From Liolophura sinensis (Eukaryota > Mollusca > Polyplacophora > Chitonida > Chitonidae): DNA of 64,000 nt. How positions within the stretch are numbered: position 1 is the stretch's first letter; the number at the start of each line of letters is the position of its first letter. Below, piece after piece: positions 1-64,000 of the stretch. A program made the translations under genes and the position numbers. Below the pieces are notes generated by a model. That model saw only the letters and a list, made by a program, of their open reading frames with translations, made no database searches and was not told the origin of the DNA. Location of the stretch: the NCBI RefSeq assembly GCF_032854445.1, contig NC_088303.1, forward strand, positions 15,383,501 to 15,447,500, in the 5' to 3' direction.

Positions 1-480
1 ATTCTTTATTTCTGTCTTTGTGATTTGTGGTCAACCTGTTAACATGTTTCTGAGAACTTAATTTGCTTAAATCTTAATATGTCTGTATTCTTAATAGTAG
101 CTTTACATCAGGAGGTTTGTCAGGTACATTTTACCTGAAGGCGATTTCTTCCCCAGCCTCTGCTCAGTTTCCTCCACCCATAAACCAAAATGTTGTATAA
201 ATTATGAAGTTCATTGGAATACCATACAAATCAAATGCTATATCATTATGACATTAAATTTGGTCCATAACTGCTCATTTTGCCTGATTCTGAGAGGTGT
301 ATTGATCTTAGAATGGTGTTTTTTTTTAAGGTTTGTTTGATGAGTATGATACCTTACAGGAAAAATTTTCAGTACCAAAAGTAGTATTTTATAATCTTAC
401 TTTGCCTGTAAAATGTAACTTTTGGGGTGAAGTTTTAAGCCATTTACAGTAAATCAGTGTCAAACCCTTTGTGTTGGCAG

Positions 481-1009
481 GCTCAGCTGATCCAGCATAA
501 GATCCAGGCTCTGATTCCAGCTATAATAGCCAGGTAACTATCTGCATAACAAGTGTGAAGGCTCATCAGTACTGAAAAATGTGTCTTCTGCTCATTTAGT
601 GATGGAAATGACATCAAGGGTATTTAAAATTAAAACAGCGTCACAATGCTTTATATTTTTAGTACCACACAGTATGGTAATGCAAATTAAAGTATTGACA
701 AATTTTATGAAGAGGTCAAAATGTGAACATTTAGGGCTGAAAAATAAGTGCTAAAATTATGTTATTTATGCAAGTCTGAAATGGATTCACCTGACATTAT
801 TTACAAAGGTTATTGAGATGTTAAATGTTGATTTAAATAAAGTTAATAACTACAAATCAGGCTTACTCTTTGTGAAAATTTCTAAATTTGTGTCTCTGTT
901 TTTCAGGAATGAAGACAAGGAGCCTGATGCTGCTGCTTTAGCTTTCCCTCATGTTGATGTTGTTCAAAACTGTCAAGACACACTGTACTCAAAACTGTTC
1001 TACTCATGA
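481..1009 (+). CDS. 3'-terminal coding exons of an unidentified gene (N-terminal part outside window)
   Basis: Two exons are visible. Exon 481-533 follows an acceptor ending TTGGCAG and ends with donor AG/GTAACT. Exon 907-1009 follows the acceptor TTTTTCAG and ends at TGA 1007-1009. The codon phase closes across the intron (AG+G = Arg), giving a 52-residue C-terminus that starts AQLIQHKIQALIPAI and ends DTLYSKLFYS. It is helical and amphipathic, with no membrane segment or zinc motif. I do not recognise the family. No further exon is convincing in bases 1-480, so the rest of the gene lies to the left. The gene converges on PIGA, whose stop codon is about 4.2 kb away. Conservation-like amino-acid composition and clean splice sites make it a real gene end. 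Confidence 0.6.
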
Positions 1010-1860
1010 TTCAAACCCTTACAGTTGCTCATTTAAACATCTACCATGAGTACTTAGACCACGCATAAGAACTCTTTACTGGATCTCAAGCTACAGAACA
1101 TCACAGGAAGTCTTACATTTTGCTTTCGTAAACAGCTTTAGATTGTCTGATTCAAGGTTTATAACACTGTTTATCTCGAAATATTGTACCGAGGAATGTC
1201 CAAGCCAAAAATTTGGATAAAAAAAGCTTTGAATAGTCTAATCTGCTCATACCTGTAAATAATTGGAGTTTTGGAGGCTTTAATGCGAGTCATATATGGT
1301 TAGAGTATGTTTTGGTTTGGAAGATACCCCGTGGAAAATTCATGTTAAAATAGAATGGAATTGAATGTCAATTGGGTGGAAAAAAGCTGGTTGTAAGATC
1401 TGCAATTCGTTAAACATTTTGCACATAGTTGTAGAAAGAGGTTATATGATGAAGTACTGCGTTTTGATGGAAATGTTATGTTTCCATTCACATAATGTTC
1501 AATTCACTTGTCATAAACAGCCAAAAATACTTAAAATGCTGAGACTGTTTGATATGTCAGATTTCAGTGCTGCCATATACACCTGTCTGTGGAAACAATG
1601 AAGCAGAGAAAATCAAACAAGGTGGTATTTTACATCACACATATGTGCAATACTCTCACTGAATGTGATCAAGTCATTGTGTTATACACATTATTCTGTA
1701 CATATAGGTCTAAGAATCTCAAATCACAGATGTATTATTATCATTTAATACTACATCTGTATACAGTGGTAAATATGTGCAAGTTCAGGCTGGTTAACCA
1801 TGACACTTGTTGCTACAAATGTACTCTAGCAAATTCAGTTTGTTATGATTATTAAAGTCA
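1010..1860 (+). other. Probable 3' UTR of the preceding gene, with ATTAAA signal
   Basis: AT-rich sequence follows the TGA at 1009 without coding potential. A variant polyadenylation signal ATTAAA is at 1851-1856. The transcript end is inferred. Confidence 0.4.
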
Positions 1861-4800
1861 ATACACGAAATACCTTCCGTACTTGATCTATTATGTCATG
1901 CAGATTTGTTTTTGTTTTCTGTGGGAGTAACTTGGCCTTATATTAATTCCAGTTCTACGTGTATTGCCATTTCTTGTACCAGGAAGATTGTAATGCAAGC
2001 TCATCTGCCATGTGTAAAGTGCTGTCTTGCTGCATGCCAAAAACCAGTCACAGAATGCTGACCCCAAACCGATAATCTTGCTTTCCCATAAACAATGACC
2101 AACAAGTTTATGTTATTGATTAGATTGGTGTTTTAACAATATACTCAAGATTAGGTCTAGTTTGTAAGTGGAAGAAACCGGAGTGCCTAAAGTAAACCAC
2201 TAACATTCACCAAGTGCCTGACAAACCTCCTGACGTACAGCTGTAACTGAAACGAGAGCTGGAGTTGAACATTTGACCTCATTGGTCAAGGGCCTGATGT
2301 GTCATTGAGTAAACACTTTGATATCTGTCAAATCATTGAAACAAATACAACTAACAACTTGAGTACAGCTTATTTGTCAAGTACATGTTTAAGTATATTC
2401 CATTTTTGTATGTGATATCCTTGACATGCTTACATATATTACACAAACCTTTTTGGCACTGTTTGACTTTTTTATAGTACCCGTGGCCTAGCTTTACCCG
2501 AGGATAAATATAGCATGATTCTCCATTACCGTCATACACGTGGAATTGCCCGCGACATGAATCTTAAATGCTGTGTCAAACAATGAAATGCAACTAAACA
2601 TAGGATGCTGTATGGTACTGAGGATGTTTACACAACTATATTCCCCATCTGCGTTGATACCGGTAAGAATGCAATAACCGTACAGGCCTATATTTTGGGT
2701 ACTGTTTTGACTCCATTAATAATGCAAGCAGCATTTGAAATACAGGAACCTGTCACTGCCTGGACTCTGTACACCATTTTTTTCCAATGCTGTTGTATTT
2801 GCCTGATGAGCTTTCCGAAAAGCTTAGTTTCAGTCCACTGTTTATTTGTCGAAATTTCAGTATTAACTTAACTCTTGTGTTAGAGGTTAGAATAGGATCA
2901 CATGATGTAAACCATCCAATGATATTTTGTGTATGGATTCTCACTGTCTCCCAGGCATTTCAGTCATTTGATTGGGAACTGGGTCACCAAACTGTTTTAC
3001 CAGAGAATCAAGCTATACTTATCAGCTGGCAATCAAGTAAAGTATGATGACATACATATATACCACTGATATTATGAGCATATTTTTTTCCATTACTGGT
3101 TGTAAAATACAGGAGATTTTGACATAAACATATTACTAAACATGAATGTGTGTAACAAATTCTCTACTCAACTCACCTACAACAATATAAATTATTGCAA
3201 TTAGTTACCAGTGGTCTTGCCACCTGTCCTTCATTCTCATCAATGAAGCCCAGGTACACGTATAAGATACATTCCATCCTAATATTCGAGGTTATGCTCA
3301 AAGGCCACATTACAATACAGGACTGGCATACATAAAAATTGCATAAGACACAGATCAAGCAAGTTTCATAATCAACTGCATTGAATAAATGACTTGTCAT
3401 TCAATACAATTTAGAATTACAAGAAAGGTTTTTCTTACTTAAAATGCACTCACCACATGTGCACGTACTGTATATTAACCAAGAAATTCATAACAGTAGC
3501 TCTCTGACATTTACACCTCAACATTTGTCTTCATATCAGTGGTATTTAAAATTGAAAAATCGTGTTAAAGCATTACATCACAATGCAGCTTAATCAGCAA
3601 CAGAATAATAAAAGGATACTGAGCCCATATCAGCAGACTGTTACAAAAACAATCTATCAAATATTTCTTAATATTTCTGTTTTTGATTTGGTAAAATCCA
3701 AAAATCAATCATTATTACCACTGTCACTTAATAACATATTGTGTTTTCCTATACAAGACACAATACAATTAAATTACAATCATGAGAACAGGGCTTCATC
3801 AAGCTGGAGTGAATAATTTGAGTACACATTTAATGTGCAAAGCTGTCAGTTTCATCATTTTTACACAAAGGCACAAAAATATGAAAACCGTATTATTTTG
3901 GATCCCAAACTTCTCACCCCCAAAGCCATCTGAACAGGATAAAAATGCCCTAGATCAAACCTTGAGAATGTACGTATTTAACAATGTACTAGAGAATGTT
4001 TCACTTCTATGACAGTCGGTGGTCTCGTCTGTGGGTTGAGAAAGCTGAGATAGGAAGCGGAATAAAAAAACCCTTTTGAAGTCAACTGGTATCTTATACA
4101 AGTACATAATGGTGAGGAAAATCAGCTATATTCAATGAAATAAAAACAAAAAATTAGCCAATATTTTCATTTGAATCACACTAACAACATACATGTGCCA
4201 ATTTAACATGATGTTGAGCTGTATCACAGACATAAACCTGCCAAACTGAATTTAGAAGCAGTAATACTTTGCACTGAATATCATTAATTGTCATTTTGAA
4301 ATCAATGGACAACGTCCTGTGATTGCCACAATATAAACCATTGCTACAACAGCAAAAAATCTTTCTTTTGTAAAAGAAATTGCTTTAATAGATTGCAGTT
4401 CTGTAAAGTGAGAAAATTTGCAAAGAAAGTAAACTACGTCAGCATTGTGAAAGTGGACAAAAGAATATGGAATTAGCATCTATTGATTTCTTGAAAGCTT
4501 TGAATTCAGCTACTGTGTTTAATATTTAGATTCAGCCCTATTTGTATCTGCACCAGTATATTGGACTTAAAGCAGTGAAACTACAGCCCCAAACTGTCAG
4601 ACCTTGGTTTTTGTCAAAAACCTCCATGTTTTAGTCAGTAAAATCATATTCTCACAACTGTGCAAAGCACAAAAGACAATTAAGATCAAATATGATTAAA
4701 AATTTGATTAAAATTAAAGTCTACTGTCAGTTTTGATTGATACTTTGTAAACATACTTGTACATGTAGTTTAAACTTTTATATGTACTTCCGTAATTAAT

Positions 4801-5201
4801 ATCCTGAGAAAGTTTTGATAATGATCGCTACATTTACAATTTTTTTTTTTTTTTTTATAAAAATGAAAATAATAAGATAACAAAAAATAACAATAAAGCA
4901 TCATAAATCTTATTTGTGAAAATGTATATATTCCAGAAGAATGGTAGGATTCTGTTAAAATATTACTGATTGATTTGATTTGTTTATAGTTTGAGGGAAT
5001 CTGGTTGATACTCAGTAAATAATCTCCATGATTTCATTCGTAAACACATGTTACATGGTATAAAAAGGTAAAAAACAGTGTACGATATAAAAGTATTTCT
5101 GCTACTGGAAATAACACAAGTGACCATTGTAAAAACATTGCATAGTCCATAAGATAATTGTCAATGTCTTTACACAGTACTTCAGCTAAATTCAGCCTTT
5201 G
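1861..5201. other. Intergenic spacer between converging genes
   Basis: There is no supported coding region. Open frames here are short, lack family resemblance and sit in AT-rich sequence. A degenerate repeat-like piece (about 2165-2310) shares wording with sequence near 14270-14400, and is probably an old SINE. A poly-T/poly-A tract is at about 4840-4860. The part next to 5202 is presumably the PIGA 3' UTR, but I found no clear AATAAA on the minus strand. Confidence 0.4.
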
Positions 5202-8200
5202 TCAAGAGAAATGAGCTTTGTGAGCTTTCCTTTTTAACCGTTTCCGTACACGTCCATTTGGTTCTATGACATGGGGAAGTCCCTGTTCTACTGATTTTCG
5301 GGGGAATTCTGGAGCCCTCTCAAAGCCCTGCAGAACAGAGAAGTAAAGCACATTTTTTATCCATTCACAGGTACAGCTGTATAGATAGGCTGATTACTCA
5401 ATACTGTGTTTCACCTAAACTGTAGCATCTTTCAATTTTGCTTTATTGATTAATCCACTTTTTAAGGCCACTTAAAAAGATTTTTTTGTGAAATTTGATT
5501 AACACATCAGAAAATCTTAAGGGATGGTATTGAGCATCACTTAAGGCCTTTACATGCCTGAGAAAGTGCATATTTGCAGATTAAACTTTAGGTGAAATAA
5601 GGTACACCTTGTTTTCAGTCCATAAAAAAAAACAACCATAAGCTGCCCCTGTCAAGCCCCTGACCAGTGAGGTCTGGTGTTCCAATCCAGTATTTGGTCT
5701 TTCAGCTGCTAGATTCACCTGATTACATCTAGAGGTTTGTCAAAGATGTTTCCGGTCTCTGACCATTAACCTAATCGCCGTCATGTATAAAGTTAAAGTT
5801 CATGCGTACAGCTTTTTATCAACAAAATTAAACTTTTAATTAGTTTGCAGTATAAAACCGACTTTGCACATTTTATCAGACATTAGATGTCAAAACAATA
5901 GGATACTGCTATCCTTCAAAATACACAAAATACAAACCTCTGAGGGGAACATCCACTGTAGTAGCAGTAAGACAAAACAATTCAACATGACCGCTATCAC
6001 AAACAGTTTTCCTGCCAAAGGACCACAGCCATAATACCTAAGGGGATAAATTGATCAGGATTTTAATAAAAAATCAGTATATGGAATGGGAATACCTGCA
6101 AGTTCATCTTGTAAAAAGTGAGCTAGATTCACTTAGGGGAATGTGTAACCTTATTTGTTTGAGGGGGATTGGGCCGTGGATAAGTGGTTTGACGCGCTCG
6201 CCAATTAACTGCTAGCACATATGGGACACAGATTCAAACCTATCCTTGGACACTGAATTTGTGACAATAAAAACGCATTCATCTGGCCATTTGCAGTGTA
6301 ATCTTCATTAAAGACCACTTATCTTAAAATATAAATATAATGTCACATGTGGAAACTAAAGCAATTTTTAAGTGGAATTTATGCAAAGAATTCTCATGAA
6401 AATGATTTGTTTGTGTCAAGATTCAAGCTGTGCAAAACTGTGCAAATTTTTTCTCTACACTGCACAGTTCACTCAGAATGTTTCCAAATATTGGTCGCAG
6501 AGGTGGTTGAAAAGGTTGAAGAATTAGGGTATGGCAGGCACTCCCGTTTCCTCCACCCATAAAAACCAACTGCCATCATATAAGCGTAAAATTCTTGAGT
6601 GTGACATTAAACAACAATCAAATCAATAAACAAATAAATTATTTGCTTGAGACTCATTGTCAATACAGGTAGTTCAAACTTCCATCCACTGTGTTAATTT
6701 TCTTAAAAATGAAAGTTCTTAATTAATCGTGAGGCACCTGGTCAAGAATCTACATATCAGAAGGTTAAGCATTATTCAGGGTTTCACTATAAAGCCAGAA
6801 GATGCATGCTTTCATCACCAGTTCCACTTGGAAACACTACTACAGTGCCTCAAAACTGCCCTGAAGTCCAACTTACGTGGAGATTCTTTCCTGCAGATCT
6901 GGGGAAGGGGTGGTCATCACAGCATCATATACAAGCTCTGTCCTGCGGGCGACATCCTGCCAGGTGTACAAGTCTCTCACAGCCATGTGTGTAGCGTAAG
7001 GGTCTACACTTCCCTCACGACATTTCACTATAGCCTTCTCCAGCTCGACAACAAGGCCTGTTGAATTAACATACCATTTTAAAGGAGAAGAAAACTTAAA
7101 ACAATGACACTATAGGCTGGAAAGAGCACATTTTTTTTCTATCTGGTGGTGCCTTCTGCATAATTTTGCAATTTTTCCTCGCCATACATGAAAGTCTGAA
7201 AACGGCCAAGCTGGCATAAATCGCTGAGTTCATCACGTCCTCCATCTTTAAAACCCTGTAATTTATGCTGGGGATGTGTTGCCTCTCAGCCAATGAGAGT
7301 TGTTAAAACTGCCGGCTTGTTCGTGTAGACTTGGAACTTACGTCCAACATTCCGGTTTCCTGATCATCAAGCGGAATATGAACTGTACTGTTCGGAACCT
7401 TCTGGGAAGAAGAGTTCTATCGGAAATGTACGAACTGCACTTCGGCCGTTTCCTGCGGCAGTTCTCCTCCTAACACAGAAGACTTCAGGACTAGTTCTTA
7501 GGCAAAATGGAGTCGCCCACAGCGGAATTTGGCGCTGACTTTATTTATAATTTATCAACTTCAGGTACATATTACAATTTTTTTATGGCATGCATCTGCA
7601 AGGAAATTCATACTCTTTTGATATTTAAATTTTCTACTCCTTTAAGATCCAGGGGTCATTTGTTCACGTGCCTGGCTTAAATATTAATACCGGTACCATT
7701 CTAATCATACTCCAAAACTAATGGGACTTTATTTTAGACTGAAGATAATATAGGGATTAAATGCTAATTCACTGTTGAATTACTGGGTCCAGTACCTCAA
7801 AGAACATACGATCAAAAAAAAAAAACTTTTAATTTTTTAGCGATTGAATTTTAATTTTCTCAATTCCCGAATACTTCAGTGATGGATATATACACAGTCT
7901 ACTTTTACTTACATGTGTTATCAAACAATAAATATCATAAAGAAAAAAATGAACTTTCGCTGGACAAACTACAGATGTTTATTGCAGACACAGCTAACAT
8001 TACGGAATATGAAGAAAAAATGCTTATTCTTCATGCTGTCTTACCAGACAGGATAGCAGTTACTTACAGGAGACGCTGGGCTCAGCCAGAAAGATTGCCC
8101 CTGGGGGGAGGACCTCTGGTATACCACCCACCTTAGTGCTCACCACCTGTAAGCTGCCAAACATCACAAAAACACCCACCGATTATTTACATACATATGC

Positions 8201-11200
8201 ATTTATATGAGTAGTATCATTTGCTATATTGCTTTCACTTTTTGACTACGGCGTAAAACACCAATCAAATAAATAAATTTGATTTATCCACGTTTGCTGA
8301 TGCCTTATTAAGGTAGTCAAGTTTTCAGATACCTTGCTAAGAGCACTGGTCCACATCAGTTTCTTTCAGCTATAAACCTGATCATAATTGTAGATTATTT
8401 AAATTTATTTCTTTCGATTTTGTTCAATGCCATACTCAAGAATTTTTACATAAACCATGTACACGTATATGATGGTGGCATTTTGGACAGAAAATTAAGC
8501 TTGATAAAAAAAAAAGTTTGTGCATCAGCCTTGTATGGTCATGCAGTATGAATGCACTGAAAAGGTGAAACTTTTTAAAACCTGGCAATACTTTGTGTCT
8601 CTCAGTTTTCAATTTCAATTTAAAACTGTTTTGCAATAAGGGCCAACGTTACATTTCGCAAACCAATTTTTTTCTAAAATTAAATAATAAATGCATCTTC
8701 TCTGACATGTCTTAGAGAAAACACAATTAGATACATCAGCTTTCTGGCTTCTCTCCTTTTCTTGAGACTAAGTACACAGAAAGACACATACTACGACTAA
8801 TGAATACTGGCAATAAATCTTTCTTTTGAAGCTGTAGTGGAACTGTTTTATTCTACTAATGTGAAAAGAAAATGAATGCGGATATAATAACAAGGTCTCA
8901 CCCACAACAAGCCCCTTCCACAATTGCAATACAAAAAGCTTCCGTCAATGACGTGTTGAGAAATATATCGCCCTGCACTAAAACCTGCAAAATGATTTAC
9001 TAGTATTAACAAATATTTACATACACATGAACATGTATGTGTATTTCCAAGATTCTTGAATGGCCAAACTTAATGGGAACTCGCAAAACTCCTTTCCCCC
9101 GGTAACAAGACAGTATAAAGCTATGAACTCTTGTTCTTCTTCTTACATCAAAACTATCGGTGAATGTGTGCTCCTAAAACACATATGAAGTAAACACAGA
9201 CTGGACCTTTTGTGTAGCTCATCACTGAGGTTCCAATTCATGTTAGCTAAAAACATGCCAGACATGTGGCTACATTTAGACATTGAGCACTGACATGGTG
9301 GTATATGGTATTTGACTTCTACACCAGCAATCAAAATTATCAATGAACAGGCAAGGTCACCTCACATGTAAACCTCATCATACATATTATAATTTATTGA
9401 TTTAATCCAAACATAATGAACGTAAATGTTCACTGATACGACTGTGGTGAGATTTAATATGTCTAGAGGAAACAAGAGTGACCAAAATAAATCGCATCTA
9501 TCTCCTGGAAACCTCTTAATTTAAATCCGCAGCAGAACTTTTGACAGCTTGATTCAATCCTGCGACTTCAGTGGTCAAGGGTAGATCTGCTACAGTGAGA
9601 CCATTGCTTTGGACGGTGAACCAGGGAAGGTCCCTCATCCCTACCCCACTCATGAAAGAAGACGACAGCCAAGCTTGTTGGAGCACATACAGCATCACTT
9701 TTCAGCAAGAACTCTATAAACTCAAGCCAAAGTCTGCTGGTACATGTATCTTCTGGAATATGTATCTTTACCTCTTGTACTTTACTGTGTTCCAGGCTGC
9801 CTAGGAGATGAACTCTGTCATGTAGCTCATATTTCTCCCTTACTTCCTCCAGGAGAATCCTCTTTGGACCATTCCCACCTGCACATCATGAACAGACATA
9901 TATTTATTTATTTATTTATTTATTGACAGGTGTTTAACGACAGTTGTTTAACAGCCTTTTTACTCTCAAGTCAAGCCCAATATGTATGCCACTAACATGC
10001 AGGGAACTTCAGGCTAGACCACCAGGAATCCTCACAATTCCCTCTCCAGGGCTGAGGGGGCTAAGACTGCCCACCACCCCGTGTACTGATCCATTCTAAG
10101 AGCACCAGAAATACTCCACGAATCCTCACAATTCCCTGCCCAGGAATGAGGGGGCTGAGACTGGCCCACCACCCCGTGTTCTGATCGATTCCAAGAGCAC
10201 CAGAAATACTCCAGGAATCCTCACAATTCCCTGCCCAGGAATGAGGGGGCTAAGACTGCCCACCACCCCGTGTACTGATCGATTCCAAGAGCACCAGAAA
10301 TACTCCAGGAATCCTCACAATTCCCTCTCCAGGGCTGAGGGGGTTGAGACTGGCCCACCACACTGTGTGCTGATCGATTCCAAGAGCACCAGAAATACTC
10401 CAGGAATCCTCACAATTCCCTGCCCAGGAATGAGGGGGCTGAGGGGGCTGAGACTGGCTCACCACACCGTGTGCTAATCGATTCCAAGAGCACCAGAAAT
10501 ACTCCAGGAATCCTCACAATTCCCTCTCCAGGGCTGAGGGGGCTGAGGGGGCTAAGACTGGCCCACCACACCGTGTGCTGATCGATTCCAAGACGAGCAG
10601 AAATACTCCAGGAATCCTCACAATTCCCTCTCCAGGGCTGAGGGGGCTGAGGGGACTGAGACTGGCCCACCACACCGTGTGCTGATCGATTCTATGAGCA
10701 CCAGAAATACTCCAGGAATCCTCACATTTCCCTCTCCAGGGCTGAGGGGGCTGAGACTGGCCCACCACCCCGTGTACTGATCCATTCTAAGAGCACCAGA
10801 AATACTCACGGAATCCTCACAATTGCCTGCCCAGGAATGAGGGGACTGAGACTGGCCCACCACATCGTGTGCTGATCGATTCCAAGAGCACCAGAAATAC
10901 TCCAGGAATCCTCACAATTCCCTCTCCAGGGCTGAGGGGGCTGAGGGGGCTAAGACTGGCCCACCACACTGTGTGCTGATCGATTCCAAGAGCACCAGAA
11001 ATACTCCAGGAATCCTCACAATTCCCTGCCCAGGAATGAGGGGACTGAAACTGGCCCACCACACCGTGTGCTGATCGATTCCAAGACGAGCAGAAATACT
11101 CCAGGAATCCTCACAATTCCCTCTCCAGGGCTGAGGGGGTTGAGGGGCTGAGACTGGCCCACCACCCCGTGTGCTGATCGATTCCAAGAGCACCAGAAAA

Positions 11201-14200
11201 ACTCCAGGAATCCTCACAATTCTCTCTCCAGGGCTGAGGGGGTTGAGACTGGCCCACCACACTGTGTGCTGATCGATTCCAAGAGCACCAGAAATACTCC
11301 AGGAATCCTCACAATTCCCTGCCCAGGAATGAGGGGGCTGAGGGGGCTGAGACTGGCCCACCACACTGTGTGCTGATCGATTCCAAGAGCACCAGAAATA
11401 CTCCAGGAATCCTCACAATTCCCTCTCCAGGGCTGAGGGGGCTGAGGGGGCTAAGACTGGCCCACCACACCGTGTGCTGATCGATTCCAAGACGAGCAGA
11501 AATACTCCAGGAATCCTCACAATTCCCTCTCCAGGAATGAGGGGGCTGAGACTGGCCCACCACCCCATGTACTGATCCATTCTAAGAGCACCAGAATATA
11601 CTCACGGAATCCTCACAATTCCCTGCCCAGGAATGAGGGGACTGAGACTGGCCCACCACACCATGTGCTGATCGACTCCAAGAGCACCAGAAATACTCCA
11701 GGAATCCTCACAATTCCCTCTCCAGGGCTGAGGGGGCTAAGACTGGCCCACCACACTGTGTGCTGATCGATTCCAAGAGCACCAGAAATACTCCAGGAAT
11801 CCTCACAATTCCCTGCCCAGGAATGAGGGGACTGAGACTGGCCCACCACACCGTGTGCTGATCGATTCCAAGAGCACCAGAAAAACTCCAGGAATCCTCA
11901 CAATTCTCTCTCCAGGGCTGAGGGGGTTGAGACTGACCCACCACACTGTGTGCTGATCGATTCCAAGAGCACCAGAAATACTCCAGGAATCCTCACAATT
12001 CCCTGCCCAGGAATGAGGGGGCTGAGGGGGCTGAGACTGGCTCACCACACCCTGTGCTGATCGATTCCAAGAGCACCAGAAATACTCCAGGAATCCTCAC
12101 AATTCCCTCTCCAGGGCTGAGGGGCTTGAGGGGGCTAAGACTGGCCCACCACACCGTGTGCTGATCGATTCCAAGACGAGCAGAAATACTCCAGGAATCC
12201 TCACAATTCCCTCTCCAGGGCTGAGGGGGCTGAGGGGACTGAGACTGGCCCACCACACCGTGTGCTGATCGATTCTATGAGCACCAGAAATACTCCAGGA
12301 ATCCTCACAATTCCCTCTCCAGTGCTGAGGGGGCTGAGACTGGCCCACCACCCCGTGTACTGATCCATTCTAAGAGCACCAGAAATACTCACGGAATCCT
12401 CACAATTCCCTGCCCAGGAATGAGGGTACTGAGACTGGCCCACCACACCGTGTGCTGATCGATTCCAAGAGCACCAGAAATACTCCAGGAATCCTCACAA
12501 TTCCCTCTCCAGGGCTGAGGGGGCTGAGGGGGCTAAGACTGGCCCACCACACTGTGTGCTGATCGATTCCAAGAGCACCAGAAATACTCCAGGAATCCTC
12601 ACAATTCCCTGCCCAGGAATGAGGGGACTGAAACTGGCCCACCACACCGTGTGCTGATCGATTCCAAGACGAGCAGAAATACTCCAGGAATCCTCACAAT
12701 TCCCTCTCCAGGGCTGAGGGGGTTGAGGGGCTGAGACTGGCCCACCACCCCGTGTGCTGATCGATTCCAAGAGCACCAGAAAAACTCCAGGAATCCTCAC
12801 AATTCTCTCTCCAGGGCTGAGGGGGTTGAGACTGGCCCACCACACTGTGTGCTGATCGATTCCAAGAGCACCAGAAATACTCCAGGAATCCTCACAATTC
12901 CCTCTCCAGGGCTGAGGGGGCTAAGACTGGCCCACCACACCGTGTGCTGATCGATTCCAAGAAACACATCTCCATTGCACTCCACCACCAGCCCAGTGGC
13001 GCTTAGTGCCTGGAGTTTACTGTCTGGTGTTTAGTGCTTTGCATGCTGAAGTGTTTTTCACTTATATGATTGCTGTCAGTTTATAGGTCAAGAAAACTAT
13101 AATTGTACCCATTGCATTAATTCCTTAACTCTATATCAGTTAAAGGTTAGCAGCATGTCATGCATTCTTAAACCACTGTATCAGTGATTCGTATACATAT
13201 CAAGTATGCAGTACAGTGATAAACAGAGGCATGTACATGTACATGTACTAAGTGCATGTACTAAGTACATTTTGAATAAGATCAACCTTTCGTATCATGA
13301 GAAGAAAACAGATGAAACATCACGCAGAAAGCAATGCTATGCACATTCAATTTTTCTGGATAGATAGCATTTCCACTGATATACTGACCAATAATAAACT
13401 GGACGTCTGGGTGTTTAAGACAGAGCTCTGGGATGATTCCGGCCAGTAGGTCCATTCCTTTCCTGTACACAAGACGACTGACCACCACTATGGTCACTGC
13501 AAAAGAATTAGGGATAGATATACCTGTATGTAAATACAAAACGAGAATTCTAACTTAATATATGGTAAATTACCTACAGTTTCGCCCTGGGACTCGGAAA
13601 TTGTATCCCAGGGTTCATTGCGTTGATTGTGATTGTTAATGACTGAGCGCCGCTGGAGAGCATCAAGGATGGTCAGGGGATTATACTGACAGTTCAAGAG
13701 TGTAATAAACAAGCTAACGCTTCACTGAGCAGTTACTCTATGCTCCTCCCACCAACAGTTCATGTTTTCCTCAGTTTTAATCATAATAATTTTAGTACTT
13801 GCACTTCACAATAGGTTGATTGTCTTGTTATTATTATTTTGTGATAAATGGGAATTTGGGAGAAAACTTTGTGGAGATTAAGTGTGACTAACCAGTACCT
13901 TTACCCATGTGGAGTGTCATGCCAAATATCGGTATCTGAGTTTAAACCTCAGGGCTCTCCGTATACAAAGCTGTGGCAGAATTTAGCACACAAATCACTC
14001 TTTTTTGTTGTCTTGCCGCAACTCAGATTGTGCCAAAGTAAATGACAAGAACTCACATGTGACACTTCAGGTCATTTACCGTAATTACAAGAGGACAGAC
14101 GACATACGGTACATGTATATTTTCATGATTTAGGACATAGAACTTCATCACAGCCATATGTATTGTATTTTTGTTTCATTTGTATGGCATATTCAACAAT

Positions 14201-17114
14201 ACTTCACATCTATAAAACTGCTGGTAATACTTTCGAGCAGGGGAAAGTGGGATGGGAAGAAACAACCAACGCTCAACAGACACCTCAAACCTCTGGCAAT
14301 CGGGTGTACCTGAGTTGTACATGTATAAGCAGGTAGAACACTTAACCTCATTGGTTAATAGTTAGGGAACAGAGACAGTACAGAAGGCACTCCCTGGGTG
14401 CTTTGTTTAATGAATCTTCCTGAAAGAGTGTGGCTGTTTGTATGCATTTCCCGTAGGTCCCTGCCTGACTACATCAGATCAAGTTCATGTACCTGATGAA
14501 CAGGAAATATTCTTCAGTACCACATAAAAACACAAGTAAAATATTAAAATAAGTGACAAAGTGTACACCAACTAAACACACAATTTCACACTTTTTTCCT
14601 GATGATCAAAAATACCGAAAACAGCTTTAATATCAAGATCTTCACATATGAACCTCTGTTGCATCGTGTATCCCATTCATTATACAATCCTTTTCTATAA
14701 TGTGATCCAACACATGAAATCATTAAAATTTCCCGTGCATCACAAAGATTGACCTTACCTTTGCCAGCATGTCTCTTACTAGGATCTGGTGTAAACATAG
14801 CTGCGTCTACAGCATTGGGGATTACTGACACTTTGTCTGGAGCAATGGAGGCTCTAAGCACTGTATTCTCCTTGCTGTAAACAGGTGAACACATCACAGA
14901 CTTACATGGAATGCTAAGCTTCTTAAACCAAGGTAAACACATCACAGGCAGGATCTGTCTGAATGGGGTCTACTGCTTTGCTCAAGAATTTATTAGTTTG
15001 CAAAAGAAGACAAGTTCTGTGGTCCCCACTATAAAACTATCACTACATGTTTGCCATTTCAAAATACAGAAATTTATGCATGCCCATCTCTAAGATAAAG
15101 ATAGTTACCATTTGCCTGTGATGTTGAATATATGATTTTAGAGTCAACAACTCTCGTGGGTATGACAAAATTGGATTTCAAAACTGTAGACTGGTGAACA
15201 CAAATGAACTCTAAATCCATTAGAGAGTACAACACCATATAAGCCATACAGCCGAAGTGGAGTTAATGCTTTATAGTCAGTCTTATCATTGAATTCCTCA
15301 TAAATTTGTCAAACATCACCTGACTGCCATTAGTAATTCAGGAGTACCCAGTAACATGTATTTTAAAAATTACCTTGTATGAGATACACATATCACATGA
15401 CTGCAATCAGCCAATGAAAACTTGAGAACCTTGTTGGTGAGGATGGAACTGGCATCGGCAAACCCAAACAAAGAATGGTCTGTGAAAATGGCCTTGAGTC
15501 CCATGGTACGTGCATGAAACATGGCTTCATGGGCCAAGGTGGAGAAGGCCTACAACACAGAGAATAAGTTCAATACAACAACAGAGTCATGAGAGTGACA
15601 CTGGCTTGACATTTGATTCTATGGCAAAATGATGGCTTTGCTTCACAGCAAGGTAGACATGCATTATCCTCTACATATGTATCTTTACAATGACAATTCT
15701 TGTTGACTTATTAAAAACCATCAATATTGTAATATTTGACAATCAAACCTAATTAAGAACATAATTCAGAAAATTAATCTAATTCTGTTTTATTAGTTTT
15801 CTATATTTTATACATCACCCCAAGTTAAAATGTTTTGTAAAGCAACAACTACAAAGGCAAAGGCATGTCACTCTGTCATTGTAATGCCCTGTCTTAAAAT
15901 GTGCGGTCATTCACATATTAATCTTTGCCCATAAATCGTTTTAATGGCTTGTTCAAATTGTAAAACGTGGATTACATAAATATTACAACATTAACATGAA
16001 GCATGTTACTCGGCACTGTACCTAAAGCATAATTTTATCAGTCCACAAAAAATAATGTCGTCAGGACATGCTTAAATAAAGACCTTGTAAACATGTGAAA
16101 AGCTTCAAGAATTGTAGTAGTAGAAGTCAGCTACACTACTCCACTCGATAGTAGCACGGATAAAAAGTTTACAGTTTTCACAAAAAAATTATACTCACGG
16201 AATGGCCATGTACAATAGAGATGCTTTCTCGTATAAAAATATTCCTGAGAAGTGGGAATGTTGTAAAGATGGTGGGCAGGATGCACTGGTTATACATTGT
16301 CACAAATGGCAGGTAGTATACCTGACAAATTGAAAATAAACACCTTGTAACACCTATGTATGTATGTCTTACTAAACAGGATACAAAATGGGGATGATTG
16401 TGTAAGTGTTACACTTTTTTCTGTTAATTTTTTCAGTGATGCAATTTGTATCTTATGTTTGGCCAGGATTGAAAGTTTACACAGACAATACTTTGTTAAT
16501 AATGCCATGCCTTCTTTCACCTTGGGTTTGCAACATGGAGATCATTCGACAAAGACGCCCTCGTTCATTCACCTCATTGTGAAAGCAAAACACAAGAACT
16601 AATACATTGTTTCAAGTATGAATGACTGAAACCACCAATGATATCACTACATTCTAGAAGCAAACCGAAATCTACAACAGCTTGCCTTTTTTCATACAAG
16701 GTAAGATTGAACAATACTAATATATTAATAGTACCTAATGGTGGAAATATTTTCATACATAAAAATGATCACATATTTCTGAAAATTCAAAGTGTTGCAG
16801 TTCACCAGAAAGCATAATAATACCTAACAGACCCCAAATAACTGACAATAGTTTAGTACAATTTTGAGTAAACATTATGGTGTTTTATGAACATGGTGAT
16901 GCTAGTTCCATTTGTAAAAATTGGTCTCTTCCTTTAACAGAGTCAAGTGCTGTCTTACTTTAAGGCCATTGGTGAGGTAGCGCACACCTCGTCTGTCACC
17001 ATAGAAATGGGTGATGATGATGACCTTGTGACCTCTGGCTAAGAGACACTGGGAGAGTTGGTATATGTGACTCTCCACCCCTCCCATGTTCGGGTAGAAG
17101 AAATCTGATACCAT
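5202..17114 (-). CDS. PIGA: PIGA: GPI N-acetylglucosaminyltransferase catalytic subunit, 11 coding exons
   Basis: Catalytic subunit of the ER complex that transfers GlcNAc from UDP-GlcNAc to phosphatidylinositol, the first step of GPI-anchor synthesis. Coding exons in minus order: 17114-16959, 16321-16199, 15549-15374, 14874-14759, 13496-13389, 9878-9772, 8984-8902, 8153-8068, 7057-6877, 6037-5938, 5327-5202. All have GT/AG borders and the phases close, giving 453 aa (human about 484). Family landmarks in order are [20 protein letters not shown] at the N-terminus, [36 protein letters not shown] (GT4 glycosyltransferase core), [22 protein letters not shown] with the GT4 E-x7-E region, [14 protein letters not shown], and a C-terminal membrane helix ([20 protein letters not shown]) followed by a basic lumenal tail. 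The start is the ATG of MVSDFF because an in-frame stop lies upstream if the candidate leader exon at 19028 is used. The vertebrate-type N-terminal extension is therefore absent. Introns hold a MITE, SINEs and a large minisatellite. Confidence 0.93.
6541..6640 (+). mobile_element. SINE fragment (tRNA-headed family A), 3' part
   Basis: Degraded copy of the SINE tail (…ATATAAGCGTAAAATTCTTGAG… AACAATCAAATC…AAATAAA) within a PIGA intron. The tRNA-like head is missing. Confidence 0.6.
7078..7645 (+). mobile_element. TTAA-flanked MITE, copy 1 (longest)
   Basis: Non-autonomous DNA transposon in the PIGA intron between coding exons 8 and 9. Both ends carry the inverted repeat TTAAAGGAGAAGAAAACTT (left 7079 on; right end 7624-7645 is the near-perfect reverse complement). 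TTAA at each outer edge suggests a TTAA target duplication. It shares internal blocks with copies at 27432-27614 and 56601-56984, including AAAATGGAGTCGCCCACAGC. It holds about 190 bp that copy 3 lacks. No transposase is encoded. Confidence 0.75.
8215..8280 (+). mobile_element. SINE family A tail fragment
   Basis: The motif ACGGCGTAAAACACCAATCA followed by AATAAATAAA marks the 3' end of the SINE. It lies just beyond a PIGA exon. Confidence 0.55.
9895..9945. repeat. (TATT)n microsatellite with SINE-tail remnant
   Basis: Simple TATT repeat followed by GACAGGTGTTTAACGACAG, which resembles an inverted, decayed SINE tail. It lies at the edge of the large minisatellite. Confidence 0.5.
10014..12962. 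repeat. Large GC-rich minisatellite (95-104 bp unit, about 30 copies) in a PIGA intron
   Basis: Tandem units read CCAGGAATCCTCACAATTCC, then TCTCCAGGGCTGAGGGGGCT (one or two CTGAGGGGG modules), then GACTGGCCCACCAC and GTGTGCTGATCGATTCCAAG. Units are about 95 bp with one G-rich module and about 104 bp with two. Distinctive variants (TCTATGAGCACC; CAAGACGAGCAG; ACTCACGGAATCC) recur at a constant 1583-bp offset, so about 1 kb of array (roughly 10270-11310) is copied at about 11853-12893. The array lies between PIGA coding exons 5 and 6. It is open on the minus strand in overlapping short frames, but unit length is not a multiple of three. Confidence 0.92.
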
Positions 17115-18406
17115 GCTGTGGAAGACAAAAGTACGGAAATCAACAGATACAAGAATAAAAAGTAAAACACAATTAAAGTCTTGCAGAGTGCATTATTGAT
17201 CAGTAACAACTGTACATCAATTCTGTGACATTTACATGCATCTTGAATGAATTTGACTGGCCGCAAGAAAATTTAGAGAATTAGTCGTTTATCAAACAGT
17301 TTATAGTGTTTTTTCCCTGCCTCAAATAGCAACACCAAAATATACATCTTGCCTATGTAACTCAGCCTGAAGTGAGTGGTCCTGACTGTCTCTGGAGAAT
17401 CAAACCAAAACAGTAATGCCACCAGTACACACTCCATGCTCCGCCATCTACAGCAATGTTGCTGCTAGGGTGATAGATGAAGAAGCATAAAAATTTACTG
17501 CATGTGTTATTGTTTTGGTTCTTCAGTATACTTCGGACTAAGTTGAGACGGAATACTTATCAATATTTGTGTCGAAGATTTGTTGCAATTTGAAGAGTGG
17601 TAAAAATACTATGGACTTTGAGTATTTTTATTTCAATTTACCCAGGAGTGTCTCTGTGGCTAATAGCAATAGTACAGAGTCTTGTCAAAGAGATGCTAAG
17701 GGTCTACAAAAGACACATGGTATCCTTTATGACACATGGAGACATAAAATTACTACACTTACCACACATTGTGCTTCATGCTCAAACAGATGTTGATTTC
17801 TGTTGATTTCTGTCATTTGAGACTGTAACTCAAATTTGTTTTCTGCAGCTTCTACTTAAGAGAGAATCATTTCTTCTGTAGGTCAATGGCATCCCAACAA
17901 ATGCACTGTTCAGATTTGAATCCTGTCAAAACATCACGCAAAGGTTTGATGACAAATATTAACTTGAGTGACAAAGAGACCAAATTTGGTTAACTTTCCA
18001 TTTAATACATATGCACACATGTAAGTAATGGAAACCAACTTTGGAAGTAATTTCTCGGGTATTGATGTCTCATAACTGGTTATCTAATAAAACTGGTTAT
18101 CCGCTTTGTCATGTTAGGGCAAGGAATGTAAACATACTTAAGTACATGTATCACCTACACCTATGTCTACTTGCAAACTCAAAAGTTTAAAACTATAATG
18201 ATGAAGCTCAAAAGGTATAAACAATATGATATGCTCCACATTTTAAGATGTACAAAGACGCTTTTATTTTATACAGAACGTAAATCTCTGTTCAACATAC
18301 TAAGAATGGAAAAGAGTAGGAACATCATTTTACTTTTCTAATTATGGTGCATGAATTCATTAACTTTAGCACATTAATTACATTAGTTTTTAGTCCTATA
18401 CAATAT

Positions 18407-19012
18407 GACCAGTTCTCTGTCAACATAACTTGAGAAGTGTGTAACACAGTTACCATCATTCATTTCACTTTAATCGCTAACCTAGTTGACATAGTGAACT
18501 ATTCAACTACATGCATAAACATGATACTGATAAGCTCCCGCCCTGTCTACTCATGACGCAAGTGTCATGTTACTCTGTGGGAAATGCCTGATTTGCTCAT
18601 TGGCAGACAGTTCGTTATGATGCGTTTGCCATTCAGACTTTTGTCGCAACACCGATTTGCTCATTGGCAGACAGTCAGTCAACTTTGGGATATTATTTGA
18701 ATCGTGTTTTAAGTGAGATGGCTACAGTGTAAGTTGCCTACATGTACATGCAACTGCTGCGGCGACCAGTTCTCTGTCAACATAACTTGAGAAGTGTGTA
18801 ACACAGTTACCATCATTCATTTCACTTTAATCGCTAACCTAGTTGACATAGTGAACTATTCAACTACATGCATAAACATGATACTGATAAGCTCCCGCCC
18901 TGTCTACTCATGACGCAAGTGTCATGTTACTCTGTGGGAAATGCCTGATTTGCTCATTGGCAGACAGTTCGTTATGATGCGTTTGCCATTCAGACTTTTG
19001 TCGCAACACCGA
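18407..19012. repeat. Perfect 249-bp direct duplication (18407-18655 and 18764-19012)
   Basis: The two copies appear identical base for base when read side by side. They are separated by 108 bp whose start (TTTGCTCATTGGCAGACAGT) repeats an internal segment of the copies. This is a recent tandem duplication of a 357-bp period, in the PIGA 5' intron just below the candidate leader exon. An assembly haplotype artefact is the alternative. Confidence 0.85.
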
Positions 19013-19410
19013 ACAAGACATACGTACCAAGTTCATTGATAATACATCCATGATTCCCCTCTGACATTATATCGAAGTTGACATGCTTGTCACCGGATAT
19101 ACGACTTGTAACCATTTGCACCTCCAGACAAACGAGAGGTGCAATTTCATACCGACGTAGAAGTGGATAAATTTACCAACTTCTGAGCCAAAGGTAGGTA
19201 TAAAAGATTTAGTTTCAAGACAGCCAGACGTCAAAACATGCATATATTTAGTTTCTTTGATGCGTAAGGTGTGAAATTCGCAAATGATTTGTTCCTTGTG
19301 TCGCGCGCATCTGTCACCGACCGGACCCCCATCGGATCCCAGTTTTCGTTGTAAGGACTTTTTCTACCTCCACGCTGAAGAGCCAACGTTGCGCGAGAAG
19401 AAAAGACAAG
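19013..19410. promoter_or_regulatory. Candidate bidirectional promoter, PIGA (-) and pogo-PHD gene (+)
   Basis: The first coding exon of the plus-strand gene starts at 19411. On the minus strand a good donor (AACTTG/GTACGT) ends a possible non-coding PIGA leader exon at 19028. The interval is richer in CpG than its surroundings (for example GTTGCGCGAGAAG near 19390). No TATA box is evident. Shared promoter activity is inferred from the head-to-head layout. Confidence 0.4.
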
Positions 19411-22400
19411 ATGCCGGGGTCTCGCCGAAGTAAATACAGACGTAAAAGCAGAAGTCCGATCAAAGTTAAGCTTGTGAAGGTAGGAATAAGCTCGGTTTGT
19501 ACTTAAAGATGTTACTAAATAAGAAACGGTGAATATGGTGTGTGTTGGTTGTATCATTGGTGGTCCATATTTCGGCAAATTAATGTTGACCCGCAGACAT
19601 TCGCCATGACGAAAAATGCCCGCGTTTTAGTGCGCCAGCATTCCGTGACCCAGTTTTACACTCGGCTGGCCGATTTGGCTTTGCAGCGGCTGTAAATTCT
19701 GTTTATATCTACATTTGAGAAAATGACCACAGTCAGTAAACGGCTGAGAACTATTTCGCGTCTTTCACGCTGTGTAGAAATTTTCAGTGATATTGATGAG
19801 ATAGTGACAAAACTTGGATTTGACCTGCTACCATTGTCACTGACAGACAAACACTGACAGTGACAGTGAAAGAAATTCCGTTTAGTTTGACTGCTGTGAA
19901 AATCCCAGAATGTAGCCTAAACTTCTCTAAGTCAGTGATACAAATTCTCTCAGACAGCATGACATTCTCTATTATGCACTGACAGACTGTATCATTTTGT
20001 TGTGATGGGCCTAAAGTGATTTGTTTAATACTAGACATGCTCATGTTACCATTATATTTTAGGGAACATGTTTCATAATTTAGTTATGTAACTGGGAACA
20101 CTGTTTTTTTTTTTTTGTTTTTTTTTTTAATATTTGTTTATTTTGATCATTATGTATATTTATTTATTTTATTTTGGGGGGTTATTTTTGTTTATTGCCT
20201 ATTGGCTTGTTATGAAGCCTAAAAGTTTAGCAATCAGAAGGCCCATTGCAGTTGCCCAAAATGAGGAGTGGCTTAAATGGATCGCACGCAGAGAGTCTTT
20301 GTCAAGGAGACTATATCATTTGACAGCTCACCTTGTGGAAATGTTCTCCTGAATATCCAGATTACCCTTATTCTTCTAATTTTTGGGACAGATAGTTGCA
20401 TTTCTTTCCTCGCTTTTTGGAAAAGGAAAGATATGAGTTGTTCATTAGATGGGTTAACCATGTGAGAAAAAAGAAACTAAATGTTGATGTCAAATCAGTC
20501 ATTTAAATTGTGCATGACAATTGCAGTCCTTTTGCCGTATATTGGTATAAAATATATTTTCTGCAAACTCTGCCCGGTTTCCTCCCACCATATTGCTGGC
20601 TGCTGTCGTATAAGTGAAATATTCTTGAGTGCGTCATAAAACACCAATCAAATAAATAAATAAATTCTGCAAACACAGATGGAGTGCCCTACATAGACAC
20701 AAGGATTTATATTGTACATAAAAATTTATACTGGTACATAGGAAACATGGGGAGATCTGCACGTTTTAGTTGATGGCATTGTATTGAGTTGGTATGTAAT
20801 TAGTGTAACAATAACATTAATTAATTGTTTGTATATTATATATATGTTGCACATATTAATTTTTGTTTGATCAGGATTATTTTAAGCCTTTCCTTCTTGT
20901 GATATGTTTAGTATAAACTAAGATATGGTAGAAACAGATTTGCAGATACATGGATCTGACATCAGGAAACCGTAATTTCCAGGATGTTATTCTGCATTTA
21001 TGCTTAGAATGCTTTGTGTCAAATGTCTTTCAGGCCAAGCCACATGACCATAATTTTTGAAGAAACAGTGCATCATTTGTTCATCTTGAAAATTTTTAGC
21101 TGTCTGCAAGTTGCCTTTCAATCCTCCCACCTTAATGCTGGCCGCCATCGTATGAATGAAATGTTTTGAATACAGCGTGAAACATCAAATAAATAAATAC
21201 ATCAGTCAGTCAACTGATTTGACAAATCAAAAAAAAAAACCTGTTTCACCTTGGAATTTTAGATTTATAAATATGTTCCAAACACTACAAGATGCCCTTT
21301 ACACTTTACTCCACTGAAATGTTCTGAGTCTGGCTACTTCTAGTCAGGGTGACTTACAAATAAAAAAAATCTTCAGGATGGACAGTGATTTTACAAAGAG
21401 ATATATGTCCCTAAATGAGTTAACTAGGTGAAAGTAACAATAAAGTAAATGGGTTTTTTTTTACTGAATTGTGGTATATACACTAGGGGCAGCAAGGTGG
21501 TTTCCAAGTCATGTACGTGTAAGTTCTGAAAATATGACCAACCTCTTAAGGTTTTATAAATGCTAGGCACCCAAGCTAGAAGATACATTCATATAACTTT
21601 AGCATGGGTGGTGAACATCTGTGTGTCATCATGTGAGAAAGTTACTTGCCAAATGCTCTAGGCTTATTTTAGGCACTCAGTTCTCCTTTGCCCTCAATTT
21701 TGGCCTGTATAATTGAAATATTGATGAGTATAGCATTAAACCCAAACCAATCTATTAAATGAATACATAGGTATAAGATGGATCAGAATCTCGTGACTGC
21801 CTTGGTGACCTGAGGTTTAGATGGTTAGCCTCGGAGTTGGGAAACCTGGGAACCCAGTTGGTTATACCAAAGACTTCAAAAATGGAGCTTGTTGCTGCCT
21901 TGCTGGGCGCTCAGGACGGTGAGGTTAGAGCAAGAAAGCAGGACTCAGAAAGTAATTCCCAGTCTTACTATTTGAAACTTAAGAAAGAACTATAATATCA
22001 TAGTTGCAGTTGTGTGAGTGTATAATGAGTGTATAAGATTTTTAATGACTGTTTCTTTTTTTTTCTTCTTTAAGACCTCTCCAAAGAAAGGAAGATACAT
22101 AAAGGCTGAACCCAAGTATGAAAGTGAGTCAGATGATCAGGAAGAGGTTGACAATGGAGATACCAGCCAAGCTACAGTAAGTGTATTCACATAACATGTA
22201 CACACTCAGAAATACAAGTTCTTTATTTATTTATTTATTTATTTGATTAGTGTTTTACACCGTACTCAAGAATATTTCACTTATACAACGGCAGCCAGCA
22301 TTATGGTGGGAGGAAACCGGGCAGAGCCCAGGGGAAACCCACGACCATCTGCAGGAGAGGAAGCCAGCATGAGCTGGCAAGTTCTTTAAGTTGTATTGTA

Positions 22401-24573
22401 ACTGATATTGTGCGAATGATTAAGGCTATAGTCTAACAAACTACTGGAATAAAAAAAAAAGGGCATGGAGAGTTAATATAGAAAAGGACATGACACTTTG
22501 AAGTGTGCCAGAGGAAAGATAACAATTCAGTAACTGGTATCTGGCCTTTGTGATTGTCGACGCTAAAGTTTTCATGTTTCTTCCGCTATTTTATAATGTA
22601 GGTAATGATGAAAGAGTCTTAGGATTTCTTCTAATCGTTTTCAGAGATCTTCATCCAAAAGACAGCCCTACAGGAAGAATTATTCGATGAAAGATCTTCT
22701 TAATGCCTACAATATGGTAAAGTATGAAAACATGCCTGTTCAGACAGCTGCCAAGACTTTTGGGGTCCCCTCAACTACCCTTCGCGATCGGGTTCGAGGG
22801 AATGTGAACCTGGAAAGCGTTCGACCTGGCCCATCTTCACTCCTGTCAATTGAGCAGGAAATGACCCTGGTAGATCACATCAGTTACATGGCTTCCATTG
22901 GCTGTGGTTACACACGCAGTGACATATTTGACCTGGCCACAAGCCTAGCTGTTCATTTAGGGCTCATTGAAGAAGGGCGGCAGCTGCAGAGAAGCTGGTA
23001 CCGACGATTTAGGTCTAGATGGCCAGTGATAAATGCAGTAAGGCCAAAGAAAAACTCCAGGAAGCGCTCTCAGGCCGCTATTGCTCTAGAACAAGAGTCC
23101 ATCAAAAAGTATTTTGAAGAGTTGCGAGCAGTTCTAGAAAAACATGATCTTTTGGAAAAACCTCAGCGAATCTTTACCTATGATGAAAGCTTCGTCCCCC
23201 AAACTCGAGACATGGATGCACCAGAAACGTGTGCAAAGATTCTGGGATGTGGCAATGGGATCGGGAGTGCTCTACCGCCATACCTTGTTTTTCCAGAAAG
23301 CCCAGATCCAGCCTGTGAAAGACCTGATGATAAAGTTGTTCAGAGTGCACCACCAGGAAGTCTTATTAGGTTCAGGGAAAATTATGATGATTGGTCGGAA
23401 GCAGAAATATTTCAGGACTACGTTCAAGCTCATTTCTTGAAATCTGCAGAAGTTGGAGGCGCTACACCAGAGGATCCTGTTCTGATATTGTATGACCGCA
23501 CTAAACACCACATCAGCTCCTGTATTGACTGGGCTAGAAAACTCAACGTGGTGCTGTTTTTGTTGCCACCTTTTTATGGCTACGCAGCAAGAAGCGAAGA
23601 AATCGGTTGCTTAGGGCAGCTTAAACGTATTTGCTTGCAAGAGTGCCATAAGTTCTTGTTCTTCAACTTGGGTAAGGTGGTGAACAAAACAGAACTTTGC
23701 AAATTCATTTGTCAATCCTATGAAAAAGTTATGACCCCAACTAATCTGATCGCTCTGTTTAGAAAAACTGGAACGTACCCTTACAACCCTGATGGTATTG
23801 CAAAGGACCGACTGCATGCCTATATCATCATGCCCAACCAGGAAAAAGTCGCCAAGACTTCCGACACGCTGACGTCGGCCTTCATACAACAGACCCGGAG
23901 CAAGGCGCGCAAAACTCCCAAAAAAGGGAAAACCACAAAGCGTGCAACAGTGACCACGTCCAGAGGGAAGCGCAAAGTCAAGAAGGAAGTATCCAGTGAA
24001 TCTGACTCTGAGTTTGATTGGGACTCTGGGCCAGAGTCTGCTGAAGCCGAGTCAGATCCAGACTCAGAAGTAGAAATAAGGAGGTCTCCAAGGTCATCCA
24101 GGACGTCAGGGTTCACGGTGAAACGGTCTGTGGAGCTGATCACAGCCGAGGTGACGGACAGTTCCAGGGAGACGCAGACAGAGCAAAGTGTCACCGTGCC
24201 GGTGCACAATGTCCTGACCGAAGGCGTTCCTGAGCCAGAAGTGCCTGATGAGGAAGAAGAATATACCTGCTACACTGACGGAGAGCTATTTGCCTTGCGC
24301 TGTGTCATCTGCAAAAAGTACAACCCGCCTCCTACGTTTATGACAGAGGGCGAGTCCGTGATCAGTTGGACGCAGTGTGATTCCTGTCAGGCCTGGAGTC
24401 ATCTCTGTTGCTCAACCCTCTCCATTCCCTTCCCAGATTGCCCTTTCCTGTGTCCAACCTGCACCGCAGAGTTCAAGCTCTTCTGCAACAACTTCACCTC
24501 GGCCAACATTACGGAGTGGCTGAATGCCAAGAGGGCAATAACCGAAAACATTCTCAGTGCACAAAATGGCTGA
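19411..24573 (+). CDS. Pogo-type DDE transposase-derived protein with psq HTH and C-terminal PHD finger, 3 exons, 699 aa
   Basis: Exons 19411-19479, 22075-22176 and 22645-24573 have GT/AG borders and all introns are phase 0. Residues 1-71 are a basic, then acidic leader (MPGSRRSKYRRKSRS…). Residues about 72-115 form a pipsqueak-like HTH (DLLNAYNMVKY…AAKTFGVPSTTLRDRV), followed by a CENP-B-like helical region to about 185. A DDE_1 catalytic fold runs about 225-450: first acidic residue in TYDES (D237), second in LILYDRTKHH (D341), third in SEEIGCLGQLK (E376), then FRKTGTYPYNPDGI. The linker about 470-560 is rich in Lys/Arg and then Ser/Asp/Glu. Residues 610-663 form a C4HC3 PHD finger (CVIC, QCDSCQAWSH, CPTC). 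The usual pogo signatures DGHxSH and QPLD are replaced, so cutting activity is doubtful. Introns, a unique leader and divergence from PIGA suggest a host chromatin or DNA-binding protein. An old intact transposon that captured introns is the alternative. Confidence 0.85.
20570..20666 (+). mobile_element. SINE family A 3' half
   Basis: Reads CTGCCCGGTTTCCTCCCACC, then TATAAGTGAAATATTCTTGAG, ending ACACCAATCAAATAAATAAA. It lies in intron 1 of the pogo-PHD gene. The tRNA head is absent. Confidence 0.75.
21118..21200 (+). mobile_element. SINE family A 3' fragment
   Basis: CTCCCACCTTAATGCTGGCC followed by a decayed tail and CAAATAAATAAATA. Same intron as the copy at 20570. Confidence 0.6.
21815..21970 (+). 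mobile_element. SINE family B copy
   Basis: tRNA-like head (box A-like TTTAGATGGTTAGCCTC) followed by a body with TTGCTGCCTTGCTGGGCGCT and CAGGACGGTGAGGTTAGAGC. The body matches copies at about 31560, 32745 and part of 25270, and is distinct from family A. Confidence 0.55.
22221..22380 (-). mobile_element. SINE family A, inverted, in pogo-PHD intron 2
   Basis: Starts with (TTTA)n, then GTGTTTTACACCGTACTCAA and CCAGCATTATGGTGGGAGGA, and stops within GAAGCCAGCATGAGCTGG. The tRNA head is truncated. Confidence 0.75.
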
Positions 24574-24973
24574 ACCTTTGTTCAGGTGTATCTACTTTTC
24601 TCGCACGCAGATATTCCACTTCACGTTTCCGTATGAAATGCCAGGAAACAAGTGACAGTGCTTTATTCGACTGTCATAGAAATGTGAAAAATATCTGTGT
24701 TAGCTGCACCGCAAAACTTGCAGTTAGTTGATTCATTTTTTACTTCAGAACTTTGACTCTATTCAGACTCATCAAAAATCTGTGTTGAATTCTGTAGAAT
24801 ATTTTACCTGCGAGTATGCTGGCAGTGAGTCACATGAAAATGAATTTGTACATGATTTGATGGTTGAATGATTAACCAATTTTACTGAATCGTTTACTGG
24901 AATACATGTAAAATATACACGTCAGTCAAATTCAAGAACCTGGCAAGACACAAAATTCGCCAAAAAAGAATGA

Positions 24974-25073
24974 AATAAATGTTTTTGTGCTGTTTTTCCT
25001 CTTCATAAATAAACTAAATATTCTTTGTTTTTGTTGACTTTATACCTTTTGGATAAGGAATATCCTGAATAAA
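24974..25073 (+). terminator. Polyadenylation signals of the pogo-PHD gene
   Basis: Three AATAAA hexamers at 24974-24979, 25008-25013 and 25068-25073 follow the stop by 400-500 bp. The 3' UTR is therefore about 0.4-0.5 kb. Confidence 0.55.
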
Positions 25074-25269
25074 AGCATTGATATCATGTGTTTCCGTTAG
25101 CCTTTTATTTCTTTTCTCAGTCGGCTAGAGTAAGATGAAACGAAATGTAGACCAGCAGCTGCATGGGAAGGTAATCGTACATCTTTTAACTTTTCTATTG
25201 GACCTTTCTACTGGCATTCGTGTAGAGGGAAAATTCAACAGTGTTATGGCCTCGATGTTGCGACTGTCA

Positions 25270-25640
25270 GGCTCTTCACTATTAAGGGCACCTGCCCCGA
25301 TGTTTCAGTTGGTAGAGCGTTCACTTCGGGGATCGGAGCTCCAGGGTCATTTCTGGATCGGTTCACACCTAAGACTTTAAGAGGAAGTTGCAGTTTCCTC
25401 GCTTGACGTTCAACCTTAAGGGGAATAGCAACAACTGGTTGACCCGTATCAGTATTATGGCTCGGGTGGGTCGGCTTACTTGCCTTCCGAAAGTCGTCTC
25501 AGTGAAGCAGCACTAGACAAAAGAGCGGTGGAAATCCGTCCCGCGAGGAAGCATATTACATGCTTTTAAGGATTAATTCGCCGACATATGACTGAAAAAT
25601 GAAGTACGACGTTAAACCCCAAGCACTCGCTTATAAGATC
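25270..25640 (+). mobile_element. tRNA-headed SINE, second family (B-like), about 360 bp
   Basis: The head resembles a tRNA gene: box A TTTCAGTTGGTAGAGCG near 25305 and box B-like GGATCGGTTCACACC near 25355. The body continues with GCAACAACTGGTTGACCCG and CAGTATTATGGCTCGGGTGG, matching the GGTGTCAGTATAATGTG block of family B. The tail ends GACGTTAAACCCCAAGCACT. It is probably a full-length, aged insertion. Confidence 0.6.
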
Positions 25641-27431
25641 GCTTGTTCAAATACAACTCTGGTTGTTATAGCTGCGGACTTAAGTCAGGTAAGGGCAAAG
25701 GTCTAATCGGTGGTTTACTCCGAACTCCTACACCTATCAACCTGGCCACCGTCACAATAAGTGTGTCTAAAAACAATTCTTTGTGGCGTTAAAACAGTAA
25801 TCAATTAGTCGTATGTGCGACTGAGCTGTTCGTGGCCGCGCAGTGGAGACACTCGTCTTTGAATCGATCAGCACACGATGTGGTGGTTAAGCCTCAGCCT
25901 CCCGCAGGGGATTATCGGGTTTCTCATGTCCCCACTGTTTTTGAGACCCTGGTGGGAGTTAAAGCGTTCGTACCCTACGTTGTTAAAAGGACACATTGCC
26001 CGAAAGAAATTTTGAATTTTTGATTTGGATCAGCTAAATACAAAGATGAGTTGCATTTAATTCTTAACTAAATGCCATAGGCTATACTTTCTGAGTAATT
26101 TCAATTGAGAGTTAGAAGGGGAAACCCGTCACTGCCCGCCCGACGAGATGATATGCAAATGAGGCGGCACAGAGATTCCCTCAATGCAGCGTTAGGCAGA
26201 TCGCACATGTAAACAATGTGAGACTAGTACACCAAATACGATATGCCTTTCTATCGATTATACATTATCAGTTATTCGTAATTGCCAACGATCTGTACGT
26301 AGAATTTTAGTGACATAGTATAGGATGAAAATCCCCGGGTTGCTCTCACCATAAAGCTGGCCGCCGTCGTATAAGTGAAATATTCTTGAGTACGGCGTAA
26401 CACACTTTGTCTGGACACAGTTTCAGGACGTCTCCGTTATCGAGAAGAAGGTGACGTCACGTTTACTCTGGATTCCTAATGTCGAAGGTATTTTCTGCAT
26501 AATAGTCTGAGGAGTAGCCTAGTTGTAGACTTCGGCGAGGAAGGCCCAAGTGAAAAGTATAACTTTTTCAGGGCATACCAGAAGAATATTTCTTCCACTG
26601 CTTGGACTTTTGATACATTAGGCCTACGATATGATTTACAAGGAACTCCATCGACCCTTTTCAAAAAGCTTAGCTGCAGATACACAGCCTTAGTATTCCT
26701 GGTTCAGGTCGTAGCTTCCGGAGGGGTTGTGCTGGTGATTTTGATCCTAATTAAATGTTTGCAAAATTACAACAGGATTTTTGTACAATTCGGAAACAGA
26801 TGTATGTAAATCTAAGCTCCACTGAAGCCGATCTAGGCATTTGACTGTCGATGGATTATATGTATCAGTTTTAGAGCAATGGCTTTCAAGATGAAAGCAT
26901 TGCTGACCTAGTTATCACGGACGCAGAGACTGCTTGAACACGGTGTTTCAATAATTTTACCGTATTTTACAAAAGGAAACAGAAAAAAGTTCCCTTGAAT
27001 GCGAGAAAGACGAAGGAAAAAAATTTAAATTCTTCAGCTACAGAGAAAAAATAATGTCATAATATTTAATTAATTTGAAGAATTGTCCCGTGAGATGCGG
27101 TCTTGTCATCAGCTCCATAAACCTTCGGCATCTCTAATCAATTTTGCACTGACTGTGATATATGTTATGTAGAAACTGCTGACTAAATGCTCAAAATTAA
27201 CGACAAAAATGTATTTTGGGGGATGAATGCGGTTTGGGCCGAGGCGGTACGCTGCTGTCTGATATAGTTTGTAACGCCGTCGTTGAATATTACACGGCTT
27301 GTAAATCAACTGATTTTAAGTCTGTGGTGGTCCGTAAATGATACACACCTGTCCTTCAACACTTTTTGAAATGGCCCTTCAGCTACGCGTAACTAAATCG
27401 CTGTTAACGATCTCAAAATTATGTCTTATGC
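25641..27431. other. Intergenic DNA with SINE debris, no gene seen
   Basis: Short decayed repeat pieces occur: a SINE-like block at about 25660-25820 and a family A tail at 26340-26405 (GGCCGCCGTCGTATAAGTGA…ACGGCGTAA). No open frame here resembles a known protein. Confidence 0.5.
26340..26405 (+). mobile_element. SINE family A tail fragment
   Basis: Well-preserved tail: CTGGCCGCCGTCGTATAAGT, then ATTCTTGAGTACGGCGTAA. It is truncated before the AATAAA run. Confidence 0.65.
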
Positions 27432-27614
27432 AGCAGTTCAGACTTCAGGACTGGTTCTTAGGCAAAATGGAGTCGCCCACAGCGGATTTTGGCGCTGACT
27501 TTATTTATAATTTATCAACTTGAGGTACATATTAGAATTTTCTTATGGCATGCACCTGCGAGGAAATGCTTTTCAATGGTATTTCATTGATATTTAACTT
27601 TTCTTCTCCTTTAA
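27432..27614 (+). mobile_element. TTAA-flanked MITE, copy 2 (5'-truncated)
   Basis: Right part of the MITE: GACTTCAGGACTGGTTCTTA, AAAATGGAGTCGCCCACAGC, and right inverted repeat TTTTCTTCTCCT followed by TTAA. The left half and left inverted repeat are missing. Confidence 0.7.
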
Positions 27615-28019
27615 AAGCGAAATTTGGTCTATCGTCTGATAACAAATCTTTGAGCCAATTCCGACATTCTTTAACCAAGCATGGATTTCTATCCATGTCG
27701 GTGTATCCACTAAGGTAATGTGTATAATGCGAAGATTGTAAGCCTTAGGCGGCCTGTAACATACTTGAAGGGGAAGTCTGGACAAGAGTAAGTAAAAAGA
27801 TGATAAATTAAATGAATGCACTGGTCTGGGGTCTTGTGAATGGGCGGCCATCTGGGCTTCGCCGCACAAGGTTGTAGACTTGCTGGAATGGTGTCCAACG
27901 AAACCTGTTGATTGCACACGTGCACGTATCCGGGTCGTCATGGCCTCTAGTACGATTGTTTGCTGAACTCCATGGTGTGATACCTGCACTTGTTCAAAAC
28001 ATTATATACATTTAATTCA

Positions 28020-28105
28020 ATGGGGCCCTGCCCGGTTTCTTCACACCGTAAATTTGACCACCGTCAGTATAGCGCAAAACACCAATCAATCAACCGAATC
28101 AATCA
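28020..28105 (+). mobile_element. Degenerate SINE family A tail
   Basis: GCCCTGCCCGGTTTCTTCAC followed by GCGCAAAACACCAATCAATC. Old and internally deleted. Confidence 0.5.
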
Positions 28106-28692
28106 TTTTATTCAGGGAAACTCATGAACTGTTGATGTACTCATGAACTCTGTTGATGTAACCAGGACCGCCTGGTTTCCATTGCAAAACATTTCAAGTT
28201 GAACGGAGTGATCGCATTACAAGTTAAATGACTTCCGATAAGGATTTCATATTTGTCATATTGAAAGGAACTTGATTCCTGGGGAAAACTGGGGCAAATG
28301 CGATCAATTTCTGGTTTCTGGGGCAGTTGAAAGAGAATAGCAAATTAAGTTTCAACGGGTGATCATAATAGAAGTCAAAGCTCTTCGGATTATGTTTTTG
28401 TTTTATTACGCAGGTGCGTGTTCATACTGAGTTGAATTAGGCCCCTATTTAAACTGAGACTATTTTGAATAATAGGAATCATACCGTTTCGCGCAGAGAT
28501 TCCACTTTTGCGTTCCTGATTCATAAAAAGTACTTCCTATTTTATCTATAGGTCTGAGACGATCAGATTTCTGGTTTATTAAAACACCAGCTGAAAATTG
28601 CTAATTCTGAGTATCGCGCATACAAAGTTGCTGGGATTGTGTGTGTCACATTCTCACTTCTGTTCGGTGTGAATAGACTTATCATTTTGTCA

Positions 28693-31234
28693 GAACGTAC
28701 ACACTTGCCCAATTCCAATCCGTAAGCCTATCGTTAATTTATATGCTGCTCTCGATAAATGAAAACGTATACACTTGCCCAATTCCAATTCGTAAGCCTA
28801 TCGTTAATTTATATGCTGCTCTCGATAAATGAAAACGTACACACTTGCCCAATTCCAATCCGTAAGCCTATCGTTAATTTATATGCTGCTCTCGATAAAT
28901 GAAAACGTATACACTTGCCCAATTCCAATCCGTAAGCCTATCGTTAATTTATATGCTGCCCTCGATAAATGAAAACGTACACACTTCCCCAATTCCAATC
29001 CGTAAGCCTATCGTTAATTTATATGCTGCTCTCGATAAATGAAAACGTACACACTTGCCCAATTCCAATCCCTAAGCCTATCGTTAATTTATATGCTGCT
29101 GTCGATAAATGAAAACGTACACACTTGCCCAATTCCAATCCCTAAGCCTATCGTTAATTTATATGCTGCTCTCGATAAATGAAAACGTATACACTTGCCC
29201 AATTCAAATCCGTAAGCCTATCGTTAATTTATATGCTGCACTGAATAAATGAAAACGTACACACTTGCCCATTTCCAATCCCTAAGCCTATCGTTAATTT
29301 ATATACTGCTCTCGATAAATGAAAACGTACACACTTGCCCAATTCCAATCCCTAAGCCTATCGTTAATTTATACACTGCTCTCGATAAATGAAAACGTAC
29401 ACACTTTGCCCATTTCCAATCCCTAAGCCTATCGTTAATTTATATGCTGCACTGGATAAATGAAAACGTACACACTTGCTCATTTCCAATCCCTAAGCCT
29501 ATCGTTAATTTATATGCTGCACTGAATAAATGAAAACGTACACACTTGCCCAATTCCAATCCCTAAGCCTATCGTTAATTTATATGCTGCTCTCGATAAA
29601 TGAAAACGTACACACTTGCCCAATTCCAGTCCCTAAGCCTATCGTTAATTTATATGCTGCACTGAATAAATGAAAACGTACACACTTGCCCAATTCCAAT
29701 CCCTAAGCCTATCGTTAATTTATATGCTGCTCTGAATAAATGAAAACGTACACACTTGCCCAATTCCAATCCCTAAGCCTATTGTTAATTTATACGCTGC
29801 ACTGGATAAATGAAAACGTACACACTTGCTCAATTCCAATCCGTAAGCCTATCGTTAATTTATATGCTGCACTGAATAAATGAAAACGTACACACTTGCC
29901 CAATTCCAATCCCTAAGCCTATCGTTAATTTATATGCTGCTCTCAATAAATGAAAACGTACACACTTGCCCAATTCCAATCCCTAAGCCTATCGTTAATT
30001 TATATGCTGCACTGAATAAATGAAAACGTACACACTTGCCCATTTCCAATCCGTAAGGCTATCGTTAATTTATATGCTGCACTGAATAAATGAAAACGTA
30101 CACACTTGCTCAATTCCAATCCCTAAGCCTATCCAATCCCTAAGCCTATCGTTAATTTATATGCTGCACTGAATAAATGAAAACGTACACACTTGCTCAA
30201 TTCCAATCCGTAAGCCTATCGTTAATTTATATGCTGCACTGAATAAATGAAAACGTACACACTTGCTCAATTCCAATCCGTAAGCCTATCGTTAATTTAT
30301 ATGCTGCTCTAGATAAATGAAAACGTACACACTGGCTCAATTCCAATCCGTAAGCCTATCGTTAATTTATATGCTGCTCTCGATAAATGAAAACGTACAC
30401 ACTTGCCCATTTCCAATCCCTAAGCCAATCGTTAATTTATATGCTGCACTGAATAAATGAAAACGTACACACTTGCTCAATTCCAATCCGTAAGCCTATC
30501 GTTAATTTATATGCTGCTCTCGATAAATAAAAACGTACACACTGGCTCAATTCCAATCCGTAAACCTATCGTTAATTTATATGCTGCACTGAATAAATGA
30601 AAACGTACACACTTGCCCAATTCCAATCCCTAAGCCTATCGTTAATTTATATGCTGCTCTGAATAAATGAAAACGTATACACTTGCCCAATTCCAATCCC
30701 TAAGCCTATCGTTAATTTATATGCTGCACTGAATAAATGAAAACGTACACACTTGCCCATTTCCAATCCCTAAGCCTATCGTTAATTTATATGCTGCTCT
30801 CGATGAATGAAAACGTACACACTTGCCCAATTCCAATCCGTTAAGCCTATCGTTTATTTATATGCTGCACTGGATAAATGAAAACGTACACACTTGCTCA
30901 ATTCCAATCCCTAAGCCTATCGTTAATTTATATGCTGCACTGAATAAATGAAAACGTACACACTTGCCCAATTCCAATCCCTGAGCCTATCGTTAATTTA
31001 TATGCTGCTCTCGATAAATGAAAACGTACACACTTGCCCAATTCCAATCCCTAAGCCTATCGTTAATTTATACGCTGCACTGAATAAATGAAAACGTACA
31101 CACTTGCCCAATTCCAATCCCTAAGCCTATCGTTAATTTATATGCGGCACCGAATAAATGAAAACGTATACACTTGCCCATTTCCAATCAGTAAGCCTAT
31201 CGTTAATTTATATGCTGCTCTCGATAAATGAAAA
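28693..31234. repeat. 70-bp minisatellite, about 36 tandem units
   Basis: The unit reads ACGTACACACTTGCCCAATT, CCAATCCCTAAGCCTATCGT, TAATTTATATGCTGCTCTCG, ATAAATGAAA, with a very regular 70-bp period. Two subtypes alternate irregularly: GCTCTCGATAAA and GCACTGAATAAA (also GCACTGGATAAA). A short internal duplication is at about 30121-30145. The array ends about 520 bp upstream of the ANKRD49 start codon. No coding frame persists. Confidence 0.95.
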
Positions 31235-31559
31235 TGACATCGGTTGATACATGCAAATTCTCTCAATGTTATCGTGGATTTTTTGTTGGATGGGGGGGAG
31301 GGGCTTATTTGTATCTTGAACCAATACTGGAATATTTATTTTGGTGAAATAACGCTGATATACGAGAATGTCATCAACTGATGTAGATTGATTACTGAAG
31401 ACTCTACACCCGATTGCATTAAATTGCCATTTCTCGTTCAATACTTTGAAATGAGCACCAAGAGTATAGTTTCAACTTAATAAATTTCTTGGCTCAGATT
31501 TCAGCGTGTTGTTTCATGACTTTTGTCCCAAATCGTGGCCTGAGTCAGGTCATACCCGC

Positions 31560-31705
31560 AAAACCCACAAATGGTACTTGCTGCTGTCTCGCTAAGCGTT
31601 CAGCACGGAGAAGCTATAGAGCAAGGAAACAACATTGGTTAGTGAGTATAATGTGGCTAAATGGAGGGTCATGTCTGGTGTCTTCGATATATAGATATAA
31701 CAAAT
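31560..31705 (+). mobile_element. SINE family B fragment upstream of ANKRD49
   Basis: TACTTGCTGCTGTCTCGCTA, CAGCACGGAGAAGC and ATTGGTTAGTGAGTATAATG match the body of family B copies at 21815 and 32745. The piece ends about 50 bp before the ANKRD49 ATG, so it may lie in its 5' UTR or promoter. Confidence 0.5.
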
Positions 31706-31758
31706 CGTGACGAAAAGAACACTGTCTGCACTTTGTTTTTACAGTGGTAAATCACATC

Positions 31759-34700
31759 ATGGCGGACGACCAACCCTCCTCGGAAGTGACAGAAGTACCC
31801 GAGCTAACAGAGATTCCAGGCGAAGACGAATCGAAGTTGGATGGAACGTTTATCGACCCTTCGAGCTGTCCGGATGAAATTTTGTCCTTGCTCAGTAGTG
31901 GGATGTTGACTGGGTTGGACAATGATGTGTTGCGAGCGGTGAGTCTGAGTAAAGGTTCAATTTTGATTTCTGATCGCTCCCATCCTGCTTTGTCGTTTGA
32001 TTATATGTCAAGAATTTTTTCAGTTCAGATATCATTCGTTTTGAAAAAGTTGTCCTGTTCATTTTTTGGTGATGGTGGTAAGAATCTGGACCTAGGGGGA
32101 CACCTTTCCTATGTGTTGTACATTGTCAAAATTAAAGGTCACCCGACCCAGTTTTTCACGATCAAAGGTCAATGAAGTGTAAGATAAAGGTCACACGATT
32201 TATGTATTTGGTGTCACAAGCATTAAATATGGGAGGCTGATAGGCACTATTTGACTATCTTATTTGGATGGGTCGCATGTACGTCGTAAATATCATCTTT
32301 TTAGGGACGTTTTGACCATTTTCTGGAAACTGTTGTTGTGTTCTGTCATATTTATTTTGTTTACTTCATTGGTATTTTACGCCGCACTCCAGAATATTTC
32401 ACTTATACCTCAGCGAAAAGCAGTATTGTGAGAGGGAACCTGACAAAGCCCGAGGGAAACCCACGACCATTCACAGGCTATTTACAGGCCTGCGCACATA
32501 CAGGGCATACATCCGGATTGGAAGCCAGCATGAGCTGGAGTTCTGTCATATTGGTTTTCTTATCCCTTTGTTTCTTGAGTCAGTGCCTGTGTATTGATAA
32601 ATAAGGATATAGGAACAAACCAGAGAAGATGTATACTAGTAGATGAATTGAAATGGTTACTATATTAAGATAGGTATAATATATGCCCCCTACCGGTTTA
32701 ACCATTCAGAATAATAGCCATGCCAAAGTCCACAACAGAGCAAAAATGGACATAATTTGTTGCTACCTCACTTGGCGCTCAGCACTGAGATGTTAGATTA
32801 AGGAAACAGAACTGGTTGGCCTGGTGTCAGTATAATGTGCCTGGGTGGGGTGTCTTCGGCATTATACTTCAGCGGCGGCAGCGCTTTAGTTTCGCCTTGC
32901 CACAATTTAATGGTGCATGGTGCAGTTCACAGAACTGCCAGCAAACGTTAAACCTATCTTCGTTCATGATTCTTGTAGATATTTCAATCTTTTGGTAGAT
33001 TTTTCATGTTTTTTGTACATTTTTCATGTTTGTTGTAGATATTTCATGTTTCTTGTAAATTTGTCATATATGTGTTGTAACACATTCACCCTATAAAGAT
33101 AATTCTATGGCAGATATTGAGTGCTAAGCGCGGAGACCCGAACAAATTCCTCAGCCTTTGGGAAGATGATGACGAGGGTGTGGAAAATCTATCACTGGAA
33201 GAAATCCAGAGTACGTGTTTATTCCGACCATAAAATTTCCATCGACGGTTACAGTGTAGAGAGTATTTGCTACTGCATTGCTTGAAGATGCGTGATCTAC
33301 TTCGGCTGTAAGAGAATCCAGTGTTGGAGTTCACCTTGGCAGGTTTTGCTCATTCTGGTGACAACCATCAAAAGAAAAACATACTGACGAAAGTCTCCAC
33401 GCGTTTACGTCTTATGCATGCCGTTAACATGCAATACGAAGCTATTTTCCTTATTCGTATTTCATTTAGTTAAAATTATAACATATATTTAAAGGCAGCA
33501 TGGAGAGTAAAACCAGAGCAGCGACGACAGCGTGATAACTGACAAATGGTCACACTCCAAAACATGTAACCGGTGAAACACGGTCTCTTCTAAAATCAAA
33601 AAAAGGCCTGTTTCTCTTATTCAACGTTAGTAAAATTTATATGGATGAATTGAGGGATTAGTTACTGGAGACAATCGTACACTTACAGTCACACAAACGA
33701 GCCAAGTTTGTGTCTAGGTGATAGAGATTGAAATCCAGTGATTTTAAGTTTAGAACCATGTAACTTAAATTAATTACTTCAGAGGCGACTGTTCAAATTC
33801 CGGAAGTCCAACCAATTTGATTTCCCCAATGGAAACAGTAAATTAGTTCATAGACAGCGTGAATAAAAGGGATTTATAGGCGCGAAAATCCCTTATGTTC
33901 ATATGCAAGAAAACTGGCATGTGTTATACACTCCCTTACTCGTATATGTTTTATATTATTTATTTATCAGGTGACCCGGCGAAGAAAATCCTGTGGGCAG
34001 CGGAAAACAACATGTTAGAAACCGTTGAGGAGATGCTAAACGAAAGCGCCGACCTGATAGAGAGCAGAGACAGTGATATGTACACAGCTCTACATAGAGC
34101 TAGTTATAACGACCATCTTGATATGGTGAAAGTAAGTGGTTTGCAGACAATTAATATGAAAATATGTTGTTAGCGGAGATGGAGCCAATATTTTTGGTAG
34201 TCCGTCTGATAGAAAACCTTTTTATTCTGTCATTGTCAGTCTAACTCTTAATGACAGGAAAGCCATTGTTTGTATTACATTACATCCTCGTATAAATGAA
34301 ATATTCTTGAGCAGGGCGTAAAACAACAATCAAATTAAAGCAATGAAACACCACGCTAAACACACAACCGGGTGGGGGGTTGTAAGAAGTACTATGATTG
34401 GCCATATGTCTTAAAGTAAGAAGTACTATGATTGTCCGTATGTGTTAGAGCAGGAATTGAACCTGGATCTGTCGGGCACGAAGCATCCAGCCACCTCTTT
34501 TATTTCCATTGTACACAAATATCAAAAGCCAGAAGGCCGACACAGATGTCAGTAACTCGTTTGTCCGTTCGTCCGTATGTACCCTAATTTTTCAACCTTT
34601 TCAACCGCCTCTGCAACTAATATTTTGAAACGTTCTGAGACAACCATGTGGTGTAGAGAAATAATTTGCACGGTTTATTAAGTTTGCATCTTCGTTGACA

Positions 34701-35151
34701 CAAACAGATCATTTTAGCTTCATTTTAATAATAATTAGGCCCATATGCGTAAATTCCATTGACAAAAGTGCTTTAGCGGCTGAAAAAGGTTGTTGTTATT
34801 TTTTTTTTTTAGTTGCTAATATCTCGGGGAGCCGACATTGAAGCTCAGACGTCAGATGGCTGGAGACCTCTTCACAGCGCTTGTCGCTGGAGCAACACAA
34901 CAGTTGCGTCCCTTTTGTTGCAGAGCGGCGCTGAAGTAAATGCTCAGACTCATGGCGGACAGACGGCGCTTCACCTAGCCGCAGCCAATCAGGACAGTCG
35001 GGAAACCTTGCAGCTTTTATTACTGGATGAAACTATACAACCAAACTTGAAAAACAGTATCGGAGAAACAGCAAAAGATATATGTCGACGAACAAGTGAA
35101 CTGTGTAAGCTTTTTGAAATGACAGAGGATTGTGTAAATAATCTTTATTGA
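31759..35151 (+). CDS. ANKRD49: ANKRD49: ankyrin repeat domain-containing protein 49, 4 exons, 258 aa
   Basis: Small ankyrin-repeat protein. The human orthologue (239 aa) is a nuclear/cytoplasmic protein linked to spermatogenesis and transcription. Exons 31759-31938, 33114-33210, 33971-34131 and 34813-35151 splice in frame. The N-terminal 90 residues are acidic and disordered (PELTEIPGEDESK, WEDDDEGVENLSLEE). Ankyrin repeats follow: KKILWAAENNMLETVEEMLN, TALHRASYNDHLDMVKLLIS, RPLHSACRWSNTTVASLLLQ and TALHLAAANQDSRETLQLLL. The C-terminus GETAKDICRRTSELCKLFEM…CVNNLY matches the family's distinctive C-terminal end. The start ATG 31759 sits in a Kozak-like ATCATGGCG context. An acceptor-like TTTTTACAG at 31735-31743 just upstream could begin this exon, so a 5' leader exon is possible. 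The gene ends tail to tail with the SLC17 gene, 569 bp apart. Confidence 0.92.
32340..32540 (-). mobile_element. SINE family A, inverted, in ANKRD49 intron 1
   Basis: GGTATTTTACGCCGCACTCC, ATATTTCACTTATAC, then the CCCACGACCATTCACAGG body and GAAGCCAGCATGAGCTGG. About 15-20% diverged from the copy at 58558, with the tRNA head lost. Confidence 0.7.
32745..32900 (+). mobile_element. SINE family B copy in ANKRD49 intron 1
   Basis: AAAATGGACATAATTTGTTG, CACTTGGCGCTCAGCACTGA and GGTTGGCCTGGTGTCAGTAT are diagnostic blocks shared with copies at 21815 and 31560. Confidence 0.55.
32960..33080. repeat. Short AT-rich tandem repeat (about 27 bp, 4 units) just before ANKRD49 exon 2
   Basis: Repeated CTTGTAGATATTTCA and GTTTTTTGTACATTTTTCAT variants run up to about 30 bp before the exon 2 acceptor at 33113. 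Diverged units. Confidence 0.6.
34283..34342 (+). mobile_element. SINE family A tail fragment in ANKRD49 intron 3
   Basis: CTCGTATAAATGAAATATTC, then TTGAGCAGGGCGTAAAACAA and CAATCAAATT. Tail only. Confidence 0.55.
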
Positions 35152-35247
35152 ATCAGTGTGTACGTTGTAATGGCACACAATATAAAGATATTGTCAGGAC
35201 GGAAGCCTCTGTATTTGTTTTGGTCATAGATCAATGCATTTTTCTGG

Positions 35248-35272
35248 AATAAAGTCATCGGTGAAAAATAAA
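35248..35272 (+). terminator. ANKRD49 polyadenylation signals
   Basis: AATAAA at 35248-35253 and 35267-35272, about 100 bp after the stop codon, in the 569-bp convergent spacer. Confidence 0.65.
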
Positions 35273-35588
35273 TGTATGTTCCTGGATTCACCGTTGTTAA
35301 TAATGGACAACAGAATTGGTCTACCATGAGCTATATATTTTCTATATGTTTTCACGGGAGAACTGATCGATGCACGGCTGGATTGAAATCTCACTAAATC
35401 TCACAGTAAACGTGTTTTGATATCCCTTTTTTGCAACGAGAAGACCTTTCTTGTTGTTTACCTACATGTAGTTTGCGAAGATGCATTAGGGGTGGTGATT
35501 AGGCGGGCACAAAACCCACACACATTTGGCAGAATTTAGAGCAAAACATTTTAGCAAACGAAAACAGCAACGATCTTCTTGGCAAGCG

Positions 35589-35594
35589 TTTATT
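35589..35594 (-). terminator. Candidate SLC17 polyadenylation signal
   Basis: TTTATT on plus (AATAAA on minus) about 127 nt beyond the SLC17 stop codon. It leaves about 320 bp between the two convergent genes' signals. Confidence 0.45.
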
Positions 35595-35720
35595 GGTCCG
35601 ATTTTTAGTTGTGTTGCCTCAGAAGGCACCCTCATGTAAATTGACGCGCACACGTGATCCCTGGAATATCCTACCAAATGGACCTGTTTAACGTGAACAC
35701 GAATTTTAATGCTGATGCTG

Positions 35721-38700
35721 TCACACAACATTTCCTTCGGATGTTTCATTTTCCTTCAAGGGTTTAACATCGTGTGGATTGCCCTTATTCTCGTTGGGAG
35801 GTAAGACTTCTAGAACATAGCCTTCAGTAAGCAGTCGTGTGATGACTGGGAATTCATCCTCGCGGAGGCTCTTGTTATGTTCCGTCTGCAGATTAGTGCG
35901 CGCCCACGGCTGCACTTCTCCGCGCACAAAAACACCAAACACCACGCCCCCGATTACAGCAAAACCTCCGCACATGAAAAACACACGCTGCCATTCAGCC
36001 TGGCTTTTCTGAAAACAAAAGCAGTTGTTGGTTGTTTAATTAGTTGTGTGTGTTTTAGAACACAGCATTTTAATATCGCCCTGCATACAGACTTACTTCT
36101 TAGCCTATAATCTGAGCGTTTGAAGGAACCGAATAAGCATAGGCGTGTTAAGCGCTTCCTGATGACTGCTTTGAGGCTCTTCGGTTAATTCACAATGTCT
36201 GCATGGTCTCTTGTCAGCTGTGAATCCACCAATCCAGTATTTTTTTTATACATTTCATGGACTAGTTTGTTTTTTCGCCGAAGTATAAGGAATAGTTCAC
36301 TTAAACGATGGCCATCAGGCTGGTAGATGAAAGAAACCGGATAGACTATGAAGGAAATCGCAGCACATCGTCTAGAATCTGACAAACTTTCTAATTTAAA
36401 GCAAATGCGGGCGCTAGATTCAAAATTCCACCGTCAAAGGGGGTAATTGATCTTCGAGTATAGATACAAACTAAGACTCACATCTGGCGTGAGGGCAGCG
36501 TTAACAATCGGAGCTATCATTCCCGGCAGAGTGGCCGCAGTATTCGTAATTCCTAACATCTCTCCGGCATACCTGAAATAAAAAGATAGGTTTTTTTTTT
36601 ATAACAACGTTCTCCTCTCTCAACTTTATTCCCAAAGTTAACATATAACATCGATAACAAGAGCGGGGGCAAAGTTAATATGAATGGAAAGAAGTCCCTG
36701 TCGTTAAATTGAACATAAAGCCTGCCACTGTATATGTTTAGAAAAAAAATGATAAGACACAGTTATCACAGAAAAATATATTTAAAAAATCCATAAATTT
36801 TTGAAAGCCGAGAAGACGAAGTTCAGCATTGGGGTAATGGCACTGATAGATAATTCACTCCGAGTAGCCATGTTGTAGAATCCCGAATTGTTCTCCTTAC
36901 CTTGGGCCGATGTCTATATGATTCACGAGATATCCAGACCGGCACAGAGCTTGAAAGGAAGTGGCTAATGACAGAAAGACAACTGCTAACATCCGGTTTT
37001 CACACCTAGTGTACCCAGTGGCTATCATAAACACCGCCAAGCCAAAAAAGGCTGAAAGGAAAAACATATCTCATCCATTAAAAATACGAAATGAGCCGCT
37101 CAGATTATTTATCAGTCATGCCGCGCCTGTTTTTCATTTTTGTTTGATTTCTTTTTTGTTTACTTTTGGTGCCTTATTTACAGATTAGATATAAGGTAAG
37201 CACACAATCAAATCAAGACATGGGCTACACTAGCCATAGTTCGTTTTATGAAGTGCAGGAACCTAATACTAGTATTCTGCAAGGCGGTAAACTGTTTCCA
37301 CCCACTGCCCTAGTACATAGAAAATTACAGTATGTATGATGACACACATGCAAAGAGACGCAAAACACAGAAGTTTGTGAACTTTTATATACGGTAGATT
37401 AGGTAAACAAAAATAACATTGAGAGAAACATAATATTTGTGAGTAGTAAAGACATATTCTGCTCAGGTGAACATTTTTTTTAGTGCTTTGTTGAACACCT
37501 TTGCGTTCAGCTGGCTCTTTTGGACTTCAAAGTGTTCCAGTATTTACCGTAGCATGGACCACCGATTTGAAAACAAATTGATGTTTGATTCCTTTTTTTG
37601 TGTGGGTGTGAGTGATTGCTCAAGTTCAGGTTTAAACCATAATGTTGGCTCACCTGTACACTGGAATACCCGCCGGGTGTTCACTGTGCTCAGTACGTTT
37701 CTCTCACGCAGATTGTCCGCCACGTAGCCGGTAACCAGTGATGAAACAAACATACAGATGTACGGTACTGCGGACAAGGCTCCGTTCTGTGGTAAGAAAC
37801 AAACATACTGACGCACAGTACAGAGGAAAAGGCTTCATACTGTGGTATGAAGCAAAGATACAGATGTATGGTATATACAGCGGACAAGGCCCCGATCTGT
37901 GGTACGAAACAAACATACAGATGTACGATAAAGACGATAAAGCTCAATTATGATGTACAACACACAAACACAGATGTGCAGTACAGCGGACAAGGATCCA
38001 TTCTGTGGTACGAAACAAACACACAGATATGCTGTACAGTGGGAAAAGACTCCATTCTGTGGTACAAAGTCAACATACAGATGTACTGTACTACCGTTTT
38101 TTGTGGTACAACACCATTATAACAAGGCTTCATCCAGCTCTATACCACTCAGGTGTACGGCACAGCGGACAGTGTTCCTTTTTGGGGTACAACACCACTA
38201 TAACAAGGCTTCATCCTGCTCTATACCACACAGAGCAGGGCAAGGCTCGTTTTTGTTGTACAGCGCCACTATAATATGGCTTCATCCTGCTCTATACCAC
38301 ACAGAGCAGGACAAGACTCGTTTTTGTTGTACAGCGCCACTATAACAAGGTTTCATCCTGCTCTATACCACACAGAGCAGGGCAAGGCTCGTTTTTGTTG
38401 TACAGCGCCACTATAATATGGCTTCATCCTGCTCTATACCACACAGGTGTACGGCACAGCGGAAAATGTTCCTTTTGTGGTACAACGCCACAGTAACAAG
38501 GCTTCATCCTGCTGTAGACCACACAGATATGCTGTATGTATGGAGGGAATGAAGAGCAAGATGGACATATATGAAGGAACGTGTGTATAGCACACATGCA
38601 AATATACAATTAATTAACGCATCCTGTCAACAACAATTGTGTCTTTTGGGAAAATCACCCGTTTTATGTCGAAGTTGAGGACTTCTCTCATGTACATGGG

Positions 38701-41700
38701 CAGCCCTGTAAGGAGGGAGTAGCCAGACCAGTTGTTACAAAAGTGAGCTACGATGTTCGCCCATAACGCAGGGGACTTCATCATGGCACCCCAGGGTGTT
38801 TTAATCCGCTTTTCCTGTAACAAAAAAGACAGAAGTACTCCTTTATACATGTTCACAAATTCTTGCTTCAAAGAGAAGCAAGAGACAAATGAAACCAAAT
38901 GTCTTTAAAATGAGGAGCATTGTATTTATTCAAAAACAACAAAGAAATGGATGCTGAAATTAATTCTGAAAAACGTCGTAACTGTAAGCCTATCACAGTG
39001 GGCTTTACACCAGATCACAAATTAAATCGTAATGGATTATACACAGTAGTAGCAAGATGTATAACGATTAAGGAAATATCAAAACTTTTGCCCCTTTTAC
39101 AATCATTAATACTTAGTCGTTACGACAATGGTTTGGTCATACAGTTTGTACTAAAGTTCCAAATAAATAAACATTTTTTTCAAAAACCATTTTAATATTC
39201 TCTCGCAATAAAACTTTTGTAACACTCACATCTTCAAGATAGCGGTCTCCGATGGACGCCTCTATATACTCTTTCTCGCTCGCCGATATGCGCGGATGAA
39301 CTTCTGGTGTGTCGTAAACAACATAAAACCAGCAAACTAACCAGATGCATGCTACGCCCCCTGGTGGCAAAAAACACACAGAAGCAATATAATATATGAA
39401 GTTGTATCGTCATACAAGTTGCAGCGCCTACCTTTGTTGGTAATATTGGATTGTGGCAATCGTTTTATGTTTTTCGGACTAATCAGCACCTGACATGTGT
39501 TGAGCGTCAAGCTGGAGAGTAGAATCAGACCGACCTAGTTTGCCTATTTTTAAAGGTAAAACTGTTATTAAAGTACAGTTGTCTGTAACTGAGAATTTCA
39601 TTCACTACCTCACGGTACAAAGAAAATGACAAAGTAAATACACATAATGAAGCTCGATATCTTGAAAGACAACTGAAAGGCATATAAAACTCTAACATGA
39701 AGTATATGCCAGATGAACGCCCATAACAAATTACCTACAAAAATAGTTGGATTTATTATTTTAGAAGTGTTTCAACCCAGAAATATACATTTGGAATTTT
39801 GGAGTCCACGGATACCTTGTCTGACCATATTGGAATCAATGACATCCCATCAGGTTTTTGCCACATAACACACGTACACAGTCAGGCTTCATCGTTCTAA
39901 ATGTATGCACATGTAGATCTATTGATGCACTCGCCGAAGGAGCCTTGAAATGAACTACTTCAAGGGGGAAAAAACATGGACGTGACGTCACTGATACCCT
40001 CTTTGTCATTACAAACCACCCTAGATTCTGATGTTTTAAACCCATTTACTGGGTTCAAACCCAGTAAATGGGTTTAAAACATCCAAAAAATTCTAAGAAC
40101 ATAAATGGAACTATTTTCATGGACAGTGCTTAATGGCCTTTGAACTGATATACACTTCATGTTGTGTTTTCTTTGCTTTTAATATGCGGAGATAAGCACG
40201 TACCGAATATATAGAAAATGGACGGCCAGCCGTTGTCGAATCCGTAAGAACAGAGATACCCAGACACCAGAAATGTTACAATGTTACCAATTGGCGGCCC
40301 TGGTGGAAATAAAATAATATTCGTTTCTCTTTTTTTTTCGAAAATTTTTTTAGCATAAAATAATAGTAGCCATGCAAGGTCGCATCTTTTATAATCAAAT
40401 GTTGTTCTGCAGCTAATGATAACATACATGCATGGAAACCTTCAAATAACCTTGATAAATTAATAGGTTACAGTACGGAAGAGGTACTAAATCTAAGTAG
40501 TTCTGGATATTCGTGTGTTATGGTATACAATATGACGATTACTAACTGACAAAAGGCTGTATTTCACCGGTTACGTGTGATCATTTACCACCTATCACTC
40601 TGCCGTCGAAGGTTTGGGTTTACTGTTTGTGCTGAAGTGTATGATAGTTTTAAAGCCATTGAGTGGTTACGACAAGGAATTACTTTGGCAATCACATAGT
40701 GTTGATAAAATACCGGTCTTCTATTTGAAAAAAGTACCATTCATGAATTACCCGACGTTGCATCAACGATGCCTGCAAACATCGAAACTCGTCATTCCAT
40801 CGGTAGGCCATCAATAGTTGTTGTCAGCACAAAAATGTGAAAGCAAAGATGCAAATACATGCATAAAGCATGATGTTTTTTCTTAAGCATTTCCTATTTC
40901 GCTCAATCTTTCTTCTTTAAGTGGCATTCGTTGCACTATTTCTTCTTAACATCAGGTTACTTATCTCGACATAATCACCATGTATAGTTCGAGAAATGAG
41001 AAAAAATTGATCTTTCTGTGTAATAAGACGCCCTAATACGACCCGGATATGTTCTCTGCGACGCACTGACCTGCTGTGTGAATAGCAGTCAACTTGGTAC
41101 GTTCTAATGGCGGTGCCCATCTTCCCCACAGGCAGTGCATGGCGGGAAATGCCACACCCTTTACAAAAAGACAGAAAACGTATACCCTTTTGTCCAACGA
41201 ACAAAGTTAACCTGAAATACATATAGCTTTAATTTCTGTTAATAACTACTAATTATACACTTAGTAACTTGTGATCCAGTCAATATCATGACTCCTGGAC
41301 TCCCTGGGGGAGGGACTGCAGACTGAGGGCAAGTCATCTTGGCACAAACTGACCGAGAGTCCGAGATTCATAATATTGATTAAGCCACCAGTTAGTACGT
41401 GCTTTATCATACCGACTTTAATTCCAGGTGTTGCGGTGGGGATGAGGGTTAAGTGAGGGGGCATATTTTCTAATCCCAGAGGGTTGTGCTAGTTTGGAGC
41501 AAGGCCATGAAGCCACCTCACATTACATTAGATGTAAGTTAAACACGATACGGAGTGTCAAACTGGAATCTGTGAACCCGCCTAAAATTAGACTTGTCCA
41601 TTTCGCGTAGAGCTGAGAAGTGCACCTCCGATGTGCAGTGTACATCCTCGGTATAATGAAATCAACGCAGTGAAGTGATCATATTTAATTGTATACCTGC

Positions 41701-44700
41701 CAGTTCATCGTCAGTGAAAGTAAATGAACGGACAGACGAGAAACTTCACTTGATCAAAATATTATTTCGGACCCCGAGTGCTGCTGACGTCAGATAAAAT
41801 ATTGAACGCGGACCTCTCGTGACCAATGTATTGCGCATAAAGGGCGGGTCAATTAGAGAAAAATATTAAAATGACCTATAACAGAGCTCGGAGTAATGAA
41901 ACACCAAGACAGCTTTATGGATATTCACAAGGTATAATAAATGCAGTTAGGGGTTGGTTTGGTATTAGCTCTAAATGCGACACCCACGTCTCCCAGAGGC
42001 AGTTCATGGTGAGAAATGAGACCTCCGAACTGAAGTGGAAATCTTTAGGCCTATACACGACCATTAGAAAACTCGAACCAAAATAAAGAGAGTATGTCCG
42101 GTAAAAACTAGCTTTGACGTATAGCAACATAATCTAGTCAAGTTTCAGGTATTTCGACTGCACCCGAAGATGAGAGGTTATTGTTCGCGCGATTGCACGA
42201 AGAGGGTTAGGAGAGATTGGGTGGAGAGGTGTTACCCACCGCTAGCATTCCCTGGGTCCTTCGTCCAAAAGATTTACTTGCCGGTCTTCATTCAAAACTA
42301 ATATTTTTGAGTAAGAAGTTAAACACACCTAACTTCGAAGAAATTAAGACTTGCTCCATGTGAAACTAGACATAAAAGTTTAGAATAACAGAATAACTTG
42401 CTCACTGAATGAAGGACATAAGCTCGTGTGAATTAAGGAGGAAGACGTGCTTTTTCTATTTGCCTTCCTTTCTTTCCAAAATATCATTTCTTTCGAAATG
42501 ATTTCCTTGAGACCAAAATAGTATCATAATAATATAGTTTTGTAAATATTATCTATTATTTCCAGAGGATCTAATCTTACAATATGGACTGAACATACAT
42601 GTGTGCATGTATATACATGACGTATATATAACATATGGCAATGTTTGAATAAGTAACCTACTTTATCTATACATACACGTCGTGACAGATCAATTACTTA
42701 CAGTGGAAAGGCCCGCAATAACGCGTAAGACAAAGACCAGCGCCACGTGCGCACGTGCGCACACCGGCATCAACAGCGTAGTTAATATGCACAGTGCCAT
42801 CCCGTAGCCAATCACACGTCGCCCTCCGTATCTCCTTGAAAACCAGCCGCCAGCTATTTGCGTGACGATGTACCCATAGAAAAATGACGCTAGCATTCTT
42901 GACTGAAGTTGCTTGTCCCATTCAAATTCACCTCGAAGTTCCTGCAAATCGAGTATATTCATTTTATAAAGCACTTTTATCAGCTGTGTGCCACCAAAAT
43001 CAGTTTCATATCTTGTTACATTGAAGTTATTGGATGTCCTTCATTCAGGTATTTGAATTAAGGCGCACTTCAGCTGCGTTCTCACATACGCTGACTCCCC
43101 GAGGTCTTCCTTTGTCAGATCTAGTTTTTGAAAAAAATTATTTACATGTAATACTCACCTTTAATTAGATGGTTGATGATGTCTAATATTAAGCCACCTC
43201 GTGTTAGTAAAGGCAGCCCTGAACTAAGTGCGTAGAGTTCATCCTGTGTATAAATGTTGCGCTTTGATTTGAGGACGAATGGCCGACATTACATGCTTGA
43301 CTAAACCAATTTCAGCTACAGCTATGACCAAAAGTCTCGCTTTAAACATCAAAAAACATTTATCAGCTTTCACGTTGTATTCCACCACCGTTAAACATAA
43401 CATCAACAACACTGATCAACGTAAAACAAGGTATTAGAACAACCTCTCCCTGACTTTCATATAGATTGTTTTACACCAATAGCTCCACGGCGAACATCAA
43501 ATGGCCTTTGTCATCTGGATTCAATGAAATATATGCTCTGTATCAAACTGTTCATTTTGAATAAACAGATCAGGATGAATATTGCATTTCATGAGAATGT
43601 TACTGTTACGCTGCCTTATTTTGTGGAAATGTCGACAACAACAATGTCTACTGAAAGACTAAAGATTAGTCACAGTGAAGACAAAACAGAGATTGGGCAA
43701 AAGGTTAGGGTAGATCTATCCTAATGTGCACCGGGCAGTCTAGCTTAATGGTCATACGCGAATGAATGAATGAATGAATGTTTGTGGTTTAAGCCCGGTG
43801 TATACTAGAGTTACATGCTTAGCAAAAATTTCATTCTTGGCACTTGCCTTAAACACGTAACTCTCGTCTGTGGTGAACTTTTCTGTAAGTTTTTGCCTTT
43901 TGTGAAGCTGTGTGAAACATCTAACACGTTTAATAATTTCTTTCATAATAAACATCATATAAACAGTGAACAGTTTATATGATGTTATAAACATCACAGT
44001 TAACCTCCCAATGCTGAGCGCCAGGAGGGGCAGCAACAAGTATCAAATCTTTGGTATTACCTTACCCACCGTACATGAAGGTTTGCGCATACTAGTGGTT
44101 ATTGGCCATGCAGACAGGTTACCCCATCGATGTGCGTGTCATCCATACAAGCATGAAATACATTCAGCAAGTAAATACTACCGTAATTTACTCTCACCTG
44201 ACCGGATACAATTCTGCCCATGCTGTTTTCATCCCCACAGCTTGTGGTATCTCGGCTGTGATTGTAGGACGCATTGTCAACGCCAGACATATTCCTACTG
44301 CTCGTCTTCACCATGCACAAAATGGCAACGCTGAAGTCAGTTCTCAGGATGTACACAAAGGTGAAGCCAACAAAAGCCACCAATGCCATTCGGTACCTCT
44401 GGAGGCCAACCACAGACCCTGTAAAATATAACGGGTTTCGTCATCTATAGCCAAGATTAATGTTTTATTTCTTTGAGAGAGTATTGGGTAGATAAGTTGT
44501 AAAGATTCCAACTATCAAAGACAATACATTTCTTTGCCAAGACTACATTTCAAATTGGAGTATCTACAACTTTTTGTGCTTGCTTTTTCCACCTTTAACC
44601 AAGTTTCCATGTTTCAATGCTGAATAGAAATGAACTGATGCGGGTTCTAAAAAAACACCCTATAGGAAAGAATTATGAGGATTCTGATTACATGGTGCTT

Positions 44701-45548
44701 CTAAAACTCTTACATGCGAAACCCCCAAAGTCATCAGTAGTTTTACCCAAGGAAGTTTGTCAGGTGTGAGATTGTACCTTTTCCCACACAATGACAACTT
44801 TGACCATTTCTGTCTTATTTATGCATTTTATTTAGTTGATTGGTGTTTCACGCCTTACTCATGAATATTTCACTTTCTTGGGGAGGAAAAGAGACAGAGC
44901 CATGAAGAAACTCACGACCATCCGCAGGTTGCTGGAGGTCATTCTCACGTACGGCTGGAGAGAAAGCCAGCATGAGCTGGACTTGAACTCACTATTGCTG
45001 CATTGGTGAGGGGCTTCTGGGTTATAGCGCGTCGCTGACAACCCCGACCACAGAGGCCCTTCATTTGACTCTTACAATGAATGAGTAATATGTTGCCAAT
45101 TAGCCCAAAAGGGCGACATGAATTACAGACTGCACAGCTTGGACATCAATTACTTTTGGCGGGAAACTTTCTTAAATAATATAATATACATCTGTCCATT
45201 TAATCTACCCAAAACCTGTCTGCCTTAAGCATACTATTCTCCATTACACTGTAAAATTAACGGCTTAAAAATCTCATGCATTTAACCAAAGCGATACATT
45301 TGTACAAATAGCTTTATGTCGGGAAAAGAATATTATCCAGTTTTGACTGAGTAAATACACATATTCTAGGCCTGAAAGAAATTGTTGATAGACGTTTAAC
45401 AAGTTCATAGAGCGTGAATAATAAATAAATGTACAAAGAAAATGAGATGAGTGGTTTACAGAAAACTTTTTATGGAACCACTATAATGCAATACGCATAT
45501 GTAATAAAGTACATGCATATTACACTTACCTGTGTATTTGGCAACCAT
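35721..45548 (-). CDS. Sialin-like SLC17 anion transporter, 11 coding exons, 537 aa
   Basis: Major-facilitator transporter of the SLC17 family, closest by eye to sialin (SLC17A5, lysosomal/vesicular H+-coupled sialate and anion transporter). Coding exons in minus order: 45548-45530, 44418-44198, 42941-42702, 41158-41071, 40299-40204, 39360-39230, 38814-38659, 37786-37654, 37051-36901, 36572-36482, 36008-35721. All are GT/AG and every phase closes. Twelve membrane helices are expected. Landmarks: [20 protein letters not shown] (TM1; R32 equals human R39), a lumenal loop with three N-glycosylation sequons, [36 protein letters not shown] (H168), [63 protein letters not shown] and GEVQPWA. The N-terminus is only about 14 residues and lacks the human dileucine lysosomal signal, and the C-terminal tail is about 60 residues. 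Two conserved glutamates before TM4/loop (human E171, E175) are Ala156 and Thr160. Confidence 0.92.
36265..36365 (-). mobile_element. Degenerate inverted SINE family A piece
   Basis: TTCACTTAAACGATGGCCAT and GTAGATGAAAGAAACCGGAT resemble the CACTTATACGACGGCGGCC…GGAAACCGGGC block. Strongly decayed, in the last SLC17 intron. Confidence 0.4.
37751..38100. repeat. Minisatellite derived from the SLC17 coding exon 8 acceptor (about 53 bp, 6-7 units)
   Basis: The first 36 coding bases of exon 8 plus its acceptor (plus strand: CATACAGATGTACGGTACTG, CGGACAAGGCTCCGTTCTGT, GGTAAGAAACAAA) recur in tandem up the intron at about 37804, 37858, 37914, 37969, 38020 and 38074. Copies at about 37858, 37969 and 38020 keep the minus-strand acceptor core CCACAG followed by A and exon-like text. 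The array therefore starts inside the exon and crosses its 3' splice site. Confidence 0.85.
38100..38530. repeat. Second tandem repeat (about 72 bp unit) adjoining the exon 8-derived array
   Basis: Units contain TACAACACCACTATAACAAG, GCTTCATCCTGCTCTATACC and ACACAGAGCAGGGCAAGGCT. The CACAGATATGCTGTA and GGCACAGCGGA stretches and the GTGGTACAA block echo the neighbouring 53-bp unit, so both arrays probably share an origin. Confidence 0.75.
40030..40083. repeat. Perfect 26-bp inverted repeat (hairpin, 2-nt loop)
   Basis: Arm GATGTTTTAAACCCATTTAC plus TGGGTT is followed by CA and its exact reverse complement. It lies between SLC17 coding exons 5 and 6. No coding role. Confidence 0.85.
43760..43782. 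repeat. (GAAT)n microsatellite
   Basis: Five to six GAAT units in an SLC17 intron. Confidence 0.8.
43951..43986. repeat. 14-bp inverted repeat with 8-nt loop
   Basis: AACATCATATAAAC, then AGTGAACA, then GTTTATATGATGTT. It is in the intron next to SLC17 coding exon 2. Confidence 0.75.
44826..45062 (-). mobile_element. Near full-length SINE family A in SLC17 intron 1
   Basis: Inverted copy reading from TTGATTGGTGTTTCACGCC through ACGACCATCCGCAGGTTGCT and CCAGCATGAGCTGGACTTGA to the tRNA-like head near 45000-45060 (AGCGCGTCGCTGACAACC, CACAGAGGCCC). The internal central block is shortened. Diverged, so older than the copy at 58558. Confidence 0.75.
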
Positions 45549-45660
45549 GATTAAGTCCCAATAAAACAGTTATACCTGATCTGTAAGTAGGTCCACAACT
45601 GAGAAAATCGTGGAGTGCTTCGCGGTCAGCTCCAGGATCTGACGCTGCATAGCATGCGGG
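45549..45660 (-). promoter_or_regulatory. Putative 5' UTR and promoter of the SLC17 gene
   Basis: Sequence directly upstream of the start ATG at 45548-45546, within CTTAATCATGG. An open stretch beginning ATGCAGCGTCAG (about 45648 down) ends at a GT but its phase does not fit exon 2, so it is not used in the model. No TATA box was recognised. Confidence 0.3.
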
Positions 45661-46825
45661 GGAATTTTTATGGTGACAACACGTGATTCAAATTGATGGA
45701 AGCACTTGTTAACAATGCGCATGTCCCATCGGTTCTTAGAATGATTCACAAGTTATTTGTACATTAATGTGAAATAATGGCAGATGTAAGTGAGGGTAAT
45801 GTATGTGGGGTACGGTAGCAGGGCCAGTATAAATCAACATTTGTCGCCAAAAAAAAAACTCTGGACGAAAATACAACTGCGGTGTTGGACACAAAACTTG
45901 TCTCGCGGCAATCCGTTTAAAGAATAACATCACAGGATTTGTATATCGACTAACATCTTGAAGAGCACAAAAATAAAACATGAATTCGTCTTCGTTAATT
46001 GTTTTAAAGACAAAAAACCCATCTAAAATGAAGTATATATCAGATGAAATACCATTAAACACTGTGCGGAAAAATATTTCGATTTATTATTTTTTTTTTA
46101 ATTGTTCCATTCCATCGATTCAAATGATTTTAAAACAACAAATTCTTCGGTGATTCATACTGACCCAGAGGACTTGAAATAGCTTGTTTCAAGATCTATT
46201 CGGCTTATGCTTATATATATCAAATGTATGTGCATTTTTACGATGAAATCTAGCAGCCCATTAGTGCTTAGTGGCAAACCTCCCACAGAGTTGGATGACC
46301 GTCGCACATATATTCCTATTTGCTTTTATATTTTCCCTTTAACAACTATATTCATCAGTATATTGTCCAAATGTAGCACCTTTAATTAGGCCACCAGGCC
46401 ATGCAGCGGTCAACACATTCATCTGGACATTGGGCCACATACTGAGCACTATCAGATATTCCGGTACTGTTTTAATATAGCTCATTTATGGTAATAATCA
46501 AAATCGTAGTCACGCTTTTCGTGACAAAGCATGTGACCCAAAAAGGCAACGTAAATTATATTTCTAGACTATTATCCTTTATATATACAGAACATGACTG
46601 TGGCTTATATTTTGTGTTTCTGAAATGAAAGGGTGCGAAGAAAAACAATGACACATATGTGAAAAATCATTGTGACATTTTGGTCTCTGTCGGGTTATCA
46701 GTTTTGTTCGTCACAGACCTCACTTTTGTATGTCCTCTCATCATGCACAACGTACAGACACGTGCGTCTAGATACAATTAACCCTTGATCTTACGAGTCG
46801 ACTTATTTCTTTCTCATACATATTC
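45661..46825. other. Intergenic, no gene seen
   Basis: AT-rich sequence. The longest open frames are about 60-110 codons and show no family resemblance. Confidence 0.45.
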
Positions 46826-47395
46826 ATGACACAAGTTTTTTTCCTTATTCCTCTCAGCTTCGAAACTTATCTGTTAAAACAATCTGCTACCCATCACTAT
46901 GTGACTAGAGCAACTCAAATGGATTATAATAGACATATGTACAGACAGAACTTATCGTACTTCTCGTTAAGAACAATTTCCCCTCGAGTATGGAATAAAC
47001 TACCCACCACTCTTTGTATTATAAATTCCACATCTCATTTTAAATCCAGGCTTAAACGATATTTGAGCAATTTGATTAACAAGTACTTTGGTTGCTTATG
47101 TAGGTTAATGATTAAAAAAAATGTTCCCTAAAGTTCCTCTTCCTTAAGTTTCCAACATTGTTTATGATTCCTGATTGCGAACATTTGTTTGTTATCATTT
47201 ATGCTTATCTTTGTCACACTGTAATATCATTACCACTAATCCATGTATATACTCTATTATATAACATTCTACTTTTCATGGGATAGAACAAACTCTTGTG
47301 AGCTTTATTCCCATCAGATGTATCACTCATGCATACCTATATATTATATTTAAGGTTTATAGTGAATAAAAAATGAAATTAAATGAAATGACGTA
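46826..47395 (+). pseudogene. 3' end of a non-LTR retrotransposon (LINE)
   Basis: A 101-codon open frame reads HHYVTRATQMDY, RQNLSYFSLRTISPRVWNKL and SHFKSRLKRYLSN. This is the characteristic C-terminus after the reverse transcriptase of many animal LINEs (…R-NL-FS…P-VWN-LP…FK-LK-YL). It is followed by a 3' UTR ending in ATGAAATTAAATGAAATGA, a simple tail. The RT core is absent upstream: a 5'-truncated dead copy. The clade cannot be named from this piece. Confidence 0.65.
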
Positions 47396-47897
47396 TGAAT
47401 AATAATTATTGTTGCATCCAATCAAATTGTTCCTTAGAAGACCGAGAAACCATACCAACGGATCGGCGAGTATATGACTCGATTTCAGCATTCAGCTCAC
47501 AAAGCTCACAGTTAACGATTCGTTCAGAAACATGAGAGTAAAATTAGAGCAGTGACGTCAAAAAAAATTACACTGATGAAAGTACTCTTAGATCCCGCCA
47601 CGACCAAATGTACAAATTCCCCCACTATAGACGATTTAGCCTCGTTTCGCCTACTTTTTGAATTTTAATTTGAAAATGTAGGTAGGAGAAAGGAGATTCG
47701 GACTGTATTTCTTAATTCGTGAACAATAGGGGGATTATGGATTACCGAGTAGGGAACTCCCCCAAAGTACATTGGAAGTCTCCATGTTAAGATAAATATA
47801 AAGTTGTGATAAGATTAACACAAGAATATAACCAACATTGGTAAACTGTTTTTATTTATTTAAAATTTTTAAGTAACATATTTCAAGTAACATACAA
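47396..47897. other. Intergenic spacer, no gene seen
   Basis: No supported feature lies between the LINE tail and the MULE relic. Confidence 0.4.
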
Positions 47898-48588
47898 TTA
47901 CAGTTGTCCTAAGAACTCGTCCAAATTTCTGTACTTTCTTCTCTTGGGTTGCTGCCTTGCTCCATTTGATATCTGAGCCATCTTTACTTCGTTTACGGCC
48001 TGTTCCCTTTGTGACAATCTGATGAATTCATACAGGTTCAGATGTGCTTTACCCGCTAATTTTTTCATTCGATGATGCCATTGCTCTACATTATTTGCAT
48101 TATTTGGCCCGGTTGTGTTGTAGTGGTGCCACACTTCTTTATGCCACACTCCTTCAGTCCTGGTTAATGTCGCGTAGTCCATGAATCCTGTCACTTTAGT
48201 GTTGTTTGGTGCTTCAGACAATAGCGTTAGCCCAAACGTCCTCAACGCATTCAGGTGGTACTAGAGGTAAGACAAAGGGTCACTGTCAGATTTCGGTCAG
48301 GTTTTCGCTAGTGGAAAACAAAAGGATCCCATCATTTTCCAATAGGAAACGCTCATCACTTTTGGTTAAAGTCCATTCACCATCCAGTGTTTTCTCGCTT
48401 CGACTCTTGGGGACTGTAGGTATGGTACTTTTCCTTTGCCGGTAAACTCCCGATTGGATGCTGCAATATGATGGAAATGCGCAGGCTTCTGTTGGATCTA
48501 TTTCACTTAACTTCGTAAGTTTGTCATCATAAGTCTGAGGAACTGGTGTCAATTCTTCTTTAGCTCTCTTTCTAATAACGTTTTTCAC
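47898..48588 (-). pseudogene. MULE-type transposase relic with core deleted
   Basis: Two open segments flank a junction near 48250-48288. The N-terminal segment (48588-48286) reads ACAFPSYCSIQSGVYRQRKS and LDGEWTLTKSDERFLLENDG, typical of the region before the MULE (Mutator-like) DDE domain. The C-terminal segment (48250-47898) reads EVWHHYNTTGPNNANNVEQW, then HHRMKKLAGKAHLNLYEFIR, the conserved N-N-x-VE-x-WH block after the catalytic core. Roughly the 250-300 residues between them, including the catalytic domain, are missing, and a stop separates the parts. It cannot encode an active transposase. Confidence 0.7.
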
Positions 48589-51500
48589 CCGTTCAACCTG
48601 TCAGCTAAAGGATGGAGCTGGGTGAGAGCACCCATGTTGTCCAACATGACTTAGCAAGATTTAGATCACACTGCTGAAAAGTGTTCATGGAAACACCCCA
48701 CCCTTCTTGGTTATCTACCTGAGAGCACACTGGGTGGCCTCCCCTGGACAGAAGAAGAAATGAAGAAAAGCAGGGGAAACGAGATGTCACCCTACAGACA
48801 AAGAGACAATACTCTGCCATTATGTCCTGTCTAGCAGTGGAGAAGAATGGTTTAATAAGTTGCTGGATGCGATCCAGATCACCGCCAAAACTGAATGCTT
48901 ATCCCAAGGTCATGAAGGTCACACAAGCTGTGCTCAAAATTGCATACTAATTCGTCTACGGATTGTTGCAGAGAGACAGACAATTAAACGACAACGAAAT
49001 CATAACCTGCTTGAGAGAGGTAATACCAATCTTCATATGAATTGTGACCTTTACCTTGAGATGGTCTTTCCTGAATTTTGCATTCAAAAGTCGTCCTGTC
49101 CACATTATCTCTCGAAGCTCACAATGTAATCTAGAATATAGGTAAAGTACCGGCTGACTCGCTTTATTTCCATTAACTTAAAGATATGACCTAAACGCCT
49201 GAATGTCAAGTGCAGTGAGAATCAATTGTTGTGAAATAATCCGGCCTCAAATGTGTCTTTTTCGAAAGACTTTTTCTTGAATACATTGTATGTTCATCTT
49301 CAATTTCCTTACACTTGCTTTTATTTATCTTTGCATGTATATGCATACGTGTAAAGTCAACATGGTTAATGTTACCCCCACCATAATGGCGGCCACCGTC
49401 GTATAAGTGAAATATTCTTTAGCACGGCGTAAAACACCAGTTAAATAAATAAATAAATAAACATAGTTAATGTATTCGTGGCAGCAATAGCTTTGTTTGA
49501 CAGTTAGGTAAGCATGGATCGTGTCTCCCAAGCAGAAAAGAGCTACCAGCAAAACGCGTTGCGCCCTTGACCATTAAACATTTTCAGATAGGCTATGCGC
49601 AACTGAATCACGTGATTCTGATTTCGAACTGTTGTGTGAGATCAATCTGCCAAGAATTTGATCAAATACTGTAGAAACGCCTTTCCAACTTATGACGAAT
49701 AAGTGCTCGACATATTCCTCGATAAATTACGAAAAAGAAAGTAAATAAATGCTGTTAATGGCCACGTCTTCCATATTCATGAATTTTTAATGGTGAAACT
49801 TTGTTGAAAGCTATTTTGCTCAAGTATTATGTTCAAGGCTGGACGAAAACATAGACCGCCGACATTACAACGTTTGTCAATCTGATCACGTTCTTATAAA
49901 CTGCTGTACGCCGTGAATCTCAGTAAAATAAGAACCTTTCCAAGCGACAGACCTTGGGTTTGTGAGGTCTGGCAGAAGTAAGATGTCGTATAAAGAACAC
50001 GAATTTGAGGAAATTAGCAGGGAAGCTGAGGCCATTGTTCGAAATAAATGAGCTGCGCACATATCAGAGACAATGTCCAAAAGCCATTCTACAGGAAAAG
50101 ATGTTTTTGTCTGCCCAAAAGACTGGAGCAGGGAAATAATGCTTTGAATGGTATCCTTAGAACAACAACAACGCCAAAAAAACTGGATGTCCATATTATT
50201 ATTGTTGTGTCACCCCTAGTGAGCCTTGATTACACCATCTCATGTGAAATCTTTAAATTAGAGAGGCATATCTGTAGCGTATCTTAGGGATGACTACGAA
50301 TTCCAGGATATTGTGGAGGTGAATTCAGTTATGGGAATGCAATTCGCATTTATAGGAGGGACGAGATGGAGAAAACTTTTGACTGAATCCATTTAACAAA
50401 CATTCATTTGCATCATCACATAAGAAGGATTTTAAAGAGAAATGTTTGACGACATTTTTCATCAGATTCTGCGTCACCTAACCAAGAGACCATTGACTTT
50501 GAATTCTTCGACTAAATCTTCCTCCTTATGCTCAAGTAGTTATTTTATTATCAGCTCATTGATAATTTTAAATGAAATGTTTTGCATTTTGTAATATTTT
50601 TGAAATACAACTCAAGATTTGACATCCTAGTATACATGTGTTTAAAACCATAAGTGCTCATCTTACTTCATGTACACTAAAAGAAAATTATAGATCAATC
50701 AGGACTATTCAATGTACGGATATAAACAATGTTGTGTTGGTGATAATGCCTTTTGTATCAAAATACAATGGTTGGTGGTCAGTTTGATTTTGTTTTGAGA
50801 AAACAGAGATAAACCATTGTCCTTAGACAAGTTGCTAGATTACTTGCGTTCCATATTGGCGGAAGGGAGATGGTCCTTGAATGTGAAATGAATTAATAAA
50901 CCTTGGAGTGCCACTTGTCACAATGAGAGGGAATCTGTAAATTCCCTACAGCCTGATCTGAACCTGCACACCGTGTGGCAGCAATTAGGAGTTCAGCACC
51001 TGTACACAGAGCCATGCAATGTACTGTGCTATTAAAAATAAGATTTATGTAGAAGCTTTTGCTAATATGGTGGGGCAAAGGTGTTCTTATCTTTCCTCAG
51101 TGAAGAAGAGTTTCCTGCAGAGAGGGTTTCAATCAGGCATCATTTATTTCCCATCATAATTGTACTGGCTACTGTTTTAATTGTTCTAACTGAAACCTGT
51201 AACTGAAGTAAACGAGGCACTCCATGAAAGAAAAATGGAGTGGCCAAGAATTATTATACACCTGTACAGTTGACCTACACAGAGTGTACCAGGTTTATTT
51301 ACCTGATTGTTGTAGAACACCACATTCAAGACTTTTTTATGGGATGAGGAAACCAGAGTGGCTGATGTAAGCCATCAACCTTTGGCAAGTTGTTGATGAA
51401 CTTAAATCAAATATCTGTTTTAACGAGATGGGAATGTTAGATAAACATTTAAGTGATCTTGGGATGAAATGGAATTTTACTCAATGAAATTTACTTCCTC

Positions 51501-52801
51501 TGGTAGTATTTGGATTACCACATAAGAAAAGAAATCACAGCTGTACGTACATGTAGATGTATCTATGCATTACTTTCACATTAAAGAACTCTTCTGTTGT
51601 GTTTTTTTTTCAGAACGAATGTGTATATGTTAAACACCCCATAGTCCATGGTTCAACAGTTTGAAATAAATCAAGATCAACTTCTTACCGATATAAGGTA
51701 CATACGTGGCATATTAAACTTTTCTGATGCCATCGTGTCATCTAATGTGTGTAGAAGGTCCTATGTGTAATTATAACAGCGAGCAAGGAGATGGACTGCC
51801 GATCGACGGCCATTCGAGCCACTCCCTGCTTGCTTATTTCCCACTGCTCTTTGGTGTCCTTGCAAATATTCTTCTTCTCCCTGTCATTTACGACTTCCCG
51901 CCAAGAAATAATACGGATTACTTGAAATAGCTATGTTTACGTTACCGACTACCAGATGTGCAGGCTTTTCAGCAGAGGTTGAGTAAACGTGCGGCTACGG
52001 TCCTCTGCCTAAGGAGAGGGTAACCTGTAAGATTTTAAAATTTTTGCTGGCAAGAGAGGAAGGCAAAGTGCTGAGTGTAAAGGTGTCAGTCTACTGGGTG
52101 GGTAGTTCTGGGTGGTTCTGGGTGGTCGTGAGTGACGCCAAGATTCGGTGGCAAGATGGACTTTCTGCTGAGACTCGTGGGTAGAAGCAGCTCTATAGTG
52201 GGAGAACTTTCGCCCTATACCTGACATCGCCATCTTTGGTTGGTAATTTGAGTTCAGTCCAAATACATGTAAGGCTTTTCGACTAATGAACAGCCTGAGA
52301 GAAGGAGCTGTGGAGACCAATCAGAGTGTCCATCCTAAGTGTGGAAGGCAGAATTGAGGTGACATAATCAAGCAACATTGATTTCTAATCAAGATACGAT
52401 TAGTGAAGTGAGTGATATGTCCACTGATGTTTGTCTACCAATAACCCACATTTACAAGGTACTTTCAGTACCAACATGCTTATGATTGGCTGTTCTCCTG
52501 AATGCGTCAATGTCCTGGCTGACACAGATACAGGTGGTTGACGGACAAAATCTTTCATTAATATTAAATGTAAGACGTATACTTTCAGGAATATGTCTTT
52601 TGTTCTTTAATACTAATGTAGTGTTCTGTTACCCTTTTCCTTATAAATGTTTAATGCAAGAAAGTCTGTGTAGGTATATAGTTTATGGTGTGCCTAGTAC
52701 CTATATAGATATCAACTTAACTAACAAAGTTAAATGCACATGTAAGCAATCTTTATTTTCAAAAACTCTAACTAAGCTAACTTAATCAGGCAGTTCTCAA
52801 T
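48589..52801. other. Gene-poor stretch
   Basis: Contains a SINE family A 3' half at 49370-49462. A 22-codon frame at 49983 (MSYKEHEFEEISREAEAIVR…) and small frames near 50050 and 51730 lack splice support or family resemblance. No convincing gene. Confidence 0.4.
49370..49462 (+). mobile_element. SINE family A 3' half
   Basis: CCACCATAATGGCGGCCACC, GTCGTATAAGTGAAATATTC, CACGGCGTAAAACACCAGTT and (AAATA)n. Confidence 0.75.
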
Positions 52802-53287
52802 ATGATATCAAGTGAAGAAGAAACGTTTTCCGTTTATTCTGAAGATGAATTTTGGAATCACCAGTTTGCGATTATGTCATCGTCGTCCGAGAGGGTGGAA
52901 ACGGCGCTAGACCAAAAGGACAGTAGAGAATCAACCAACTCAACGGAAGCCAAGAGTAACCAACACTCTGAAAACCAAACTACACCCACAGATTATCTCC
53001 ATTCGCAATACGAGAACAAGATGACGGACAGTGAATACGTGGAATCCATCGCAAGGGGTGAAATTCATTTTATCCGGGAATTGGAGGTTTGGCGCTATTT
53101 GTACGGGGTCTCTGGAGAAGTGGAGATCGGCACAGCTGACTTATTGACAAAACACTGGTCATGTCACCTGCAGGAGCTACCGCGTAGCCATCGGAAAAGC
53201 GCTATGACTAACCTTGTCAAGATGCAAGGTCTATCATTATATGAGTTGCTTGAACAAATTAGAAAGGAAGAAATTTCAGAAATGTAA
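52802..53287 (+). CDS. Orphan ORF, 161 aa, acidic serine-rich N-terminus; function unknown
   Basis: A single open frame from ATG 52802 to TAA 53287. Residues 1-80 are low-complexity and acidic (MISSEEETFSVYSEDEFWNH…, many Ser/Glu/Asn). Residues 80-161 look folded (YVESIARGEIHFIRELEVWR, ADLLTKHWSCHLQELP, MQGLSLYELLEQIRKEE), with aromatic and charged residues spaced as in helices. It carries no signal peptide, membrane segment or metal motif. An acceptor-like TTAATCAG stands 16 bp upstream, so it may be the last exon of a spliced gene. A 38-bp minisatellite begins about 35 bp after the stop. I do not recognise it. A relic of a transposon protein is possible. Confidence 0.4.
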   Translation: MISSEEETFSVYSEDEFWNHQFAIMSSSSERVETALDQKDSRESTNSTEAKSNQHSENQTTPTDYLHSQYENKMTDSEYVESIARGEIHFIRELEVWRYLYGVSGEVEIGTADLLTKHWSCHLQELPRSHRKSAMTNLVKMQGLSLYELLEQIRKEEISEM

Positions 53288-53321
53288 AATGGTGGAACAT
53301 TGATCTAGTTGTTTCTTATTT

Positions 53322-54530
53322 GTAGGGTCGGTGATGTTTTTACTGGAACACTGGCATGTTTGTAAGCTGAGTGATGCTTACTGGGACACTGTTCTGTTTG
53401 TGGCCTTGGTGATGTTAACTGGAGAACTGGCCTGTTTGTAGGCTGGGTGATGCTTACTGGAACACTGGCCTGTTTGTAGACTTGATGATGCTTACTTGAA
53501 CACTGGCCTGTTTGTAGGCTGGGTGATGCTTACTGGAACATTGGCCTGTTTGTAGGCTGGGTGATGCTTACTGGAACAGCGGCCAGTTTGTAGGCTGGGT
53601 GATGCTTACTGGAACTCTGGCCTGTTTGTAGGCTGGGTGATGCTTGCTGGGACACTGGCCTGTTGTAGGCCGGGTGATGCTTCCTGGAGCATTGGCCTGT
53701 TTGTAGGCTGAGAGATGCTTACTGGAACACTGGCCTGTTTGTAGCCCTGGTGATTCTTACAAGAAGATTAACTTGTTTGTAGACTCGTTGATGCCTACTG
53801 GAACATTGACCTGTTTGGTGATACTCACTGGAACATTTACCTGTTTGTAGATTCGGTGATGTCTACAGGAACATTGACCTGTTTGTAGAGTCGGTGATGC
53901 ATACAGGAAGATTGATCACTTTGTAGATTTGGTGATGCTTACTGGAACATTGACGTGATTGTAGACTTGGTTACCGTTACTGGAACATTGAACTATTTTT
54001 CAATACATGTATTGATGATGCTCTCTGGAGAATTGACCTAGTGACGCTTATTGAAAGATTTATATCTTTGTTGCTTTGGTGATATCTACCGACACATTGA
54101 CGTGTTTGTAGCCTGGTGATGCTTACTGGAACATTTGCCTGTTTCTAGACTGGGTGATGCTTACTGGAACATTGGCCTGTTTGTAGACTGGGTGATGCTT
54201 ACTGGAACATTGGCCTGTTTGTGGTCTTTGTGATACTTATAGGAGCATTCACGTGTTTGTGACCTTGGTGACGCTTAATGAAACAATGACATTTTGTAGT
54301 CTTGGTTTGGCTTAGTGGAGCATTGACCCGCTTGTTAAGTTGACGATGCTAACTGGGATATTGAACTATTTGTGACTTTACTGAAGCATTGACCTTCTTG
54401 TGACCTTGGTTATGCATTTACCTGTTTGAAACCCTGGTGATGTTTGCTGGAACATTGACTTGTTTGAAGCCCTGGTGATATTTACTGCGATTTTGACTTG
54501 TTTGCTGGAACGTTAGCTTGTTTGCAATCC
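53322..54530. repeat. 38-bp minisatellite, about 30 increasingly diverged units
   Basis: The unit reads GGCCTGTTTGTAGGCTGGGT, GATGCTTACTGGAACACT. It is well conserved at 53400-53720 and decays towards 54530, with a fresher patch near 54120-54230. It begins almost at the end of the orphan ORF. Confidence 0.9.
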
Positions 54531-55685
54531 TCCCGATGGGGACTGGGTGTAGTTATAACGCGTTTTTATACTTTGTCTTTAGAGCTTAAGAACGCTTTTA
54601 ACACCATACCGGACTTGTAGGGCGACATTGCTAATGCAGAGACAGAAAAAATACATCATTCAAGCGTAATACGGAAGGTATCAGACGTAACTCCTAACCA
54701 GTGACAATGGGCTGAGCAGTTCTTGACTTACCCCTAGTACAGATTCCAGAAAGCCATTTCTAAATTATGTCCACTTTAGAAACGTCTGCACAATATTTAC
54801 TTACATTTGGACTTATTTCTCTCAAAATAACATTCATAATCAAACTTCAGTTTATATGGAGCCAAAAATTTGTAACTCACATTTTCCCTTAAAGGGTTAG
54901 TGTTCAGATTTATCATTTACTGATAATTAGATACCCCTGTATACATTGTTAGATTGAGTTTAAAAAATTATTTTAAAAGGGTAGATTAATCGGAGTAATA
55001 TGGCACTTAAAATTACTAAATAATGAGGCTGGTTTATGCATTTTATGAGTGTTTTACACCAACACTCGGCAGTCTCTGTCGAATTAGGTCACATAAGTCT
55101 AACCGTTTCGAGCTGTCAGAACTTGGCCATTTAATTCAGTCCTAGAAAAGCTACAAGAATGACAACAAGCATGTCGAATGTCTTTCGAAATGGTTTGTTG
55201 CTTTGTATACGGTCGTGAAAACAGGTCGCCGGAGAACCTTAGAGTTATTTTTTTTTTCAAATATTCGGGCAATTTGACCCTCAGGAAGACGTGCACTCAC
55301 AGAACAAGATGGAAGGATTTTGTACCTGCAACAGATAGCTGCACCTGCTCTTGCCATTTTTAATCTGAAAGTTAAGAGAGGAATACAGCTAGTTGGACTT
55401 GACAGATGTGGGTAATATGGGACCAGAGTTTAACTGAACCTAAAACTGATAGATAGCAGATCTCTGTACACTAACGCTGACGTCCACATTTTCTATTGTA
55501 CACGACTATATAGGCATACATGTAGGCTATTCGGAATGCCGACAATGTCATGCAGTAGTCATCGCATACAGGTATGAATTTAGAATACCTCCGGGAATAG
55601 AATGATATTTATTGTGAAGCGGACAGAGGGAAGGGGTAGTAAATAAATTTCACATTCTAAGATAGACAAATGAAATATTGCCAGT
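54531..55685. other. Intergenic, no gene seen
   Basis: AT-rich, with short overlapping open frames on both strands near 55100-55360 and no family resemblance. Confidence 0.4.
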
Positions 55686-55796
55686 ACAAAGCCAGCATGA
55701 GCTGGACTTGAACTCACAGCGACCGCATTGGAGAGAGGCTCCTGAGTCATTACGCTGCGATAGCGCGCTAACCAACTAAGCACCGGAGGACCCTCA
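55686..55796 (-). mobile_element. SINE family A, tRNA-like head only
   Basis: Inverted head: CCAGCATGAGCTGGACTTGA, ACTCACAGCGACCGCATTGG and GATAGCGCGCTAACCAACTA. This is the 5' half, unlike the 3'-half fragments elsewhere. Confidence 0.7.
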
Positions 55797-56359
55797 TAAA
55801 TCGGAACTTCAACGTCGACCATTATGGGTTCAAATTGATACAGCAGTATGTTTGCTTCTGTGTAGAAATCAATGTCGAAAATGACATCGTTTTGATAGGA
55901 TTTCCCAGGTTATTTGCGCTATCTAGACTTTCACCTTCTGAGCCGTTCCGGGCGGCCGGCTGCAGATCAGCTATAACTGTAAAGCTTTTGTTTTGATGGA
56001 TTTAGAGTCATTATAACGTTTCTCAGAAGCCCTTTCGCTACTATGCTGTTTAAACAGATTATAATCTTTATAATTAGGATCACTAGTTAAATCTGGACAC
56101 TAATCCTTTTAAGTAGGAAACTGCTTTGTGAAATCGACCCAACCAACATGTACTTGTGATAACAGGGGTTATCATTCATTCCAGTATAATAACAGTATGC
56201 GTGACAAATTTGTAGAACACTGATATAATACAGGCTAACCTGGTTTTAAAGCCTGATGACATAAACAACTAAACAACAATAACTTATACAGCCTTAAATC
56301 ATAAAAAAATATATTGATAACTTTCTTGCCAATATATTAAACGTGTTGTACAGCCTATT

Positions 56360-56545
56360 TATTTATTTAACCGAGGTTTCATGCCTTCCTCTCCTGCCGT
56401 ACATGGGAAGGTATGGCAGCAACCTACGGATGGTCGTGGGTTCCCCCCATTCTCTGCCCGGTTTCCTTTCGCCATAATGCTGGCCGCTGTCGTATAAGTG
56501 AAATATTCTTGAGTACTGCGTAAAACACCAATTAAATAAATACGA
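56360..56545 (+). mobile_element. SINE family A, 5'-truncated
   Basis: CTCCTGCCGTACATGGGAAG, GGATGGTCGTGGGTTCCCCC, CCATAATGCTGGCCGCTGTC, tail ACACCAATTAAATAAATA. Well preserved but without the tRNA head. Confidence 0.8.
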
Positions 56546-56600
56546 AAGCGAGGGTTCGTGCAGTGTTTAATAATATACCACTCATATGACGGCGGTCAAC

Positions 56601-56984
56601 TTAAAGGAGACGAAAACTTTAAAAAATGACCCTATAGGCTGAAAAGAGCACATTTTTTCTCTATCTGGTGGTGCCTGTTGCATAATTTTGCGATTTTTCC
56701 TCGCCACACACGTAAAGCTTGAAAACGACAAAGCTGGCATAAATCGCTGAGTCCATCGCGTTCCACATCTTTAACACCGACGACAATTCTTCTCCTAACA
56801 CAGAAGACTTCAGGACTAGTTCTTAGGCAAAATGGAGTCGCCCACAGCGGATTTTGGTGCTGACTTTATATATAATTTATCAACTTGAGGTACATATAAA
56901 AATTTTAATGGCATGCACCTGCGAGGAAATGCATACTCTTTCCAATGGTATTTTGTTTGATATTTAAGTTTTCTTCTGCTTTAA
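56601..56984 (+). mobile_element. TTAA-flanked MITE, copy 3 (both ends intact)
   Basis: Left end TTAAAGGAGACGAAAACTTT and right end AAGTTTTCTTCTGCTTTAA form inverted repeats within flanking TTAA. Internal sequence matches copy 1 (7078-7645) with about 190 bp deleted. This copy best defines the element ends. It is non-coding. Confidence 0.8.
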
Positions 56985-57521
56985 TGGGCGGAGGACACCG
57001 GCCGGACAATGTAAGGCGCATGACAAACCTACTGACATGGAACCACAGCCAAACCAGATCTGGATTCGAAAACGCCATCGCCCTGATCAAGGGACTGTTG
57101 TATGAAGCGAAAGTGGAGGTCAAGACGATTCGTCTAATAAGGCCTTGAATGTTAGGCCAAATAATGTATGAAATTTAGCACAGATAGAGTTATCCTTTGG
57201 CACAATCATGAAGCATCACAAGATATGTAGCTAACTTTTAGCACCTCAGTATAGGTATAGTAAGATTTTACCCAATATCCAATGTACGGGTAACTGGTTT
57301 TAACACAATATAGTCTTCATACCTTATTACCTCAAGCACATAAATACCTACCACTAAGCACTATTACATGTACTGTACAGTGTCGTCTGTAGTTCTCCAA
57401 ATAATATATACCTGGACAATTCACTTATACAGACAAAAGAAGTGGCAAGACTGCTTGTCAATACCATAAGGTCGATGCTACATTGAACTGATGTATGTTG
57501 ACATGCGGCGAAGTCTCCATG
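56985..57521. other. Spacer downstream of the lectin receptor gene
   Basis: A short open frame beginning ATGGGCGGAGGACACCGGCC (56985-57148) abuts the MITE end. It has no recognisable family and is probably a fragment of another repeat. The rest may be lectin 3' UTR (minus strand). Confidence 0.35.
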
Positions 57522-60500
57522 TTAAACGCTTGTTTCTAGCACTGGCAGATATACATTTTCGTGATTGCAGCGGTCTGTGGATAGAGCTTCTAGACGGGAT
57601 GGTGTCCAGTGGTCATTTCCTGAGCTGAACAACGGGGGATTGTCCATTGTTGGGGAGAGAGTTGAAGGCACTGCTCTGGAAGGCAAACTTGGCGAGCTCA
57701 GCGCGTTGGGCAACCGCGTCGAGTGTATTTGGGTAAACTCGCTTTCTAGTGGACTTATATTCCCGGATGTTTGTTCCCTGGTGCCAACCGAATCGATATG
57801 ATGTTGAGCAAAACCGCCATTGGCATCTAAGGTTTTGTGATATTGTCGGGGAAATTCCGAACCAGGGTTATTGGCGTATTCTCCTGGGGATATTCTAGAG
57901 ACATGTCCTGTTGTTTGGGTTGGTAAAACATAGCCGTCGAACTGTTTACACAGGTGTCCAAGGAAAGGTTGAGCAAGCTCTGATTCGGGGTGTGTGGAAG
58001 ATGTCTCCTCTCTCGCTCGACTTCTGCACAAGCTATTCAGGCTGTAAGGGTCACGCGATTCCCTACATCCATGAACCAAACCTTGGTCTTGTCTCGCCAA
58101 AAAAGTTGCGTGCAAATATTCATTCGTCGGAATCGTCAGAGGCTTTTCAAACTGAAATTCTTTGTCAAACAGAATTTCCTCGTAAGGGTTTTGTGACTCA
58201 CTAAACTCTGCATTCTGCTCTTCCTCCTTCTCATCGTGGATCATTGCGGGTAGGCGTTCTGTATCTCCTGGCCTGTGGTCCACAAAAGTCGGATTGATGT
58301 AAGCGGTAGCAATTGGGTGCCTGTTCTCATCACGGTTAGGATCCGCTGTGTAATGAACCTTGGGCGTCGGTTCTTCTTTGTGCGCTTGCTTTCTGCAATA
58401 AGATCGTGGGACATAAAAGCGTTTGGCAGTGAAATGAATCAATAAGCGACGACAGTGATACATGATATGTAGTCACGACGACGGTGATACATGATATCTA
58501 GTCACGACGACAGTGATACATGATATGTAGTCACGACGACAGTGATACATGATATGTTTTTTTTTTTTGATTTTTTTGATTGGTGTTTTACGCCGTACTC
58601 AAGAATATTTCACTTATACGACGGCGGCCAGCATTATGGTGGGTGGAAACCGGGCAGAGCCCGGGGGAAACCCACGACCATCCGCAGGTTGCTGGCAGAC
58701 CTTCCCACTTACGGCCGGAGAGGAAGCCAGCATGAGCTGGACTTGAACTCACAGCGACCGCATTGGTGAGAGGCTCCTGGGTCATTACGCTGCGCTAGCG
58801 CGCTAACCGACTGAGCCACGGAGGCCCCTACATGATATGTAGTCACGACGACAGTGATACATGATATGTGGTCACGACGACAGTGGTACGCGACATGTAG
58901 TCACGACGACAGTGATGCATGATATCTAGTCACAAATAATCGGTGATGTGTTACGAATCCAAGCTTAACTGACCATTGTTCCTTCGTAATGCATGAGTAT
59001 ACGTCACCAGTTTGCCCACAAAACGTCATCAGTTTGCCCACAAAACGTCACCAGTCTGGCCATAAAACGTCACCAGTTTGGCCATTAAACGTCACCAGTT
59101 TGGCCATAAAATGTCACCACAAAGGTAGAAATTAACAATAGACTTAGGCGTGAATTACAGTAGTCCGGAAAATTGCCTATTGTCGTCTGTGAGTGTGTTA
59201 TTTCTTGCATTTTCTGTCTGTTTGGATAATTTTTTTATTAAATTATACATCATACTTACAATTATGATCATACAAAATGGCTTTAACATACAGAATTAAA
59301 AGGTATTATTCAATGCGTCTTAATTATATTAGTTGGCTTATGCAACGTCTGTTAAGGCTTTACCTGCGCCGGATCACAAATATGAGGAGGAGTAAGAGAA
59401 GTAGAATAAGAACCACTGCCCCGACCAATCCGCCGACCAGTTCTGGTACTGAAACTTTCAACATAATGAAAAAATCAAATCCTGATTTTCTCTGTGATTT
59501 GGGCATTACGATTAACAATCTGTGGTTTGGGCATTACGATTAACAATCTGTGGTTTGGGCATTACGATTAACAATCTGTGGTTTTGGGCATTACGATTAA
59601 CAATCTGTGGCTTGGGCATTGCGATTAACAATCCGTGGTTTAGCAGTTTGTGGTTTAGGAATTACAATTAACAATCTGTGGTTTGGGCATTACGATTAAT
59701 AATCTGTGGTTTGGGCATTACGATTAACAATCTGTGGCTTGGGCATTGCGATTAACAATCCGTGGTTTAGCAGTCTGTGGTTTTGGGCATTACGATTAAC
59801 AATCTGTGGTTTGGGCATTACGATTAACAATCTGTGGCTTGGGCATTGCGATTAACAATCCGTGGTTTAGCAGTTTGTGGTTTTGGGCATTACGATTAAC
59901 AATCTGTGGTTTGGGCATTACGATTAACAATCTGTGGTTTGGGCATTACGATTAACAATCTGTGGTTTGGGCATTACGATTAATAATCTGTGGTTTGGGC
60001 AAGAACAACAATCACCATGAGCAAAGGAGAAATAATTAGCCAACTAATTTTCTGTCATGTCACAAATATAAAAGCACAGTGAATGGGGTGGATAAATTTA
60101 ACATTTTGCAGACTCTCTTTATGTACAGAACCTGTTTTCGGGAGCCTCTCACCGGCTTCCTCTCCAGCAACCTGCAATGGTCTTGACCCGATTGCCCCAC
60201 GCCCCACCCGCTCTCCCCTGCATAATGTTGGCCGCTCTTGTATATGTGAAATATTATTGAATACGGCGTAAAACCAAAATCAAATAAATAATGTTTTTAC
60301 ATTGGCTTAATTTGCTTCCCCGCGCCCTATTTTCCCTTACCAGTTATTAAGTTGTCGCCAGGCTCTAAGTTTGGACTGGAAGAAACGGCCAGTCGATCTG
60401 GAGGGTAGTGGTTTTTCCTTGTTGTTGTCCTTGTTTGGCTACTCTCTGTAGCTGGACTTTCAGAAGTCGATAATCTCGTAGTTTGAGCTTTTGGTTTTGT

Positions 60501-63500
60501 TTCAAGAGTTGAAGCATTTGTTGTTCGTAATGTTGTTATTGTAGTCGTTGCTTCCGTCGTTTTTGTTATTGCTATCGTTGCTGGCTTTGTTGCCTTTGGG
60601 GTCATATCTGAAAAAAAAATGACATTTTGAACCCAACGATTCACATCCAAGATCCATCATCATATACTACACCCTGAATATTACACTGTATAATAATGTT
60701 GCCAAGCATTTCATGATTCTGGAAGCGATGTTGGAGATGACACAAGGTAGTTAACCTCTCCTGTTTTTGTGGTGACAACTGGTTAAATCAAACTGGTGAA
60801 CTAGTATTCATGTATATACCAAGAAAACAAAGGTCAATCCATGCAGCCTCGGCCCGATCAGAATTGTTGCCTCAATGGTTGTGTCCAGTAACTTGGCTGA
60901 TTCCTGACTTTAAGCACCGCGACCCCAGTCTCAAATGAACACACCCAACTTTCGTTGCATAGTTACAATCAATTTCGGTTTAACCAATTATCAGATATAC
61001 AACAGTCGTGATACAGGTACGTGCCCTACCACTTACCGTATATACAACAGTCGTGGTACATGTACGTGCCTTTACCACTTGTTGTATATACAATAGTACT
61101 GATACATGTACGTGTCCTTAGCACTTACCGTATATACAACAGTGCTGGTACATGTATGTGCCCTTACCAGTTATCGCATATACAACAGTACTGATATATG
61201 TACGTGTCCTTTCCGCTTACCCTATATACAGTAGTAGTGATACTTGTACGTGCCCTTACCATTCACCGTATATACAGCAGTAGTGCTATATGTACGTTCC
61301 CTTACCACCTACCGTATATACAGCAGTAGTGGTTTATGTACATGCCCTTACCACTTACCGTATATACAACAGTAGTGATACATGTACAAGCTGCTCGCAC
61401 ATCGATAATCATGCCACTTCCCTTCATCATCGAAGCGCATTTGACCGCAAAATTCAACGCACAGTTTACCACACGACGGTTGTCCAGCTGCCCAATTGTC
61501 CCACGTCATCGGTTCCCCTTTGCTCTGTCGGTCACCTAAAAAGTAGATCTTTGGGCCATGCAGTCATTGGATATTGTTAGATCGAGTAAGAGATAGTGAG
61601 TGCAGACAGAAAAGCTTAGCAAAGTAAGAATGGTAGAGAGAGAGAGCAATAATACAAACAATAGATTCGACATGAAGGAGACAACATTGACTATGTGACG
61701 GGTGTCGCAGAATGTTGCGAATTTGCCCTATAGTTTTAACTTCGACCAAAATATAATACTGATTGCTTTATTTATTTAGCGTACATCAGAGGATATATCG
61801 TTTGTGTTTTACGCCGCGCGTAAGAATATTTCACTTACACGAAGGCGGTCGGCATTATGGTGGATGGAAACCTGGCAGGGCCAGGGGGAAATCCACGACC
61901 AGGCAGGTCTTCCCACGTACGACCACCTCTTTGAGAACAAGCTCTCAGGTTTTGACAAATCGGTTAGAGAGTCGGTCTTTAGGCGAAGAGTCCTTCAGTG
62001 AGATATAACCCGTTGTCCCTACATCATGTGTAATTCTCGATTGCCATTGGCTGATCAAATGTTGGCATACACTTGTCACAGCTGCTGGACACACCCACAC
62101 AGGGTATATGAACCACATCGGGGGTTAAATGTTATATACCCTGCTCGATAGAATTGCCGCGCAGGATTATAATAAGAAGGATAAATCAGTTCGGCCTACA
62201 TTATCAGAAACCCGGCATTTACCGATGCAAATGAAATGTTCAAGACGGCGATTAATGAAATGAAATAACTTGGCCATGACACAACACCCAATACCCTGTC
62301 ATTTGAGAAACTGACAGGAAGAAGATGTATTCCTCCATTCACCTCATTCCCAAACCCCTAATGGGCTATTAAATAAAGTGATGTTTGACGTGAAACTGTA
62401 CTTTTGTCGACCAGGACTTGAAAACATGGAAAAGATGACGAAGGCCACATTTGCAGTGAAAGTGGACAGTTGGCTTACCACTGGACTGAAATACGTATAT
62501 AACGCTGTGGATGAAATGACAGAAGATCATAGAGCTTGTGATAAAGATAATGTTTCTGGTTTCATGTCAGAAGAAGCAGACTCCCCCATGTGACTGGCGG
62601 CTTCATTTCAAACATACATTACTAAACTGCATCCCGATCTGGACAGGTTCTAGCAGTACCCAAATGATTCGTTCCTGGATGAAGAAAGTGTATGGTTTAC
62701 CAGTAAACCATTGGGGAAGGACACCATATCATGCTTCATGTCCAAACTGAGTGAACACTCTAATCTGTCTCAAATATATATCATTCACAGCATCCGTGCC
62801 ACAGGATGATTTCAAAGTTTAACTTCATTGTGCCACAAATTATGGCGGTCAGGTGTCACAAAAGTGTGTCGAGGCTTGTTGTGTATCAGTGTGCATCCGA
62901 GGGTGAAACGTTGGTAATGGTTAAAGTCATGACATGACGTCATCAAAAAAACCTAGTGTGCTATCTCTGGAATACAACCTCCGGTAATACTTCCCGCTAC
63001 TGTAACTGCCAGTTCATCATCACAAAGCCTAAACTATCTAGCTCTGCCATGTCACCTCCAGTCATGGCTACTGTAACTACCAGTTCATCGGCATCCAGCC
63101 AACAGTCAGCAAGTCACGGCCAAGTGACGTTCTCTCTGGTGATGCGCTAGGTTACCCCTCACAAGTACTCTCAATCGATGAAGATATGTATGAAGATTTT
63201 GAGGCTCAGAGTTAAAATTTCACACCCAGGGTTTAAATTCCCATGTACCCGTCTCAACACGCGGACAACTTAAATTAATCGGTCGGTTTGAGTGCATGTC
63301 AGCCTTTAATCAGACTGCGTCACGGTCTGTTTGTTTGTTTGTTTGTCCTTTTCCACAAACAAAACGTACAAACAAACAAGATTTGAAAATATTGTATTGG
63401 GCATAATTGAGGCGATCTTCCCACCAGAAATGTATGAGGTCAGGCGTCCGTGATAGGAAAGAAGAAGAATGATAGGAAAGGAAACATAAATTTAGTCCCT

Positions 63501-64000
63501 GAAGACATTTGGAAGGTATGATTATATCCTACATAAAGCGTGTAAGTTTCATCAACGAAACTGAAATTTCATGACATGTGTTTGACTCTAAGTATGCACT
63601 TTTGTGGACAAAATGTTGTGGACGACAATTAGCTTATATGACCTGCATGAATTGATTGTTAGAGGAAAAGTTGGTATATTGAAATAAGGCGGAGAGTTTC
63701 ACTCACCATTAACCCACTCGTAGTTATTAGACTCTGTCCTGTCAAGCGCACCGATCCACATTCCATTCACTTTCCAGCCAAGGTTGTTCTTGACAGCATT
63801 CACGAGGAAATCTTGCGTTTCCCGGTTCTTGACGTGGACTAGATTACCTCCCCTTCCTTGACAATCGAGCTGTGCTTCATCCCAGGTTTTGTCTCGGGCA
63901 ACAAATCGGTAGCACTTCTCTCCGAATGCCATCATTACCCCTATGTTGATCTGTGGACACCGGTAGAGGTCACTGACTGTTTCTGTAATGAATGCGTGGA
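57522..64000 (-). CDS. Transmembrane C-type lectin receptor (CTLD, Thr-rich stalk, TM, long tail), N-terminus outside window
   Basis: Exons in minus order: 63982-63707, 61535-61359, 60607-60341, 59448-59364, 58392-57522. Borders are GT/AG and phases close at every junction. The first exon opens in phase 1 after acceptor ATTACAG, so more gene lies beyond 64000. The first two exons encode one CTLD: FGEKCYRFVARDKTWDEAQL, NRETQDFLVNAV, MWIGALDR and WVNGDRQSKGEPMTWDNWAA, then GQPS and GKWHDYRC. Exon 3 is a mucin-like stalk of Thr/Ser/Pro, expected to be O-glycosylated. Exon 4 is a single membrane helix (LVGGLVGAVVLILLLLLLIF) followed by VIRRR, giving type I topology. Exon 5 is a 290-residue disordered tail with NPYEEI near its first third and the C-terminus ETSV. 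Such receptors bind glycans or protein ligands at the cell surface. The ligand is unknown, and the Ca-binding motif is non-standard. Confidence 0.82.
58440..58557. repeat. 29-bp minisatellite, left part
   Basis: The unit reads CAGTGATACATGATATGTAG, TCACGACGA. It lies about 50 bp upstream (minus sense) of the acceptor of the last lectin exon. It is interrupted by the SINE at 58558 and resumes at 58828. Confidence 0.85.
58558..58827 (-). mobile_element. Full-length SINE family A inserted in a minisatellite
   Basis: Read on minus: tRNA-like head GGGGCCTCCGTGGCTCAGTC (box A TGGCTCAGTCGG; box B-like GAGTTCAAGTCC), central body, then ATTCTTGAGTACGGCGTAAA, ACACCAATCA and a poly-A. It is flanked by the direct repeat TACATGATATG (before 58558 and from 58828), interpreted as the target-site duplication. 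It is the reference copy for this window. Confidence 0.9.
58828..58935. repeat. 29-bp minisatellite, right part
   Basis: Continuation of the 29-bp array after the SINE, with variants TGGTACGCGACATG and GATGCATGATATCTAG. Confidence 0.85.
59001..59118. repeat. 22-bp tandem repeat, about 5 units
   Basis: AAAACGTCACCAGTTTGGCC plus AT or AC variants. It is in the intron between the TM exon and the tail exon of the lectin gene. Confidence 0.85.
59495..60000. repeat. 28-bp minisatellite, about 17 units
   Basis: The unit is GGCATTACGATTAACAATCT, GTGGTTTG, with a compound variant containing CCGTGGTTTAGCAG repeated about every 120-130 bp. It starts about 50 bp upstream (minus sense) of the TM-exon acceptor. 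Confidence 0.9.
60145..60292 (+). mobile_element. SINE family A, 3' half
   Basis: CTTCCTCTCCAGCAACCTGC, CATAATGTTGGCCGCTCTTG, TACGGCGTAAAACCAAAATC and AAATAAATA. It lies 50 bp from the Thr-rich exon boundary. Confidence 0.7.
60990..61359. repeat. 46-bp minisatellite made of the lectin exon's 3' end and donor, about 8 units
   Basis: On minus the unit is GTACATGTATCACTACTGTT, GTATATACGGTAAGTGGTAA, GGGCAC. The exon at 61535-61359 ends within the first unit, its last about 28 coding bases and the donor G/GTAAGT being repeat sequence. The remaining units run down the intron, most keeping at least one GGTAAG. Confidence 0.85.
61798..61925 (-). mobile_element. SINE family A, inverted fragment
   Basis: GTTTTACGCCGCGCGTAAGA, CACTTACACGAAGGCGGTCG, GGGGGAAATCCACGACCAGG and CAGGTCTTCCCACGTACGAC. 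In a lectin intron. Confidence 0.65.
62210..62940 (+). pseudogene. DUF3504 / Crypton-type tyrosine recombinase relic in a lectin intron
   Basis: Frames read FDVKLYFCRPGLENMEKMTK and DEMTEDHRACDKDN, then in another frame ESVWFTSKPLGKDTISCFMS, KLSEHSNLSQIYIIHSIRAT, and after a further shift QIMAVRCHKS and YQCASEGETLVM. These match the order of blocks in the DUF3504 domain found in ZMYM/QRICH1/KIAA1958-like proteins and Crypton elements. HSIRAT corresponds to the recombinase H-x-x-R region. Several frameshifts and stops show it is dead. It lies antisense within the intron between the two CTLD exons. Confidence 0.6.
63329..63381. repeat. Inverted (TTTG)n/(CAAA)n pair
   Basis: TGTTTGTTTGTTTGTTTGTC and, 12-20 bp later, ACAAACAAACAAG can fold into a hairpin. 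It is in the first visible lectin intron. Confidence 0.7.

Follow-up and report, generated by a model that had tools for sequence, protein, structure and literature searches.

A likely domesticated pogo-superfamily transposase with a PHD finger in the chiton Liolophura sinensis

The gene at positions 19411-24573 of a 64,000-nucleotide stretch of contig NC_088303.1 from the chiton Liolophura sinensis (the whole stretch, 15,383,501 to 15,447,500 of the forward strand, is called the window in the following) raises the question whether a pogo transposase has here become a host gene, or whether a transposon has left behind a copy that happens to be unbroken. The assembly, GCF_032854445.1, was originally published under L. 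japonica. In the translated splice model the gene consists of three exons, separated by GT-AG introns in phase 0, and encodes 699 residues; together with Pfam and profile matches, this model bears out the description in the earlier note of a three-exon gene with a psq helix-turn-helix, a DDE core and a PHD finger. The several polyA signals claimed there are likewise present, with AATAAA found three times (24974, 25008 and 25068), 400-500 bases beyond the stop, though the hexamer is over-frequent across the whole window (150 observed vs 87 expected). The features are compiled in Table 1.

Table 1. Features of the gene and its surroundings (positions in the window; strand as + or -, a point where none applies)
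Feature	Position	Strand	Evidence
PIGA-like gene, several exons, ends approximate	9571..17192	-	one exon: Glyco_transf_4 1.8e-7, PIGA 9.2e-4 (PIGA below cut-off)
CpG-rich stretch spanning exon 1, a possible promoter	19201..19800	.	CpG o/e 1.32 and 1.20, two 300-base bins
Coding exon 1, a basic leader of 23 aa	19411..19479	+	ATG, open frame, GT donor; within CpG-rich stretch
Coding exon 2, 34 aa with an acidic end	22075..22176	+	AG acceptor, GTAAGT donor, phase 0
Dispersed SINE-like repeat within intron 2	22219..22355	.	at least 39 other copies, 85-97% (40 of 1255 candidates scored)
Exon 3, with psq HTH, DDE core, linker and PHD, up to the stop	22645..24573	+	653-codon open frame
HTH_psq match	22711..22812	+	Pfam E 6.4e-4, 19.8 bits, just under cut-off 20.4
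Second helix-turn-helix, HTH_Tnp_Tc5-like	22852..23025	+	Pfam E 0.058, weak
D237 codon, first acid	23182..23184	+	translation, pogo alignment
DDE_1 match, degenerate	23242..23631	+	Pfam E 4.9e-3, 16.9 bits, below cut-off 22
D341 codon, second acid, within DRTKHH	23494..23496	+	translation, pogo alignment
E376 codon, third acid, within RSEE	23599..23601	+	QP[LA]D in 14/14 other aligned loci
Linker, basic then acidic	23896..24096	+	translation
PHD finger (C4HC3), from its first zinc ligand to its last	24301..24462	+	ligand order, profile, Pfam

The head-to-head neighbour had been named PIGA, and this stands for the one exon that matches Glyco_transf_4 and PIGA, the other exons being putative. 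Two further exons, which we take to be PIGA, gave no Pfam match, and two exons of this PIGA-like gene found no match among solved structures.

Membership of the pogo superfamily by descent is documented by an E of 5e-26 for residues 4-371 against canonical pogo loci. Of the canonical motifs, D-E-[TS] is kept in the form DES, and the second and third are replaced. The acids named in the earlier note were all three found in the translation, the last two separated by 34 residues, and its reading that the surrounding signatures have turned into DRTKHH and RSEE was confirmed against the other aligned pogo loci, 14/14 of which show D, D, D with D-[NG]-x-x-[ST]-H and Q-P-[LA]-D; this comparison represents about nine families, with a second degenerate gene, L001, excluded. 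A single-sequence model of the exon-3 protein reached a pLDDT of 38 overall, the psq domain forming the only long high-confidence stretch. Compared with solved structures, the model gave weak helix-turn-helix matches (LCoR HTH 2cob, Z 4.8; Tc3 1u78, 4.5; CENP-B 1hlv, 4.0), level with those to ferritins and other helical proteins; neither a PHD finger nor a DDE core appeared among the best 50 structure matches, which is uninformative for a query model of pLDDT 38.

It is likely, but unproven, that the gene is a domesticated pogo-superfamily transposase. The parts of this reading, already advanced in the earlier note, that held are the pogo origin, the single copy, the lack of detectable terminal repeats, the altered motifs and the intact frame; the intron ahead of the psq domain did not hold as evidence, and the PHD finger proved to be ancestral. 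The alternative that survives best, which we nevertheless consider unlikely, is an orphan transposon: a pogo family of few copies would be dying out, and this would be its last intact member, unbroken so far and without host function.

At 100% identity the gene is present as a single copy, and the search for others found none similar, the best-scoring locus being 30% identical (70 of 99 candidates scored); that a frame so far diverged holds no stop argues against an orphan copy. Two forms of scan around the gene found no TA-flanked terminal inverted repeats, the only inverted arms nearby being those of inverted SINE copies, of which one lies in intron 2 and one downstream. The same scan found arms of 16-20 of 20 at 7/14 pogo loci with long open frames, and in its second form it was positive for 4/7 controls and missed 3/7; since half of the long-frame loci and these three controls were missed, the absence of repeats is moderate evidence. 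The gene shows neither of two marks of an active transposon, TA-flanked repeats and a further similar copy, and presents itself as expected of a domesticated gene, single, intact and without recognisable mobile ends. The missing repeats, and motifs changed where 14/14 other loci keep them, both speak against the orphan copy. On the other hand, the SINE in intron 2 differs from the majority of 20 listed copies at 5/135 positions (3.7%), by that clock a short residence, as an orphan copy would have; this divergence is no proof of residence time, because the SINE may predate the insertion. Host genes and elements could not be told apart by the CpG content of the coding part.

The intron preceding the psq domain had been taken as a sign of domestication. 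By eye, a pyrimidine-rich CAG resembling an acceptor lies just 5' of the start/psq region in 6/6 other loci (L001, L002, L006, L008, L012 and L016), so that such a site is common among pogo loci, and the intron is ruled out as proof of domestication. Being ordinary for pogo loci of this genome, the intron and the PHD finger (see below) count against domestication and, as family traits, suit an orphan copy.

The gene is akin to broken relics and to a second intact gene. Four related loci, L017-L020, hold stops, and one of them also has a large deletion; these relics show that the subfamily was formerly mobile here, as the orphan reading would have it. The frame in the window is intact, unlike theirs, and in a simulation of 300 trials stop-free frames amounted to 3% at 5% unconstrained change and to 0.3% at 10%. 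L001 (C8:8118771-8120474) is the second intact single-copy gene of the same subfamily, likewise with altered motifs, which again argues against an orphan copy; its catalytic positions read E, D, S, one acid being clearly lost and one changed. In a window-anchored tree, whose relic fragments had been chosen by similarity to the window protein, the relics group with the window gene at a bootstrap of 90 and with L001 at 96. A first tree gave the same two groups only 54 and 75, and a reduced run of the second tree, without relics L018 and L019, gave 86 and 89. The second trees left out L028, L033 and eight near-identical copies; L015 is in no tree, and neither are L021 and L034, which gave no piece at the cut-off. 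Across all 52 columns that are generally conserved, 41/94 readable cells are retained in the relics and 25/52 in the window gene, about an equal share. As both are similarly diverged, much of this divergence is a trait of the subfamily and not a mark of domestication, a point that the orphan reading can also claim.

At 13 conserved active-site columns, judged by eye, the window gene keeps 4/13 and the relics 13/19 readable cells. These columns bear on a further alternative, in which the domesticated transposase would have retained DNA cleavage as a DD34E nuclease and would serve the host in excision or recombination. Acids at all three positions, a counterpoint to domestication as such, would fit it, as would their spacing, and the pogoR family, as given in PMC7386202, can have E at the third catalytic position, being DD29-59D/E. 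The residues around the acids are altered, as the few columns kept attest, and acids alone prove little, the domesticated POGZ and JRK being listed as DD35D and DD32D/E in Table 1 of PMC7386202; we regard a retained nuclease as quite improbable.

The PHD finger claimed for the window protein is supported, with all eight zinc ligands in C4HC3 order and two tryptophans kept. Searched alone, the C-terminal 70 residues matched Pfam PHD at E 4.3e-3 and 17.5 bits, below the cut-off of 24, and a profile from four such domains, that of the window included, matched PHD fingers of solved structure with a best E of 1.6e-6. Closest among solved domains are those of a KDM7 homologue, KDM5B, SET3 and SPP1; the finger is most like readers of methylated H3K4. 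KDM7 homologue (3n9l), KDM5B (2ma5), BPTF, PHF13 and EBS are H3K4me-reader PHD proteins, and their likeness to the window domain lies in the C4HC3 arrangement. Furthermore, W561 and W570 (P0001 numbering) align with tryptophans in 3n9l and 2ma5, a pair common to the three domains, and by alignment only are likely cage positions; a single-sequence model of the finger, at pLDDT 50, is too low for fold or aromatic cage.

The finger was not acquired on domestication. Families L002/L003 and L012-L015, as well as relics L018 and L019, carry it or its remains. Since the first two are multicopy pogo families of the same genome, the domain is ancestral and was inherited from the transposon, and its capture from a host gene is ruled out. 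L002 and L012 resemble the window gene in uniting psq, DDE and a C-terminal PHD in one ORF with an acceptor-like site before psq, whereas the spacer following the first two cysteines is longer in the window PHD. Their families, in contrast, are multicopy (99.4-99.6% and 96.6-98.6% identical, respectively) and keep canonical D-D-D motifs, with repeats found in L013. That a host PHD gene gained the transposase by exon fusion, for which the two leader exons and the terminal position of the finger might speak, is refuted by the finger in the L002 and L012 families and deserves practically no credence, for psq, DDE and PHD share one exon, and the same domain order occurs in multicopy families and in the remains in relics.

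For a domesticated transposase, the course of events may be pictured as follows. A PHD-bearing pogo element would have become fixed beside PIGA, its source subfamily being represented here today by no more than broken relics and two single genes that are intact; it would then have lost recognisable terminal repeats and changed at its catalytic motifs, retaining its frame, its psq helix-turn-helix and its PHD finger. The protein would be nuclear and bind DNA via its psq domain, the finger, as predicted from its sequence, would read the H3 tail, most likely H3K4me2/3, and the whole may act on chromatin or transcription and no longer in transposition. More doubtful is an extension of this scheme, which we put forward only tentatively: the window gene and L001, two host genes from one PHD-bearing pogo subfamily otherwise extinct here, might form a pair of chromatin readers, the histone reading by which the element chose its targets having been taken over by the host, perhaps for silencing relics that bear the old binding sites.

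Vertebrate domesticated pogo transposases, as compiled in PMC7386202, comprise POGZ, POGK, JRK, JRKL, TIGD2-7 and CENPB, and are like the window gene in being single genes with a helix-turn-helix and a DDE_1 core whose acids are often partly kept. They differ in that Table 1 of that source gives them no PHD, their extra domains being KRAB, ZNF and CENP-B dimerisation. For molluscs, PMC10027918 describes TE-derived CENPB and HTH-psq factors as convergent pogo domestication, a trait shared with the present case; its main text contains neither the word chiton nor PHD. Among the literature matches listed, none is a PHD-bearing domesticated pogo case. Viral contigs gave no pattern match and prokaryote contigs 13, with 0 relatives, in collections that are not molluscan and tell nothing on orthologues.

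The gene has thus probably been taken into service as a chromatin protein and would add a new case to a kind of event that is well documented in vertebrates (as presented in PMC7386202) and reported in some molluscs (as presented in PMC10027918). If real, it would be a case in which a histone-reader domain was carried inside a DNA transposon and retained as the cutting motifs were lost, with the remains of the source subfamily visible within the same genome.

The pogo-derived gene of the window is a three-exon gene with a psq HTH, a DDE_1-like core and a PHD finger, as the earlier note had described: its exons join in frame to encode 699 residues, in which HTH_psq and DDE_1 are matched in Pfam, both under cut-off, as is the PHD finger (E 4.3e-3, last domain searched alone). 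The leader accounts for 57 residues; since it is short, with a chance of about 1 in 15 of standing open by codon arithmetic, its coding status is just probable. Immediately upstream of exon 1 lies a 249-base direct duplication (18407-18655 and 18764-19012, 100% identity). Liolophura sinensis is the corrected name of the species (PMC12441733).

Exons of the window gene, the second gene L001 and relics of the same subfamily (G000, whole genome searched; C8, C9 and C13, contigs)
Feature	Location	Strand	Remarks
exon 1	19411-19479	+	in-frame join, GT-AG intron
exon 2	22075-22176	+	in-frame join, GT-AG introns
exon 3	22645-24573	+	in-frame join, GT-AG intron
L001	G000:C8:8118771-8120474	minus	second intact pogo-PHD gene
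L017	C9:6989k		piecewise match to window protein; 4 stops in matched pieces
L018	C9:19591k		piecewise match to window protein; 2 stops in matched pieces, middle of protein missing
L019	C13:4110k		piecewise match to window protein; 1 stop in matched pieces
L020	C8:33915k		piecewise match to window protein; 4 stops in matched pieces

Several repeats mark the neighbourhood. Within the head-to-head PIGA-like gene, a minisatellite of 95-base units (10022-12962, about 30 copies) holds open frames of 90-166 codons, probably its by-product. A tandem array of 36 70-base units, to which a 210-base period also fits, occupies 28694-31234, and downstream of the window gene, on the plus strand, lies an ankyrin-repeat gene (34813-35148, Ank 1.1e-15), which we take to be ANKRD49-like.

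The catalytic positions were compared in an alignment of 16 proteins, comprising the window gene, L001 and 14 other loci of about nine families, several of them near copies. In all 14, each of the three positions is D, the second is followed by [ST]-H and the third lies in QP[LA]D; 13/14 also have H two residues past the second D. Against these canonical motifs the window gene shows D, D and E in the contexts DRTKHH and RSEE, the retained acids and altered surroundings that had been claimed; L001 shows E, D and S, the S aligned beside a gap. On 52 columns conserved in 15 representatives, and picked on those same representatives, the latter keep 38-52, the window gene 25/52, L001 24/51 and the relics 15/36, 12/27, 10/18 and 4/13, so low overall retention is common to window gene and relics. 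By-eye raw counts at 13 active-site columns (235, 237-240, 341, 343, 345, 346, 373-376) gave 4/13 for the window gene, 4/13 for L001 and 13 of 19 readable cells for the relics; elsewhere the window gene keeps, by eye, 13/24 other core columns and 8/13 in the N-terminal part. As the second acid stands in DGH in L020 and in D-S-Y-T-S-H in L017, the ancestral element probably, on sequence grounds, carried the canonical second-acid motif.

Across the genome (632 contigs, 609,464,459 bases), the exon-3 protein gave at least 64 matches, the best 70 of 99 candidates being scored. Among the matches listed it found itself at 100%, then by score the canonical pogo loci L002 and L003 (30%), and L001 at 29%, short relic pieces reaching 36%; the proposed check for further copies thus returned 30% for the best-scoring other locus. 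The window gene is absent from the genome's 102 DDE_1 matches (E up to 0.001), which indicates that its core has moved far. L001, a single copy by protein search of the genome, has a 568-codon open frame with a psq match above cut-off, PHD ligands, an acceptor-like site preceding psq and no Pfam DDE_1 match at E 0.01. A search with L001 (E 0.001) found the window gene (5.6e-23), the relics L017-L020 not being among the matches listed. Visual inspection of the L001 3' flank shows repeats of about 100 bases that look like the last part of the gene's own coding sequence. The relics L018-L020 are 73-90% alike in DNA, SINE excluded, and PHD remains with W.QC persist in L018 and L019; an L019 DNA search of the genome returned L018-L020 and one short C1 fragment, L017 not being among the matches.

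The relics were picked by similarity to the window protein, a choice that favours their grouping with the window gene, for which bootstrap was 54 with automatically placed fragments (75 with L001 added), 90 when the window protein anchored the placement (96) and 86 in a reduced set of the latter (89).

Terminal inverted repeats, a further check proposed in the earlier note, were sought in two scans. The first, for TA-flanked 20-base arms, used as controls 14 pogo loci with long frames, L007 not included; it was positive in 7/14 (L004, L005, L008, L010, L011, L013, L016; 16-20 bases matching) and negative for L002, L003, L006, L009, L012, L014 and L015, L012 being missed because the scanned stretch stops inside the element. 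Around the window gene, with left arms sought at 15.5-22.6 kb and right arms at 24.6-29 kb, the only pairs were inverted SINE copies, the best at 22265/26390, and none had its left arm 5' of exon 1; L001 showed no inverted arms, and the sole pair of relic L018 was a TTTA repeat (18/20). The second scan compared 16-base arms with shuffles in seven controls, L008 being lost to a composition filter: 4/7 (L004, L010, L011, L016) reached 15-16 vs 11-14 shuffled, L002 and L012 being negative. The window gene scored 12 5' of exon 1, same as shuffles (11-13), and 5' of exon 3 gave the SINE pair only; L001 reached 13 vs 11-12 shuffled, and L018-L020 12-13, same as shuffles.

The PHD finger, though present as claimed, is no mark of domestication, being carried also by pogo elements L002/L003 and L012-L015; it is an inherited trait, as is the intron before psq among the GT-AG leader introns, likewise present. 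The psq-DDE-PHD order recurs in L002 (Pfam PHD E 9.7e-3) and L012 (9.7e-5), both sub-cut-off. Identity is 99.4-99.6% between L002 and L003 and, across about 3.7-4.0 kb, 96.6-98.6% within L012-L015; these near-identical copies, with terminal repeats in L013, indicate that the PHD travels with mobile elements. Four aligned PHD domains share 12 invariant columns, including all eight zinc ligands and a pair of tryptophans, and their profile matched best EBS, SHORT LIFE, KDM5B, PHF23, PHF13, a KDM7 homologue and MLL (best E 1.6e-6), which are known as H3K4me binders; the window PHD alone matched the KDM7 homologue (E 2.5e-3) and KDM5B (4.4e-3).

In 300 simulated trials of random change (substitutions only, indels left out), exon 3 stayed stop-free in 3% at 5% change and in 0.3% at 10%. 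Since simulated frames so rarely stay open and all four relics found hold stops, this argues for selection on the window gene since loss of the repeats. The SINE in intron 2 differs by 3.7% from the majority sequence of 20 copies (of 39 others among the matches listed); it may be older than the gene, so its divergence does not date that loss.

The word 'PHD' is absent from the main text of three surveys of pogo or TE-derived factors (PMC7386202, PMC7325037, PMC10027918), and the literature matches listed (titles and abstract openings; few subscription papers, supplements excluded) include no PHD-bearing domesticated pogo gene. Overall, the window gene is probably a domesticated member of a PHD-bearing pogo subfamily.
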